A stretch of DNA of 64,000 nt from Sipunculus nudus (Eukaryota > Annelida > Sipuncula > Golfingiida > Sipunculidae): contig CM049311.1 of NCBI GenBank assembly GCA_026874595.1, positions 73,596,953 through 73,660,952 on the forward strand. The letters are read 5' to 3'. Positions 1 to 64,000 of this stretch are shown in pieces (within the stretch, counting starts at the first letter, position 1; every line of letters starts with the position of its first letter). Both the position numbers and the translations under genes were made by a program. A model generated the notes under the pieces. The model saw nothing but the letters and a program-made list of their open reading frames with translations, was not told the origin of the DNA and did not search any database.

Positions 1-893
1 CCCCACAGCTCAAAGGATATGTGTAACAGAGACCTTATTTCAGGTTTCCATGAAGAATTTTCATAGGTCTCTCACTGTGAAGAATGAGGATTCTAGGTCC
101 AGTCTTTACAATACAATTTGTGCCCTGTTAACAGATGTTCATATTTTTAAAGGTCTCAAAAATAGAGAAAATAATTTGTAAAAAAATCGAAAAATACAGG
201 TGACGCCACCAGTCTACAGAAACTGATGAAACATCTCATGATCATTATATATGTATGCCAAAAATCCTGACCATCAGTGATGTAGTTTATGAGATATTGA
301 AGTTTTTGTACGAAATTTTTTACTATTCTTGGGGTACTTTGGGCCCCATAGCTCAAAGGATAAAGGTAACAGAGACCTAAATTCTAGTTTTCATGGAGAC
401 TTTCCATAGGTCTCTCAGTGTGTCAAGAATGGAAGATTCTAGGTCCAGTCTTTACGATTTGTGCCCTGTTAACAGATGTTCACATTTTTAAAGGTCTCAA
501 AATTAGAAAAAAAAATTTGCAAAAAAATCGAAAAATACAGGTGGCGCCACCAGTCTGCAGGTGATGAAATATCTCATGATGAATATGTATGCCAAAAATC
601 ATGACCATCAGTGATGTAGTTAATGAGATATTTAAGTTTTTGTATGAATTTTTTTACTATTTTTTTTTGGGGGGGGGGGTAATTTGGGGACTCATAGCTC
701 GAAGGATATGGGTAACAGAGACCTTATTTCTGGTTTTTCAAGGACTCTCAGAATGTCAAGTTACAAGATTCTAGGTCCAGCAGTTACGATTTGTGCCCTG
801 TTAACGGACAAACAGACGGACAGCTGGACAGACGGACGACGGACAAAGACTGATCACTATAGCTGAGATGACTTACAGTCAGCTGAGCTAAAA
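1..893 (+). repeat. ~345-bp tandem repeat array, right end with terminal module
   Basis: Three units are recognisable by the phrase GGTAACAGAGACC at about 21, 365 and 711, a spacing of 344-346 bp; the array enters from beyond the left edge. Each full unit carries a purine/pyrimidine-rich stretch, the palindrome GGTGGCGCCACC or a variant, and ACCATCAGTGATGTAG. The last unit is interrupted after GTGCCCTGTTAAC and runs into a GACGGACAGACGG-like simple repeat and a hairpin. The same unit and the same end module occur at 57.4-59.3 kb, so this is a dispersed element with internal tandem repeats. Short open frames across it are not genes. Confidence 0.9.
860..890 (+). other. Terminal hairpin of the 345-bp array element
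   Basis: The 31 bases fold as TAGCTGAG, A, TGACT, loop TAC, AGTCA, G, CTGAGCTA, with one mismatch in the outer stem. The counterpart at 59258-59288 is perfectly paired in the outer stem. It is followed by AAAA. A 3' hairpin close to a CTRR-like end is a feature of Helitron-type elements, but that assignment is only a guess. Confidence 0.6.
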
Positions 894-1258
894 ACGGACA
901 TTAGTACCTCTAATATCCAATAGCATTCCAATTCACTTTTGAATAAACTGTCATGATATATTATTTGCTTATTTGTGGACAATTAATATACTACTATTAA
1001 ATTTGCTTTTCAAGTTCTTGCTGTGGTTCATTAACATTTTTTTCTCATTTCATAGTGAAAGGGAAACATATTTTAGAAAATGTGCTCAGGGAACCTGTGA
1101 CTGTTGGCCGGTTAAAAGGCTCAAGACTCCCGAGTCAAACAGACAAAGATACAAGCTCTTTTATTAAGGGAAGACAAGGCTAGTTCAACATAGAGCATAT
1201 CATTTAAAATGCAACATATAGATCACACATTTTTCCAAAACCTGAATTTCCGTTTTAT
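894..1258. other. Gap with no recognised feature
   Basis: AT-rich sequence between two repeat blocks. I see no coding signal and no clear repeat. Confidence 0.5.
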
Positions 1259-1290
1259 TGCTTGCCGGAAATCTTCGATTTCGGCAAGCA
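1259..1290 (+). other. Short hairpin at the head of the 593-bp repeat block
   Basis: TGCTTGCCG and CGGCAAGCA flank a GAAATC-TTC-GATTT core, giving a 14-bp stem with one bulged G and a 3-base loop. It lies directly upstream of the first long direct repeat and may mark an element end. Confidence 0.6.
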
Positions 1291-1309
1291 TTTTCGGCAG
1301 TTGCGTATG

Positions 1310-2690
1310 TTTTGTTGCTTTGTTTGTCACGACTCTCCAGGCCACACTTTTGCATCAATCAACTTGAAACTTACAGGCTTGATTGACAAACCGATTTCTA
1401 GGAACCCTATTGTTTTTGGTCAACATTGCTTCAAGGTCAAGGGTCAAGGTCACGACAGGTATGGTTAACGGTTTTTGCACTATAACTTCGCCATAAATAG
1501 GCTTATCCACTTCTGCAATAGCTCATTTTTTTTCGTCATCACCTGGCCTTTCTTTTGACATGTAGCTTACTTAAATTTGCCGTTACCATGGTTACATTTT
1601 TTGGGGAGAAATCATGGAATTTCATGATATTTTTCAAATTTGCAGCAATCGCCCTGATTCTGAGATATTTTATGTAACATAAGAATATATCGAAATTGTT
1701 TTTTCAGATTTTGGAAATGGCCGCCAGGGGGCGTTGCAGATGAAAAAACATGAACATTTGTTTTGGTGCTATACCTCCACAACTATTAAACATTGGGCCA
1801 TTTCCATCACAGCACCTTAAACTAGAGTCCATGGGCTTATTTTTGCGCATAGGTGAAAAAGTGCGCTATTGCCAGATTTCTCTATTTTTGGGGTAAAACT
1901 TTTTTTGTTTGTTTGTTTGTCACGACTCTCCAGGCCACACTTTTGCATCAATCAACTTGAAACTTACAGGCTTGATTGACAAACCGATTTCTAGGTGCCC
2001 TATTGTTTTTGGTCAACATTGCTCTAAGGTCAAGGGTCAAGGTCACGACAGGTATGGTTAATGGTTTTTGCACTATAACTTCGCCATAAAAAGGCTTATC
2101 CACTTCTGCAATAGCTCATTTTTTTTTGTCATCACCTGGCCTTTCTTTTGACATGTAGCTTACTTAAATTTGCCGTTACCATGGTTACATTTTTTGGGCA
2201 AAAATCATGGAAATTGGAAATAACACGACCATTTTTTGTAACTTTGTCAGTTTTTAAGCTAGGCAGATCTAGTTTTCGGCATTATGTACCTTATAGGCAG
2301 CTTGACATGATAAAACTGAAAGTCTCGCCAAATCTCGCACCATTTCTCGTCAAACGAGAGTCTTCGAGATTTCATTAAATATGACCTACAGGTTGCATTT
2401 TTTTAACAATGGCTTTGAAATTGATATATTTTGTGTTATTTATAAATATCTCGAAATCAGTTTTTCATTTTTTGGAAATAGCCACCAGGGGGCGTGGTAC
2501 CTGAAACACTGTAACATATCATTTTTCTGCAATATCTAAAATAATTTTAAACATGGCACAATTTTTATCGTTGTTTCTTAAACTAGGAACATTGGCTTAT
2601 TCCTCCGCACATGTAGCTTTGTGCTGCCGTTACCATGGTTACCAAATTTGTGGGTTAAACTTGACGATCTGAAAATATGCAGTTTTTGGC
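1310..2690 (+). repeat. 593-bp direct repeat, two units
   Basis: A block beginning CACGACTCTCCAGGCCAC at 1328 recurs at 1921 (offset 593 bp) and is nearly identical for about 290 bp, through CCGTTACCATGGTTAC. The following 300 bp of each unit are more diverged but still alignable: GGAAATGGCCGCCAGGGGG at about 1715 and GGAAATAGCCACCAGGGGG at about 2475. Each unit has a cluster of AGGTCA/GGGTCA half-sites (1434-1452 and 2027-2045). Confidence 0.9.
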
Positions 2691-3870
2691 TTCTATCTCG
2701 GTTAATATTTATTTTTCAAGGGTCTAGTTTTTTGCATAAGGCTGCTTCCCCTTAGTTCTAAGTCATTCAATTGCAGGTCTCGTCAAATTTCGCTCGGTTT
2801 ATCGTCAAACGAGAAAAAACGAGATTTCACGGAAATGCTTATAACTCGGCGACTTTTACAGCTACACAGGTCTAGTTTTCGGCATTTCATAACATATGAC
2901 CAGCTTGACACGCCAGAAAAGAAATCAGGCCAAATCTTGCACCATATCTCGTCAAGCGAGAAAAAAACGAGATATCATGGAAATGCTTATAACTAGGCGA
3001 CTTTTACAGCTACTCAGGTCTAGTTTTTGGCATTTGGTAACATTTGGCCAACTTGACATAGTAAAACTGCGATACTTGGCGAAATCTCGCACTATATCTG
3101 GTGAAATGTGGAAAAACGAGATTCATAGAAATGCATATAAGTCGGCGACTTTCACCGCTAGACAGGTCTAGTTTTTGGCATTCATTAATATTTGGACGGC
3201 TTGACATGACAAACCTGCAAGACTGGCCAAATCTCGCACCATATCTCGTCAAACGATAAAAAAGGAGATTTCACAGAAATGCTAATAACTCGGCGACTTT
3301 TACAGCTAGACAGATGTAGTTTTCGCCATTTCATAACATTTAGAGAGTTTGATATGACAAATCTACAAGACTGGCCAAATCCTGCACCATACCTCGTCAA
3401 ACGAGAAAACACGAGAGTACACGGAAATGCTTATAACTCGGCGACTTTTACAGCTAGACGGATCTAGTTTTCGCCATTTCGTAACGTTTGGCCGTCTTGA
3501 CATAATAAAACTGCTCGTCTTGCCAAATCTCGTACTATATCTCGTCAAGCGAGAAAAAAATATGATTTCACGTAAATGCTGATAACACGGCGACTTTTGC
3601 AGCTAGACAGGTGTAGTTTCCGGCATTTTTTAATATTTGACAAACCTGACATGACAAAACTGGAAATCTCGCCAAAGCTCGCACCATTTCCCGTCAAACG
3701 AGAAAACACGAGATTTCATGCAAATGCTCAAAACTCTGCGGCTTTTATAGCTAGACAGGTCTAGTTTTCGGTATTTCATATCATTTGGCCAGCTTGACAT
3801 GACAAACCTGAAAACGTCTCACTGCTTCTTGTCAAACGAGATTAACGGGATTTCATGAAAAAATTTTGAA
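2230..3870 (+). repeat. 147-150-bp tandem satellite
   Basis: The landmark CGTCAAACGAG (or a close variant) occurs at 2803, 2950, 3100, 3247, 3395, 3543, 3692 and 3830. Spacings are 147, 150, 147, 148, 148, 149 and 138 bp. One further diverged unit sits at about 2240-2390. Conserved parts are AACTCGGCGACTTTTACAG, a GGTCTAGTTTTCGGCATTT segment and CTTGACATGAC. Short open frames appear on both strands because the repeat happens to be stop-poor; nothing suggests translation. Confidence 0.92.
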
Positions 3871-4142
3871 CTTGGTCCCTTTTACACTAGAAAGATATGC
3901 AGCTGTTAAAGGTCAGCATGCATAAATAAACATATTATCCGTTTCTGCTGCCCCCACAATGTTGCTCATTCATATAACTGTTTCTACATGCACTCTCTGT
4001 CTATCTGTCTCTATCTTTTCCATTTCCGGCAAGCGCGTGACCTCTGGTCATCTTGTCTTAAAGACGAGTCAGAATAGAGACTGTGTCTGCAAATCCTATT
4101 CCGGAGTACGGAAATACCTTATGTGGCGTACTAATCGGCTGT

Positions 4143-4698
4143 AGCGGCGTACCTCTAGACTGGTACCCTGCTCTGTTATGGCCCTAAGCCAAGCATAGAG
4201 ACAGGCGTACAATGCCATCTTGAGTACTCCCAGTTGCAACTCCTGATTTACCTGTAGACTGGTTTCAACTCCAGTCTGCACGCTCATACCGATTGTCATG
4301 GACGTTCACGCGATCCTGACTGGTTATCCGTGAAGATTTCTTATAAAATTAATTTCACTAGTTATTTATTGTTTCCAAATATTGAAAAATGAGTTATAGC
4401 ACAAAAAATGACCGATGGATGTATAGATGATACGATATACTGAATCTTTGATATTCCACTGTACGTGGCATTGGTTTATTATCAATATCTATTAATCTAA
4501 TCATAAATGTCACACGAAATTTACAGCCAACTTTTGACAACTTCTCTGAGCAAACGAAATGCTTTTTTTATCATATTATATATACTGGAGTTGGAACCAG
4601 TCTGCCGGGAGTACTTAAGATGGCGTTGTACGCCCATCTCTATCATTTGTCTAGAGCTGCGGTGCCATAATAGAGCGGGGTACCAGTCTAGCGTACCT
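4143..4698. repeat. Long imperfect inverted repeat (foldback element)
   Basis: The segment 4143-4283 is the reverse complement of about 4587-4698. Shared blocks include GGTACGCTAGACTGGTACC-like sequence, a TATTATGGC block, GCGTACAACGCCATCTT, AGTACTCCC and AGACTGGTTCCAACTCCAGT. The left arm has an extra ~18 bp between the last two blocks. The arms flank about 300 bp of unrelated AT-rich sequence. This is the layout of a foldback or long-TIR MITE. No transposase frame is present and I could not identify a target-site duplication. Confidence 0.8.
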
Positions 4699-4734
4699 CC
4701 TGTTGCTGAGTACTACGGTCGGGGAAGATAGGGT

Positions 4735-5797
4735 TAATATATTCATCTCCATCGTTACGGAGTTTCAAAAAATCGCATTTTCGATTTTTGTGGCGTCTAT
4801 CCATAGGAGGGAATGGTATTGGTTACAATGTACGCACGGTTTCAAAAAGCGTTATTGCTACAGAACTAAAAGTTCGTGTCATGTAGCGTTGCATTTATAA
4901 TCTATACAGAGAATGAGAAATGCTATTCTAGTGAGGTCCATTATTCACCATTCTCTTCAACTGAGGAGGAAAACAATACAAAGGAATCCAGTATCAGATA
5001 GTCCATGTCAAGATCTTTTTGTAATTAATAATAAGTAAACGCCGGAGAAGGACATGAGAATTTGTGCGAGTCCATTCTGCGTCGAGACCGAGACCTGTAA
5101 AAAGTCGCCTCGACTCCATCCTCGAGAAACCGATCTGACTGGTTTATGACCTTGATAACCGACCATGTCGCTTTTCTTCAGTTTCAGTTTGATACAAGGT
5201 AGCCTACTTACACATGCATATTGCTATCTATAAATATATAGGATATGTGAAATTACTCCAAATAAGCCAAAGCAATTATTTGCAGCTACGTTCCAATTAC
5301 CCTGCCGATCTGTGTGTCAGGCATGTGGCACGCGCCCTATTGTTGTTGATTGCGCAATATAGGGTGTCCTCGCGGGGCAATAAACCTGAATGACTTCACG
5401 CCTCGCTATCTCGATTTCACACCTAAGGTGTGATCTGTCTCACCTCGGTCTCACCAACGGGTTTGCCGAAAGTAAGTGGCCAAAACACGCCCAAATATAA
5501 AACTATACACAATTTTTTTGCGCACCTCCCTTTTGTCTGATTCTAAGGAATACTCCTACATCGAATCAATTCTACACTCCAGCGGGTCATGAACTTATTT
5601 CACAGCAAAGAACGGGAGCCGTCGCTGTTTCCACGCTCTCCACACCTTTCCTGCTTTCGAGTTATCAAGCGCACTGATGAATTACAAATTATTCCATTTC
5701 ATGACATGAAACCAATTTATAAAGGAACTACTACTCACCTGCGAAGAGTTTATTGATAAATTTTAGAGATTTCTTACTGAAAATTACTGATAAATAC
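4735..5797. other. Non-coding gap, apparently single-copy
   Basis: No recognised gene. It includes a 17-bp palindrome at 5417-5433 (listed separately) and a GC-richer stretch around 5290-5470. No repeat match elsewhere in the window was noticed. Confidence 0.4.
5417..5433. promoter_or_regulatory. T-box-like palindrome TCACACCTAAGGTGTGA
   Basis: A perfect 8-bp inverted repeat around one central A. The half-site AGGTGTGA is the T-box core, and Brachyury's palindromic target is the same pair of half-sites without the extra base. Function here is inferred from the motif alone. Confidence 0.4.
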
Positions 5798-5878
5798 ATG
5801 ACGAGTATACCCGTCATAGGCACTGGGGGAATCAGAAAATATGACGAGTATACTCGTCATAGGCAGCGAAAGTGTTAA
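5798..5878 (-). mobile_element. Possible piggyBac-like terminal region
   Basis: TGACGAGTATACCCGTCA (5799-5816) and the perfect palindrome TGACGAGTATACTCGTCA (5842-5859) lie 43 bp apart. The second is followed by TAGGCAGCGAAAGTG and TTAA (5875-5878). Read on the minus strand this is TTAA, then CACTTTCGCTGCC, then the palindrome. That resembles piggyBac-type ends, which insert at TTAA and begin with a CCCTTT-like sequence. I found no partner end or transposase. Confidence 0.4.
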
Positions 5879-5879
5879 C

Positions 5880-6165
5880 ATGATAATGTTATGCCGCGCT
5901 TTTCATGCGTTAACTGCTACTCATGTTAACAACAACGTTCATTATTGTAAAATTTCACAAGCTTCAACAGTTTATCCCTGGACAGATACTTATCCTGGAG
6001 ATAATTCGGACTCGTTAAGAAACTGGCGATAAGGAATCATGTATATCAATTAAATGTAAAGTTAATGAGTTAGATAGATTTTTTAACAAACACAATTATT
6101 ACTAATTTCTACGTTTTCTTTTTATTATATGGCAACCTTGGCTTATTTTGAATATTAAAAATGCA

Positions 6166-6222
<57 letters not shown>

Positions 6223-6543
6223 CCATCTTTATACTGTGAATTCATGCTTGGCCCATGGCTTCTTTCCAGCCGATCATAAGCAAGTGCTTGTCACACCATT
6301 ACTTGAACAGCTTAATATATGTAATGGAAAGGCGCCTGGCTTGTAGTGAAGCAGTCTTCATTAGAATCCCTGAGCCTATTAAACATAGTCTCAGCAACAA
6401 GTGTGCTTATATCCACCAAGCTGTAAAAAAGAGTACTTGGTTACATACGACGGCCCTTAAAATCTTTGTGTGTGCTCTGTAGCGTCCCTATGCAGCTAAC
6501 ACCGCAAAGTAAATTGTGAAGTAGTACCAAAAGGTGAATTTTC
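5880..6543. repeat. AT-rich gap with an (AT)n tract at 6172-6219
   Basis: A clean 48-bp TA dinucleotide run sits in otherwise unremarkable sequence. Frames at 5841-6032 and 6255-6482 show no recognisable domain. Confidence 0.7.
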
Positions 6544-6839
6544 TGCTTACTTTGTTACAGGGTCTTTATTTTATCTCCAGTGCTTACTTTGTTACAGGGT
6601 CTTTATTTTATCTCCAGTGCCTACTTTGTTACAGGGTCTTTATTTTATCTCCAGTGCTTACTTTGTTACAGGGTCTTTATTTTATCTCCAGTGCTTACTT
6701 TGTTACAGGGTCTTTATTTTATCTCCAGTGCTTACTTTGTTACAGGGTCTTCATTTTATCTCCAGTGCTTACTTTGTTACAGGGTCTTTATTTTATCTCC
6801 AATGCTTACTTTGTTACAGGGTCTTTATTTTATCTCCAG
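6544..6839 (+). repeat. 37-bp minisatellite, exactly 8 copies
   Basis: Units start at 6544, 6581, 6618, 6655, 6692, 6729, 6766 and 6803. Each begins TGCTTACTTTGTTACAGG and ends TTTTATCTCCAG. Only three single-base variants were seen (copy 3 TGCCTAC, copy 6 TTCATT, copy 7 CTCCAA). Because 37 is not a multiple of three, all three frames stay open and give a repetitive FILSPV/LTLLQG peptide, which is an artefact. Confidence 0.97.
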
Positions 6840-9158
6840 TGATTTCGTTTTCCTACATATAAGATGTAAAAAAATAACGAGGTTGGCTCGCTGTCATGCA
6901 GCCTCAGGCAGTTGTGCTAATTAGCAAAAAACAAAATGGCCGCATAAATGACACTAAAATAGCAAAAATATTAGAATTCCCGGTGCTAGTTGACACAGAG
7001 AGCCAGGCAATACATTGACTTTAGGGCATTATGGCCCTTACTTGTGGTATTTTCGTATCCATAATGACCACAGTTTTCAAATGGGACTTACATGAAGACG
7101 AGACACGGTCTCCCCATGCATACATCTAAAACGAAAACAATGAAGAAAAAAAAAACAAAAAAAACTTAAAGACCCTACATCAGGGTTGAGTTAAATGGCT
7201 GCTTGACTAAAATGGTCATTGTGTATACAGGTTGTTCAAGATTTTCGCTATTATGCACATATCAGTAAAACCATGATTAAACAAACTCTCGTTACATATG
7301 GAAACGAAACCCAGCAGCCTGTCAATCAAAGCTGTGCCTTACCCCGCGAATTAATAGTCAACCAATAAACAGTCGATTACTCTGTTGGTTCTTTATACAC
7401 CCCACGCTGGGTTGGCTTACGTCAGTGTTTTTGTGACAAGATAGATATAACACACAACTAAACCGTCATGATTATCATAAAAATGTAATTTTTAGGGATT
7501 ATTAGACCTTAATACATAAAAGATATAGTGGCATTTTACCGCTATCATTGTTTTATGAAGCTATTTGGGGAATAACAAAACGCTCGTCTAGGCAGTTCCA
7601 TGGTTATCAAAACGAGGCCAGTGACCTGGCCTGTTTCAAGCCGCCACCTTCCCGCACCACCAATTTAACAAGACAAATTAAGCCTAAACGGATGCCGTCC
7701 TATATTCATAGAGGGAATTGTGAGGCTGATAACTATACGTCTTTTCAAATATTAATACTAATTAGCCTTTTTGCGCCCTTAAAGCCCAGACGTTGGAGTG
7801 CAGTGCATAAATTTAAGATCTCAATGGAAAAGGAGGTCGGCGGCAGACTGTTTATCAACGAGCCACCGACCCAAAATCTAGCCATGACAACATGACACTC
7901 AGGCCTTCTGAAATAAACTGATAGGGCCTGGAGTCATGATGGCAGTCACAACAGAACGCCCATTCTAAGGGTCGGATCAAAATATTTCCTGTCTGGTATT
8001 ATTTGGCATCACAGGCTTATAAAGTCGTATTATATGTGCTTAACATCGTAAAAAAAATGTTGTTACACAAAAATAATTACATTTATTACCTTCTTTCATC
8101 ACTTTGGCACCGATTCACGTAAAGCGGTACTTCTCATTCAAAAGTGAAGGTGTCATGGCGCGGTCGTATATGTAAACCGGACGCCGGAAACCAAGGAATC
8201 GTTTTATAAATAATGCAGTTTAAAGCATATATACAAAATGCTAACGCTTCAATACCGTTTTGTTTTTTCCACCGATAGAATAAGATCTTTATTATCATTC
8301 TGTGAAGAATAATAGTTATCCATAAATATACATGTATCATATACAAAACGAAATGTCCTTCAATATGTTAGAGTTCTACGATATTTAAACAAAAAGTTAA
8401 AATATATCTTAGAAAAGGGATACAACAGTCCAGGTAATATATAACATACTAATACATGTGTGATGATTAAATCTTATCGATTTGTATATTTAAGCAAATC
8501 ATTTTTTTTAAACTAAAATCAGTTCTTTTTCAAGTTTTAACTCTTTCTTTCAAACTTTTTCAATCTTGATATTTACATATTAAAATTCACTCCTGATGTT
8601 TCAACATCACATTTCAACTTCAAATAAATGGATATTTAATAATATTTTAAAGTATATTTGCAACTGATTTCACTCTCATACGTTATAATATGTGCATGAT
8701 AAGGGCATGTAAACATAATGTGCTCCCTTCAACTTTGGATTACTGTATAAGATTACAAGGATCTCGATAAGAAATTACAATTTTGAATGTAAAATCTTTA
8801 ATAAATAACCATATAGAATCTTTATCGACACGTAAGACATCTGGGGCTTCAAGTAAAAGTCTGTCTAGAGCTGACCTGGTGTCTTAAAGATGCTACGGGA
8901 TATAGGCATTTTTATTGAACCTGTTGCTCATCTTTATGATTCATTCCTTGAAATTCCACATAAAAATGATGACACCATGCAAAAATGTTTGTGTTTACTT
9001 TTAATTTTGCAGGATACGTCTGATGAAATCAGTAGCAAACACATTTTTGTAAAGCATCATGTATATTATGCTATTTTGGCAAAATTTCAAAACATGAATT
9101 TAAACAGGTTCCATTTACAGCAGGAACATATAGGGGAAAATATCACATTGCAATGTGA

Positions 9159-9161
<3 letters not shown>
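6840..9161. other. Apparently single-copy non-coding region
   Basis: No repeats matching the rest of the window were noticed. The block 7290-8000 is less AT-biased and has TAATTA, CAAT and GGTTATCAAAACG-type motifs. An open frame of 115 codons at 7548-7895 has no domain I recognise and no supporting start context. A 90-codon frame at 8890-9162 is likewise unrecognised. Both are best treated as chance frames. Confidence 0.4.

Positions 9162-9221
<60 letters not shown>
9162..9221. repeat. (AT)n microsatellite
   Basis: Uninterrupted TA dinucleotides, about 60 bp. Confidence 0.95.
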
Positions 9222-9224
<3 letters not shown>

Positions 9225-10155
9225 TGTGCAACCTGACCATGAAATGTAAAATATATTTTGGCATAAAGAGTATTACATAATAGATAAGAGTTTAAGGGAT
9301 TCATAATCATGATTAAATTTTTTGGTCAATGGAAGAGGAAAAGGTTTTTCAATTGATACATGATAAATAAAATGTTTTGTTCGAAACACCCTCGTTAAAA
9401 CATTTACTGGACGTTTTGTGGTTCTGTCAAATTATCTGTTTAAGTCTTTACGATATTATCAGGGTAATTTTTAAAATATTATCAAACCTTTATTTTTTTT
9501 TCATGTTTCCACAAACAAAAAAAAAACGGTAACAGCGAAAATATTGATGAGTAATTATATAATTTTGTTTTACAAAATGAAATAAAATATCAATATAATA
9601 TATTATAAAAAACAGCATAATTAATGTTACAAAACAAACTGAGTTTATGAAAAATATGTGATATTGAAGAAACTGAAAATGCTTGACACGTTTGCTGACG
9701 ACATGATGACCAGTGCATTAGCCATTACTGGCTTCCGAGTTTTACACATGTTATTTGGACCATAACCGGGCATTACCGAGCAAGAAATAGTCTATAAATT
9801 CGGATGGATAACTTTGATTTTTTACATAATGATAGAAAAGATCTTATTCTATCAATAAAAATGAAATGATACTTTCTATTGATGTAGTAACATTTTAATT
9901 ATGCTTCGAACATTGCTTTATTTAAAAAAAAATCCTTGCTTCCGACTTCAGACTTCCGAGTTTTACACATAGCCGTTTGAAAATCCCCTACCGGAAGTTA
10001 TGATTCTCCCGCTGACAGACGTGGAGACGAGTTTTTCGAGTAAAACCAGCCTCGGTATTAAAATCTGCTGCACGAATACACGTAAGTAAACCGTGGATGT
10101 AATATAATTATTTTCCCCAACAGAATAACGTTACTTTTTGTCCTAACTCAGGAAA
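9222..10155. other. Non-coding gap
   Basis: AT-rich. The 19-bp phrase CTTCCGAGTTTTACACAT occurs at about 9732 and 9953, a short direct repeat. Nothing else was recognised. Confidence 0.4.
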
Positions 10156-10391
10156 ATGGCAGTTCGAGAAGTAGATGAAAATGAAAAAGTAGTGTCAGAA
10201 ATGGCGTGCACATCTGCACATACTAGAATTGATGCGAACCCAACAGCTTGTACTGTCACCCCATCGTCTCCAGTTCATCTAAAATCGACGTTTGGGGTGA
10301 CAAGCTGTCGCTACCCAAAATCTATTTTACAGCTTGATCCTATTTGCACAAACCGCGTGTACAAGAGTTCGTGTTATTACCTTTATATTAC

Positions 10392-10454
<63 letters not shown>

Positions 10455-10560
10455 AGCTCTAGCGCCAGGTACGTTGTCCAGCACTCTTGTAAACCCACCC
10501 TGTCCAGAACATCGACTTATAATATCAAAAGAATGGATAAGTTAACTTCAACTATTCTCT
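10156..10560 (+). other. Segment 5' of the Penelope-like remnant, with (AT)n tract
   Basis: An open frame starts at 10156 and runs about 75 codons before entering a 58-bp (AT)n tract (10395-10452), which the frame reads as Ile-Tyr repeats. The first part may be the amino-terminal region of the adjacent retroelement, but I recognise no domain in it. An inverted repeat pairs ACAGCTTG (10243) and TCACCCCA (10255) with TGGGGTGACAAGCTGT (10293-10308). Confidence 0.35.
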
Positions 10561-11667
10561 GAAAACATTCCTATCCCTAGTGATAAGTCCTACACCGTAT
10601 CTCTGATCAGTAAAGATGAAAGCCTACTCCGGAGAATGCGATGGAAGGCATTCCATCACTAAAATCCTGGCAAAATTTCAACTAAACAAAACGATGGCTT
10701 CAAAACTACACATTCACCCCCTCATAGCGAACACCCCAGGGCATTTGAAAGTGATATATATGAAATGGTCCGGAACATACAAACCCCTGCACAATGCATT
10801 CCAGAGACAAATGGCCAATGACACTAATACAATCAGATAATCTGATAAGCTCCAAGTCAAGGTAGATAAAACCTCCAGCCTGTACAGTATGCCGAAAGAA
10901 CACTACACTAAACTCCTAACAGAAAACATTACTAAGACATTCAAAAAAGCAGACCAAAATGTAAAAAAATATAAAAAGAAGCCAAAGAAATTGCCTTTTT
11001 TCTTAATTTAGCGGACCGCATCGAAGTTATGGCAGAGCGCAAGGATAATTTTGACAAAAAACCCAAAGAGCAGACTGATAAACCTAGCAAAATTCGAAAA
11101 AGGTTTCATCAGCACAAAAATAAATAGCCAACTGAGACTGATGACCAAACTAACCCAGTGACAAAATACCGCACAGGTAATTTCATGGTTCGAGAAATTG
11201 AAGCTGAAACAATTATCAAAGTTCATAAAGTTTGATATCGTTGGTTTTTAGCCTTCAATAACGGAAGATCTACTGATGAAAGCCCTTAGATTTGCCATAA
11301 TCTTTGTTTCCATCCCAGATGATGTTATCAAAATCATCCTGCACAACAGGAAAAGCTTACTTTTTAGCAACGAAATAATCGGGGTGAAAAAAATCAAACT
11401 AGCTTTGACGTCACCATGGGTAGCTTTGACGGCGGCGAAGTATGCGAAATTGTTGGTCTTTACCTGGATATGTTGAAAAGGATTCAAGTGAAAATACTCT
11501 AAAGGCCTGTATCGAGATGACGGTTTGAGTTGTTCGCTAACAAGTCTAATCCTAAAGCGGACGGCAATGATAAGAAAATGATCAAACTCTTCTCCCATGT
11601 TGGGTTAAAAATAACCATTGAAACTTAAGTAGGCCGCACACAAAGGGGACGAGACGAGACGAGATCA

Positions 11668-11692
11668 GACCGGACTTGAATCCAGTCCGGTC
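11668..11692 (+). other. Perfect 9-bp hairpin between RT and endonuclease remnants
   Basis: GACCGGACT, loop TGAATCC, AGTCCGGTC. It follows a GACGAGACGAGACGAG simple repeat. It may be a small insertion or a chance foldback. Confidence 0.6.
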
Positions 11693-11725
11693 CGCTCAGT
11701 TTACGGCAGTTGGCGGATCAAAGAT

Positions 11726-12090
11726 GAATGTCCTATGAAAGGCCAGTACAAGTCGAGATGCATTGTCTAAAAGGCAACAGTTAGAACAGACAACGGCGAG
11801 AAATACTACATATGATGTACTGAAGGTGATTTTAAGACCAGATATAACAACCCCAATCAATCCTTTCGTACCAGACCCCACGCAAAAAAACTGAGCTGTC
11901 CAAATACATCTGGACCCTAAGAGACATAAATATCAATTACTAACATTCCTGGGAATTTCGGCCAGGGCAGCACCTTACTTCTGTGGGACAAGAACATGTG
12001 CCCGCTACTGCCTTCCCTGGGTCATTGTTGAACTCAAGAGCTGAAATTCTCTCCAAGTGCAGCCATCAAAACAAATTCCCTTTGAAATGT
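11726..12090 (+). pseudogene. GIY-YIG endonuclease-like domain of the Penelope-like remnant
   Basis: Reads ECPMKGQ, then V-stop-KATV where a GIY-like tyrosine would stand, then GEKYYI-stop-CTEGDFKTRY at about 11797 (the YIG-type block). Next come KLSCPNTSGP-like sequence where the usual motif is ELSKxIW, a DKNMCPLLPSLG block, and RAEILSKCSHQNKF before the 3' end. Stops fall at both signature positions. The order fits the C-terminal nuclease of Penelope-like elements. Confidence 0.65.
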
Positions 12091-12149
12091 TTAAAAAATT
12101 AGTATTCATACAAATATTCAATAAGCTCGCTCACCCATCCCCTTTACTA

Positions 12150-12565
12150 AAGTTCAGCATATGCTGCTTTTGGAGCAGCTGCTGTGTTTGTGCTGTACTT
12201 GTACTCATATTATGCTGACAACTGGAGCAGTAATCCAGCAGATGTCACTATATGCCCGTCTTCTCTGCTCCATATCTCTATGCTCTAAATTACTACTGAA
12301 TCTCAGTATATTTATAGCAGATGTACTGAAAATATGCTGTCCTGAAATAGCCATCTTGGCAGATAGAGCAACTCCTGCTATTTCTCTGCTGCCTCAAGAT
12401 GTACCAGCGAGTCCAGTGTGGATTTTAGCGAGCAGATTTTCAGCATATGCTCACGCACTACTGCTTTGAAATAGTACTGACAGCGATTGACGTTTCCTTA
12501 AGCCTACAGAGCAGATTTTGAGCATATACTGAGTCAGTGCTGTTTTGAGATAGACGGTGCGATAA
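12150..12565 (+). repeat. CAGCATATGCTG-rich dispersed repeat, copy 1
   Basis: Rich in CAGCAT/ATGCTG and GCAGAT motifs. CAGCATATGCTG occurs at about 12157. A ~45-bp direct repeat of GAGCAGATTTTCAGCATATGCT type occurs at about 12430 and 12507. The 102-codon frame here reflects low stop density, not a gene. A shorter copy lies at 17925-18085. Confidence 0.5.
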
Positions 12566-13040
12566 AATGAAAATCTTTAGCAACTTGCCATAGACAGCAG
12601 ATGTAGGAGATCTATAGGCCTACGCTGAAGTTATGCTGAAATCAACACTGTATTAACGTTGCCCTGCACCCCCTCAAAGTCACACCCACCATTTTTCTTC
12701 TTATTTTGAATTTTTTCATACAAGTACCAGTCATTTTGTGCGACACAGGGACACTGGCATTATAAAAAAAGATTACTCTCACTCAGTTGCTAAATAAGAA
12801 ATGAGAGAAGGAAAAGTTGTATCACATTGTTAGGCATTCTTGGGCTGATTCTGGGATAATGGTAATTTGTCGGGGAATTAGCCCACACACTGAAACAAAA
12901 TTCAGTGTGATTATAATGCAAGTATGAAATGGGCCCATCCACTGATTAGTACTTGGATCGCGTGCCCCGCCCGGTTAAAACACATTGTATAACACAAGTG
13001 CATAGGCCAACATGTGAGCATGTGGCTACACAGGGCACTT
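12566..13040. other. Non-coding gap
   Basis: No recognised feature. Confidence 0.4.
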
Positions 13041-13190
13041 GACATCAACAATACAATACAATACAAATGTTTATTGTCACAATACGCCATCTGGGGGCCA
13101 AGGCCAGTAAAGATATGTGGTAATTCTATTAAGAACCGCTCCCCTTTAAATGCTATTGTTTATAAGAACCGGTCCCCTCAGAGAACTGAG
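13041..13190 (-). mobile_element. Likely non-LTR retrotransposon 3' end
   Basis: On the minus strand the sequence reads GGCCTTGGCCCCCAGATGG, then AATAAACATTTG, then (TATTG)n ending near 13041. A polyadenylation-like AATAAACATT followed by a short pentamer tail is a common LINE 3' end. It lies downstream, in the same orientation, of the ORF2 remnant at 13.8-15.2 kb, but a microsatellite separates them, so the link is inferred. Confidence 0.5.
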
Positions 13191-13422
13191 TTGTACACGA
13201 TGTCTGATCAAACTTGTTAAGTTGCTCTCAGCTGTTAGTCGTTCCTCCGTACACGATATAATCGGATGGTAACGATACAAGGTCTACATCATAGAGGGTG
13301 TAAAGGAAAATACTTCTACATGTAAACAAATACATACATGTATCCCTAGGTGCAAACTAATTGTGCTATAATTTAACCATGTGAAAGATCTATTAAACTT
13401 TTAACATTAATCCTTAGTGAAT

Positions 13423-13423
<1 letters not shown>

Positions 13424-13455
<32 letters not shown>

Positions 13456-13521
13456 CATACATATGCACATACGTACATTTGTATACACATGTATATATAC
13501 ATACACACGAACATACCAAAG

Positions 13522-13569
<48 letters not shown>

Positions 13570-13621
13570 CATACAAACAAATACATACAGATCGACACTA
13601 ACCAATATCTTTATACATATA

Positions 13622-13667
<46 letters not shown>

Positions 13668-13673
13668 CAGGTA
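13424..13673. repeat. Compound (CA)n/(TA)n/ACATAC microsatellite
   Basis: ACACAC grades into TATATA with repeated CATACATA-type interruptions, and two long TA runs at about 13530-13562 and 13618-13666. Frames of I-Y or T-H repeats on both strands are artefacts. Confidence 0.95.
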
Positions 13674-13809
13674 TCTGTATATATGTGGACGGAATTAAAA
13701 AGTAAAGGGCGGACCTCTACTTTTCAACTCTTTGTTTAGCATATAACATATTTACATTTTTTTGTGACTTGTGACTGTAATTCTGTATTGGATTAATTTC
13801 ATGTTGGTT

Positions 13810-15225
13810 TTATTTACAAATAATTTTAATTTTGTGTATATTTATCTCCATGTTTCTCTTTTTTAATGCATAGTATAAAAATCTTATAATACCAGTATTA
13901 CTTTCTTCAATATTGTCTCTCATTTTATCTATAAACTCATTTCTGTTACATATACTGATTTCAAATCTTTCCCTTATGTCTTCATAATAATTACATTTAA
14001 ACAAATGGTATTCATCTTCTACTATGTCTTCATTACAGTTTGTACAATTTTTTTGTTCTGGTGGTATTTTTGGTCTGATATATTTACCCATTTCAATATT
14101 TAGTTCATGTGCACGTATTCTTAGTTGTGTAAATTTACTTCTCTGTTCTCTATTAGTGAAATTTCTAAATATCCCTCAAATTTAAATTTTGTTTTAAATT
14201 CCCTGTAAGTTTATTTCCTCCTCCAATGCCTTTATCCTGCCACATATTATTTTTCCACACTGAAATGTATTCGGCTTGTAATTTTTCTCTCAGCATATCT
14301 GCATTAAAATATTCTGGATGTCTGAAAAAAACTATTCATATTATATACTTATCTAACACAACTTTTATTCCCTTAATCCAGCAATTTTTGTTCTCGTTCA
14401 TCATTTCTAGTTCACATTTATAAGTCTGACCTAAGAGAGAGTTTGGGTTTATTTTTGATAATCTTTGCCAAAATTTTGTACATTGAATAATACATTCTAT
14501 ATATATTGGGAACATTCCCAGTTCTCCTCTTACAGCTGTATTTGAGCTTTTTCTATGTACCCCTAAGAGATTTCTTGCATATTTCAAGCACGTCTTCTCT
14601 CCTGGTAATTTTGTTCTGGCATTATCACTAAATATCTCTTCTAAGGATTTTCTATTCAAACTTTTCAAATTTTCAGGTAGACACCAAATCTCTGTGCCAT
14701 ATTTAAGGATAGGTTTAATGAGTTGTTCAAATAATTTCATTCCTAATTTTACTGGAATTTTTGCTCCTTTACTTACTTTTTCAAGTTTGAAAAGGACTTT
14801 CATAGCCTTTTTGTTTATTGTATCCCTGGCACATGCCATGGACCCTGAATTATTAAATTCTATTCCAAGGTATAAGTATATGTATTTGTAGTTTCTAATG
14901 TTTGTGAACCCAGTTTCCATGTTTTTGAAAGGTTATTTTGTCTTTTACTAAAAAGCATAACTTTAGTTTTTTCAGCATTTATTTGAAGTTTCCATTTCTT
15001 GCAGTATGTATTTATAAATCTGTTAATGCAGATTCTAATTTCTTACTGCTCTTTGATAATATAACTAGGTCTAACAACAGACCTTTAACAGGTGTATCTT
15101 TAATATAAGAAAAATCACCAGCATCATCAAAAGTATCAATAATATCTTGCCACATAAAGATTAAATAATAGAAGGCTAAGGATGTCTCCCTGTCTTACAT
15201 GATCAGCAGAACACCACCCGATCCC
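13810..15225 (-). pseudogene. Non-LTR retrotransposon ORF2 remnant (3' part of RT plus C-terminal region)
   Basis: Minus-strand reading from about 15225: DIIDTFDDAGDFSYIKDTPV, then GLLLDLVILSKSS at the place of the catalytic motif, where the usual YADD tetrad is missing (LD remains). Then KWKLQINAEKTKVMLFSK across a frameshift, and a 194-codon frame (14336-14920) with YLGIEFNNSGSM and LFEQLIKPILKYGTEIW. Next come FTKLRIRAHELNIEMGKY (near 14110) and a final 93-codon frame (13810-14091) with a Cys-rich CTNC...HLFKC block. This is the canonical tail of LINE ORF2. The endonuclease and early RT motifs are absent (5' truncation), and several stops are present. Confidence 0.85.
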
Positions 15226-16460
15226 ACTTAACTGTGACCTATAAATATGATAAACTGGGTTTACATGTTCATCACACAAGGCTGCATGGCCTGGTCAAGC
15301 ATGGACGGAAGCCGATTTCTCTCGGGTAAGTTATCCACTTTCTTAGTTCTCATCATGTCTGTTATCTCCGATTTTAGCCAGATCTGTATTTGTAACCATT
15401 TTATTTCTGATGAGGAGATGTGTTAATCAGCTGAGTTTTATAACATATGGGGTATTCACTAGGCCCTCGGATAGTCGGCCTCTCCCGAGTTTAGTCAGAA
15501 GCAGGGCATTTTGAAACCAGAAGGGGGGGGTGGGGGTGCAGAACCCCAGGCGCTTGACACAATGTCAGTATTAGCCTCAGTAGGTAGAATGGGTAAGTCA
15601 TAGAAGTAAATTAGATTGAAATTCAAAGTAAAAGTGTTATGTTGGGACTAGATGGTTTCTTTAAGGTGTAAAACCTGAACTGATATCGAGGCCGGTGTGG
15701 CAGGAGTCCTTTTTCCATCTAATTATCGCCCAGGCTAATGTGTCAAGCGCCTGTGGGCAGAACATATAGCTTTATTTTTATTTTAAAAAAGGGCCACAGG
15801 GCCGACCGTTCTACACATTATTAAGCATCAAGGTCTGATATGACGAATTATTAAAAACTGTGTGTTCTGAATTATTCAATATGGCGGTTAAAAAGAAGGC
15901 ATGCTTTCTGTTTGCACAAAAAAATATGATATCAAGGCTAGAAACTAAAAATTTGCAGTCATACCTTTAATGCTTAATCGAACAAGTTTTAAGGCACAAA
16001 TTAAGACTATTTAGAGCCAAACTTTTTTTTCTAATTTGTGTTCACCCTTACATCCAGAGGGATAATATCCTGTTTTGTGTGCAATACCAACTTCTTCCAT
16101 TTTCAAATTTAGATTAAACATTAAATTTAATTATTCAAACAGTGATAATGTCCTACAGCATTGGCGGTGAAGCAAAATATTCAGGGGGGGGGGGGTTAGT
16201 TCAACGGTATGTATATATATATGTCACAGAGCTAGTGTTGAGCGTTCCATTTAGCTAGTTATATTTATTGAGCGTCCATACTGATTTTCTGTGTGTATCT
16301 CAATGTCGTATCTGCCCAGAGTCGGTCAGTGGCGCAGCCGACCGTGTCATTCACTTTTAATTAAGACAAGTTCGTGGCAGACTTGGACCACATGAGTTCT
16401 GTTATGTTAATTAGGGTCAAAGGTGAGCTAATATAAAGCGGTTACGACGGAGGAAACTGC
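15226..16460. other. Non-coding region with a short inverted repeat
   Basis: CAGGCGCTTGACACA (15547-15561) is repeated in inverse as TGTGTCAAGCGCCTG (15739-15753), with further similarity outward (GCAGAACCCC versus GGGCAGAAC). This is probably a MITE-like foldback of about 230 bp. G-runs at about 15522 and 16185. A TATA-like ATATAAAG lies at 16431. Confidence 0.5.
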
Positions 16461-17063
16461 GCAGTTTGCCAGATTCCGTCACGTCAGCCGTTTGACGATT
16501 TATTCATATTGTTTCATCTTTGACAGGCATGTTTACTTTCATATTAAGTTTATGGAGACATGCAGGTACAAGAGTGATCTTCTAATAATATCCTTGTATA
16601 ATATTCAGAGTTCAGTTTAGTGAATATATGATCTTCTAATAATATCCTTGTATAATATTCAGAGTTCAGTTTAGTGAATACATGATCTTCTAATAATATT
16701 CTTGTATAATATTCAGAGTTCAGTATAGTTAATATATGACAAATGTATATCTAGTTTACATAATGACATGCAGTGGCGGTTATATGTTTTATTAATATTG
16801 TTGCGCCACGAAGAATGATTTGCTGTGTATATTGTTGCTATACAAATTCGTTTATACTTCGTTGCAGTCAGCATGCCTTTCAGTCCAACACATGGATTTA
16901 TAACTGAAGTGTATTACTAGTCATTGTTTTTCTTGTGTAAAATGCATTTTGTTAAATTGTTGTCTAAAGTCTTGTATCGCTTTTTTAATATATTTGGGCA
17001 GTTTGCCAGATTCCGTCACGTCAGCCGTTTGACAATTTATTCATATCGTTTCTTCTTTGACAG
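16461..17063 (+). repeat. 66-bp direct repeat, 537 bp apart
   Basis: GCAGTTTGCCAGATTCCGTC opens both copies (16461-16526 and 16998-17063), which end TCTTTGACAG. Only a few bases differ over 66 bp. Both copies end in a pyrimidine-rich stretch plus AG. Confidence 0.9.
16575..16736 (+). repeat. 54-bp tandem repeat, three copies
   Basis: Units start at 16575, 16629 and 16683 with TGATCTTCTAATAATAT and run to TTCAGTTTAGTGAATA. Only a few substitutions separate them. Confidence 0.95.
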
Positions 17064-17121
17064 AATAAACTGTGGTCAGCCATACTGTGTTCGACTCATG
17101 GAGCCCGCCCGAACCTAACAA

Positions 17122-17551
17122 TAGCCACAGGTGGTGCAGCATTGGAGACAATAGCGCCCGCGGTGACATATATAGTAGAGCTCTGCGATTATCATGATTA
17201 TCGATTATTCGAATCGATGTTTTGAAAATCTTCGATTCACGATTATCTGTTTATCCTCGAGAATCGGTCCACCAAATTTCATAGATTTGTGCCGGAATAT
17301 CGCCCATGTTCACATGAAAATTATATTCAAGGTCAGTCTCTCACCATCTTAGTCTTGCTGTAAGAGGATCTATTATACAGATTCTAGAATTAACAAGGTT
17401 AAAAATATTAAATTGTACTTCATTCTCTAATTCCAAGGTGGCAGCAGCGTAGCTGTGAGCAGTCCCCGTACTGTCCAACTGCCATGTAAAAGAATCGGTT
17501 GTCACAAGTTCCGATTAATCAATTACAAATTTTGGATCCGATTCCTAGCTG

Positions 17552-17600
<49 letters not shown>

Positions 17601-18604
17601 AATATTTATAAATATATATGTTTATATATATATGTACACACTGATGATGTTGATATGGGGAGGGGGTAGTCTGTAAGGTCTATTAATCCAGGTTAACTTG
17701 TAGTGGAGAACATTGAGGAATACTGATACTCCTTTTTCCATCATATTATTTGGGCTCCCCGGGTTTGCCAACTATATATGTACAATATACCGATACTTTC
17801 TAACAACATAATCAATATTGAAAACATCTTAATAAAAGGTGTGTCCTGAGCACTTGTCTGTCAAGAACCTTCTGACATTGGTGTAAAAGAGAATGCTGTG
17901 CAATACAGGATTATACATGGTCAGTTTGGGAGCAGACTTTCAGCATATAATCCATAGGTCTTGGAGCACATTAACAGCATATGCTGTAATATACTGAATA
18001 ACTGCTGTAGATCTGCTGGAAACACTGCTCTGGCTATCTGCTACAAATCTGCTTTAGATGTGCTGAATGCTGCTGAATTTTGGAAGGGGGACCCCCATGA
18101 AGATCCGCTCGGCAGACTTACCTGTCCGGGTAGCTGCTCTCTCACTGTTATGCAGTGTTGAGAGACATGGCTTTGCCACTACCTCATGGCGAGTTTGTCG
18201 AGTCGAGTTCACATGGGATGAGTGTAATATATTTGCCCTTTATATTATATTATATGTGTATTTTTATATCATATGTGTTACACCTGATATGTTCACTGGA
18301 CCCAGGACTCTATTGAAAGTCAGCATGCTGTGCTAAATAGGCATCCTGGTAAAATACCTTTGAAATAAATAAAAAAAAATGTTATGTTCCAGCATCGCTG
18401 TACCCCGATTAAAAGGATTAGTCCCCGAGGACAATAGGATCAGTGCCATTCATTCACTTGCTCTCCCCGATACGCACATCTCATAATCTCGTGATCTCGC
18501 ATAGCCTAAGCTTTTCAAACAATGCCGTTAGATTCATTCTAACAACATTCATCTGAGGATGGGTGTCATCCCGTGAGACAGTCTGTAGTAAATTTACAGT
18601 GTTG

Positions 18605-18609
<5 letters not shown>
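17122..18609. other. Non-coding gap with (AT)n and a second CAGCATATGCTG repeat
   Basis: An (AT)n tract spans 17554-17595 and is followed by TATAAATA variants. At 17925-18085 GAGCAGACTTTCAGCATAT and AACAGCATATGCTGTAATA resemble the repeat at 12.15-12.56 kb. GATTATCGATTATTCGAATCGAT-like sequence at about 17190 is self-complementary. No gene was recognised. Confidence 0.5.

Positions 18610-18655
<46 letters not shown>
18610..18655. repeat. (AT)n microsatellite
   Basis: About 46 bp of uninterrupted TA dinucleotides. Confidence 0.95.
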
Positions 18656-18657
<2 letters not shown>

Positions 18658-20109
18658 GTATTTTGTATGTGTGTACAAGCATAAAACATTCCGCACACAG
18701 ACTGGCTATTTAAACCGCTATTTAGGTTGATGAAGAATTCTTTCGTTGACCGGTGAAATTACGGCATGGTAGACCCCAGCTCTCATATAAGTGGCGCCAC
18801 CGCCCCAAGAAGGCTCTGTTACCCTGATTTAATGTCCATGACATGAGCAAATCAGAATTGGCGTCCACGCCTTCGGTAAATTAGAAATCATTGACCTGGA
18901 TGCCCACAAGCAGAAGGCAACATGCAAGGCTGTTAATGTTTTGTAGCGGTTTCATCAATTTATTTCCTTATTAGTACATGTATGGTGGACCTGCACTCTC
19001 TGCCATTGATAATTCTATACCTTGTATTTATTTCCATACATGAGTGGTAAGACTTTATTCAACTCATCATACTCGAGTACTAATAACTAAGACAGCAGCT
19101 TCCCATGGTCCAAGTACTAACAAGAGGGGTCCTTTCAGAGACCATTGCGTTAGAGGCAAAACCGATTTAAGGATACAATAATGTTCAGTTTTTGCTTTTT
19201 CTGGACGCCTTGTTCCAGAAGTGAAAATATCGTTTTCGTTACCTATACACATTGGTTCTCAGTGACATTTCTACCTCCCAGGAAGTGACAAGCGACATTT
19301 TTTTTACCTTGGAATTCCAAAATTCTGATAATACATATATATACCGGTTGAATTATGCAAATTATATAAACAAATATGCTGTAGGTTCCCTTCTTAACAT
19401 GCATATAATTAAGCAGTACGGGCTGGCGCCTTAAACGAGCATTTAATCTAATCATGTATGCTTAGCTAGAATGATTTTCCTTCGTGCAAAGTTGTTCAAT
19501 GAACCCCTTGATTTTTTATAACAGGAATTTTCAGTTCTATCCATCTTAATTCGCAAATTTTGGTAATGATCTGACCCATGTCTATTATTAATACGTAATT
19601 TTGTTTACCCGTTATACATTCAAATGATGCAGCATGGAAAATTAAGAGCTTGCTTACAAAATGGCGAGTGGAGGGATGGAGATCTTAGGAACCCATTCCG
19701 TCTTGTAGAATAGAAGTGTAAGCAGTTTTTGAAAGCATGGCATATATCAAGTTCTACCCGAACTTATTCGCAAATATCCATAAAAGAAATGAAATATATC
19801 ATTTGCATCATTTGGTCACGTTTAAAGCGTAAATTTTGTCGCGAAAGTATATTTTATGGACCGCATATTTACACCTCTCCTACACCAAGGCGGAATTAGT
19901 AACTTCGGCCTTGTTCGAGAAAAATCATATACATCGTACACAAAGACAGGCAGACGTTTTAATATTTAATATTTATTTAAAATGTATGTTAGCGTTAAAC
20001 AATTGTTAAAGTACCATGCACATAAATAAATGAGCTTTAGGTCTCCTGGAAACTGTAGCTTAGGTTGATAAACATCCGAGTGTCGAAGTCAGTCGTTCAA
20101 GTCTGAATT
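18656..20109. other. Apparently single-copy non-coding region
   Basis: No repeat family from elsewhere in the window was noticed. 18700-18960 is less AT-biased and contains one GTGGCGCCACC at 18792. I see no convincing frame. Confidence 0.4.
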
Positions 20110-20480
20110 TTCACCTCTGCGTATAGCCCGAAGGATTTTTATTATGACAGCGGGGTTGCGTTTAACTCTTGAATAAGAACTCGCCGGCCTTCTGGAAAGG
20201 ATTTCTTCTCCATAAACGCACCTTTTGAACCTCCCTGAGAGCCTTTGCCATTTGCGGTTTTGCTCTTAGTTTTTTTCCTTCAAATTAAATGCCATTAGGT
20301 CTTCTGTAAATCGAATTTCCTTTCTTTTTAGTTATTTCCCCGTCTCAAAACTATTTCTAAATGGTCTGCTGTGGCGTTTGACCAGGATTTGTCTTGGTTG
20401 CGTGCCTTATCGTCTATGCGCATTTTCAATTTTTCTCATGACTTCGTTTTCGTTCATATCCCCATCAACAGCTTTTTTTG
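20110..20480 (-). pseudogene. LINE ORF1-like RNA-binding protein remnant
   Basis: Minus-strand reading from 20466 gives GDMNENEVMRKIENAHRR-stop, then RQILVKRHSRPFRN, then LKRKEIRFTEDLMAFNLKEK. A frameshifted continuation reads REVQKVRLWRRNPFQKAGEF. ENAHR.....R.ILVK...R....N....LK...I...EDL is the signature of the RRM and C-terminal domains of L1-type ORF1 proteins, which coat the element RNA. Stops follow AHRR and GK, so it is dead. Weaker similarity may continue upstream to about 20680. No ORF2 is attached. Confidence 0.6.
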
Positions 20481-21790
20481 GTTGTAAGTTTTGTTGCCGT
20501 CATTGTGCAGTCCGTAGCTTGGCCTATTTCACCCTCCCCAATTATCCTTATATTCCATTCTCTCTGCTATCCCGTTAACTTGTTAATTTCTTGAAATATT
20601 CTCTGTTGCAAATTTTCTAACTGGGTTCCTTTATTCCTGTTTTATACTGTGACTGTCTTATTTTTCTTTCATACTATAACTTCTCTCTTGAGTTCTCACT
20701 CCCCGTCCTTTAGTTTATGAACTGTTGAGTCCAACGTGTCAAGACCTGTTTCTATTGAACATTTCCTTAATATCTATCTGTTCCTCGGAGAGCCCTTAAT
20801 TCTAATTGAAATTTCAGTTATGTTCATTTTGTTCATTGATAGTTCAATGCCTTCATTTAACGGATTTTACTAGCTGTTTCATTACTGTTAGAGCATGTTT
20901 AAATTGAGATTTGAAGTCCAGTTAACTCACCCCACAGCTTGAATTTTCCTCTCAGTGGCACCGGAATTTATCCATACTTCAAGCTGTTGACAGACTTGGT
21001 GTTATTGCTTAACGCTCAGTGGTGGCATTCTACTATATTAAGTGGCACATTGAAGGTAAATAACTCCAGGTAACGGGACCTCTGCTTTGGGGGGCTAATA
21101 GAAGAAAGATAAGAGAGTGAAGACTGATTCAACATCCAATTCCAAAACGTTTACGATTGGACAATCTAAAAGAATGGTACCTCAACAAAAATGTTAAATG
21201 TGCAGAGAAAACTGAAAACAAGGATATACTAAAGATACCAGCTGCATATAAAAAGATAAAAGGGCTATAGGAATTTCAAATTGATATGGGAAAATATAAA
21301 TTTATACATGCAATGGCCCAGCTGCAGATACTTCGGTGTGATATTAAAGTAAAGAAAAAAATAATAAAATGTACCATATGCAAGGATAACAAAAAAAACA
21401 GAAGAAAAAATCAAATATAAAGCTTATCAAGGAATATGATCAGTTGATAGAGGGCGGGTATATAAACATTGCTGGCACCCCTTGCCAAAAGGGTGTCTGT
21501 TCCCCAACCAACCGAAAGTCTAGAAACGTCAAGAAGACGAATTGAATACTGAACTGAAATCAGTCTAAAGGATACAAACGATGAAGACCTTTTAACCTGA
21601 CTTTATTTTTTTCAGAAAATGTAAGACTAAGATCTAAGAAATTTTATTCAACACAGCGGATGTGTACAGGGGTTCATGAAACATAAGATTAAGGTCAATG
21701 TAGCATTTGTAGGAAATTCCGGTTAATTTTCTATGATAGCAAAAACTGTGGTTGTCCGGATCTGCGCCTGAAATACAGGCTCATATATAT
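20481..21790. other. Gap with one unrecognised 49-codon open stretch
   Basis: From 21121 to a stop ending at 21270 the plus strand is open (IPKRLRLDNLKEWYLNKNVK and onward) without an ATG start. Its lysine/leucine-rich composition is protein-like, but I cannot name it. The rest of the interval shows no feature. Confidence 0.3.
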
Positions 21791-22622
21791 TGTTACATAT
21801 ATCTGTTGTTACTTCGTTCGTGTGCGCACGAATAGCTCGTTGCTATGGCAACTATGGCCCACGTGTGAACTCTGTGTCAAGACACAGCGCTTGGTGTAAT
21901 CCATGCTGGGTGAACCCTGGCGTGTAAAGACACAACGCTCATCAGGAATATTCTTGGCTGTTCGCGCTCTATAAGCGCGTATCTTGTATTGTTCTGTTTG
22001 GGCGTGTGTATTATGTATTGCTGGGTTCTTCGGATTGTTCGTGAAATAGAAGTTTGTAGGCGTTGGGGTGAGAAGCTATAAATTAGGGGCTGTGTTTAGA
22101 GCCAGGGACAGAGGAGAGAGAAACATTCAAGCGTACACGGAAGAGTGTGAGTGAGTTCGTGGGCCTTTCCGATAACTGCAGCAGTCATAGATCTTCTTCG
22201 AAATTTGTAACGGATTTTATATAACCTCCAGTTTGCCTTTTGGATCACTACCAGAATTTCACTTTAGGATAACAACAGATTGATTTTGTGATTGAATTGG
22301 ACTGTTATTCTCGGAGAAGATTTATGTGAACTGTTCATCTGGATTCTACGTTTTAAAGGACTTGTTGTCGCTGTGACAGTGGTGGTATTCGGGTACTGTA
22401 CACTTTATTTATTATACTGTGTAATTGTATTGAATTGCTGTTATACTGTTGTTATACTGTGTTATTGTAAGGATTTAGTGTATTATAATGTTAGGATTGT
22501 TTTAAGAATAAATAATATGATTATTTGTTAAATAAAAAAAACACTGACTTCTTTATTCATTCCCCTAAACATTCCCCGCTGCCTAGTGTTACAGAATCTG
22601 ATTTTTATTAGGTTCCGTAACA
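21791..22622 (+). mobile_element. LTR family A, copy 1
   Basis: Begins TGTTAC and ends CCGTAACA. It has a TATA-like box CTATAAATTAGGGG (22076), then the family signature GGGCTGTGTTTAGAGCC. AATAAATAATATG sits near 22508, followed by ACACTGACTTCTTTATTC and a CTGCCTAGTGTTACAG block before the end. The order (TATA, start region, polyadenylation signal, TG...CA ends) is that of a retrotransposon LTR. No internal coding region is attached. An open frame at 22292-22531 has counterparts in copies 3 and 4 because the LTRs are homologous; I do not take it as a gene. Confidence 0.8.
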
Positions 22623-22623
22623 C

Positions 22624-23398
22624 TGTTTATTATGCGCATAGCTTCACATGTGCCTGGCGTTCTGATTCGTGTTAGGCGCAAGCCCTTTGCGTTGCTAAGG
22701 GAACCTCACTTGTTGAACTCTGGCTTACCACAAGACACAGCGTGTCTTTTGTAGTCCAAAACGTTCGAGTTTGTTCTATGGAATGTTCCGGACTAGAAGC
22801 TTCTGGAATTCGGGGGAAAGAATTAAATAAGGGCTGTGTTTGGAGCCGGCAGAAAGGAAAATACCAGCGGGCACTAAAGGGTGCGACTTTCTCGTCAGTC
22901 TTTTGACCTGCTCCGATAATTGCATAGTTACAGATATTCTATGGATTTTATGCAGGCTTTATACAGATTTTATATAGATTGTCTTCAGTCTACCTATAGA
23001 GTTTTACCTGAACTTCACTTCTGAATTATAACAGATGGTCTTCGCGATTTAATTGGACTATTCACCAGGAAAGTTTACTTGAACTGTTAACGTGGATTGT
23101 TTGTGCTAAAAGAATCTTGTATAACTGTGACAATTATGGTATCAAGAAATCAAAGCCTAGGATCCGTACCTTGGTGATGTACATTTTGTTATTGTTATGT
23201 CTTAAATAATGTGTAATTGTATTAATTTGGTGTATTGCGGTGTAAGGGTTGTTCTAAGAATGAATAGTAATTATTTGTTAACAAAAAAAAAAAAAAAAAA
23301 AAAAACACTGCCTTCTTTATTCCCATGCTGCTTAGTGTTGCGGAATTTATTTTTTTTTTTTGTCTCCGTAACAAGGTTTGTGCTTGGGTTCCGTAACA
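22624..23398 (+). mobile_element. LTR family A, copy 2, abutting copy 1
   Basis: Starts TGTTTATTATGCGC one base after copy 1 ends, and ends GGTTCCGTAACA. TATA-like ATTAAATAAGGGCTGTG lies at 22828, then TTTGGAGCC. A 3' module CACTGCCTTCTTTATTC follows an A24 run at 23282. It is clearly diverged from copy 1, so the pair did not arise from one recent insertion. Flanks of the pair are ATAT-like on both sides. Confidence 0.75.
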
Positions 23399-24439
23399 AT
23401 ATGTGTGTGTGTCAGTGCATATCTATTTTTTATGTGTCCCCCAGATACATGTATTCATTTAAGAAATTTCATTGGAAAAATTGATAAATTGAAGGAGGAT
23501 TTACATATACGCTCCATGCAGTGGCTAAAATATTGCTGATAGACAAGACACACCACCGGATAATTGGTTTTCTGGGCTCATACTGGATGCTAGTAAACAA
23601 ATTAATAGGTTCACTTAACGGCGGTCGTAGAAGAATTCATTACATTTAGCTTGTGGTTTCAAAATTGCATGATATTGTAATACAGTTAAAGCGTCTTCAG
23701 TGAAATGTGTAACTGACATATGGATAAAATATTTTCACTTAAATCTGTAGTAATATCATTCCACCCCCTCAGTCACTATGAACTGTGGCCTGAATTACTG
23801 TCACATGCCGCGCCATTGTTTCACAATATCTAACGAACGACAAAATGAGATCGAATACGACAAGAATATTATCATTTATCTTAACTATTTTTTTATCATT
23901 CCTGGGTATTTTCTAGAACATTGGTGTTATTTGACCGGACAGCACTGAGAGACATGAAATATTGTATAAAACGGATTCGCTTTTCAATTCAAACCAATTT
24001 TCAATTAATTTTCAGGAATTTTAAAGGTTTTACCAACTGACGATGGGATCTCAATTCCTATTTGAAACATAAATTTATAAGCATATGAAATCAATATTTA
24101 ATTAAATCACATTGAAATCACAATTATCATTTCCATTGAAAAAATACATAATATTCTCAGAGCGACCCTAAAGGCCTTGATAAAGCTGGAAGTATACACT
24201 TAACATTTTCTCTTCAATAGGTCTACATTTGCGATAGTAGAATCCCGAACGCAATCTGTACACCAACTGACTTTGTCCATCATATATTATCTATGAATAA
24301 TTAGATTGTTATTGATTTTTATAACCTAATGCATTATACCAACAATAGGGATTATTTACCTATTTTATATATTATTTAATATTTAATATTATATATATTA
24401 TTACTATGCAAGCTAGCATATATATATATATATTATATA
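23399..24439. other. Non-coding gap
   Basis: AT-rich, ending in TA-rich sequence. No recognised feature. Confidence 0.4.
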
Positions 24440-24612
24440 TATCGGAAGCGGATCAATTGGGGGGGGGGATCCGCAGGCGCAGACGCCCACCCCCCTCCCC
24501 ACCCTACCTTTTTCTAATCGCCTTAACCTTTTGTTAGGGTTTCGGACCAAATGTTACGGACTGGACACCCCCACCGGACCTTTTCCTAAATCCACGATCC
24601 GACCCTGGATAT
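24440..24612. mobile_element. MITE-like insertion in TA-rich DNA
   Basis: A GC-rich island of ~170 bp lies between TATATA runs. Its ends are related in inverse: AGCGGATCAATTGGGG on the left, and CAGGGTCGGATCGTGG read inward from the right. It includes G10 and C-rich runs. Insertion at TA is assumed, and no transposase is present. Confidence 0.45.
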
Positions 24613-24639
24613 ATAAGTAATAAAAATAATAATAATAAT

Positions 24640-24671
<32 letters not shown>
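24613..24671. repeat. (AAT)n and (AT)n microsatellite
   Basis: AATAATAAT changes to TATATA directly against the next LTR. Confidence 0.9.
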
Positions 24672-24675
<4 letters not shown>

Positions 24676-25456
24676 ACTGAACCTAATATAAACAGATCAC
24701 GTATGTGAGATGAACACAAAATTTTGTAATTGAGATAAAAAAATCAGATTCTGTAGCACTAGGCAGCGTGAAATGTCGAAGGGAATGGATAAAGAAGTCA
24801 GTGTTTTTTGTTAACAAATAACCATAATTTATTCTTAAAACAACCCTAACATTACAATACACTATATCCATACAATTATACAGTAAAACGGCGGTATAAC
24901 GACAAATCAATACAATCACACAGTTAAATACACAAAGTGCACAGTACCTGGATACCACCACCGTCACAACGATATGTTCTTTAAATGTATACTTTCGGAG
25001 GATGACAGTCCAGTGTAAAGCTCTTGTAACAATCCAGAAAGTAAACTGAAGCCAAAAAGAAAATCTATAACTGCCGGATTCGTCGGATAAGGTCCAAGAA
25101 ACTGACACACACGCTTCTGCGTCCGCTGGAAATCTTCTCTGCTCTCTCGGCTCTAAAACACAACCCCTTTATATACTCTTCACCCCAAGCCGAGAATTTT
25201 CCACTTCTCGAACAGTCTAAAAGATCTTACACAACACAGTAAACACGCGTTACAGGAATCATCTAGAAGAACATCGCTGTTCGTCTCTCTACATATTAGG
25301 GTTCACGTGACCTCGGCCAGGCGAGAAAACTCACAGCTAGCATGACAAGAGAGTTCAACCAGTACGGATCAAACAGAGAATGCAATACGCGGCCAGACAC
25401 GAGTGTCACAACACGAGCCACGCCCGTGTCACACAATAAAAAGAGCACCTGTAACA
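24672..25456 (-). mobile_element. LTR family A, copy 3 (solo)
   Basis: On the minus strand it begins TGTTACAGGTGC at 25456 and ends TTCAGTAACA at 24672. TATATAAAGGGG lies at 25164-25175, followed by TTGTGTTTTAGAGCC. AATAAATTATGG lies near 24835. TATATA flanks both ends, so it inserted into a TA microsatellite. The 141-codon minus frame within it is a by-product of low stop density. Confidence 0.82.
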
Positions 25457-25463
25457 ATATATA

Positions 25464-25644
25464 TAGTGAAAAATCGTTGTGTCGAAGTCGAAGGGACCTT
25501 TAGAAAACTTCGACACATCCGTGCTTCGACAGAAGCGGGGTTTATTGGGTAATAATTTAACTAGAGTTGTCCGTTATATCGAGTCTGTATCTTCGACATA
25601 TGCGGGGTATTCGACTTGAGCGAGTTCGACACAACGAGGTTTCA

Positions 25645-25647
<3 letters not shown>
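25464..25647. mobile_element. Tc1/mariner (pogo/Tigger)-like MITE
   Basis: Left end AGTGAAAAATCGTTGTGTCG and right end (read inward) CAGTGAAACCTCGTTGTGTC form terminal inverted repeats of about 25-30 bp, with more TTCGAC repeats inside. It is flanked by TA, the target site of this superfamily. At 184 bp it is a non-autonomous element. It lies only 8 bp from LTR copy 3. Confidence 0.75.

Positions 25648-25694
<47 letters not shown>
25648..25694. repeat. (AT)n microsatellite
   Basis: About 47 bp of TA repeats adjoining the MITE. (CA)n follows at 25744-25770. Confidence 0.95.
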
Positions 25695-25696
<2 letters not shown>

Positions 25697-25839
25697 ATAA
25701 TTCTATTAATTTCGATAATATGCTACCCCAAAATGAACACTCACATATACAAACACATACACACACACACTCTCTAGTAGAATCATGAGTTGGTGGTTCC
25801 TCTCGCAGTAAGTCTAGAACAAACAGTAATAACGGTGAA

Positions 25840-26195
25840 AAAGTGTCCCGACACGTGTTAAAGACAAAGATAAAAATAATGTCACTTCAGGCAATCAGAC
25901 AACAGCTATTGTCGGCCGTGAATTCCCTGCAGGTTGAAAACAACGGCACTGTTTTTGCTGGAGGCGTCATCAGCCATGTCTTCGGTGACCCGTGCCACGT
26001 ATCAGCACCACCAGACGGCATATAATTGACATTAAGGGAGTGAAGCATGTGCCAGGAATTCAGGACACTCGGAGGATTAATACTTCAATATTCCAAGAGA
26101 CCGAATACTGTTTGAGCTTGATTCTTAAGAAGGGAAATGTGTTGGATTACTTCCGAATAGCCGCTAGTGAGGACTTTCCCGCATATATTTTATAA
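25840..26195 (+). other. Two overlapping unrecognised open frames
   Basis: A 60-codon frame (25843-26025) ending near a GDPCHVSAPP string overlaps a 67-codon frame (25992-26195) in another phase containing DIKGVKHVPGIQDTRR. The interval is less AT-biased than its surroundings and could be a once-coding sequence with one frameshift. I recognise no domain. Confidence 0.25.
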
Positions 26196-26609
26196 TGCAT
26201 CTTTTATATTTTGTATAATAGCTTTAACTCTAGTTTTCTTATGCCACCTTGAGGTATTTCCGGATACATCAACTGTATTGGAAATGCTTACCAATATGAC
26301 GAAAAATATTGTGACAAAACAGCAAATATTGTAATACGGTCAGTACAGGAATACAAATAACCTATACTATAATAATCGTACAGTACCCATGTAATAAAAT
26401 CGCAGGAAGGGGAGGGTAAAAGTACAGTAACGTGATGAATAATGTTTTGAGAGATTAAGTCGAACCTTCATGCTAGATCCGTCTGTTAAACTTTAACGAC
26501 ACAAATAATGACCTTAAAATTCTTTTGTAAATCTACATGTATATAAAGAGTCAAAGTTTTCATTGTTACTGTATTTGTTTTCATAATACATATTAAAATG
26601 AATTTAAGC
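26196..26609. other. Non-coding gap
   Basis: No feature recognised. Confidence 0.4.
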
Positions 26610-27490
26610 CCCAGTGGTATATACTTGGAATGGGTATCGCTTACAATTTTCGTATTGTAATATTTTGCGATATATGGTATCGTATTGCGGAACGTATCGC
26701 GATATTTTTCATGGCATTATTTAAGAGGAAATAAGTACCTTTTCCTGTATACACAATGCATTTAATATATCATTAATTTATTATCATATTAAATATAGAG
26801 ATACACTGAAAGTAAATACAAATCAGTTTATTTCACACAGGTAATATGGCAATATTACTAAGTTAAGTTCTTATTATTCTTGACACTACTCGAAGGAAAT
26901 TTATTTAATGTTATCTGTATGTTTCACATATGCAACTGACTTGGCAATAATTACTTTCTGGACCGTTGTGGTACATGGTGTGCACAATCATAGTAGTGTA
27001 TCACATCGTTAGGCTGGTGTTTTGATCAATAATTCTGTTCTATTGACACTTGATCTCCGTGCATTTTCACAAGATGTAAAGACTGAATATCCATATAGAA
27101 TTATAAAGTTATCCTAACAGTGTTCGGCATTTCTTTCGTTCTAGGTGCCAATAAATTAACGGATAGAAAATCAAAATCCCTTTGACGAAGCTATGGTCAT
27201 ACGGTTCATTAAGCTCACCTCGAAATTTCTTAACAGGCCATAATCTGCCATAGGAATGTTTATGGACACGTTGACGGCTTTCACTTCCAGCTTTTCACTA
27301 AACGCAAAGTATTTAGGTGTCAAAATTTGTAACAGAAATTAAACATTGCTTTTACTACAACGGATCAGTTTTCAATCACGTTTGAAAGAAAAATATCGAG
27401 CAATGTCGATATAGGAAAACCATATCGCGATAAGCAATGTTCTATTAACTGTATCGCAATATACCGAGTAATGTAATATGGCACACCCCT
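26610..27490. mobile_element. Possible hAT-like foldback element
   Basis: Both ends carry TATCGCGATA/TATTGCGATA-type sequence in opposite orientation: CCCCAGTGG...GGGTATCGC...GTATCGCGATA on the left, and ATATCGCGATAAGC...TATCGCAATATACCGAG...GGCACACCCCT on the right. A CAGGGGTG-like end is typical of hAT elements. The internal ~600 bp has no coding frame. End matching is loose. Confidence 0.35.
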
Positions 27491-27494
27491 ATAT

Positions 27495-27576
27495 TGTTAC
27501 GGAGTGACATAAAAGCGGATCGAACTGTCTCGCTAGTGAAGCTTGCTTTGATAGCGAAGCGGTTGGTACGCCGAAG
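27495..27576 (+). mobile_element. Truncated TRIM LTR cut by LTR family A copy 4
   Basis: TGTTACGGAGTGACATAAAA through TAGCGAAGCGGTTGG (27552-27566) to CGCCGAA matches the first 82 bp of the 156-bp LTR found in tandem at 31.2-31.9 kb, read on that array's minus strand. The match stops exactly where LTR family A copy 4 begins. The expected remaining half is not found after that LTR. Confidence 0.85.
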
Positions 27577-28341
27577 TGTTACAGGTGCTTTTTTATTGTG
27601 TGACACGGGCGTAACTCGTGTTGTTGTTATATTTTATGTTTAATCCGTACTGGTTGAACTCTCGTTGTTATGTGAGCCTTGGGTTTTCACGCCTGGTCGT
27701 CACGTGATGAGACTGGTATGTGTAGAGACACACGTCTGTGTCTTTCTAGATAATTCCTGAAACGCGTGTTGTGCAAGAACTTATAGACTGTTCGAGAAGT
27801 GGAAAATTCCCGGCTTGAGGTGTGAAGGTATATAAAGGGGCTGTTTTTTTAGAGCCAGAGGGCAGAGCAGAGCAGATTCCAGCGAACGCAGAAGCGTGTG
27901 TCAGGACCTGATCCGACGAATGCGGCAATTACAGATTTTCAAGAACGTTTTCCTGGAATTTATACATTTGGACTTCAGATTACTTTCTGGGTTGTTGCAA
28001 GAACTTTCCACAGGACTGTCATTCTCCGAGAGTTTTCATTTAAAGGACTTATCGTGGTGACTGTATTGGTATTCAGGTATTGTACCATTATCTTTCTGTG
28101 TGATTTTATATTGACTTGTTGCTATAACGTTGTTTTAATGTTTAATTGTATTGATTTAGTGTATTGAATTGTTAGGGTTCTTTAAAGAATAAATTATAGT
28201 TATTTTTTAACAAAAACCATTGACTTCTTTATTCATTTCCCTAGACATTTCACGCTGCCTAGTGTTACAGTTTTTTTATCTCCATTAAAAGATTTGTGTT
28301 CATCACGCGTACGTGATCTGTTTATATTAGGTTCCGTAACA
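27577..28341 (+). mobile_element. LTR family A, copy 4 (solo)
   Basis: Begins TGTTACAGGTGC and ends GGTTCCGTAACA. TATATAAAGGGG lies at 27829-27840, with the family signature TAGAGCC after it and AATAAATTATAG near 28188. The ACTTCTTTATTCATTTCCC and CACGCTGCCTAGTGTTACAG blocks match copies 1-3. It is closest in layout to copy 3, including ATTGTGTGACACGGGCG at the start. It interrupts a TRIM LTR on its left and borders TA-rich DNA on its right. Confidence 0.85.
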
Positions 28342-28352
28342 ATATACATATT

Positions 28353-28356
<4 letters not shown>

Positions 28357-28402
<46 letters not shown>

Positions 28403-28404
28403 TG

Positions 28405-28450
<46 letters not shown>
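28357..28450. repeat. Double (AT)n microsatellite
   Basis: Two TA runs separated by GTTTGTTTATTTATT. Confidence 0.95.
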
Positions 28451-28451
<1 letters not shown>

Positions 28452-29050
28452 TTTACACACAAAAACCGTTGTTCCCTCAGTTTGAGAAAACAAAGGATGA
28501 ATGACAGACGAGGCGTCATGAGATATCGACGGGAAACTACGGGACCTGTCAGCCCGTCATGACTTCTGTGTGAGTGAGGAAAAAGTCAGTTTAAATACAA
28601 CCATGGATTCACACTTCTTTCTACTGACCTTGTCTTGTCATTTAAAATAACACACAGGAGGTCGCTTGCGGCAGATCACAACTCCAAACTTTATTTGGTG
28701 GACATTAGTGGTAAAAGCTTTATATACATGTAATTTATCTGAGTTATACATGTATTTATGCAACAGGTCCTCTGTCTCTTTTTCACAATTCAATGCCAAC
28801 AGAAATATGGTTGTTCACTCAATGCCTGCGGAGCTTCCTTTTGAAGTAACTTTTTCCCCATATTTTGCTCACTTTTCTCTGTAAAGAGTTCACTGCTTAT
28901 CTCGTATATTTTTAGATGTGACAGCCAATATAGTCCATATGACAACGGGAAAATAATAAACATCCGCCTCAAGGAACCTGAAACAAAAACACAACTTTGA
29001 TGTTACACAGTACCGTAACCGATTGAGGAACATCACATACACACCCACCT
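28452..29050 (+). repeat. Diverged direct repeat, copy 1 (partner at 33428-33900)
   Basis: Shared landmarks in the same order: TTTACACACAAAAA, TTTGAGAAAAC, CACAAC-CCAAACTTTATTT, CCAACAGAAAT-TGGTTGTTCA, ATGCCTGCGG, and GATTGAGGAAC before a CACACA stretch. This copy has about 170 bp near 28500-28670 that the partner lacks. The frame at 28666-28884 is not supported. Confidence 0.8.
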
Positions 29051-29954
29051 ACACACGATTTAATTTTCAGGTAATGAAGTTTAGCCCCAATGAAATATAC
29101 ATATTTGGAATCCCAAGAATGTCTATTCTTGTTTAGATATCAGAAATATACATATGGTGCCATTTGTAGCATTTGCGCAAATGCCTGTACTTATTAAGCC
29201 ATATTGCAGTCTTCTCAGGGTATCTGCCGTGAAAAATACACTTTGCTTTGGAAACTAAATCATGCTAATTTATAAGACATATATTCCCTAACCCGTAAGT
29301 TTTATTGTGGTGGTACCAAAGAAATCTTCAATAATATTACTACCAATTTTGAAATTTCACTTTAATTAGTCCTTTTAAGAACATATTCATACAAAAAATA
29401 TCACTTTATAAATAGTTAATGTACTGCTTGCCTTGAAATTTGAAAATAGAAATGTTAGGTAGCTTTTTGCATTAATTGTATGATTCTAGTGGGGCCATGT
29501 TAATCTTTTTACAAAATCTTATGTCTTATTGCCAGCATTTTATTATTACTTGTGCCTGAATATTTTCTTTTAGATTTTGCGGGACAAGGGCGTTTTCTAT
29601 ATGGTAAAACACCCACAATTCCAACTTACTTACTATCAGTTCTTTTTATCTTATGTGCAAGGTTCAGTGCGATCTACAATTTTGCATCCTGTGCACATGA
29701 AGATAAATTATTTCCATAAATGAAGCAAATATCTTATTCCTTATTATTATAACATTTATTAAAAGTGTGCATTATGTAAGCAAACGAAGTATTTTAAGGC
29801 AATACTTGGGAATGCAAAGTCATTGTTAGCTTATTGGTAAGGATCATCAACCATATTACCAATGTAGCAGGTAAACGGCAAACTGCACAAGTGTCTACAA
29901 GTGTCCAGATTCTGTCATGCACCATCACCACAGTACAAAGATAGCATATGCGGG
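29051..29954. other. Non-coding gap
   Basis: AT-rich, with no recognised gene or repeat. Confidence 0.4.
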
Positions 29955-30110
29955 GTTAGAACGTCGCCTCGTGGTTAATTTAGGGCGTAACTGTAGGTCT
30001 CCGGTTCGATCCACGTTGATGTCTCAATGGCATCATGTAGAAATCTCGCCACAAACCAAGAGATTTGCTCCAATGTCTTAATGTTAGGTTATGACTTCTT
30101 TGTAACAATA
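29955..30110 (+). mobile_element. tRNA-derived SINE fragment
   Basis: CTCGTGGTTAATTTAGGG resembles an A box (box A region about 29968) and GGTTCGATCC (30002) is a near-consensus B box, about 33 bp downstream. The following CATGTAGAAATCTCGCC is non-tRNA sequence. I found no clear target duplication. Confidence 0.5.
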
Positions 30111-30919
30111 CCATCTATATCATATGGATAACTTGGTAAAAAGAGCAATTTTAGCCCAATCTCAATACCAGCAAAACCAGACTTCCTTCACACATTCATG
30201 ATACAGACCTGAAACCCTAATAAATGAATTTTCTCGACCCCAAAAATATAGAAAGAGTGCACTTGCAATGCATTCTACGACAAATATAACCGGCTGTATT
30301 GGTAGTTTATGTTTTGGTGGCCATCTTGGCCATTCCTCTCAATATGCAGCTTAAAAACATGACTAATGTGAATATTATTAAATTCATGTTAAAACCAGCT
30401 AATGAGTACCTGGAGAGGTTTGGGACCTCAACAATTGAATTTCTCCGTCCAAAAAGCATAGTATTAGAGTACTTGCTATGCTTTCTCGGGACATTATACC
30501 TTAAGTTACTGGCCGCTATCTTGGATTTTTGCAAAGATAATTTTTTTCAGCTTGGCCCTATATCTGAAATTCATCAATAAGCTCCAAAGAATACTTTTGC
30601 CAACTTTCATGCTTCGTTCATGAAAAAAGTAAAACTTGAACAAGAAAGACTAATTTTTGTCTAACAAAGTTCAGAATGAACTTGTAACACCAAAGTGAGT
30701 CAGTGTCTTTAAAACAGGAAGAACGGATGAGCTGCCTGTATTTTCATCCTTTTTGTGTGAACAAAAATCCCCTCTCTCCTGTCTAGGCGTCTAGTCTTTA
30801 CATTACGTTCGCAAGGCCCTTTGCGTATTAGCCATCTTCCAAGTCTTTTTGAACCTCTCCATCTGGTTCGTCTTCTGGACCACCTTGACATCTGTGTCGA
30901 ATCTTGGTCTTCAACCACT
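30111..30919. other. Non-coding gap
   Basis: The 93-codon frame at 30299-30580 lies in sequence with GGTGGCCATCTTGG and GGCCGCTATCTTGGATTTT phrases, which look like repeat DNA. No domain is recognised. Confidence 0.4.
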
Positions 30920-31090
30920 GTGTTTACTTAATTAACTTGCCATCTGTCCCTTTTCTCTCAGCAATTTATTTGGCTTATATAGCCTTAATTTTTTTTCTCG
31001 TTAATTTGTCTGATCAAGGCGACCCATTGGTCACCAGCGACCTGAAACAAGCACCGTCCCCGCCGTCTGTACGCCGGGGAAACTCTCGAT
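30920..31090 (+). repeat. Diverged direct repeat, copy 1 (partner at 35385-35545)
   Basis: Shared: CCTTTTCTCTC, TAGCCTTAAT, TTTCGT.TGATTA-type sequence, CA.GACCTGA, and CCGCCGTCTGTACGCC at the end. The order and spacing agree over about 160 bp. Confidence 0.75.
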
Positions 31091-31461
31091 GGGACTAAAG
31101 CTGGGTTTACACTAGGCCACGATTATGCCGATCCGATGCGAACAAATTGTTGACGCTTTTTTAAGGGTTTAATACGCTTAAATGTGATACAATGTATGTT
31201 ACGTGTTACGAAGACAAATTGCTCAGAGCAAATACTGGGCCGATCCCGGTTTCAAACCTATGTTTGTTGCGCACATGTCCGGCGTTCCAGCCGCTTCGCG
31301 ATCAAAGCAAGCTTCACTAGCGAGACAGTTCGGTCCGCTTTTATGTCGCCCCGAAAGACACCCCCTCTTAAGAGCGTTCTGCTATCAGAACAAGACTAAT
31401 TATCGCAGGAGTAATACTTTGGTGAGCTTATTCCCTTGGCCACACAGTTTACCGTCTCGTT

Positions 31462-31474
31462 GGACGAGCCCCCA
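31462..31474 (-). other. TRIM primer binding site 1 (tRNA-Pro type)
   Basis: On the minus strand TGGGGGCTCGTCC is complementary to the 3' end of eukaryotic tRNA-Pro (GGACGAGCCC plus CCA) for 13 bases, then diverges. It is the same 13-base primer site known from murine leukemia-type elements. Confidence 0.8.
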
Positions 31475-31736
31475 TTTTGTTACGAAGACAAATTGCTCAG
31501 GGGAAAATACTGGGCCGATCCCGGTTTCGAACCTTTGTTTGTGGCGCACATGTTCGGCGTTCCAACTGCTTCGCTAGAAAAACAAGCTTCACCAGCGAGA
31601 CAGTTCGGTCCGCTTTTATGCCAACCCGTAACACACCCCCTCTTAAGAGCGTTCTGCTATCAGAACAAGACTTATTATCGCAGGAGTAATACTTTGGTGA
31701 GCTTATTCCCTTGGCCACACAGTTTACCGTCTCGTT

Positions 31737-31749
31737 GGACGAGCCCCCA
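31737..31749 (-). other. TRIM primer binding site 2 (tRNA-Pro type)
   Basis: Identical to site 1 and at the same distance (3 bp) from its LTR. Confidence 0.8.
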
Positions 31750-31797
31750 TTTTGTTACGAAGACAAATTGCTCAGGGGAAAATACTGGGCCGATCCC

Positions 31798-31851
31798 GGT
31801 TTCGAACCTATGTTTGTGGCGCACATGTTCGGCGTTCCAACCGCTTCGCTA
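31798..31851 (-). promoter_or_regulatory. tRNA-like A box and B box inside a TRIM LTR
   Basis: On the minus strand TAGCGAAGCGGTTGG (31837-31851) fits the A-box consensus, and GGTTCGAAACC (31798-31808) resembles the B box. Start-to-start distance is 43 bases, as in a tRNA gene. The A box also forms a 3-bp D-stem-like pair (GCG/CGC). LTR 2 has the same pair (A box 31562-31576, B box 31523-31533). LTR 1 has GGTTTGAAACC and a mutated A box. Pol III use is inferred from motifs only. Confidence 0.55.
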
Positions 31852-32467
31852 GAAAAGCAAGCTTAACCAGCGAGACAGTTCGGTCCGCTTTTATGTCACC
31901 CCGTAACACAGTTTATGGTTATACGACTATCCGTTGCGACCTTTTATGATCATCTTGATTTGAATCTCCGATCTCTTACACTCGCTTACGTTCCTTACAT
32001 TCATAAAGTTCTATTACCTTTTGTTGCCTTTTGTTGAGATAAAGGACGGCGATTTAGACAAGATCTGTATTAAAGAAGGGAGATTTTGCATTTCATCAGA
32101 TTGTCCAGTCACTCAACAGAGGAAACATAGATATTTTGCTAAGCTCTATTACGATTAACCGGCTATGCTCATTGCGTTCATCCACGATCCTCCATGATTT
32201 TCAACGCTCTAAACATGATCTGCAAAGATGCCCAAGCTTTACTACGCTCTGAAACGATTTAAAATAAAATCGGCATGATCCTTGCAAAATTTGAAGCAGG
32301 CTTACAAATTTGGCACAATCATAAAGGTATCTCCCGAAGGTATCTCGCCATCACCACAATTTTGATCTACGATCTGTCACACTCAATAAGATGAGATGCG
32401 ATCCTAACACGATTTTAAAAAACATAACCAGATCGTGGTAATCTTGGCTAGTGTAAACCAAACTTTA

Positions 32468-33427
32468 GCGTCTGCGTGGCTCCCCAGCGTAATTTTTTCC
32501 CCCACTACAACACCTCTATATATGCTTTGTGTACTGTCTTACCAATGTCTTTGTCACGCCATCATAATCCTGTGGATCGTAAGTGTACGTAGAGCCAATC
32601 ATCTACACCTTTGCATGAAATCCTCTACGCCTTTGTATTCTCTATTCGTCCATCGTCTTCTACATCTGCTTCCCCTATTCTGCTATATCCCCAGTGTCTA
32701 GCCAATCCTCTTTGTCTGCTGCGTCCTCAGCGTCTGCTCCAACCCGTGCGTTTGCGTCGTCATCTGCGTTTGCTTCACCATATTTGTGTAATTCCTCCGT
32801 AAGCGGTACCATTGAGTACAGAGTCAAAGTGACAACACGTCATGTCGAAATCTGCCATGGATACCTCGACGAGGAAACAAATATATTCGTTAGTCTTTTA
32901 ACTCTGTATTACTAAAACTCCATTGTTACTTATTTCTTATTATGCCCATGCTCGATAAAATCCTGTTATAACCTATCATATTGAAAAACCTCACTGCCTG
33001 TTTGTTGAATTTCTAACCGCATACACACGTCTCCAACAGGTTGTGTGACAGACAGATGAGTCGTGTGTGGCGCAGGAAATGGGCCGTTTATTTTAGAGAT
33101 GGGATCCACGTTTTGACAATTGGATTCCAATATTTCTGATGTGTTATTTTCTTATAATACTCACAGCCTTAAGTTAAGATTATTTTCTGATTCAAAGAAA
33201 ACATTATCGTTCCAGTAGAAAGGTACACTCAGTCATATTTTCACAGGCGCTGAACCTACGTTTGCGTTTGTCCAATTCTTTGTCGTGTTCGTTCTATACG
33301 CTTGCATATTGACTTCTGTACAAGGTGCATTCTCTGTTCTTGTATTCCTCTATCTTTCGTAGGTTAACACTAACTGTAAGTAAATTAATTACTAGGAATA
33401 ACATAGGCGTAGACATAAACAGAGAAC
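32468..33427. other. Non-coding gap
   Basis: Includes a CGTCTGC/CTCTGC-rich stretch at 32460-32800, which looks degenerate-repetitive (GCGTCTGCTCC, GCGTTTGCGTC), and otherwise unremarkable sequence. Confidence 0.4.
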
Positions 33428-33870
33428 TTTACACACAAAAAATATTTTCGCTCACTTTGAGAAAACCTATGATGAAAGACAGTCAACGAGTCACAACCCC
33501 AAACTTTATTTAGGGGAGAGTAGTAGGAAAAGCTATATATAATTTATCTGATTAATGCATGTATACGAGGTCTTCTCTCTTTTTCATCTTTCACTACCAA
33601 CAGAAATTTGGTTGTTCAATCAATACCTGCGGTGCTTTCCGGCATGGGTGCTGTGTTTTATTCATTGTTATGCTCATCTGCGTCTGTAGAATGCAACTCT
33701 TTTTGGTCACGGATAATATTGTTTTCCGGGCAGATATGACAGTCAATACAATTCATATAACAACGATAAAATAAATAATTAAAAAAAAAATTCGTATCAT
33801 ACTTTCTGGAAAAAAAAATGAAAGCAACTTTATTGTTATACACAGTATCCTTGCAGATTGAGGAACGTCT
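33428..33870 (+). repeat. Diverged direct repeat, copy 2
   Basis: Partner of 28452-29050, offset about 4.98 kb, same orientation. See that entry for landmarks. Copy 2 lacks the ~170-bp insert and ends in a (CA)n run. Confidence 0.8.
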
Positions 33871-33950
33871 TACACACACACACACACACACACACGCACA
33901 AACACACACACACACACGCACGCGCGCGCGCGCACACACACACACACACC
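33871..33950. repeat. (CA)n/(CG)n microsatellite
   Basis: CACACA with a CGCGCGCG core at about 33919. Frames of T-H or V-C repeats on either strand are artefacts. Confidence 0.95.
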
Positions 33951-34012
33951 CTATCACACATTCAATCACACAAGCCGCTGTGTAAATACTTCATTTGCTA
34001 TCGGTTAACTGG

Positions 34013-34318
34013 ACTTTTATGCCTCCGCAAGGAGGGTATGTGTTCATCCCCGTTCGTTTGTGTGTGTGTGTGTGTGTGTTCAGAACATAACTCACGCAGT
34101 CATGTACGGAATCTTTTGAAATAATAAATTAGATTTAGGTGTGGATCCGGTAAGGATCCGGATTCAGGAATGTTATCAAGGAATATTCACAAGTGTACTT
34201 TCACTTATGCAAGAGTGAACCTGAGAATATAGGCAGAATAAGTAAATGCAAACACGGGATGGAGAACATCCCCGCTATAGGGACTCTCCGCATGGCGGAG
34301 AATGCACATTTCTAGTTA
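34013..34318 (+). repeat. Dispersed repeat family D, copy 1
   Basis: Starts ATGCCTCCGCAAGGAGGGTA. Then TTCATCCCCGTTCGT, a (TG)n run, CAGAACATAACTCACGCAGTC, GTGTGGATCCGG, CAAGGAATATTCACAAGTG, CCTGAGAATAT, GTAAATGCAAAC, and ends AATGCACATTTCTAGTT. The same ordered landmarks occur at 52990-53395, 61225-61510 and, inverted, 47205-47305. No coding potential or terminal repeat was noticed. Confidence 0.85.
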
Positions 34319-35384
34319 TAAAATTCATCTAAGGCGTTATTCCCGGGATGAAGGTATAGACCTGTCCAAAAAAGAAAATATAATCAATGTAACCAACCTC
34401 CGAAATTCATGCTTCAAGAAGAAAAACAGTTTTATGTGTGTGAAAATAAGAGAACCAACGATCTTCGGTGTTTATGGATTTACATTTGATTCTTCAAGGA
34501 TGGCGAAGCTATACAGCCGTATAGGTATATAGAGTAACCGAGATATTAAAATTTGGATGAATATACAGCTCTGCCTTTCAGGTTATAGAAATGAGTGCTT
34601 GTTCCAACCATTCTTTGCACTGACTTTATTAAATATGCTGATACTAGCATAAAGAGTTTAAACAGGGGAAAGCTAAAATATATATTTAGATGCATTTTTA
34701 TCGAGTGAAAATCTGTTGCTTGCCTCAATGAAAAACAAAGTAATTTCAAATAAATGCGTCAATGAAAAAATAACGTGTACATACAACAGATACCATATTC
34801 GGAGATCCGTTTCTTGATCGGAGGAACTCTTTTCTAATTTTTCTTATTACTCTTCTTGGGTTGGACCCTCCCTTTACCAAAAGCTTGGAATCGCCCATGG
34901 TCATGTACAGAGCAAAAAACAACGAGACATAGTGAGACAGAAAGACAGCTAATCACAGCAATAATGTATGGTGTCTCGGATTGAACGTGCAGAAAATCAT
35001 TTTTTGATATCTCCTGAGAACGATATAGACAAAATAATAATTTTCTTAACGTCCTTAATGTTAACGAAGTCAGCTAAGATTAATGACCCCTGACTCTTAA
35101 TATTATTGTGGCTAAAAAGCCGATCATCTTTCTTGTCTGGTAACTGCAGTATCATCCTTAACGATCATGGTTGTCTCCCTTGTTTATACAGAAAATGTGG
35201 ATTTGATTTATTCGCGTATTCTTCATAGGTCCATTGTGTGTGACTCGAATGGTGGACTGTAATAAGGCATGTCTGTAGATATGCCAACATTGCGTTCCTC
35301 CAAAAGCTCCCCGTATATCAAATTGCTAACGGTTTTAGTGAAATTCCCAGTTCTAATCAGGATTCATTGAGTGGTTGGGCTGCA
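34319..35384. other. Non-coding gap
   Basis: No recognised feature; several short frames have no domain. Confidence 0.4.
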
Positions 35385-35545
35385 CTTTTCTTAATAAGCC
35401 TGCAATTTGTTCCTTTTCTCTCGGTGGATGTAATTAATTCGTCTTTTAGCCTTAATGTATACTTATTATTTCGTCTGATTAAAGGCCACACAGTGCTCAT
35501 CAGTGACCTGACCAACGCATCCTACCCGCCGTCTGTACGCCCTTT
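35385..35545 (+). repeat. Diverged direct repeat, copy 2 (partner at 30920-31090)
   Basis: Ends CCGCCGTCTGTACGCC like its partner. Offset about 4.46 kb, same orientation. It supports an old duplication together with the 28.45/33.43-kb pair. Confidence 0.75.
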
Positions 35546-36604
35546 AATTGGAGGAACTGTCCGAGTCCTGTAATCAGCTCGGTAAGAGCTTTACCAGCCA
35601 CGGGTTGTCTCTCTTCCTCAGGCGGTTAGGGGCCATTGCTGAACATCAGACTCCAGGAAGGTCGTCGAAACAGGTCTCGTGTTATGTACAAATCCATTGA
35701 CCATCGGTAGTCATACACTTTTAATTTCATATGGATTTTACATATTTAAATATTATCTGCACTTTTACTTGGCTTCCGAAAACACTACCAGTACAATTTC
35801 TCTTGGAGGGCCTTAGCATTGAAAAGCATTTCTTTCCTTATACCGCTGAAACAAGGCTTAATAGAATTGCTTCAAAATGCTCTTATACGGAATATCCCCT
35901 TATTTGTTTATTCAGATTCTTTCAGTTGCCTGTGGTACGTATACCTGGAACTTTTTGGATCTCATTTAATTTGTCTTATTTGCATAATTTATCTGCATTT
36001 TATTAATTAAATTATACTAGCTAAATAAAATAACGATAAATCTTATGAAATTGAATATTCTGTACCCGAAATACTTTCTATGTATCTCTATAAAAAGTCA
36101 AACTATCAATAGATTTATTTATTATATATATATATATAAAATTTCACTAATTAATTCAGATATGCAAATTTATGCAAATTTTTTATTTAAATATGTACAA
36201 TACAACATTTTGTAGCAGAAAACAAATCTACAGAAAAATTACTTCTGAGAACATTTTTTATTGAGGATTCTCCAAGGAATTTCCCCTGTCTATAATGGCT
36301 GTTTTCGAGTGATATATCGCCCCGGTTTTAATATGGCCGCCATTTAGCAAACATGGCGGAAGGAAAAAAATGCAAACATTAATCTTTAATTACATTATGA
36401 ACCCAAGTTTTGAAGAAAGTATGTATGCAAAAATATTTATGAAAATTGGACAGAATTACATAACCTCATATACTATCAGAGGTTTTTTTTATCAGTTAGT
36501 ACAGTTGACATCTCACTCGAATCATATTGCTGATTATTTGTTTTTTTATTTTCTGCCATAATCCATGAGACTTCTACTGCATGCCTCGTTGGCAGATGCA
36601 ATAT
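35546..36604. other. AT-rich non-coding gap
   Basis: A short (AT)n lies at 36123-36138 and GGCCGCCATTTAGC-type sequence at 36340. No gene. Confidence 0.4.
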
Positions 36605-36890
36605 CTTTGGAGCGTGGTTTTTAAATGTTGATTGGTAAAGGGTCTGCACCTGCGATCGCAGGATTGTGGGTTTAAATCACAACCTAACCCATCTCTGAGC
36701 TAAGATCTGTGGCTAGGGTCTTAACAACAATGGTACATTGTCTTCTTAAACCAGTTGAATTTACTAGTTATAACACTGTATCAACTGAAGGGTCTACTAT
36801 AGTGGTATCCGTGTACCTTTGATAAGGGAGGCAGGATGACTCTCTCATGGGAGGATCATAAAATTTGGGACAAGTATGTTTCTAGTAAAG
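36605..36890 (+). mobile_element. Degenerate tRNA-derived SINE
   Basis: TTGGTAAAGGGTCTGCACC (36610) is A-box-like, and GGGTTTAAATC (36668) sits where a B box GGGTTCGAATC would be. CTGCGATCGCAGGATTG between them resembles an anticodon-arm remnant, and AACCTAACCCATCTCTGAGC follows. I found no clear target duplication. Confidence 0.45.
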
Positions 36891-38569
36891 GTTAATTAAA
36901 AACAAGGGAAAAATGTATAATATTCAAGTCAACTTAAAAATGGGACTGGTCTAAAAATAAATGATAAATAAATTTGATTTTTCAGTATATAAATGATTAC
37001 ATTGACTATCCCCCTTGGAAATATAAAAGGGGGTGTGGGGGGGGGGGGGTGGGGGTGTTATCATAACCGCCCCCCTGTATTTACGCCCCTTGGCTTACTG
37101 TTGAACCTAGGAATGAACAGCCCGGAACTTCCAGAAATACAAAGTGTGAAGAAGGATGAAACTAACATTGTCAATTGTCTGGTTAACAACCCTTCATTTA
37201 AACTTATCTGTGGAATAATAATTTACATTATCATTACTCTAATAAGAACTATTAGAAACTTGAACTATTAAAACTAATAGAACTAAGAAAAATACCAGGC
37301 ATAGCAATAACGGCAGCACTGAGTCTAAGCTCACACAATATTGCAGGACTAGACAGGCCCGGCACGGACCTAGACGGCAAACAGACAGCGTTTTTCTATT
37401 TTCAAGAAATCTATAAAGCTGTACATATCGTAACTCACTGTCACTTGCTCATCACGTTTGATTTTCCAGCTGTTATACTTGTAATTAACTCTTTCAGCCT
37501 GAATAAACACAAGTTCATGGCCCTTATAGCTCAGCTGGAATGTATTATGAACAAAATATGAATATAGTATGATATAATAATGTAATATATAATTAATTAT
37601 TATAATAATATAATAATTAATATACATTACACTGCGATTTATATCTTTCATGTTTTTATTTGATCCTTATGTATCAAATTAATTGTACACTTCGCAACTG
37701 CTAGACGTACCCTACACAACGTCCTCAATTTCCAGAAATTTTTATAAACGGGGCACCCTACTGAAACCGTCACTGACCCTTCATCCAGCAGAATCCATGT
37801 ATACTGGGTATTTATTTAAAATGTAAGAACTGGTATATTGATTCAAGTTCTGTGGTGAAAGACATATTAAGAAAGGACATAACATACTGCTACTTTACTA
37901 GTTTTCATAAACACAAGGTTAACAGTTTGAAGAGGCTGACATACCAAAAGCTAATTTGGTTAGGCTTGGGACAGTGTTTTGTAAAGAAACAGGCCTGTGC
38001 GGCCAGAAAAAAATCCAGCATTGATGTGAATTCATTATATTAAGTAATTAAAGCACATGATGAAAACCAATACAATAATTGATTGTTGGACCCTTGGGTG
38101 ACTTACTACTGAGGCAAAAGTATCTGCAGTTTTGAACTAGGATTCACTCTCTCAGAAAGTAAAGAATCCCTTGGGAAACAGACATGAGATTGATTGACCA
38201 TAATTTTTTTCACTCATCAGCTGTCGACAGATTATCTCACAATTTAAACATGTTTAAAGTGATCCACATAATGATATGGTACATTTGGCAAAAAATACTG
38301 TATTTCAATAAATATACGGACTCTTATCTATACATTTTTATTTTTTCGAAGCTTCCTAGAGTAACTGAAATATATATATTACATAGTCCTTGCGGGCCTG
38401 GAGAACCGCAGACTACGGTCCATACTTGCCTGTAAATGTACAGATAAAATTTGAACTCTGATGTAGCATACAATTCATGGGCAGCAACATTGGTGCAAAA
38501 TTTAACATCAGTTAAGTTTGCCTAAAACAGTAGGGATCATCATAAAAATGACAAATAGAAATCATACAA
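36891..38569. other. AT-rich non-coding gap
   Basis: Contains a G-rich run (GGGTGTGGGGGG type) at 37030-37058 and an AATAATTAATTATT-rich stretch at 37570-37625. No gene recognised. Confidence 0.4.
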
Positions 38570-38905
38570 GTATAAAAATCACACCTGTATACATGTGAAG
38601 TAGCATAAAAGTCACACCTGTATACATGTATAGTAGTATAAAAGTCACACCTGTATACATATGTAGTAGTATAAAAGTCACACTTGTTTACATGGGTAGT
38701 AGTATAAAAGTAACACCTGTATACATTTGAAGTAGTATAAAAGTCACACCTGTATATATGGGTGGTAGTATAAAAGTAATATGTGTATGTATGGGTAGTA
38801 GTATAAAAGTCTACCTGTATACAAGCGTAATAGTATAAAAATCCACCTGTATATAGTTACACTGGTATAAAAGTCACACCTGTATACATGTGTAGTAAGA
38901 TAGAT
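38570..38905 (+). repeat. 33-bp tandem repeat, about 10 copies
   Basis: Landmark ACACCTGTATACATG recurs at 38581, 38614, 38647, 38680, 38713 and 38746, then with more divergence at about 38779, 38812, 38844 and 38876. Spacing is 33 bp (32 near the end). The other half of the unit is TAGTAGTATAAAAGTC. No frame stays open, although 33 is a multiple of three. Confidence 0.95.
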
Positions 38906-40231
38906 CCTTTGACTAATAAAATTTTTTACAACTAAATTTTTTCAGTAGATTCTATATATTTCTTTATCATCGTAAATATTAGGGTTCCTGGTGTGATATT
39001 GTAAAACGATAAAGGCCCTTCAGCCGAAACTTGCCTGAAATTAAGCACCCCTTAAAGAAAAAAGATATTAACATGTAACCCTAGTAAACAGATGCAGTTT
39101 CACATCTTTGTAACATTGAACAATGGCAAAAATATAGAAGTAATGATCTCCTCAAAATTACAATATAATAGTTTGAAACATTTACCCCTTAAACGAATTA
39201 AAATGATGTCTTCTCCAGTCTTTCTCGTGAATGTAACGGTTGCAGCTGTCACAAGGTCATGCAGTTATTGCAAGTATGTAACTATGTCCGCCTTTAGCGT
39301 TCTATATAAAGAGGAAAAACGAGATTTTAATACTCGTAACATATTGTAATCTGAGAGAAGCTATGGTAAACCGTATAATAGCGGTCACGCTTAAAGGGAA
39401 CACAAACAGACGGACTGACGGGACTGCATGATTTACATATTTACCAACGGACAACGAAATGTATAAACAAATTGATATCAGGGTCCTGTAACACCCCCTC
39501 TAAGTTTTCCTTTTAAGAGAGAAAGGATGATAATTATTACACGCCAAAAGGAGGAAAAATGACGTATACCTTGAGAACCTCATTAGCAATTCAAACCATT
39601 GAAATACACCCTAATAACTATAATATACACCGTATACCTTCGAACATTGGCATCATTGGAATCTCCACACCTGAAAACTTGATATAAAGATCATTGACAT
39701 CTTATCACTGTTACAAACTTTACATCCGAGTTCTTATGAGAAGGGGTTAACGGTGGCCATCTTGAAAAAAAAATAATGGCGGCAATATAAGATTTTCAAC
39801 TGTCTGTTTTTTTCTTGTAAACGGGGCTTAAAAGTACAAGCATAAACATTGGTAATTGTATCACCACTTGAAGTATTCCGACCATATTTGCACTTGCCTC
39901 CTGGACTTTACTTAAATTATTGACCCAAATGACAATAGGTTTTGGAATCTATTTTTCTAGAAGATTAAATCCTGGCCAACACAATGCATTCGAGCAAAAT
40001 ATGACCAGACTGATAATGTTCGACAATCTGGTCTTTGTTCACATGAAACAAGAATACAAGGACACAAGTAAATATACAAGGATAAGCGTACCCAAATAAC
40101 GCAAACGGCTCTGTTTTATATTTGTTATTGAATCAGCAACCAAGCTGTTTTCGCTCACTCTGAATTCGTTTATAAAATTTTACTGAACCATCATAGTTTG
40201 ATTATTTATTAATTAATACGCTTAATATCCT

Positions 40232-40234
<3 letters not shown>
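38906..40234. other. Non-coding gap
   Basis: AT-rich; one GGTGGCCATCTTGAA phrase at about 39752 resembles repeat wording near 30.3 kb. No gene. Confidence 0.4.

Positions 40235-40275
<41 letters not shown>
40235..40275. repeat. (AG)n microsatellite
   Basis: About 41 bp of uninterrupted AG. Confidence 0.97.
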
Positions 40276-40278
<3 letters not shown>

Positions 40279-43200
40279 CTTTTCAAATAGTTTATATAGG
40301 AATGAAAATTATACATTAATGGAAGGGGCACCAATGCTCTACTGAGCATTTTATTGAAATCCGTCCCACGGATGAACACATTTCATCTTGGGGCAGATTC
40401 TCATTATGAACTGATTTCCCTGGTGGTTACTAGAACACTCTCCCGTCAATGAGCTATAATATGGCAAAGTATTCTGTAACAAATATATCCCCAAGCGATC
40501 AACCCTAGGCACTGGCCCGCACTAAATACGGCCTTGACTTACAGATGGTCTGTGAACTAGGGGACAGAGCACTGAAGCAGTACTTTTTTATCACGGGGTG
40601 CACTTTGTGTAACTATTGATCACTATTGATTTATGTATTATCTATTTACTGCAACAGGTGAGTTGTCGCAATTTAATTAAGGTAATGCACTTAAATATTG
40701 TCCTAATTATAATTTCCGCATTTCAATAAAAAATATTTCGTTATAAATTCATGTTTTACTGGCAGAGATGACATTGCTGACAGTTAACTAATTACAAATT
40801 CCATTAATTAATACACATTCCCCCCTTTATTATATGAATATTATAAATGGAATAAGATACAAATTTATGATGCAATGCATAATCAGTTTTCAGGAAAGTA
40901 TTATTTTTATGTTCCGTAAACTCAATAAAAATTGAAATTTAGGATTGATTGTGTCAAAGTTTATTGTTTAGTTGTTTAATTATGATATAAAGAGCAGACT
41001 CAATTACTGTCTTCTAAAAATAGATAGATAGAAAGAAAGATGGATCGATAAAACAGGAGTGAAATTTTTATTAAAAATGTTAATAATGTTGCTGTATTAT
41101 TTTAAGCTTTGTTGTTGGCGAATAATGACAGCAATATATAGCGACAAGACAGATTTGTAGGGATTGTCCTCTTTGGCCCTGTTATTGTCAGGGGAGGGTG
41201 GGACAAAGGGTTTCCGTGACGCTCATGACGTGATGATGTTAGTTTTGTTGATTATATTAATGGAAATCCATGATTCATACCCAATTTGGGAGACTAGTGA
41301 GAGTGACCAGAGACATACGAGATACTTGCAGGCAGGCTTTCAGTTTTCTGTTCGATGCACGTGCGCCGATGAAACAAGCTTGAATCAGGATTTCGATTAT
41401 GGTTACCAAATGGAAATGACAAGACGGCACCAAGAGGGCGCATACCTCCGCTAGATCCGTTCGAATGACGTTTTATTGGTTATACAGATAACAGTTCATT
41501 TCTGAATCACTCCTGGCTCCAATTCGCAAATAATTCCCCCAACTCAATATTGCTTTTTGGGATCTTTAGTAAACGAGAAACAAATAGGTGAGAATATCAA
41601 AATAAGAGGCACATTCTATGGTGGATAAAAAAGTTCTCAGAAACTGAGTTATTTATTTCGTTTTAATATTCGATTAAATATATTTAAAATAGTATCTATT
41701 GAATATTCGAAATATTCGGTATTTATATATACAAGGTATGCTTGTAAATGCACTGTATTTAGATAATATTCAACTCTCATTCATTTAGTATAGTGCAAGA
41801 TTTAATAAAATAGTTTCATTTTACATTAATTGAAGCATTATAAATTTTGTATTTGTGTAACGGTGTAAACATGAAAATCATTATTTTAACGTGTACAAGC
41901 TGTTCTTTAGCTGTCATGATTGTTGTGTGATATGAACCATCAGAAGATTGCTTGTGATTAGATTATTTTGTTTACTTCTCGATAAATATGTGATGTTCAA
42001 TAGTTGAAAGAATAATTTAAAAAGTCGGGTTAGACTTGGAAAGTTTTCATTGTTCAAGAAAAGCTTAGATGTAATCTTTCAAAATGTAAGATTATTTATG
42101 CAAAATTACGTCATGTATTTGATTTATCATTTTATTAATATTAACACGAATTTACATGTGTTAACAATTTCCAAACAGAATACGGAGATTCTGGGAGGGA
42201 ATAGGTAGTTGTTTTTCAACATTTGTAAAGTTGCGGTCAGGAAACAGCATTGGGCCGACACTGAGAGACAACAGTTTGTCCCGTTAGTAAGATAGCACGG
42301 AGTGGCAATTGTGTATTAAGAAAGAGCGTGTGGAGCTCGAATTTATATCAGCATTAACTTTTTTGTTTCGATGCTTTAAACCCTTTCATGTCAAACCTGT
42401 TAAAAACGAGTGAAAAACATCGAGTTTCCTTCTGTGGCAAAACAAACAACCTTTAAAATGGGAATATTCTGCGTTATCATCAACCATGTCAGACTCAATG
42501 CATTTATGATACACATCTACACTCGAATTATAAATAAATGTTAAACTTTATTCCACTGAATGGAAATCACAACGTCCGTTGGTAGAAAAGCTTTCATAAA
42601 TGGGAAAATAATTCAGTCGCAGAATTTTGGATTTGTGTCATAATAAACAGTCCATTTGCTGATATACCACACTCCCTTGAATCCTTATACTCCCTGATTG
42701 TCTGTGAAAGATCACAAAATGTCAAGCAGTGTTAACTGGTATATGATATGTCTATTATAATATAAAAATAGTTTAAATGGTTATAACAGATATTGATTAA
42801 TAATGGTTTTTATAAGTTAAGATACTGTTATATAGGTATATGTATTGCAGTATTATATGACCACACTTTGCTTCTTGCGTAATGATTCGATCAAACGTTA
42901 TGGTAAAATTTTGGTTCTTAATCGTTCATTCAAATATTTCCGTGTTTCAAATTGTTTTTGACTACAACACTTCCAAGGAGCAACAGAGGGTGAAAGAAAT
43001 TAATGTTTTAAAATATTAAGTATTCATGTCAGGCAACAGCGGATGTCATCTCTGTTACATCATTGTAAAATATCTTTGTTTTATGGTTCCGTTATAGAAA
43101 TATGGCTCTTCCATCTGATACTCGTTCCAAACGGCGAACTTTGACAACAGTTGTCTTTGTATAAAAAAGAAATGAATTTCTGTGAACATTTACTCAACTT

Positions 43201-43985
43201 GCATTATTTTGAGTAAACTGTAGTGTGGTTACGGCTTTATGCTTTGCCTGGGTCAGTAAAGTTTTACAACTTGCGCTCTTCTCTTATAAATAGTACTCGA
43301 TCCGCGGCCTGTGACAGCAAAATGTTGCCCGAAACCAAAAAAAGATAAACAAATTTATTTTCCGAATAAAACTAGAATTCATGGAAACTAATCAAATACC
43401 GTTGATTTTATTTTTAATATTAATCAGGGGATTTGGACTAATACTTTGTTTTAATTTATAAAGTTACATATAAAGAAATTCAAGTTGAATGAAATGAAGT
43501 AGCATTGGGAGGGGGTCGTTAACTTCCTCATCTCGAGCAATTTGGGCTCCCTGATCTCCATTTAAATTACACATGAAAGTATAACACAGAAATAAACATA
43601 CATACTGGCGTGTGAAGCGGTGTTCTGGTTTTTAGGATACCCGAAAAAATAATGAAACCTATCCAGATAACTGGAGGTGTAGCGAGATGAGAAGGAATTT
43701 GCATTTACATAGACTTCTTCTAGACTACTGATTCTTATACTAACTTCAGTCATTTATGAAAATTATGTATATTCCAACACCCATTGCTGCATGACAAATT
43801 GCCCTAGATTGATAAACCTCCATTACACTGTAAACTGTTGAAAATTTAAATTCGCAAACCAACCATTAGTGCATATATTAAATACTACTTTAATCTTAAT
43901 CCAGTTATGGGGATATAGCCGATTTGTTAAAACTTACATATCCATTGCATACTGAAAGTCAAGGCTGCTCCCTTAATACGCGTGA
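40276..43985. other. Quiet AT-rich interval, no repeats noticed
   Basis: The longest stretch here without a tandem repeat, LTR or SINE. A 96-codon frame at 41164-41454 lies in less AT-biased sequence, but no domain is recognised and it ends in CATACCTCCGC, which resembles repeat wording elsewhere. It could be intronic or intergenic DNA of a neighbouring gene. Confidence 0.4.
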
Positions 43986-43999
43986 TATATATATATATG

Positions 44000-44063
<64 letters not shown>
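43986..44063. repeat. (AT)n microsatellite with regular GTATAT interruptions
   Basis: TATATATATATG repeats about every 19-20 bp, then pure TA. Confidence 0.95.
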
Positions 44064-44064
<1 letters not shown>

Positions 44065-44389
44065 GCCTGTCTTCAGGTTCTTGTCAACTACACACAATGG
44101 TTTTCATATAAAAGAAACCAGCAAGATAAGAGGCGGGACGAACAAGCTTTGACAAGGAGGCAGTTTTGTGTACCGAGCGCTGATATACCCCTCTGTTTGA
44201 CAAAGAAATTAGGGGACATCAGTAGTGTGTCTCATGATGGAGAGGTTGCCCTGTTTATCTTATATGAGGTATCTGTCTCTACAGGCTGAATATAAAGTGT
44301 GGTTGAACAATACGTCGGGCTGTAAGTTTTACATATTTCACTGATATCTTGCTGAATGCTTCTTCATCCGAGTATAAACAAATGTGTCC

Positions 44390-44600
44390 CAATTTCATGT
44401 CCTTATGTCGTCCCGATGTCACCGGATGTTCTACTCCATTATGTAAACGCAGAGAATCGGATCACGTCCCAATATACTCCCAATGTCAACCAATGTACAT
44501 CGATGTATCGGATTAACCGGATGTATCCGGCTGTGATGCGATGTCACTCGGATGTCATCCGATGTTATTCCCCGATTACATATAAGCACAGAACCGATGC
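44390..44600 (+). repeat. Cluster of CGGATGT/CGATGT words
   Basis: Words of the type CCGATGT, CCGGATGT, ATCCGATG and ATCGGAT recur irregularly over about 200 bp, both direct and inverted. This resembles a decayed short-unit tandem repeat. Frames across it on both strands are not supported. Confidence 0.45.
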
Positions 44601-44719
44601 TGAGCCCGGTAAATTTAAGTGCGACGTTGATCGTCTTTGGGACATCAAGACGGTAGCGACATCTTATAATTGGACCGATATGTACCAATGTCATCTGCTG
44701 CCTCGCTCTGGCAGATACC

Positions 44720-46291
44720 TCTAAATAAATCAGTAAACAAGTAAAAAGGCATGTGAAATTAAAAACATAACCAAAGTTATAAAAAAAATAAAATTCTAAC
44801 GCTTTATTGTGAATACATATTCATTTTTTATTTCAAAAGAGTTCAAATAGAGGTAAAAATAGGACTAGGACTGGAAGAACACGCACTTGAATTCTAACCC
44901 CAAGGACTCGGATTTGACCCGGAATCTGAAATGCAAATTGGTCTTAACCACGCGTGCACGGCTTCATAAAGATCCTAATCGATCACTTTTTTTCACGTCG
45001 CATTAATTTGAAATAAGAGTTTTAGTTAAAGCATGTTTACTCATGAACTCTAAAATGGATGTTATCCACTATGCCATACAAACTAGCATATATTGTACAG
45101 TTTTTAGTTAAACCTTCTGCTGAATACAGTGCACCGAGCCTTGTACAATGGCTTTACATACGCTTCAACTCTTATTTATAGTCAAAGGCCTCCGACATAA
45201 TTTTTTCAAGAGATTAAATTAGAATTCGAGATGCTGCAGCTTTTCATGGCATCTGTTTTAAAAGTAGCAACTATAACAGCATCAGAACATTATAACAAAT
45301 TGATCCACATGAAAGAAGCACTAGTTCAAATAAAACTGGGATGGTAGTCAGTAACCGCATACCTCCGCCAAAAGGCAAAACAATCATACTGGATTCCCCA
45401 TTTACACGAACCCATACCGATATTTAAAGATTTAAAGTCAATGTTATTTCCTATTCCAAACCATCACAAATTTCAGTTGTTTCTGGGAAATCCTCCCAAC
45501 AGACAAACAAACATAATTCACGGGTGTAAACATAGTCTCCATTACGGATGATTTGAAAGTCCGCGAGTATGTTAAGGAATGAAGTGTATTTCTCTTCCCC
45601 CTTGTCACCAGCTGGTTAATGAAATGAGAATTTCAGGGATCATTTATCTTGTCTCAATCACTTCTCTCGAGTCCTATGAAAAAACATCCTGCCGCAGTGA
45701 AACTACATGGAACTAAGATGGAATGTTTGGTCTGTCGCTCCTAATTGATCTAAAGTCTCAAGGAGACAGTATATTTCTGTAAAATACATTACTTTTCATG
45801 ACTTGTGTATATGTATACATGGTCCAATGTATGTCGGCATCAGTTAGGATAAGGATGGACATGGGCTGTTTCTGGGGTATAGGTATTGTTGCTTCCATCA
45901 TGCGCCTATAGGCAAGTGCCGATTAAGGCGTACAACTAAAGTTTGCTAAAACAATCCACCAGGAACGTCTTGGAAAGCAACGAAATACCATGGTCTTTGT
46001 TTTTTCTTTTTGTTATCATAACCGCCATTTGACCAAGGCATCAGGCCAGTTGTATACTTAGCTTCGTAAAGTGACCCATCATCTTACGTTCGTATACATG
46101 CTTCACTGCATAAAGCATGAAGATTTCATAAGGCCCATATCTTTTACTCATTCCTTTATTCAAAAACCTATATTGATAGAGGGGAACCAATTTAAGGGGT
46201 AACCATCAAAACGCTTTTTTTAGTGCTGAGCAGCCTGGACGTGGCATCCACTGCCTTTTACGATTACAAATATATTCTCGACGGAGAGTCC
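44720..46291. other. Non-coding gap
   Basis: No repeat or gene recognised; 45540-45860 is somewhat less AT-biased. Confidence 0.4.
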
Positions 46292-46302
46292 CCATATATA
46301 AT

Positions 46303-46350
<48 letters not shown>

Positions 46351-46401
46351 CCTTACGTGATTAAAATATATATATATATATATATCTAAATTACATCACG
46401 T

Positions 46402-46458
<57 letters not shown>

Positions 46459-46554
46459 GTTGAAAACCTAAATGGTAAAAATGGTTTTAATTAACAGCTG
46501 GTCAGGTGCCCTCAGGGGTGGTCAATAGACAGGTGGCAATGTAGATAGGTTCCA

Positions 46555-46591
<37 letters not shown>

Positions 46592-46695
46592 TATAGATGG
46601 AAAGAGTATACACAGAAAGTGGTTCACTGCCAGTGGGAACAACTTTTCTGTGTATACCCTTTCCATTTGTAAAACAATGAACCAGCATGGCTATT

Positions 46696-46767
<72 letters not shown>
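46292..46767. repeat. Cluster of (AT)n tracts with embedded inverted repeats
   Basis: TA runs at about 46300-46380, 46408-46457, 46556-46590 and 46706-46767. CCTTACGTGATTA (46351) and TTACATCACGTAAGG (46391-46406 region) form an inverted pair around one run. The 70-bp hairpin listed next lies between two others. Confidence 0.9.
46597..46666. other. 70-nt near-perfect hairpin
   Basis: ATGGAAAGAGTATACACAG on the left pairs with CTGTGTATACCCTTTCCAT on the right. The stem continues through AAAGTGGTTC/GGGAACAACTTT with small bulges, to CACTG and CAGTG around a single central C. Total length fits a pre-miRNA-like foldback but also a minimal MITE or a palindrome. It sits between two TA tracts. Confidence 0.7.
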
Positions 46768-46769
<2 letters not shown>

Positions 46770-47204
46770 TATCAGGAAAGATATTGCTCCTAAAACCTTG
46801 TTTACATTCAATTATTCGGCTCATATATTTCGAATTTTATTTGTGGTTAAGTGACTGTTTATGGCGTTCGTTATGTTGCGAACAATAACACCAACTCACA
46901 CCCACACATGAACCTGGATAAACGAATATCCTGCTCGGGCAATCAGTGCTATTTAGCAATTAATTTGTTCTTTCAAGTTACATTTTTTACCTATCGGGGG
47001 CCATCCTCATTACCGTTTTGATGTAAAAGTAAATTTTAGTTGAACTATAGAAATCTAATATATCTAATCTAGTATATTCTAATAAATACATGCCTCGCCT
47101 TTCACTGATTCGGCCCATATTCCCAGGTTCATTCGTGAATAAAAGACTGTTCTTTGATGACGATTCTTCATTGACCAATCCGCGAAGGGGCTGAACATTT
47201 CATT
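46768..47204. other. Non-coding gap
   Basis: No recognised feature. Confidence 0.4.
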
Positions 47205-47305
47205 AGATTCCGTTCACGACTGCATGAGTTATGTTTTTGAACAAACACAGACACAAACACACACGAATGGGTCCAAAGGCCTAACCTTTCCGGCGGAGGC
47301 AATTA
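47205..47305 (-). repeat. Dispersed repeat family D, partial inverted copy
   Basis: Minus strand reads GCCTCCGCCGGAAAGGTTAG, then CCATTCGTGTGTG, AAACATAACTCATGCAGTCG and GAACGGAATCT. These are the first third of the family D landmarks. Confidence 0.75.
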
Positions 47306-47689
47306 TTATTATGAATAAAGTCAGCCATACATTAGGGAATTTGTTGCATGCATGTTGCTCAACATGTTGCCTGAGTGTATGGCAAAATGTTTCACGTGCC
47401 CAGTGCTCTGCAACCTTTTTCAAGGAATAGAACCGGTTCTATTTTCATGCACATATTGCACGGTGTCGAGTTTCGTTTTCGCGTGCGAGCCAATAGAAAT
47501 TGGCTACGCTGTGCCAGAGCCCTCTTTATGGTAGGTTTTGTTAGAAAGTACATAAACATGATATACAATGATTGGTGTGATCTATTTCACGCCACAGTGG
47601 ACAGTCTTGTAGGACATGAGGAGTTGTAAAAAATGAGGAAAATATTCACAGCACGATCCTCGTCATTACTGAGCATGTCACTCAGACAT

Positions 47690-48420
47690 CTCTATAGCCT
47701 ATCTTACAGCCTAGCTTTCTCCGGCTCAAACACACCTCGGCCCAATTATGGTAGGTCCCAGTTTAAACGTCAGTCTGACCTCTTACTCAAAAAAGAGAGT
47801 GCCCACCTAGGACTGAACCTGGTAGATGTAAATTCTGTGGAATCATGGGGCATAGAGAATTTGAAAGTCGTATAAAGAAAAGACAAAGCCAGAGTAAGCC
47901 TAATGCGTTAACTGTTACACAGAGCGTGAATCCGGTAACAATGCCCAGTAACCCAGAGACTAAAGGTGTAAAAAACCCTGTCATTGAGAGCTTCCAGCCC
48001 TTTGTGTCAGACGGTTTTGTTCAGTTAGAGGGAAACCATTCAAAGAAGGCTCGTGTTAAAATCTTAAGAAATACCGGGGGAACACAAAGCCTCTTTGAGA
48101 TCTGTTTTAACCTTTTCTAAAGCGAGGTTCACGAGATGTTCGGTTCTAGTACAGGGTGTCAGTTCGGAATTCTTAGAAGTTCCATTACATAGAGTGAAAA
48201 TAAAGTCCGATTTAGTCTCTGAATTTGTAACAGTAGGGGTTTGTTCGACGTTGCCAGTAGGTGGCGTTTCACTCCTCCTAGTCAAAGATATCGAGTGAAA
48301 ATTGATCCAAGAATGTCAAAATTGCCGAGCCCTGAAAGGGACATAGACCTGCTCCAGCAGGAGTTTCCGGGCGTATTTTACAGGCTGTGTGGTGACTCGA
48401 GCTATGAGTAAAAAGGCAAG
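47690..48420 (+). pseudogene. Gag zinc knuckle and protease remnant
   Basis: RCKFCGIMGHREFESR at 47823 is a CCHC knuckle whose last Cys is Ser. About 75 codons on, VKILRNTGGTQSL (48055) is the protease active-site block with DTG changed to NTG. After a frameshift near 48100, VLVQGVSSEF, VPLHRVKIKSDLV and LPVGGVSLLLVKDIE (to 48298) match the rest of the protease. VTRAMSKKASLKPESS (48392) then leads toward the integrase. Loss of the catalytic Asp makes it inactive. Confidence 0.8.
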
Positions 48421-48659
48421 TCTGAAACCAGAGAGTTCTGTACTAGACCTATCGCAAACTTTAATTGCGCTTTCAAATGATGACGTCAGTGGCTAAAAGC
48501 CCAATATGCAATCAAATGTAAAATCGCCCGTAGATAATACATATGACCCTAGATACGAGTGCCCTGGATATTCCAAGGAGTAATAACGACTTGAAATCGC
48601 CTGATCAAAATGGTCAAAAATCGAAAGAGAAAGATAGGAGAGTTGAAATGCAGGACCTA

Positions 48660-49884
48660 GTATGAAAACTGATGATCATATTGAACTGCAAAAGAAAGAT
48701 CCTGATATTGCCTCCCTTAGAGAAATGCGTTAACTGAAGAGGAAGCAGATAAAGTTCCTAAATGTTTCACATTTCAGAACGATGTGTTGGTTTGGAAATA
48801 TAGACCTCCCACCATTCCGGCTAATGAATCATGGAAACACTTTATCAAATTGTAGTCCCCCTGAATATCTTCCAGCAATAATAAAATTTGTGCATGATCA
48901 CCCCATGGCTGGGCACCTGGGCTTCAGAAAACTAAACATAAAATTTTTCAAAACTTCTATTGGCCTAAAATGAAAGGAGACGAAGCTCATTATTTTAAAA
49001 CATGTCAAGTGTCTCAAGTGATTGGTAAACCAGCCCACCAAGTTGGTCCTGCCCCACTCTTACCCATACTAGCTACACATGATACGTTCGAGTCCGTAAT
49101 ATTAGATTGTATTGTATCCCTACGGAAAACTAAACATGGTAATGAATATATCTTAATTATCCTGTATGTAGCAACCAGAATTCAAGAGGTGATTTCTCTC
49201 AGAACAATATCAACAAAGAAAATTGTTGAAGCTCTGATTAAATGTTTTACCACTTTTGGGTTACTTAAAACCATACAAACTGAACAGGGTTTAAATTTCA
49301 TGTCAAATATAATTGCTCAGGTCGTGGCAGAATAAGGTATAAAACATAACAAATCTAGTGCACACCATCCTTTGAGTCAAGGGGCGCTAGAGCGATTTCA
49401 TCAAACCCTCAAAAACATGATTAGAGCTTATTGACTTGATACTGGAAACCAGTGGGATGAGGGTTTAACCATTTTGATATTTGCAGCCAGAGATGCTGTA
49501 CAAGAACAGTCTGTTAAAATATGTTCAGGATTTAAGAATAAATTAAGTAGAGTAAATGAAATGGCCCACGAACACTTAAAGAATTCTCAAAAGTGTGGTA
49601 TGACAAAAAAGACCACAAAACGAGAGTTCCAGCTAGGTGATAAACTTTCGGCATTAATGCCAACGCCAGGGCAACCCCTACAAGCGATATATGTAGGTCC
49701 ATATAAAGTAGTAGAGAAGAGATCTGATTTGAACTTTGTGATTGATACTCCTGATCGCATGAAGTCCCAACATTTCTGTCATATAAACATGTTGAAAGAA
49801 TATCATGACAGATTGTCGGAAGTATCTCCACCTACAACTCAAACAAATTTGGTACTCATCAAAGAAAAGGAGAAGAATAATTAA
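48660..49884 (+). pseudogene. Integrase remnant with GPY module
   Basis: Zinc-binding region: VHDHPMAGHLG (H...H) and TCQVSQVIGKP (48998), where the second Cys of CxxC is Ser. Catalytic core: ILDCIV (first Asp, 49103), then IQTEQGLNF where the second Asp is Glu (49279), then QGALERFHQTLKN with the Glu intact (49380). The C-terminal part has GPYKVVEK (49699) and CHINMLKEY. A stop after VVAE splits the core. Integrase inserts the cDNA copy into the host chromosome; this one lacks a full DDE triad. Confidence 0.85.
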
Positions 49885-49893
49885 GATGTTTTC

Positions 49894-50855
49894 ATGAACA
49901 AAACTGAATATCCTATAAAATTAAATAACTCTGATATTTTGAATAATTTGGATCAGAAATTGTCACATTTGGATTTCGAGCAGTTATCAGAGTTAAAAGA
50001 AATCATTCTAAATTGTGCCTCTCTTTGTCCGGATGTCCCAAGTAGAACAAACGTACTACAACATGATGTAGACATGGCACAATATAGGGCAAGTCCCCAA
50101 AAGTTACAAACTATTTTTAAAGAAATAAAGTATATGATGGATAATTAATATCTTTGAGAATAGTAGTAGTGCTTGGAGTTCCCCATGTTTATTGGTCAAG
50201 AAACCTGATATGACTTACAGGTTTTGTACGGATAACCGAAAAGTTAAAAATGTAACAAGAACAGATACTTATCCTTTGCCTAGGATAGAAGAGTGTATTG
50301 ATAGGATTGGATCTGCTAAATATATTAGCAAATTTGATTTGTTGAAAGGCTATACAAATATCCCCTTTTGTAACACCAAATGGTTCATACCAATACAAAG
50401 TCATGACCTTCGGAATGAAAAATGCACCATCTTGCTTTATGAGACTGATGAACTGTCTATTGTTTGGATCAGATAACTGCAGTTGTTATATTGATGATGC
50501 CATTGTGTACAACCAAACATGGGAAGACCATAACCAAAGTCTGTTAGACCTCTTTGCAAGGTTAGATAAAGCTAGGTTAACAGTTAACCTGACCAAAAGT
50601 GACTTTCGGATTGCCACAGTTACATATTTAAGGCACGAGTTAGGTCAAGGTTGTGTTAAACCAATTACCAGCAAAGTGTCTGCTATTGTAGAATTTCCAG
50701 TTTCTACAAACCGTAAGGAACTGATGCGATTCTTAGGAAATGGACTTAGGACTGGTTATTACAGAAAATTATGTCAGAAATATGCAGAGGTAGTAAGTCC
50801 ACTTACAGAATTTTTTAAAAGAACAAATAATTTCACTGGGATGAAAAATTTCTAA
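49894..50855 (+). pseudogene. Reverse transcriptase remnant
   Basis: A linker (49894-50148) contains CPDVPSRTNVLQHDVDMAQY, the usual lead-in to gypsy RT. RT follows in three frames: AWSSPCLLVKKPDMTYRFC (50170-50225), KYISKFDLLKGYTNIPF (motif A, 50320), MTFGMKNAPSCFMRL (50403), SCYIDDAIVY with the catalytic YIDD intact (50483), and KELMRFLGNGLRTGYYRKL (50718). Stops occur near 50146 and after motif A. It lies downstream of integrase, which is the notable point. Confidence 0.87.
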
Positions 50856-51294
50856 GTGCTTTTGAAAGAGCAAGGAAATATTACAAAGTACACCTGTATT
50901 ACTGTCTCCAAATTTGGATAAACCATTCTCACTCATGACAGATGCCAGCGATCTCGATGTAGGCGCTGTGCTTATTCAAGAAGGTGACCGTGATATAGGT
51001 CATCCAGTTTGTGACCACTCAAGAAATTCCTCTTTCATCAAAAGAATTATTCCACTATTGAGAAGGAAACTCTTTCATAATTGAGCACTTTGAAGTATAC
51101 TTAAGCTCTACTCCTTATCATATCACTGTTTATACTGATCATAATCCAATCACGTTTCTTCTTGAGATGAAGAATAATAATCAAAGACGGATAAGACTGA
51201 GCATACATTTGTCAGAATTAAACTATGTAATTAAGCATATCAAAGTCTCGATAACATAATCGCTGACACGTTATCGAGATGTCATGAATTATGA
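50856..51294 (+). pseudogene. RNase H remnant and end of polyprotein
   Basis: SPNLDKPFSLMTDASDLDVG (50900) holds the first RNase H Asp. YSTIEKETLS (51049) and VYTDHNPITFL (51129) are the later motifs, then DNIIADTLSRCHEL and the stop (51250-51294). Several frameshifts interrupt it. Confidence 0.8.
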
Positions 51295-51500
51295 CATGAT
51301 TGTCTCATGTTATAATCTCAAAAGTAGATTTGCTCTGTCCTAATGTGTATTTTGACCTACTCAAAAGTAGGTTTGTTATGTCTTAATGTGTATTTTGATG
51401 ATAATGATGATTTTTCGAGCGTTGTGCTTTGATAAAAACAATGATTCACAATTTATAAGATTGTACTTTAATCGTGTCTTGATCTCCTTACCGTCTGTCT

Positions 51501-51519
51501 TTTAAGGGGGGGGGGGGCA
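51501..51519 (+). other. Polypurine tract of the Gmr1-like element
   Basis: TTTTAAGGGGGGGGGGGG-type run followed by CA and then the 3' LTR start. It primes plus-strand DNA synthesis in LTR elements. Confidence 0.7.
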
Positions 51520-52152
51520 TGTTGTGGACCCCTTTGTATCGCACGAATTTTCCTCTTCTGCATGGACGCCGTGGTGTTGTGAACTTCTGCAGCCGCACCC
51601 GTATTGTTCTTCTGGATCGCCCCCTCCTTATTAGAACGCCGTCCGCTTGATAATCACCTGTTAATTTTGTCACGGGACTCGCCCTATTGACGATCAACTT
51701 ATTTTTGTCCCTGCCAAGGGACTGGCTCTGTTGTGGACACAGAACAATTATAACTATTGAGTATAGTCGCTGACTCGCTGCCTTATTAAAATAAAACCAC
51801 TTTGACGCATTTTACCGCTTTTTACGAGTCCTTGATTATCCATGTATATGGATAAGTACTCTTCAGAAGGACTTTTGTTAATCGCATACCTCCTTGTGTT
51901 ACTATTGACCAGAGAATCTTCAGTTGAACATTTTGACTTCAGGTAAGTATTAATTTAGTTGCAGCTATTTCAAGAGACTTTGTTTAGTTTTCGTTATACA
52001 TTAACTCTTTGATTATTTTGTATTGTAAATATTGTTTATATATTAATATAGCACCATTTTTGCACTTAAACTTTGTGTGTTTATCTGAGAATGTGTTTGA
52101 GGTTTTGTGTTATAGTTCGGCCAATTAGATTTGCCGTGTGAAAGAGAACCTT

Positions 52153-52156
<4 letters not shown>
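51520..52156 (+). mobile_element. 3' LTR of the Gmr1-like element
   Basis: Begins TGTTGTGGACCCC directly after the polypurine tract and can be closed at AACCTTAACA, giving TGTT...AACA inverted ends. AAAATAAAACC near 51790 could be the polyadenylation signal. TGTTGTGGAC recurs at 51730. The right boundary rests only on the end motif, because no second LTR is in the window. Confidence 0.6.

Positions 52157-52157
<1 letters not shown>

Positions 52158-52195
<38 letters not shown>
52158..52195. repeat. (AT)n microsatellite
   Basis: 38 bp of TA, directly against the LTR end. Confidence 0.95.
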
Positions 52196-52198
<3 letters not shown>

Positions 52199-52989
52199 CG
52201 TCTTTGAGCATACATTTAGCTTTCTTTTACATTCTTATTGTATAAATAACTCTACTCAAGCACCTATTAATCTCTCGGACTTTTTTTTATTTGGTTAAGG
52301 TGATTAAATTCAGTCACAGTTGGTTATTTAAAACCATATTTTCATATAAAAAAAACTGCACCATCTCCCGAAGAATAAAGTTAAATTATCATCTTTAAAG
52401 CAACTTTAGGGTTAAATTTTGTGTTTCTCGACTACTGTTTTCCGATGGGGCTTCTTAAGACTTGACGGCTTATCTTTGAGGTGCGCAAGACTGAAAGATT
52501 ACTCATAATTCACTGCACGCAGTACAGCATTGGCAGGCGATGGCAATAACTTCTAAAAATATTATTTTAATGCAGAACCTGGAATCATAATCATTGTACT
52601 TCCATTTGAAGTAGACCTAGCCCAGAGTCGCCAGCTTTGTTTAACTACCATGATTTATTTCAGTGGTCCCAAATTATCAGTTTTCCTTCTTAAATAAAGC
52701 TTTTTAGAAGAGATTTTGTCATTTACTTCTGATGGCTCGTGTGATAAAAGTCTTTCTTCAAGAAAAATTGAGTTTCTTTGTATTCCTTAGGTAATATCTG
52801 TCGGCATGTGTATGGGGAAAAAACTGTCGAATACGTATCAATTCTTGTCAAAGATGCCAGTACAAGGTTCTCTCCTTAACGATAAATTGGATATCCCGGT
52901 CATCCTATCTTTTGTGACACGTGATAAGAAAACAAAGACATGTTTTTACAAATGGGCGGGGAGAATAGTTGATAAGGCACTGGAATTGA
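52196..52989. other. Non-coding gap
   Basis: No feature recognised. Confidence 0.4.
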
Positions 52990-53395
52990 AGGTACCCGGC
53001 TCTCAAAGGCAATCTGTTGCCCCCCCCCCCCGCTCCTCCCGCCGACAGGATATGCTTTCATCCCCGTTCCTGTATGTGTTTGTTGGTGTTCGTTCAAAAC
53101 ATAACTCACGCAGTCAGGAACGGAATATCATGAAATTTTCAGGGATATTTTGGGAATAGCCAAAAGAAGAATCTATTGGATTTTGGTTTGGATCCAGCAT
53201 ATGATTGAGAGTCAGAAACCTCATCAAAGAATATTCACAAATGTAAATTAAGTCACCAAAGCATGAAATGAACTTGCGAATGAAATGAACTTGGTGAATA
53301 AATGAATGCGTACACTGGTTTGGGAGCATTAAATAATAGGGACCCACACACACATTACGGAAGCTTATATTCCTTAGAATGCAAATTTCTAGTTC
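52990..53395 (+). repeat. Dispersed repeat family D, copy 2
   Basis: GGATATGCTTTCATCCCCGT, AAACATAACTCACGCAGTCA, TTTTGGGAATAGCC, TTGGATCCAGCATATGAT, AAAGAATATTCACAAATG, GTGAATAAATGAATGCG and ATGCAAATTTCTAGTT follow in family order. A C10 run lies at 53021. Confidence 0.85.
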
Positions 53396-54025
53396 AGGAT
53401 AATACCTCAGATTCGCTGGGTTTTTTTGCTAAATAAATACATATAATTTCATAAACTATCTTTATCCATCTATTAAGAGTGCTATATGTCATTAGATTAC
53501 CGCTTTAAAAAAAGAGAGGTATATAAAAGTTTATTACAGCTGCTCTCTTATTGCTTGAGTTGACAGTCTTATAAAAGGCTTCACTGTCATGAAGTTGTGA
53601 AAAAAGCATGGAGAAAGTAATAGATCAACGAGACATTTTGAGCTGTTTTCTTACCAAATTGGGTTGAAATGTCATTCAGTAAGTTATTTACCTTGCGTTA
53701 TCATTAGGGATAGGTTTCCGTCAGCCTATTCAAGTACAATACCTATTGCGATATACTTCAAGCGATGCAAGATACGTAATGGCGCAACGCTTCATTTTAC
53801 TTTGTATATAATTTCTATTTAAAAGCTCTGTGGATAAAATAATTTTGTCGACAATATAAAGGAGACCATATAATACTTGTCTATCATTGTCATGGAAGCA
53901 CCGAGAATTGTATATACGTTGCTCGTCCAGTCAACTATGCTTGATCTTATTTTAGTTTTTAAATGTCGGTATAACAAATAACAAGAGCACTGCAAACGTG
54001 CAAAATACGCCCGTCGTGTATCTGG
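53396..54025. other. Non-coding gap
   Basis: CAAGAGCACTGCAAACGTGC at 53981 introduces the tandem block that follows; otherwise nothing recognised. Confidence 0.4.
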
Positions 54026-54560
54026 TGACCTCTGACCTCATTAAATATGCGTGAAATTTGATGAGGTTATTTAGGTGAGAAACTCTATTGTTAATATGTA
54101 TAATGAGTTTCATTAAAATCCACAGAGGTGTCTCCAAAGCGGGGTGACCTCTGACCTCATTAAATATGCGTGGATTTAGCTTATAATCGACACTTTATTG
54201 GTTAATATTCCTGATGAGTTTTATCAAAATCCTTCATATTTTTCATATGTTAGCGTTGCGACAAGAAGGTAGCATCATAATGACACTGCATAGCAGCCTG
54301 AAAACCTCTGACCTCATTAAATATGTGTGAGATCTGCTGAGAGGTTAATAAATTAGAAAATCTATTCGTAAATATGTATATTGAGTTTCATGAAAATCTA
54401 TGGTTTTTTTTTTTAATTTAGCCTCAAAAGTGCGATGACCTCTGACCTCGTTAAATATGCATTGATTTTGCTGGAATTTGAACTAAGGCGAGATATTTTA
54501 TTGATTAGCTTGATTAAAAGTAGTCTAGTGACCCATGACCTTATTTAATATGTGTCCCAG
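54026..54560 (+). repeat. Irregular tandem repeat with DR1 motif, 5 units
   Basis: The core TGACCTCTGACCTCATTAAA (or variant) occurs at 54026, 54145, about 54302, 54436 and 54529. Spacing varies (119, 157, 134, 93 bp). After the core each unit has AGAAA-TCTAT, GTTAATATG and GAGTTTCAT-AAAATCC. Divergence is moderate, so the array is old. Confidence 0.9.
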
Positions 54561-54954
54561 ATACACACCTATATCCCTAAAAACCTTATTAAACCGTGAC
54601 AAGATGATCTCTGATTTGGAGATCCTCGAATGATATCAGCGCCAACGTCTCAAATCGATATGTTCTCGAGAGAACTTGTAGAGATCCACTGTAATTAATC
54701 ATCGCAATACGGGCCATTCAAAATTTGTCAAACTCTTCTTTCTTTGACTGCAGAACTTTGAAAGTCTCAGAAAAAATACCTCTCTGATTGATTTTTACAG
54801 TTAAACCACGTAAAATAACCGTCCTAGCAGGCAGAAAATTTTTGTTCCTGTTGATTTTTTTTTGGCAAAACAAAGCTTAGAAAAGCTTTCCATTTCATTG
54901 ATATAAGCTTTCTTTTTAATGTTTTATGAAAGTGAATTTAGGGGGGACGTGATA

Positions 54955-55140
54955 TTTAAGGAGGTAGCATAGTGATAAAGCGATGGATTTCTGATACAAA
55001 GGTTCAGGATTCTTTCTCCGCCTCTGCTTGGGGGCAAAGAGCTTTCTATAGAGCGCCAGAGGCTTACTATAATATCTATTTAACTATAGTTAACTGGACC
55101 CCACCTAACCAAGGGCGTGAAACTTCTAAAGTCGAAAAGG
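54955..55140 (+). mobile_element. tRNA-derived SINE fragment
   Basis: TAGCATAGTGATAAAGCG (54966) is A-box-like, and GGTTCAGGATTC (55001) is a B box with a one-base insertion, 35 bp on. The following CTCTGCTTGGGGGC and GAGCGCCAGAGGC are tRNA-unrelated. 5' end near 54958. Confidence 0.5.
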
Positions 55141-55733
55141 CTTGATAATTAGATGCCACCCATACCATGTCTTTCCTCCTCCTTTTTATTCAATGGAGTG
55201 CGTTACCGACAATTGTAAAAACTGAAAATGTAATAGCGAGAAGTCTGCGTGATTGATTGCGAAGCAGTCTCTTAAGAAAAACATTATTTTCTGGAATCAG
55301 CAAGGAAAAAAATATGCAAAGAACCCTAAAACATGGTGACGTGACATCTCCTTCCTGAAGCTGTTATTCTTATTGCCCCGTGAACGGTTTGGGGGGGGGG
55401 GGGGGGGACTAATAAAACAAGTGACCCATGGGTCATGACGCTCAGCTGACTGGGAAGAGATTCGCAAAAGGAAATTTTATCATTAGAATGGTAGTATATA
55501 CCCATTCAACTGAAGCATCAAACAGATTAACCAACAGGCCAAGATTTAGTCTGTATTTATATATCTCAAAAATAGAGAAAAATGTGTAAACTTTTAAAAC
55601 TAGAATACGGGTAACCGACAAGTGACTACATGTATCTGCCAAAATCGGATAGTGAGGCATGGATTGAGTGGCAAGGGGAAATAGAGTGAGGTATGTTGCA
55701 TATTAGCATGGATGTCTGCAGCCTAAATGTGTA
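55141..55733. other. Non-coding gap
   Basis: A G17 run lies at 55391-55407. No gene. Confidence 0.4.
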
Positions 55734-56390
55734 TGTAGGTTGTGCCACCTACCACAAATCCAGAAAGCTGTCCAAGTTGTATACACCTGCAAAATTTTAG
55801 GCAGAAAAGTCAAACCACTACATGTATATGAGCGATTTTTGCCCATGGCAGACAAACAGACAAACACTGTGCAAAAATCTTTGCAGGTAACCCCTCCAGT
55901 TTTGTGTATGATAAAGACCTATGTGAGATCTAAACACATGCACAATTTTGGCCCAATCGGTCAAATGGTTCCTGAGATATGAGCTTGGATGTGTGCAGCG
56001 TTAACTAGAATGTAGGTGGCGCCACCTGTCATAAAATCAAGAAAGCTGTCCACGATGTATAAACCTGCAAAATTTTAGGCAGTTATGTCGAACCACTACA
56101 GAGAAATGAGTGATTTTAGGCCACGGCAGACTAACAGACAGACGCTGTGCAAACATTGTTACAGGTGGCGCCACCATTTTTTGTGTATGTTACAGAGCTA
56201 TCAAAGGGCTACATTTGTATAAATTTTATTTCCTGATCGGTCAAACGGTTCCCAAGATATAAGCTTGGATGTCATCAGCGTGAACGTGAACGTAGGTGGC
56301 GCCACCTGTCATAAAATCAAGAAAGCTATCCTGGATGTATATACGCATGACGAATTTCAGGTGAATTAGTCAATTCACTGCAGAGATATG
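55734..56390 (+). repeat. ~280-bp tandem repeat with GGTGGCGCCACC
   Basis: Units start with TGTAGGTGGCGCCACC or a variant at 55734, 56011 and 56291. A second GGTGGCGCCACC lies halfway (56164 and 56445). CAAGAAAGCTGTCC, AACCACTACA and GGTCAAACGGTTCC recur in order. It runs straight into the duplicated 460-bp block. Confidence 0.88.
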
Positions 56391-57308
56391 AGTGATTTTA
56401 ACCCAAAGCAGATGAACAGATGGACACTGTGCAAACATGGTTACAGGTGGCGCCACCATTTTTTGTGTATGTTATAAAGCAATCCAAGGGCTACATTTGT
56501 ATCAATTTTATTTCCTGATCGGTCAAACGGTTCCCGAGATATGAGGGTTTATGAGTGGAAACAGACCCACAAATGGACACTGGATAGAGAGGAAAGGTCA
56601 GAGGTCAACGCAAATTGGTTAGGCACCAGTTCACATGTGACCCGATAATAGGTGTAAGTTTGGGAAAAATCGGTCCATTAGTCTCCGAGGAGCTCTCTGG
56701 AAACGAACGCCGCCGCGGTGGAAGAACTCGGTCAAAAACATAGTATCCGCAAAACTTCGTTTTGGCGGATACAAAAATACAGGTGGCTCCACCAGTCTGC
56801 AGAAACTAATAAAAACACTTAATGGTCAATATCCATGCAAAAAATCATATGAGTGATTTTAACCCAAGGCAGATGAACAGATGGACACTGTGCAAACATG
56901 GTTACAGGTGGCGCCACCATTTTTGTGTATGTTATAAAGCAATCCAAGGGCTACATTTGTATCAATTTTATTTCCTGATCGGTCAAACGGTTCCCGAGAT
57001 ATGAGGGTTTATGAGTGGAAACAGACCCACAAATGGACACTGGATAGAGAGGAAAGGTCAGAGGTCAACGCAAATTGGTTAGGCACCAGTTCACATGTGA
57101 CCCGATAATAGGTGTAAGTTTGGGAAAAATCGGTCCATTAGTCTCCGAGGAGCTCTCTGGAAACGAACGCCGCCGCGGTGGAAGAACTCGGTCAAAAACA
57201 TAGTATCCGCAAAACTTCGTTTTGGCGGATACAAAAATACAGGTGGCTCCACCAGTCTGCAGAAACTAATAAAAACACTTAATGGTCAATATCCATGCAA
57301 AAAAATCA
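56388..57308 (+). repeat. Near-identical 460-bp tandem duplication
   Basis: 56388-56848 and 56849-57308 match almost base for base. The only differences I found are one A/G (ACCCAAAGC versus ACCCAAGGC) and one T in a T run (offset 461 changes to 460). Each copy holds GGTGGCGCCACC, a DR1 site (56595-56607 and 57055-57067) and GCCGCCGCGGTGG. The join point AAAAATCAT joins to GAGTGATTTTAA. Confidence 0.97.
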
Positions 57309-57329
57309 TGGTGATCTCTGCATTAGTTG

Positions 57330-59288
57330 TTTAGATACTTCAGTTTTTGTATCAAATTGTCCATTATTCTGAGGGATACTTCGGAGTCCTATAGCTTGAA
57401 GGATATGGGTAACAGAGACCTAATTTCAAGTTTCCACAGGCACCTTTCATGGGCCTCCTTGCATGACAAGAATGAAGATTCTAGGTCCAGTTGTTGCGAT
57501 TTGTACCCTGTTGACAGATAACCACACCTTTAAAGGTCTCAAATAAAAGAAAAAAATTCGTAAAAATTTGAAAAAAAAATAGAGGTGGCACACCCAGTCT
57601 GCAGAAACTGATGGAACAGCTCATGATCAATATGTATGCCGAAAATCATGACCATCAGTGTTGTAGTTATTGAAATACTGCAGTTTTTGTATCAAATTTT
57701 CCATTATTCTTGGGGGGGGGGGTATTTTGGACCCATACAGCTTAAAGAATATGGGTAACAGAGACCTAATTTCAAGTTTCCATGGAGACTTTTCATGGGT
57801 CTCCCTGTGTGTCAAGAATGAAGATTCTTGGTCCAGTTTTTATGATTTGTGCCCTGTTAACAGATGTTCATATCTTTAAAGGTCTCAAAAATACAGAAAA
57901 ATTTCGTAAAAAAAAAACGAACAAATACAGGTGGTGCCACCAGTCTGCAGAAACTTATGAAACACTCCATGATCAATATCCATGCAAACAATTATGGTTA
58001 TCTCTGCATTAGTTGTTCAGATAATTTAGCTTTTGTATCAAATTTTCCATTATTCTGAGCTGTACTTTGGAGTGCCATAGCTCAAAGGATATGGGTAACA
58101 GAGACCAAATTTCAGGTTTCCATGGAGACTTATCATGGGTCTCCCTGTGTGTCAAGAACGAAGATTCTAGGTCCAGTCGTTACGATTTGTACCCTGTTGA
58201 CAGATAACTACATCCTTAAAGGTCTCAAAAATGGAGAAAACAATTCGTGAACATTGAAAAATACAGGTGGCGCCACCAGTCTGCACAAACTGATGAAATA
58301 TCTCATAATCAATATGTATGTCGAAAATCATGACCATCAGTGATGTAGTTAATGAGATATTGAAGTTTTTGTATGAAATTTTTGACTATTCTGGGGGGTA
58401 ATTTTGGGCCCCATAGCTCAAAGGATATGGGTAACAGAGACCTAATTTCTGGTTTCCATGGAGACTTTTCATAGGTCTCTCAGTGTGTCGAAAATGAAGA
58501 TTCAAGGTCCAGTCGTTACGATTTGTGCCACGCTAACAGATGACAGCATCCTCAAAGGTCTCAAAAATAGAGGAAAAAATCGTAAAAAATCAAACAGTAC
58601 AGGTGGCGCCACCAGTCTGCAGGAACTGATCGAACATCTCATGATCAATATGTATGCCAAAAATGAAGACCATCAGTGATGTAGTTATTGAAATATTGAA
58701 GTTTTTGTATGAATTTTTTTACTATTCTGGGGGGTACTTTGGGGCCCCATAGCTCGAAGGATATGGGTAACAGAGACCTAATTTCTGGTTTCCAAGGAGA
58801 TTTTTCATGGACCTCTCAGTGTGTCAAGAATTAAGATTCTAAGTCCAGTCTTTATGATTTGTGCCTTGTTAACAGACGTTCACATTTTTAAAGGTCTCAA
58901 AAATAGAGAAAAAAATTCGTAAAAAATCGAAAAATACAGGTGGCGCCACCAGTCTGCAGGAAGTGATGTAACATTTCATGATCAATATGTATGCCAAAAA
59001 TCATGACCATCAGTCAAGTAGTTAATGAGATATTGAAGTTTTTATATGAAATTTTTGACTTTTCTGGGGGGTACTTTGGGGCCACATAGCTCGAAGGATA
59101 TGGGTAACAGAGACCTAATTTCTGGTTTCCAAGGAGATTTTTTTATGGACCTCTCAGAATCCCAAGTTACAAGGTTCTAGGTCCAGCGGTTACGATTTGT
59201 GCCTGGTTAACGGACGGACAGACGGACAGACGGACGACGGACAAAGAGTGATCGCTATAGCTCAGATGACTTTCAGTCAGCTGAGCTA
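57330..59288 (+). repeat. ~340-bp tandem array, six units, with terminal module
   Basis: GGTAACAGAGACC occurs at 57408, 57754, 58094, 58430, 58766 and 59103 (spacings 346, 340, 336, 336, 337). It is the same unit as at 1-893. The last unit breaks at GCCTGGTTAAC into GACGGACAGACGGACAGACG, then a hairpin (59258-59288) with stems TAGCTCAG/CTGAGCTA and TGACT/AGTCA. Several units have G6-G11 runs before TACTTTGG. Confidence 0.95.
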
Positions 59289-59691
59289 AAAAACCATCGT
59301 CTCAGCTATGGGGGTTAAAAAAACTACAGTGATAATGATGTCCCATGAAACATGCTAATATAAAAAAAATGTGTATCAGTAAATTGTTTTCTTGCGTGAT
59401 TATTATCCAAAGGTTAAATAAAAATATTCTTCCCAGCACAGTCATGGTATATTGAGCCCCACAGGTCTCTCTGACACATAATACGGGTTAGGAGGTTAGA
59501 TTAGGGAAAATGTGACTGACAGGCGGCGTTGCACAATGAGGAATCTATTGGCTCGTGGCAACGATAACTTTTGACTCATTCCTGTAATATCCAATGTGAC
59601 ATTCAATATTGAAAGGAACATCAAGAAAAAAATAAATGAATACAGCACATTAAGAATACAGGTGCAATAGATTCTTCAGTTGTGTTTTACT
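59289..59691. other. Non-coding gap
   Basis: No recognised feature. Confidence 0.4.
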
Positions 59692-60520
59692 CATTTTTTT
59701 CCGTAGAATCCGATGCGCCCAGGGGTCTTTTGTATCTTACATGTTAAATATGAGCATTTGCATATTTTGCATAGTTATGAGCTGAATAGTTGGCTGAAAT
59801 TGCAGATGACTTTTCATTATCTTATATAAATTGTAAAATATCTTGAATCACCGGCTTCTGTGGCTCAGGGGTAGAGCACAGCCAGGAGATCGTGAGTTCG
59901 AATCTCAGCTGAAGCGGTGAGATTTTTCACGGTCGGCCCCCACCGAGGGTGAGCGCTCTGCAGGCTTAATGAGAAGGCCATGCCCAATGGCCGTGTTTCA
60001 ATCACAAACGAGTGCGCTTTTCGGGGGTTCCTCGGTGGTATGACCCAGCAAAGGGAACGATTACGCACCCATGGCCCGCAGTTGAAGTAGTCACCGGTCC
60101 TGGTTGACGCCAGGAAATAAAATGAAAGGAAGCGTTTGATTCTGCCTTGCCACGTAGTCCGAAACCGGAACGGATTTCTGCAGATGTACATATACGTAGT
60201 TAAGTTAGCATTAAAAATGGGGGCGGTTACCTCCACCAAAAAAATCTTTAAAAAAGTATCTTGAATCAGATTAATCTTTACCAAATCTTAAAGGGTAAAA
60301 AATACCTAATTTGCATATCCAGTTAAACCGAATCTATATTTTATAGTAAGAAACAATAGACCATGGAAATAATATAGGTATATTTATTACGGGGGTTACA
60401 AAGGTCCCTTGGTTCGTACTTATGATTTTTTCCCGTATTATCCGATGAGCTTAACGGTTCTTTCGTATCTTGTATGTTAAATGATATTATTTGCGTATTT
60501 AGCATAATAATGAGCTTAAC
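59692..60520 (+). repeat. Diverged direct repeat split by a SINE
   Basis: TTTTTTTCCGTAGAATCCGA at 59693, with TGTATCTTACATGTTAAAT and GCATAGTTATGAGCTGAA, is echoed at 60427 (TTTTTTCCCGTATTATCCGA), 60464 and 60502. Subtracting the SINE and its target duplicate leaves an original unit of about 300 bp. Confidence 0.75.
59851..60256 (+). mobile_element. tRNA-derived SINE (406 bp) with 12-bp target duplication
   Basis: The head folds partly like a tRNA: GCTTCTG/CTGAAGC acceptor-like ends, a perfect D stem GCTC/GAGC, A box TGGCTCAGGGGTAGAG (59861) and B box AGTTCGAATC (59895), 34 bp apart. A ~300-bp non-tRNA body follows and the tail is A-rich (AAAAAAATCTTTAAAAAAG). TATCTTGAATCA occurs immediately before (59839-59850) and immediately after (60257-60268). 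Full-length, transcribed by Pol III if active and mobilised by a LINE. The 139-codon minus-strand frame across it is a shadow. Confidence 0.92.
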
Positions 60521-61224
60521 AATTAATACAAAATAATACAGAATAATCCGCAATATCAGCCACAATGTATTTAGTTCATACTAATATCCTTTAGTTTCAG
60601 TCACTCTGAATTATCAGTTTCATTGGGTCCACTAGAAATATTGTGGTATCTTATGTAAAATTCTTGTAATAGACAGGCCGCAATGGCCTATATCGTCGAC
60701 CTCGACAACGTACAACATGTATGACTAAAAAAAATTGTACGTTACATGATATGTAAAGTTAAACAGATAACGCTCACCAACGTGTTTATAGATCACGCAC
60801 TGTCTGGGTTTAGGCTGCCTATCCCTTAAATAATTCTGATGGAGCTGGCATTTACGTGATGCAATATACCTATGAACGTATACTTACTCAAGCATGTTCA
60901 TGACCTTTAATATCAATTGGTAAACACAATGGCGGTCATATACCGCAAACAAGAAATGCTTGTATTTTATTTAGCAGATTGATTATCGTTTTTAATTGAC
61001 AACATTATTTTCAAATTATCATGAATCACTTTAATTATAACATATGATCCATCAAATGTAGTCTGATATTTTTAAATTATTTTTTAGAATCAAATAATGC
61101 AGTTGAGTTAAAAGATCAAGTAACGCCAATGTTGTAACTAGGCATAGATTCTATACCACACGTTGACATGTGTTTTTCCGTAAGGTTCCATGCCGCCATG
61201 ATCAGCGGCTGATCATATTTGCCT
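60521..61224. other. AT-rich non-coding gap
   Basis: No feature recognised. Confidence 0.4.
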
Positions 61225-61510
61225 CAGCCATAAACCTTGCGTTCTCCCTGGGTGTGGGTATGTCTCTTTAAAACATAACTCACACAGACAAGAATGGAAT
61301 CTCATGAAATGTTTAGGACATTTTGGGAATGGGCAAATGAAGAATGGATGAGATTTTCGTGTGGATCCAGCACATGATCCGAACTCAGGCTTGTCATCAA
61401 GTAATATTCACAAACGTTAAGTCACTTTTGCCAGAATAAACCTGGAAATATGGTACATAAGTGAATGCGAACAAGGAGGCCAAGAATTCCTTAAAATGTA
61501 GATTCAAGTA
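61225..61510 (+). repeat. Dispersed repeat family D, copy 3
   Basis: CCTGGGTGTGGGTATG, AAACATAACTCACACAGACA, TTTTGGGAATGGGC, GTGTGGATCCAGCACATGAT, AAGTAATATTCACAAACG, CCTGGAAATAT, GTGAATGCGAAC and AAAATGTAGATTCAAGT follow in family order. It aligns more closely with copy 2 than with copy 1. Confidence 0.85.
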
Positions 61511-64000
61511 ACCTCTATAAATTGTTGTGTATCATGAAACAATGAAGTTGTTATTATTTTTTATTATCATTATTATTATCATTATTATCTTAATTATATA
61601 TCATTCATACTGTTACTATCATTACATTTATTTATTATTATAAACCTTTTGTTAGGCAATACCCGTTATACTTAATAATATATAAACTATATTAATTGGA
61701 CCGTTAACCAAACAGTGTGCCCTATTTTCACAAAATACAGGATTCCTTTGCCATTAGCGATCTTTCCACGGTCCCTCAAAATTTGGGTTTAAGTTGGTTG
61801 ATTATTCTAAAAATAGACATGCTAACAAATCTATAAAGACAAACTCTTAAATTGTTGCAGAGAAACTACTGATGGACAAAACACGGTTGAATCCAACCTA
61901 TCTAACCATCATGGTCTATTATCTGCTGCTTTGACCTATATTGTTTTATATACCACACAAAGTCATGTAAGATTTTCATTTTATTGTGTCAAAATTACCC
62001 CCATATGACATATTAAACCTCTCTATGTGGCATCCGTTATTTTTTTAAATTGCGTCGAGGAACTCCCAGGGATACTGAATAATACATGATATTGATAACG
62101 GCTTGCTGACTTTACCGCGGGCAGAATCCAGACCAGAACTTATGTTTCCTGAGTCGTAATTCGGCCATAACTTTTCCTTGGGGGTTGAGTTGTACAAGAT
62201 TAATCAAACAGAATACTTAAGACCCCTAGGTGCTTGAAATAGAATTGGTGTCCGAAAACCGAGCTACCGGAGGACACAGAATAAGAGTGTAAATGTCAAG
62301 TAATATCGCACCTTGGGAGATGTTTATCATATATTTTGATCCCTATTAACCTTAGCTTAATAGATACATGTCCTGACATGCAAATTCTAAGTTTTTATCT
62401 TCTCTAAGTTGTATTGAGACTATTCCAGTTTTTTTGTACCTGCACAGGTGCGGCGTATCAAGTCGCTCGGTGCACCTTCGGAAATTTATCGGAATTGGAT
62501 TCGTTTGTAAATAAATGACCTGGGAGAAAAAAAATGTCCTTTTATCATACTTATCATACAGATTCCATTAGGCAACTATGTAAAAAACCCAGGGCACGGC
62601 GATATCGGATCACATACGCCGTCATGAAATCAGGTGACTTACATTTAAGGAAGGTGGGCAATTGTACAAATGGTCTGAGAAAAGAATGCTTGTCAGGTTT
62701 TCAGCGATTTCGTATATTTTTACCTTGGCTGAAAGTGATATAATTATTTAAATGCTTCTTGTTTAAATATTATAATGGTCCATGTAATCATGCACTAATA
62801 AAACTTGAAATAGTAGATATTTTGATTTTAAACCATTTGAAGCATGCATTTGTATTGCATATAATGGTTTTCTTATATATATTTATAAATACAATACTAT
62901 ATTTTAAAAATATACGCTATATAAACTATATGTATATAAATTTATATACTTCCGAGATGAAAGATCGATTATATAATGTTTCATGGTTTTATTCCAATGG
63001 CGTATCCAGGTTTGTAAAATAGAGGGGGCGCAGCCCGCAGGTCGGGAAGGGGGCTGTTCTGCATCTTATATATGTTATAATATTATAAATTTATATATTA
63101 TTAGTAATTCTGTAAGGTATCCAATTCAAGTTGTGAATTATGTTAACCGTGGGGCCCTCATCTATATATAAGGCATTATTTGAACAACAGCTAAATACAT
63201 GTATCAATAAGTGTAGTGTTGTAACGTAAAGGTATTTTTAAGTAGAAGATGATCAGCACACATGTAAAAGAACTGAAATGAATTAACTATTAAATGTCAC
63301 TGAATCTGTCATCTGTTTTTTTTTGTGAAGCTTCTGATAATGAATTCTATGATATAGGTCTTTCGTACATGATTTATTTTTGCAGGAATTCAGTTCGAAC
63401 TGGAGGCAGTTGGAATTTAAAAAAGTTATCGATAGTATGACCTGAGTTTATTTTGTAGATAAACACAAAAAATATTAGAAGTGCAAAATACTTATTAACT
63501 GTTAATGCATGCCATTTTCGGTTTATATTATTATTGAAAATGCAGCTTTCAAACATCAAGCCTGGCGTTCCACCTCCAGTGAAAGTAGCTGGGTATTTAG
63601 AGGTGATTTTAATTACCCCATAATCAAGAAACCGGAAGCTTTTCTATAGCCTCTTGGTGTATTCCAGGGTAAATTTAAAAATAAATGAGGCATAGTAAGC
63701 ATCTAATGAAAGTACAAATAGTTTGCATGGATTGATTTACATCCACCATGATGTTACAGAACAATCATTGGGTTGTGAGACTTCACTTCTGCACACTAAC
63801 AAGATAGAAAAGAGAGATAATAAAAACATGAGAGAAATGTGTAAGTATATAATTCCCTTTACTGTTTAGATTTATTTTAAAATTTTCAACAAATACAACA
63901 AAAATAGTCTCTTTAGGTCAAAAGGAACCTTTAGAACTGATAAGAAATATACATTGTTATATCAGATATATATTTATATTTACATGAGAGACAACATCTT
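61511..64000. other. AT-rich non-coding right end
   Basis: Includes a TTATTATCATTATTATC simple stretch at 61552-61600. AATGGCGTATCCAGGTTTG plus GGGGGCGCAGCCCGCAGG (62996-63045) reads like the end of a MITE, but no partner end was found. Frames at 62534-62743 and 62759-63022 are unrecognised. Confidence 0.4.

Follow-up and report, generated by a model that had tools for sequence, protein, structure and literature searches.

The locus at positions 31204–31908 of the window, i.e. of the whole stretch of 64,000 nucleotides that was analysed, raises two questions: what kind of element is built from its alternating repeats, and whether this kind is new to animals. On the minus strand the locus reads LTR-int-LTR-int-LTR, with segments of 156, 119, 156, 119 and 155 bp. 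TRF describes it as a tandem array with a score of 1267, a period of 275 and 93% matches. In element orientation, the first LTR (31753–31908, 156 bp) extends from TGTTACG to CGTAACA and is followed by internal segment 1 (31634–31752, 119 bp), the middle LTR (31478–31633, 156 bp), internal segment 2 (31359–31477, 119 bp) and the last LTR (31204–31358, 155 bp), all on the minus strand. The two internal segments differ at one position (118/119 identical). The internal end of the last LTR has diverged and its B box is altered. A single LTR-int-LTR unit comprises 431 bp with an internal segment of 119 bp. The earlier note had described three 156-bp repeats with TGTTACG/CGTAACA ends and two 119-bp spacers. 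The alternation and the spacer lengths are as described, but one repeat measures 155 bp, and the end motif is present at five of the six LTR ends; the spacer-side end of the LTR at 31204–31358 reads TCTTTCG instead of TGTTACG.

Each spacer opens, on the minus strand, with AAA-TGGGGGCTCGTCC and closes with AAGAGGGGGTG. The former contains the primer-binding site (31737–31749 and, in the second segment, 31462–31474, minus strand), in which TGGGGGCTCGTCC is the complement of the last 13 nt of tRNA-Pro, judged from the tRNA-Pro genes of the source genome with a predicted discriminator base and CCA. The latter is the polypurine tract (31634–31644 and 31359–31369, minus strand), whose columns are 85–96% conserved among 84 internal segments. 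Both assignments had been made in the earlier note and hold. A fragment of a further copy of the array's LTR (LTR positions 1–81) is located on the plus strand at 27495–27575.

The array is flanked by two 21-bp inverted arms, CTAAAGCTGGGTTTACACTAG and CTAGTGTAAACCAAACTTTAG, at 31095–31115 and 32448–32468, which are 90% complementary. Since the array lies between these arms, it is probably placed inside a TIR-bearing (MITE-like) element into which the TRIM inserted.

The 156-bp LTR is dispersed across the source genome (1.43 Gb), where 780 exact junctions of LTR and primer site were found (396 + 384); a reversed-pattern control gave 0 + 0. A search with the LTR returned at least 55 matches (40 scored among 3937 candidates). 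Eighty loci were examined, namely the 30 best matches, the 30 junctions listed first for contig C1 and 20 further C1 stretches. Among the 50 junction loci on C1, of which L035/L036 and L052/L053 are single loci seen twice and L038/L039 is a local duplication, the plain LTR-int-LTR copy is the commonest form (16 loci, with solo LTRs outside the count). Three are three-LTR arrays. The remaining loci comprise a Gypsy element (L049), related-looking families (L044, L055 and L101) and truncated or rearranged copies. L044, L055 and L101 resemble the array at their LTR ends and share its primer site, but have another internal segment; they are perhaps further Helenus-like families of the source genome.

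Target duplications accompany these copies. On C1, an exact 4-bp duplication is present at 19 of 26 intact-ended chains, a count that is not deduplicated and includes the pairs L038/L039 and L052/L053. Pooling the 80 loci and removing duplicates leaves 44 insertions with TG...CA ends. An exact 4-bp repeat flanks 29 of these, and a 5-bp duplication none. With AT-repeat flanks excluded, 20 of 31 informative insertions carry the 4-bp duplication, compared with a mean of 0.875 and at most 5 in 2000 permutations. The duplication is absent at 15 of the 44 insertions, including the window copy, which is flanked by ACTG and CGTA. Thus, the LTR-int-LTR copies with target duplications that the earlier note proposed to look for do exist, and their boundaries fall at TGTTACG/CGTAACA as in the window.

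Elements with these properties have been described as Helenus (TRIMp3), i.e. TRIMs with tRNA-like LTRs from six animal phyla (Kojima 2024, PMC10886601). In the outline given there, Helenus elements are 311–1263 bp long with two LTRs and no proteins, include 51 families in pteriomorph bivalves, the sole mollusc group for which they are reported, with tRNA-Pro among the primers, generate 4-bp duplications in animals with Gypsy as the presumed helper, and form tandem arrays in one zebrafish family. Their transcription by Pol III is put forward in that paper as a proposal. The family of the window array shares tRNA-like A and B boxes within its LTRs (66 of 129 copies), the 431-bp TRIM without proteins, the tRNA-Pro primer site TGGGGGCTCGTCC(GGGAT) matching tRNA-Pro genes of the source genome, the conserved polypurine tract at the internal end and the 4-bp duplication (20 of 31 informative insertions, the window copy itself having none). 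By these described features the array is a real, ordinary member of Helenus. The recognition of a miniature LTR element in tandem is therefore sustained. The accompanying remark that none was known from animals was overtaken by the 2024 paper, and the claimed first animal case becomes a confirmed Helenus member.

Other systems were compared with the array. Plant Cassandra elements are also TRIMs whose LTRs contain Pol III-type promoter sequence, and arrays of about three LTRs are reported for them in the account consulted (PMC7215508). The Cassandra LTR, however, carries 5S rRNA sequence, and Rfam searches found no 5S in the window at gathering score and none in 31150–31960 at E ≤ 10; this assignment was rejected. 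The bivalve biv-TRIM resembles the array in having tandem and solo forms, but it is characterized in its summary description by a TDR of 202–218 bp, an internal region of 77–80 bp, the polypurine tract GGGGAGA in most copies and the lack of an unambiguous primer site (PMC6934838). The corresponding features of the array are 156 bp, 119 bp, AAGAGGGGGTG and a clear tRNA-Pro site, and biv-TRIM was rejected because the lengths and the polypurine tract disagree. Three-LTR complexes of Triticeae, as sketched in PMC1950507, resemble some loci of the present family in having LTR-int-LTR-int-LTR within one target duplication. Those complexes are large and coding, whereas the window array lacks a target duplication and seems to have grown at its present site. 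Retrozymes contain a hammerhead ribozyme in the LTR. No ribozyme was found in the window at gathering score or in 31150–31960 at E ≤ 10, and a retrozyme was rejected.

The earlier note had inferred in the LTR a tRNA-type promoter with an A box and a B box 43 bases apart. In the first LTR, the A box TAGCGAAGCGG occupies 31841–31851 (LTR positions 58–68) and the B box or T-arm GGTTCGAAACC occupies 31798–31808 (LTR positions 101–111), both on the minus strand. At this distance (LTR positions 58 and 101) the pair is intact in two of the three window LTRs; the third has no match to the box pattern, so that the claim applies to the array in part. In the family, A and B boxes are in register in 66 of 129 LTR copies, and in 58 of these exactly 32 nt separate the boxes. 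The in-register pair occurs in none of the 129 reverse complements and in no copy in each of 50 dinucleotide-shuffle rounds. A TATA-like ATAAAAG is located at 31888–31894 of the minus strand (LTR positions 15–21), and ATAAAA is kept in 106 of the 129 copies. Furthermore, TTTT at 31779–31782 (minus strand, LTR positions 127–130), 15 nt past the B box, may act as a weak terminator for Pol III. Of the 129 copies, 100 have a T4 run near position 127, which could stop Pol III transcripts within the first LTR.

Outside CpG, mean column identity is highest in the A box (0.953), the TATA-like ATAAAAG (0.960) and the two LTR ends (0.954 and 0.979). The B box, at 0.907 compared with 0.903 for positions 70–99, has no excess conservation. 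The RNA fold of one LTR gave a z of −2.06, i.e. modest structure only. A tRNA covariance test of the LTRs, which the earlier note had proposed, came out negative: no tRNA match was obtained in 31150–31960 at E ≤ 10, nothing reached gathering score in 20 loci, and no LTR matched tRNA at E ≤ 10 in 18 loci. ARAGORN called 0 genes in 60 loci. A functional tRNA gene was therefore rejected for the scanned LTRs, and the tRNA likeness of the LTR lies in the promoter boxes and the T-arm. For Helenus in general, it is reported that few families are able to encode a tRNA and that conservation is centred on the boxes (Kojima 2024, PMC10886601).

Because the covariance and ARAGORN tests were negative on the scanned LTRs, the boxes could be remnants. 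The element would then be an ordinary Pol II TRIM, with ATAAAAG driving transcription and the A and B boxes left over, without function, from a SINE or tRNA that inserted in the LTR. The position of ATAAAA, 24–30 bp ahead of the start that the A box predicts, its conservation in 106 copies, the B-box columns that are no better conserved than their neighbours and the failure of the tRNA models are in line with it. A dead relic does not account well for an A box conserved above the LTR middle (0.953 vs 0.903) or for a box pair kept at one fixed gap in 58 of the 66 copies that have it. In addition, promoter function has been argued from cross-family conservation, as presented in Kojima 2024 (PMC10886601). 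A purely Pol II-driven TRIM is thus possible but rather doubtful. The promoter is likely of tRNA type in origin, and its sequence suggests that Pol III may use it.

The priming tRNA can be traced in the source genome. The 5' half of tRNA-Pro is found at 73 places with at most two mismatches and the exact 3' half, ...AAATCCCGGACGAGCC, at 17 places. In 14 of the 17, the 3' half sits 37 bases past a listed 5' half, as in the tRNA-Pro gene at C14:19081274-19081344. Most of the 5'-half matches, nearly the whole C5 cluster included, have no exact 3' half (17 vs 73). The matches are clustered on C5 (41.6–41.8 Mb) and C14 (19.08–19.31 Mb), and genome-wide 71 of the 73 are on the plus strand.

The sequence following the 13-nt primer site is of two sorts. 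At 302 junctions it continues with AACGT and then G, which is the element type. At 159 junctions it continues with GGGAT and then G; here one following base was checked, and Gypsy fusions and related families are included in the count. GGGAT is the outcome of an 18-nt copy of tRNA-Pro. Base 58 of the tRNA is modified (m1A58) and halts copying just before it. The GGGAT sites fit a conversion of the primer site to tRNA sequence during copying.

We consider it highly probable that the array is a Helenus-type TRIM, a non-autonomous LTR retrotransposon, and follows the cycle proposed here, with a side path of mispriming. Transcription would start near LTR position 45 from the tRNA-type promoter; the TATA-like box 24–30 bp upstream of this start would also permit Pol II or mixed use. 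The RNA would be packaged by a Gypsy element whose primer site is likewise that for tRNA-Pro; fused copies point to this helper, and its particles are presumed. tRNA-Pro would prime the minus strand and the polypurine tract the plus-strand strong-stop DNA. The latter would extend through the LTR and 18 nt into the tRNA and halt before m1A58, in agreement with the tRNA-sequence primer sites. A putative integrase would insert the product with the observed 4-bp duplication. In the side path, the new 3' end ...TCCGGGAT would sometimes pair with the T-arm of a tRNA-like LTR instead of the primer site. This would yield elements that are folded back or repeated internally and are nevertheless able to integrate; such junctions, and duplications around them, are observed, and mispriming is the step proposed to explain them. 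The window copy would have been inserted as LTR-int-LTR and have gained its further LTR and internal segment later, by unequal exchange.

Within the window copy, identity is 99.2% between the internal segments, 96.2% between LTR 1 and LTR 2 and 89.7% between the outer LTRs. Because of this pattern and the lack of a target duplication, the copy probably expanded in place after insertion. Among the best-match loci, units within one locus compared with units of different loci have identities of 0.921 vs 0.881 for the internal segment and 0.898 vs 0.860 for the LTR. A model in which three-LTR complexes arise by template switching was put forward by Sabot and Schulman, in the part of their account considered here (PMC1950507). 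Applied to Helenus, the three-LTR form would result from a switch between two RNAs during reverse transcription and not from exchange after insertion. L005 and L019 have the expected properties: three LTRs within a single 4-bp duplication, differing internal segments and outer LTRs that are most alike. The outer pair is most alike in only 4 of the 16 three-LTR arrays compared, however, and template switching may therefore have made a minority of them. The window copy, with its nearly identical internal segments, less similar outer LTRs and no duplication, has the opposite pattern. As an explanation of the three-LTR form, template switching is unlikely.

L049 is a Gypsy-like element with the LTR end CCGTAACA, followed by the primer site of the Helenus family and then a leader. 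Its gag contains a SCAN domain (E 6.5e-12) and one in-frame stop. The label Gypsy is based on this gag, on the primer site and on the attribution of animal Helenus to Gypsy by Kojima. The Gypsy-type LTR end joined to the L049 leader occurs at 83 exact junctions genome-wide. Helenus sequence is fused to an L049-type leader or its LTR in L054, L060, L073 and L080, and in L073 a tRNA-Pro copy meets the Gypsy LTR at a short common stretch. Furthermore, the Helenus-type end TTCGTAACA precedes an L049-type leader at 10 exact sites genome-wide, and at 9 of these the spacer has the Helenus length. These fusions could in principle have formed at the DNA level instead. Read as products of copying, they suggest joint reverse transcription of Helenus and Gypsy, and the L049-type Gypsy element, with its SCAN-type gag and common primer site, is likely the Helenus helper. 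In the passages available from Kojima 2024 (PMC10886601), the helper is recognized by the shared primer site; here, fused copies are present as well.

The GGGAT continuation is also found at junctions of a different kind. GGGAT followed by YNG occurs at 21 exact sites, AACGT followed by YNG at none. An inverted LTR is joined, starting from its T-arm, at 15 of the 21 sites (13 loci), and an LTR in direct orientation at 3 (2 loci). The others are single cases: an inverted internal segment in L078, further tRNA-Pro sequence in L073 and an ordinary copy with a substitution in L081. In L083 and in the first unit of L054, the sequence jumps from GGGAT into a GGGAT within the internal segment. Altogether, 17 loci contain the LTR with an exact 18-nt reverse copy of tRNA-Pro, and the partner is an LTR T-arm in 15 of them. 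Counted by locus, this corresponds to 17 of 177 for GGGAT compared with 0 of 302 for AACGT (P=2.7e-8). The AACGT control is also without the microhomology, so this comparison does not separate an error of reverse transcription from DNA-level recombination; the target duplications do.

Two intact ends are present in 8 of the 17 junction loci, and an exact 4-bp duplication in 7 of these (L063 TGGC, L065 CTGT, L067 ACAG, L068 AGGA, L070 ATAT, L075 AACA and L078 GACT). The eighth, L074, has no duplication (TGAA/TAAA), and the ATAT of L070 weakens the count. Among the 13 inverted loci, 8 have an inverted part that spans LTR positions 115 to 1 in the alignment, and the product therefore terminates in the inverted LTR start; in the other 5 the alignment is shorter or broken. 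The base facing tRNA position 57 is of the LTR type in 10 of the 13 inverted loci and of the tRNA type in 3, which is mostly consistent with a copying halt ahead of the modified base 58. In L073 the reverse copy of tRNA-Pro extends over 66 columns and includes CCA; its local score is 86, compared with at most 23 for shuffled sequence, and Rfam scores it as tRNA at 30.7 bits (gathering 29). CCA is not encoded by nuclear tRNA genes.

At the LTR joins, the primer-site end and the LTR T-arm have 7–8 nt of homology. The LTR palindrome ATCCCGGGAT was rejected as the target, as it is present in 0 of 129 LTR copies by exact match. By the same count, ATCCCGG is present in 37 copies and CCGGGAT in 33. 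Accordingly, the two targets mostly represent different variants of the LTR. The prediction that the junction-side LTR carries the matching variant is true at some loci and false at others. It is false at the inverted junction of L067, where the adjoining LTR has CCGGGAT, and at the direct junctions of L062 and L072, where that LTR has ATCCCGG and ATCCCAG, respectively, and not CCGGGAT. Since the adjoining LTR is without the matching T-arm letters at some junctions, the target LTR was often another molecule, or it has changed since. The LTR tRNA-like sequence of Helenus is described as not complementary to the primer site in the relevant portion of Kojima 2024 (PMC10886601); the 7–8-nt match to the T-arm and the joined products found here differ from this.

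The junctions of the 17 loci fit mispriming by plus-strand strong-stop DNA via the T-arm common to LTR and primer. The same homology can also drive DNA repair, and the fold-back and LTR-to-LTR junctions might be microhomology rearrangements of normal insertions. Such a DNA-level origin would be in keeping with junctions that are duplicated locally or segmentally (L061/L062, L063/L064 and L075/L076) and with junction-side LTRs that do not always have the matching letters. A rearrangement inside an existing insertion would, however, not be expected to place an inverted LTR start at the outer boundary, where it is mostly found. The 4-bp duplications in 7 of the 8 intact-ended cases, the position of the join at the 18-nt limit of tRNA copying and the CCA of the tRNA-Pro copy in L073 likewise argue against it. 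A DNA-level origin of these junctions is improbable, and mispriming during reverse transcription is the preferred reading.

We put forward a more general statement, in which our confidence is only slightly better than even. In LTR elements with a tRNA promoter, the T-arm in common with the primer would let the tRNA-copied 3' end of the strong-stop DNA reach the LTR. This would give rise to a self-made class of fold-back insertions (LTR, 18-nt tRNA copy, inverted LTR) with normal duplications, which would recur in Helenus families with a matching T-arm. Should this conflict over the T-arm be widespread, it would account for unusual inverted or shortened copies in such elements and provide a readout of primer use, from sequence alone, in animals without assayable reverse transcription. 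The miscopied insertions would be a record of tRNA-Pro priming and of the 18-nt stop. Together with the helper-Gypsy fusions and the tRNA-sequence primer sites, they are additions to the 2024 description of Helenus, as far as the portions consulted go (PMC10886601). Titles and abstract openings of the open-access literature yielded no T-arm mispriming and no Helenus helper fusion, which is not proof of absence.

That the array is a tandem satellite or a SINE and not an LTR element, as its 275-bp period and its SINE-like tRNA-type boxes might suggest, is contradicted by the 4-bp duplications, and with the primer site, the polypurine tract, the TG...CA ends and the plain LTR-int-LTR copy as the commonest form in the 50-locus sample this reading is barely credible.

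Other repeats are present elsewhere in the window. Three adjoining tandem arrays with units of 282, 460 and 336 bp extend over 55700–59211. The palindrome GGTGGCGCCACC has eight occurrences from 56015 to 58939 and a further one at 540. Past the palindrome arrays, the plus strand at 59854–59916 gives the sole Rfam match of the window at gathering score, a tRNA with 36.4 bits (gathering 29) that ARAGORN does not call; we take it for a tRNA relic or a SINE head. A 148-bp tandem array with 6.8 copies and 77% matches is located at 2802–3813.
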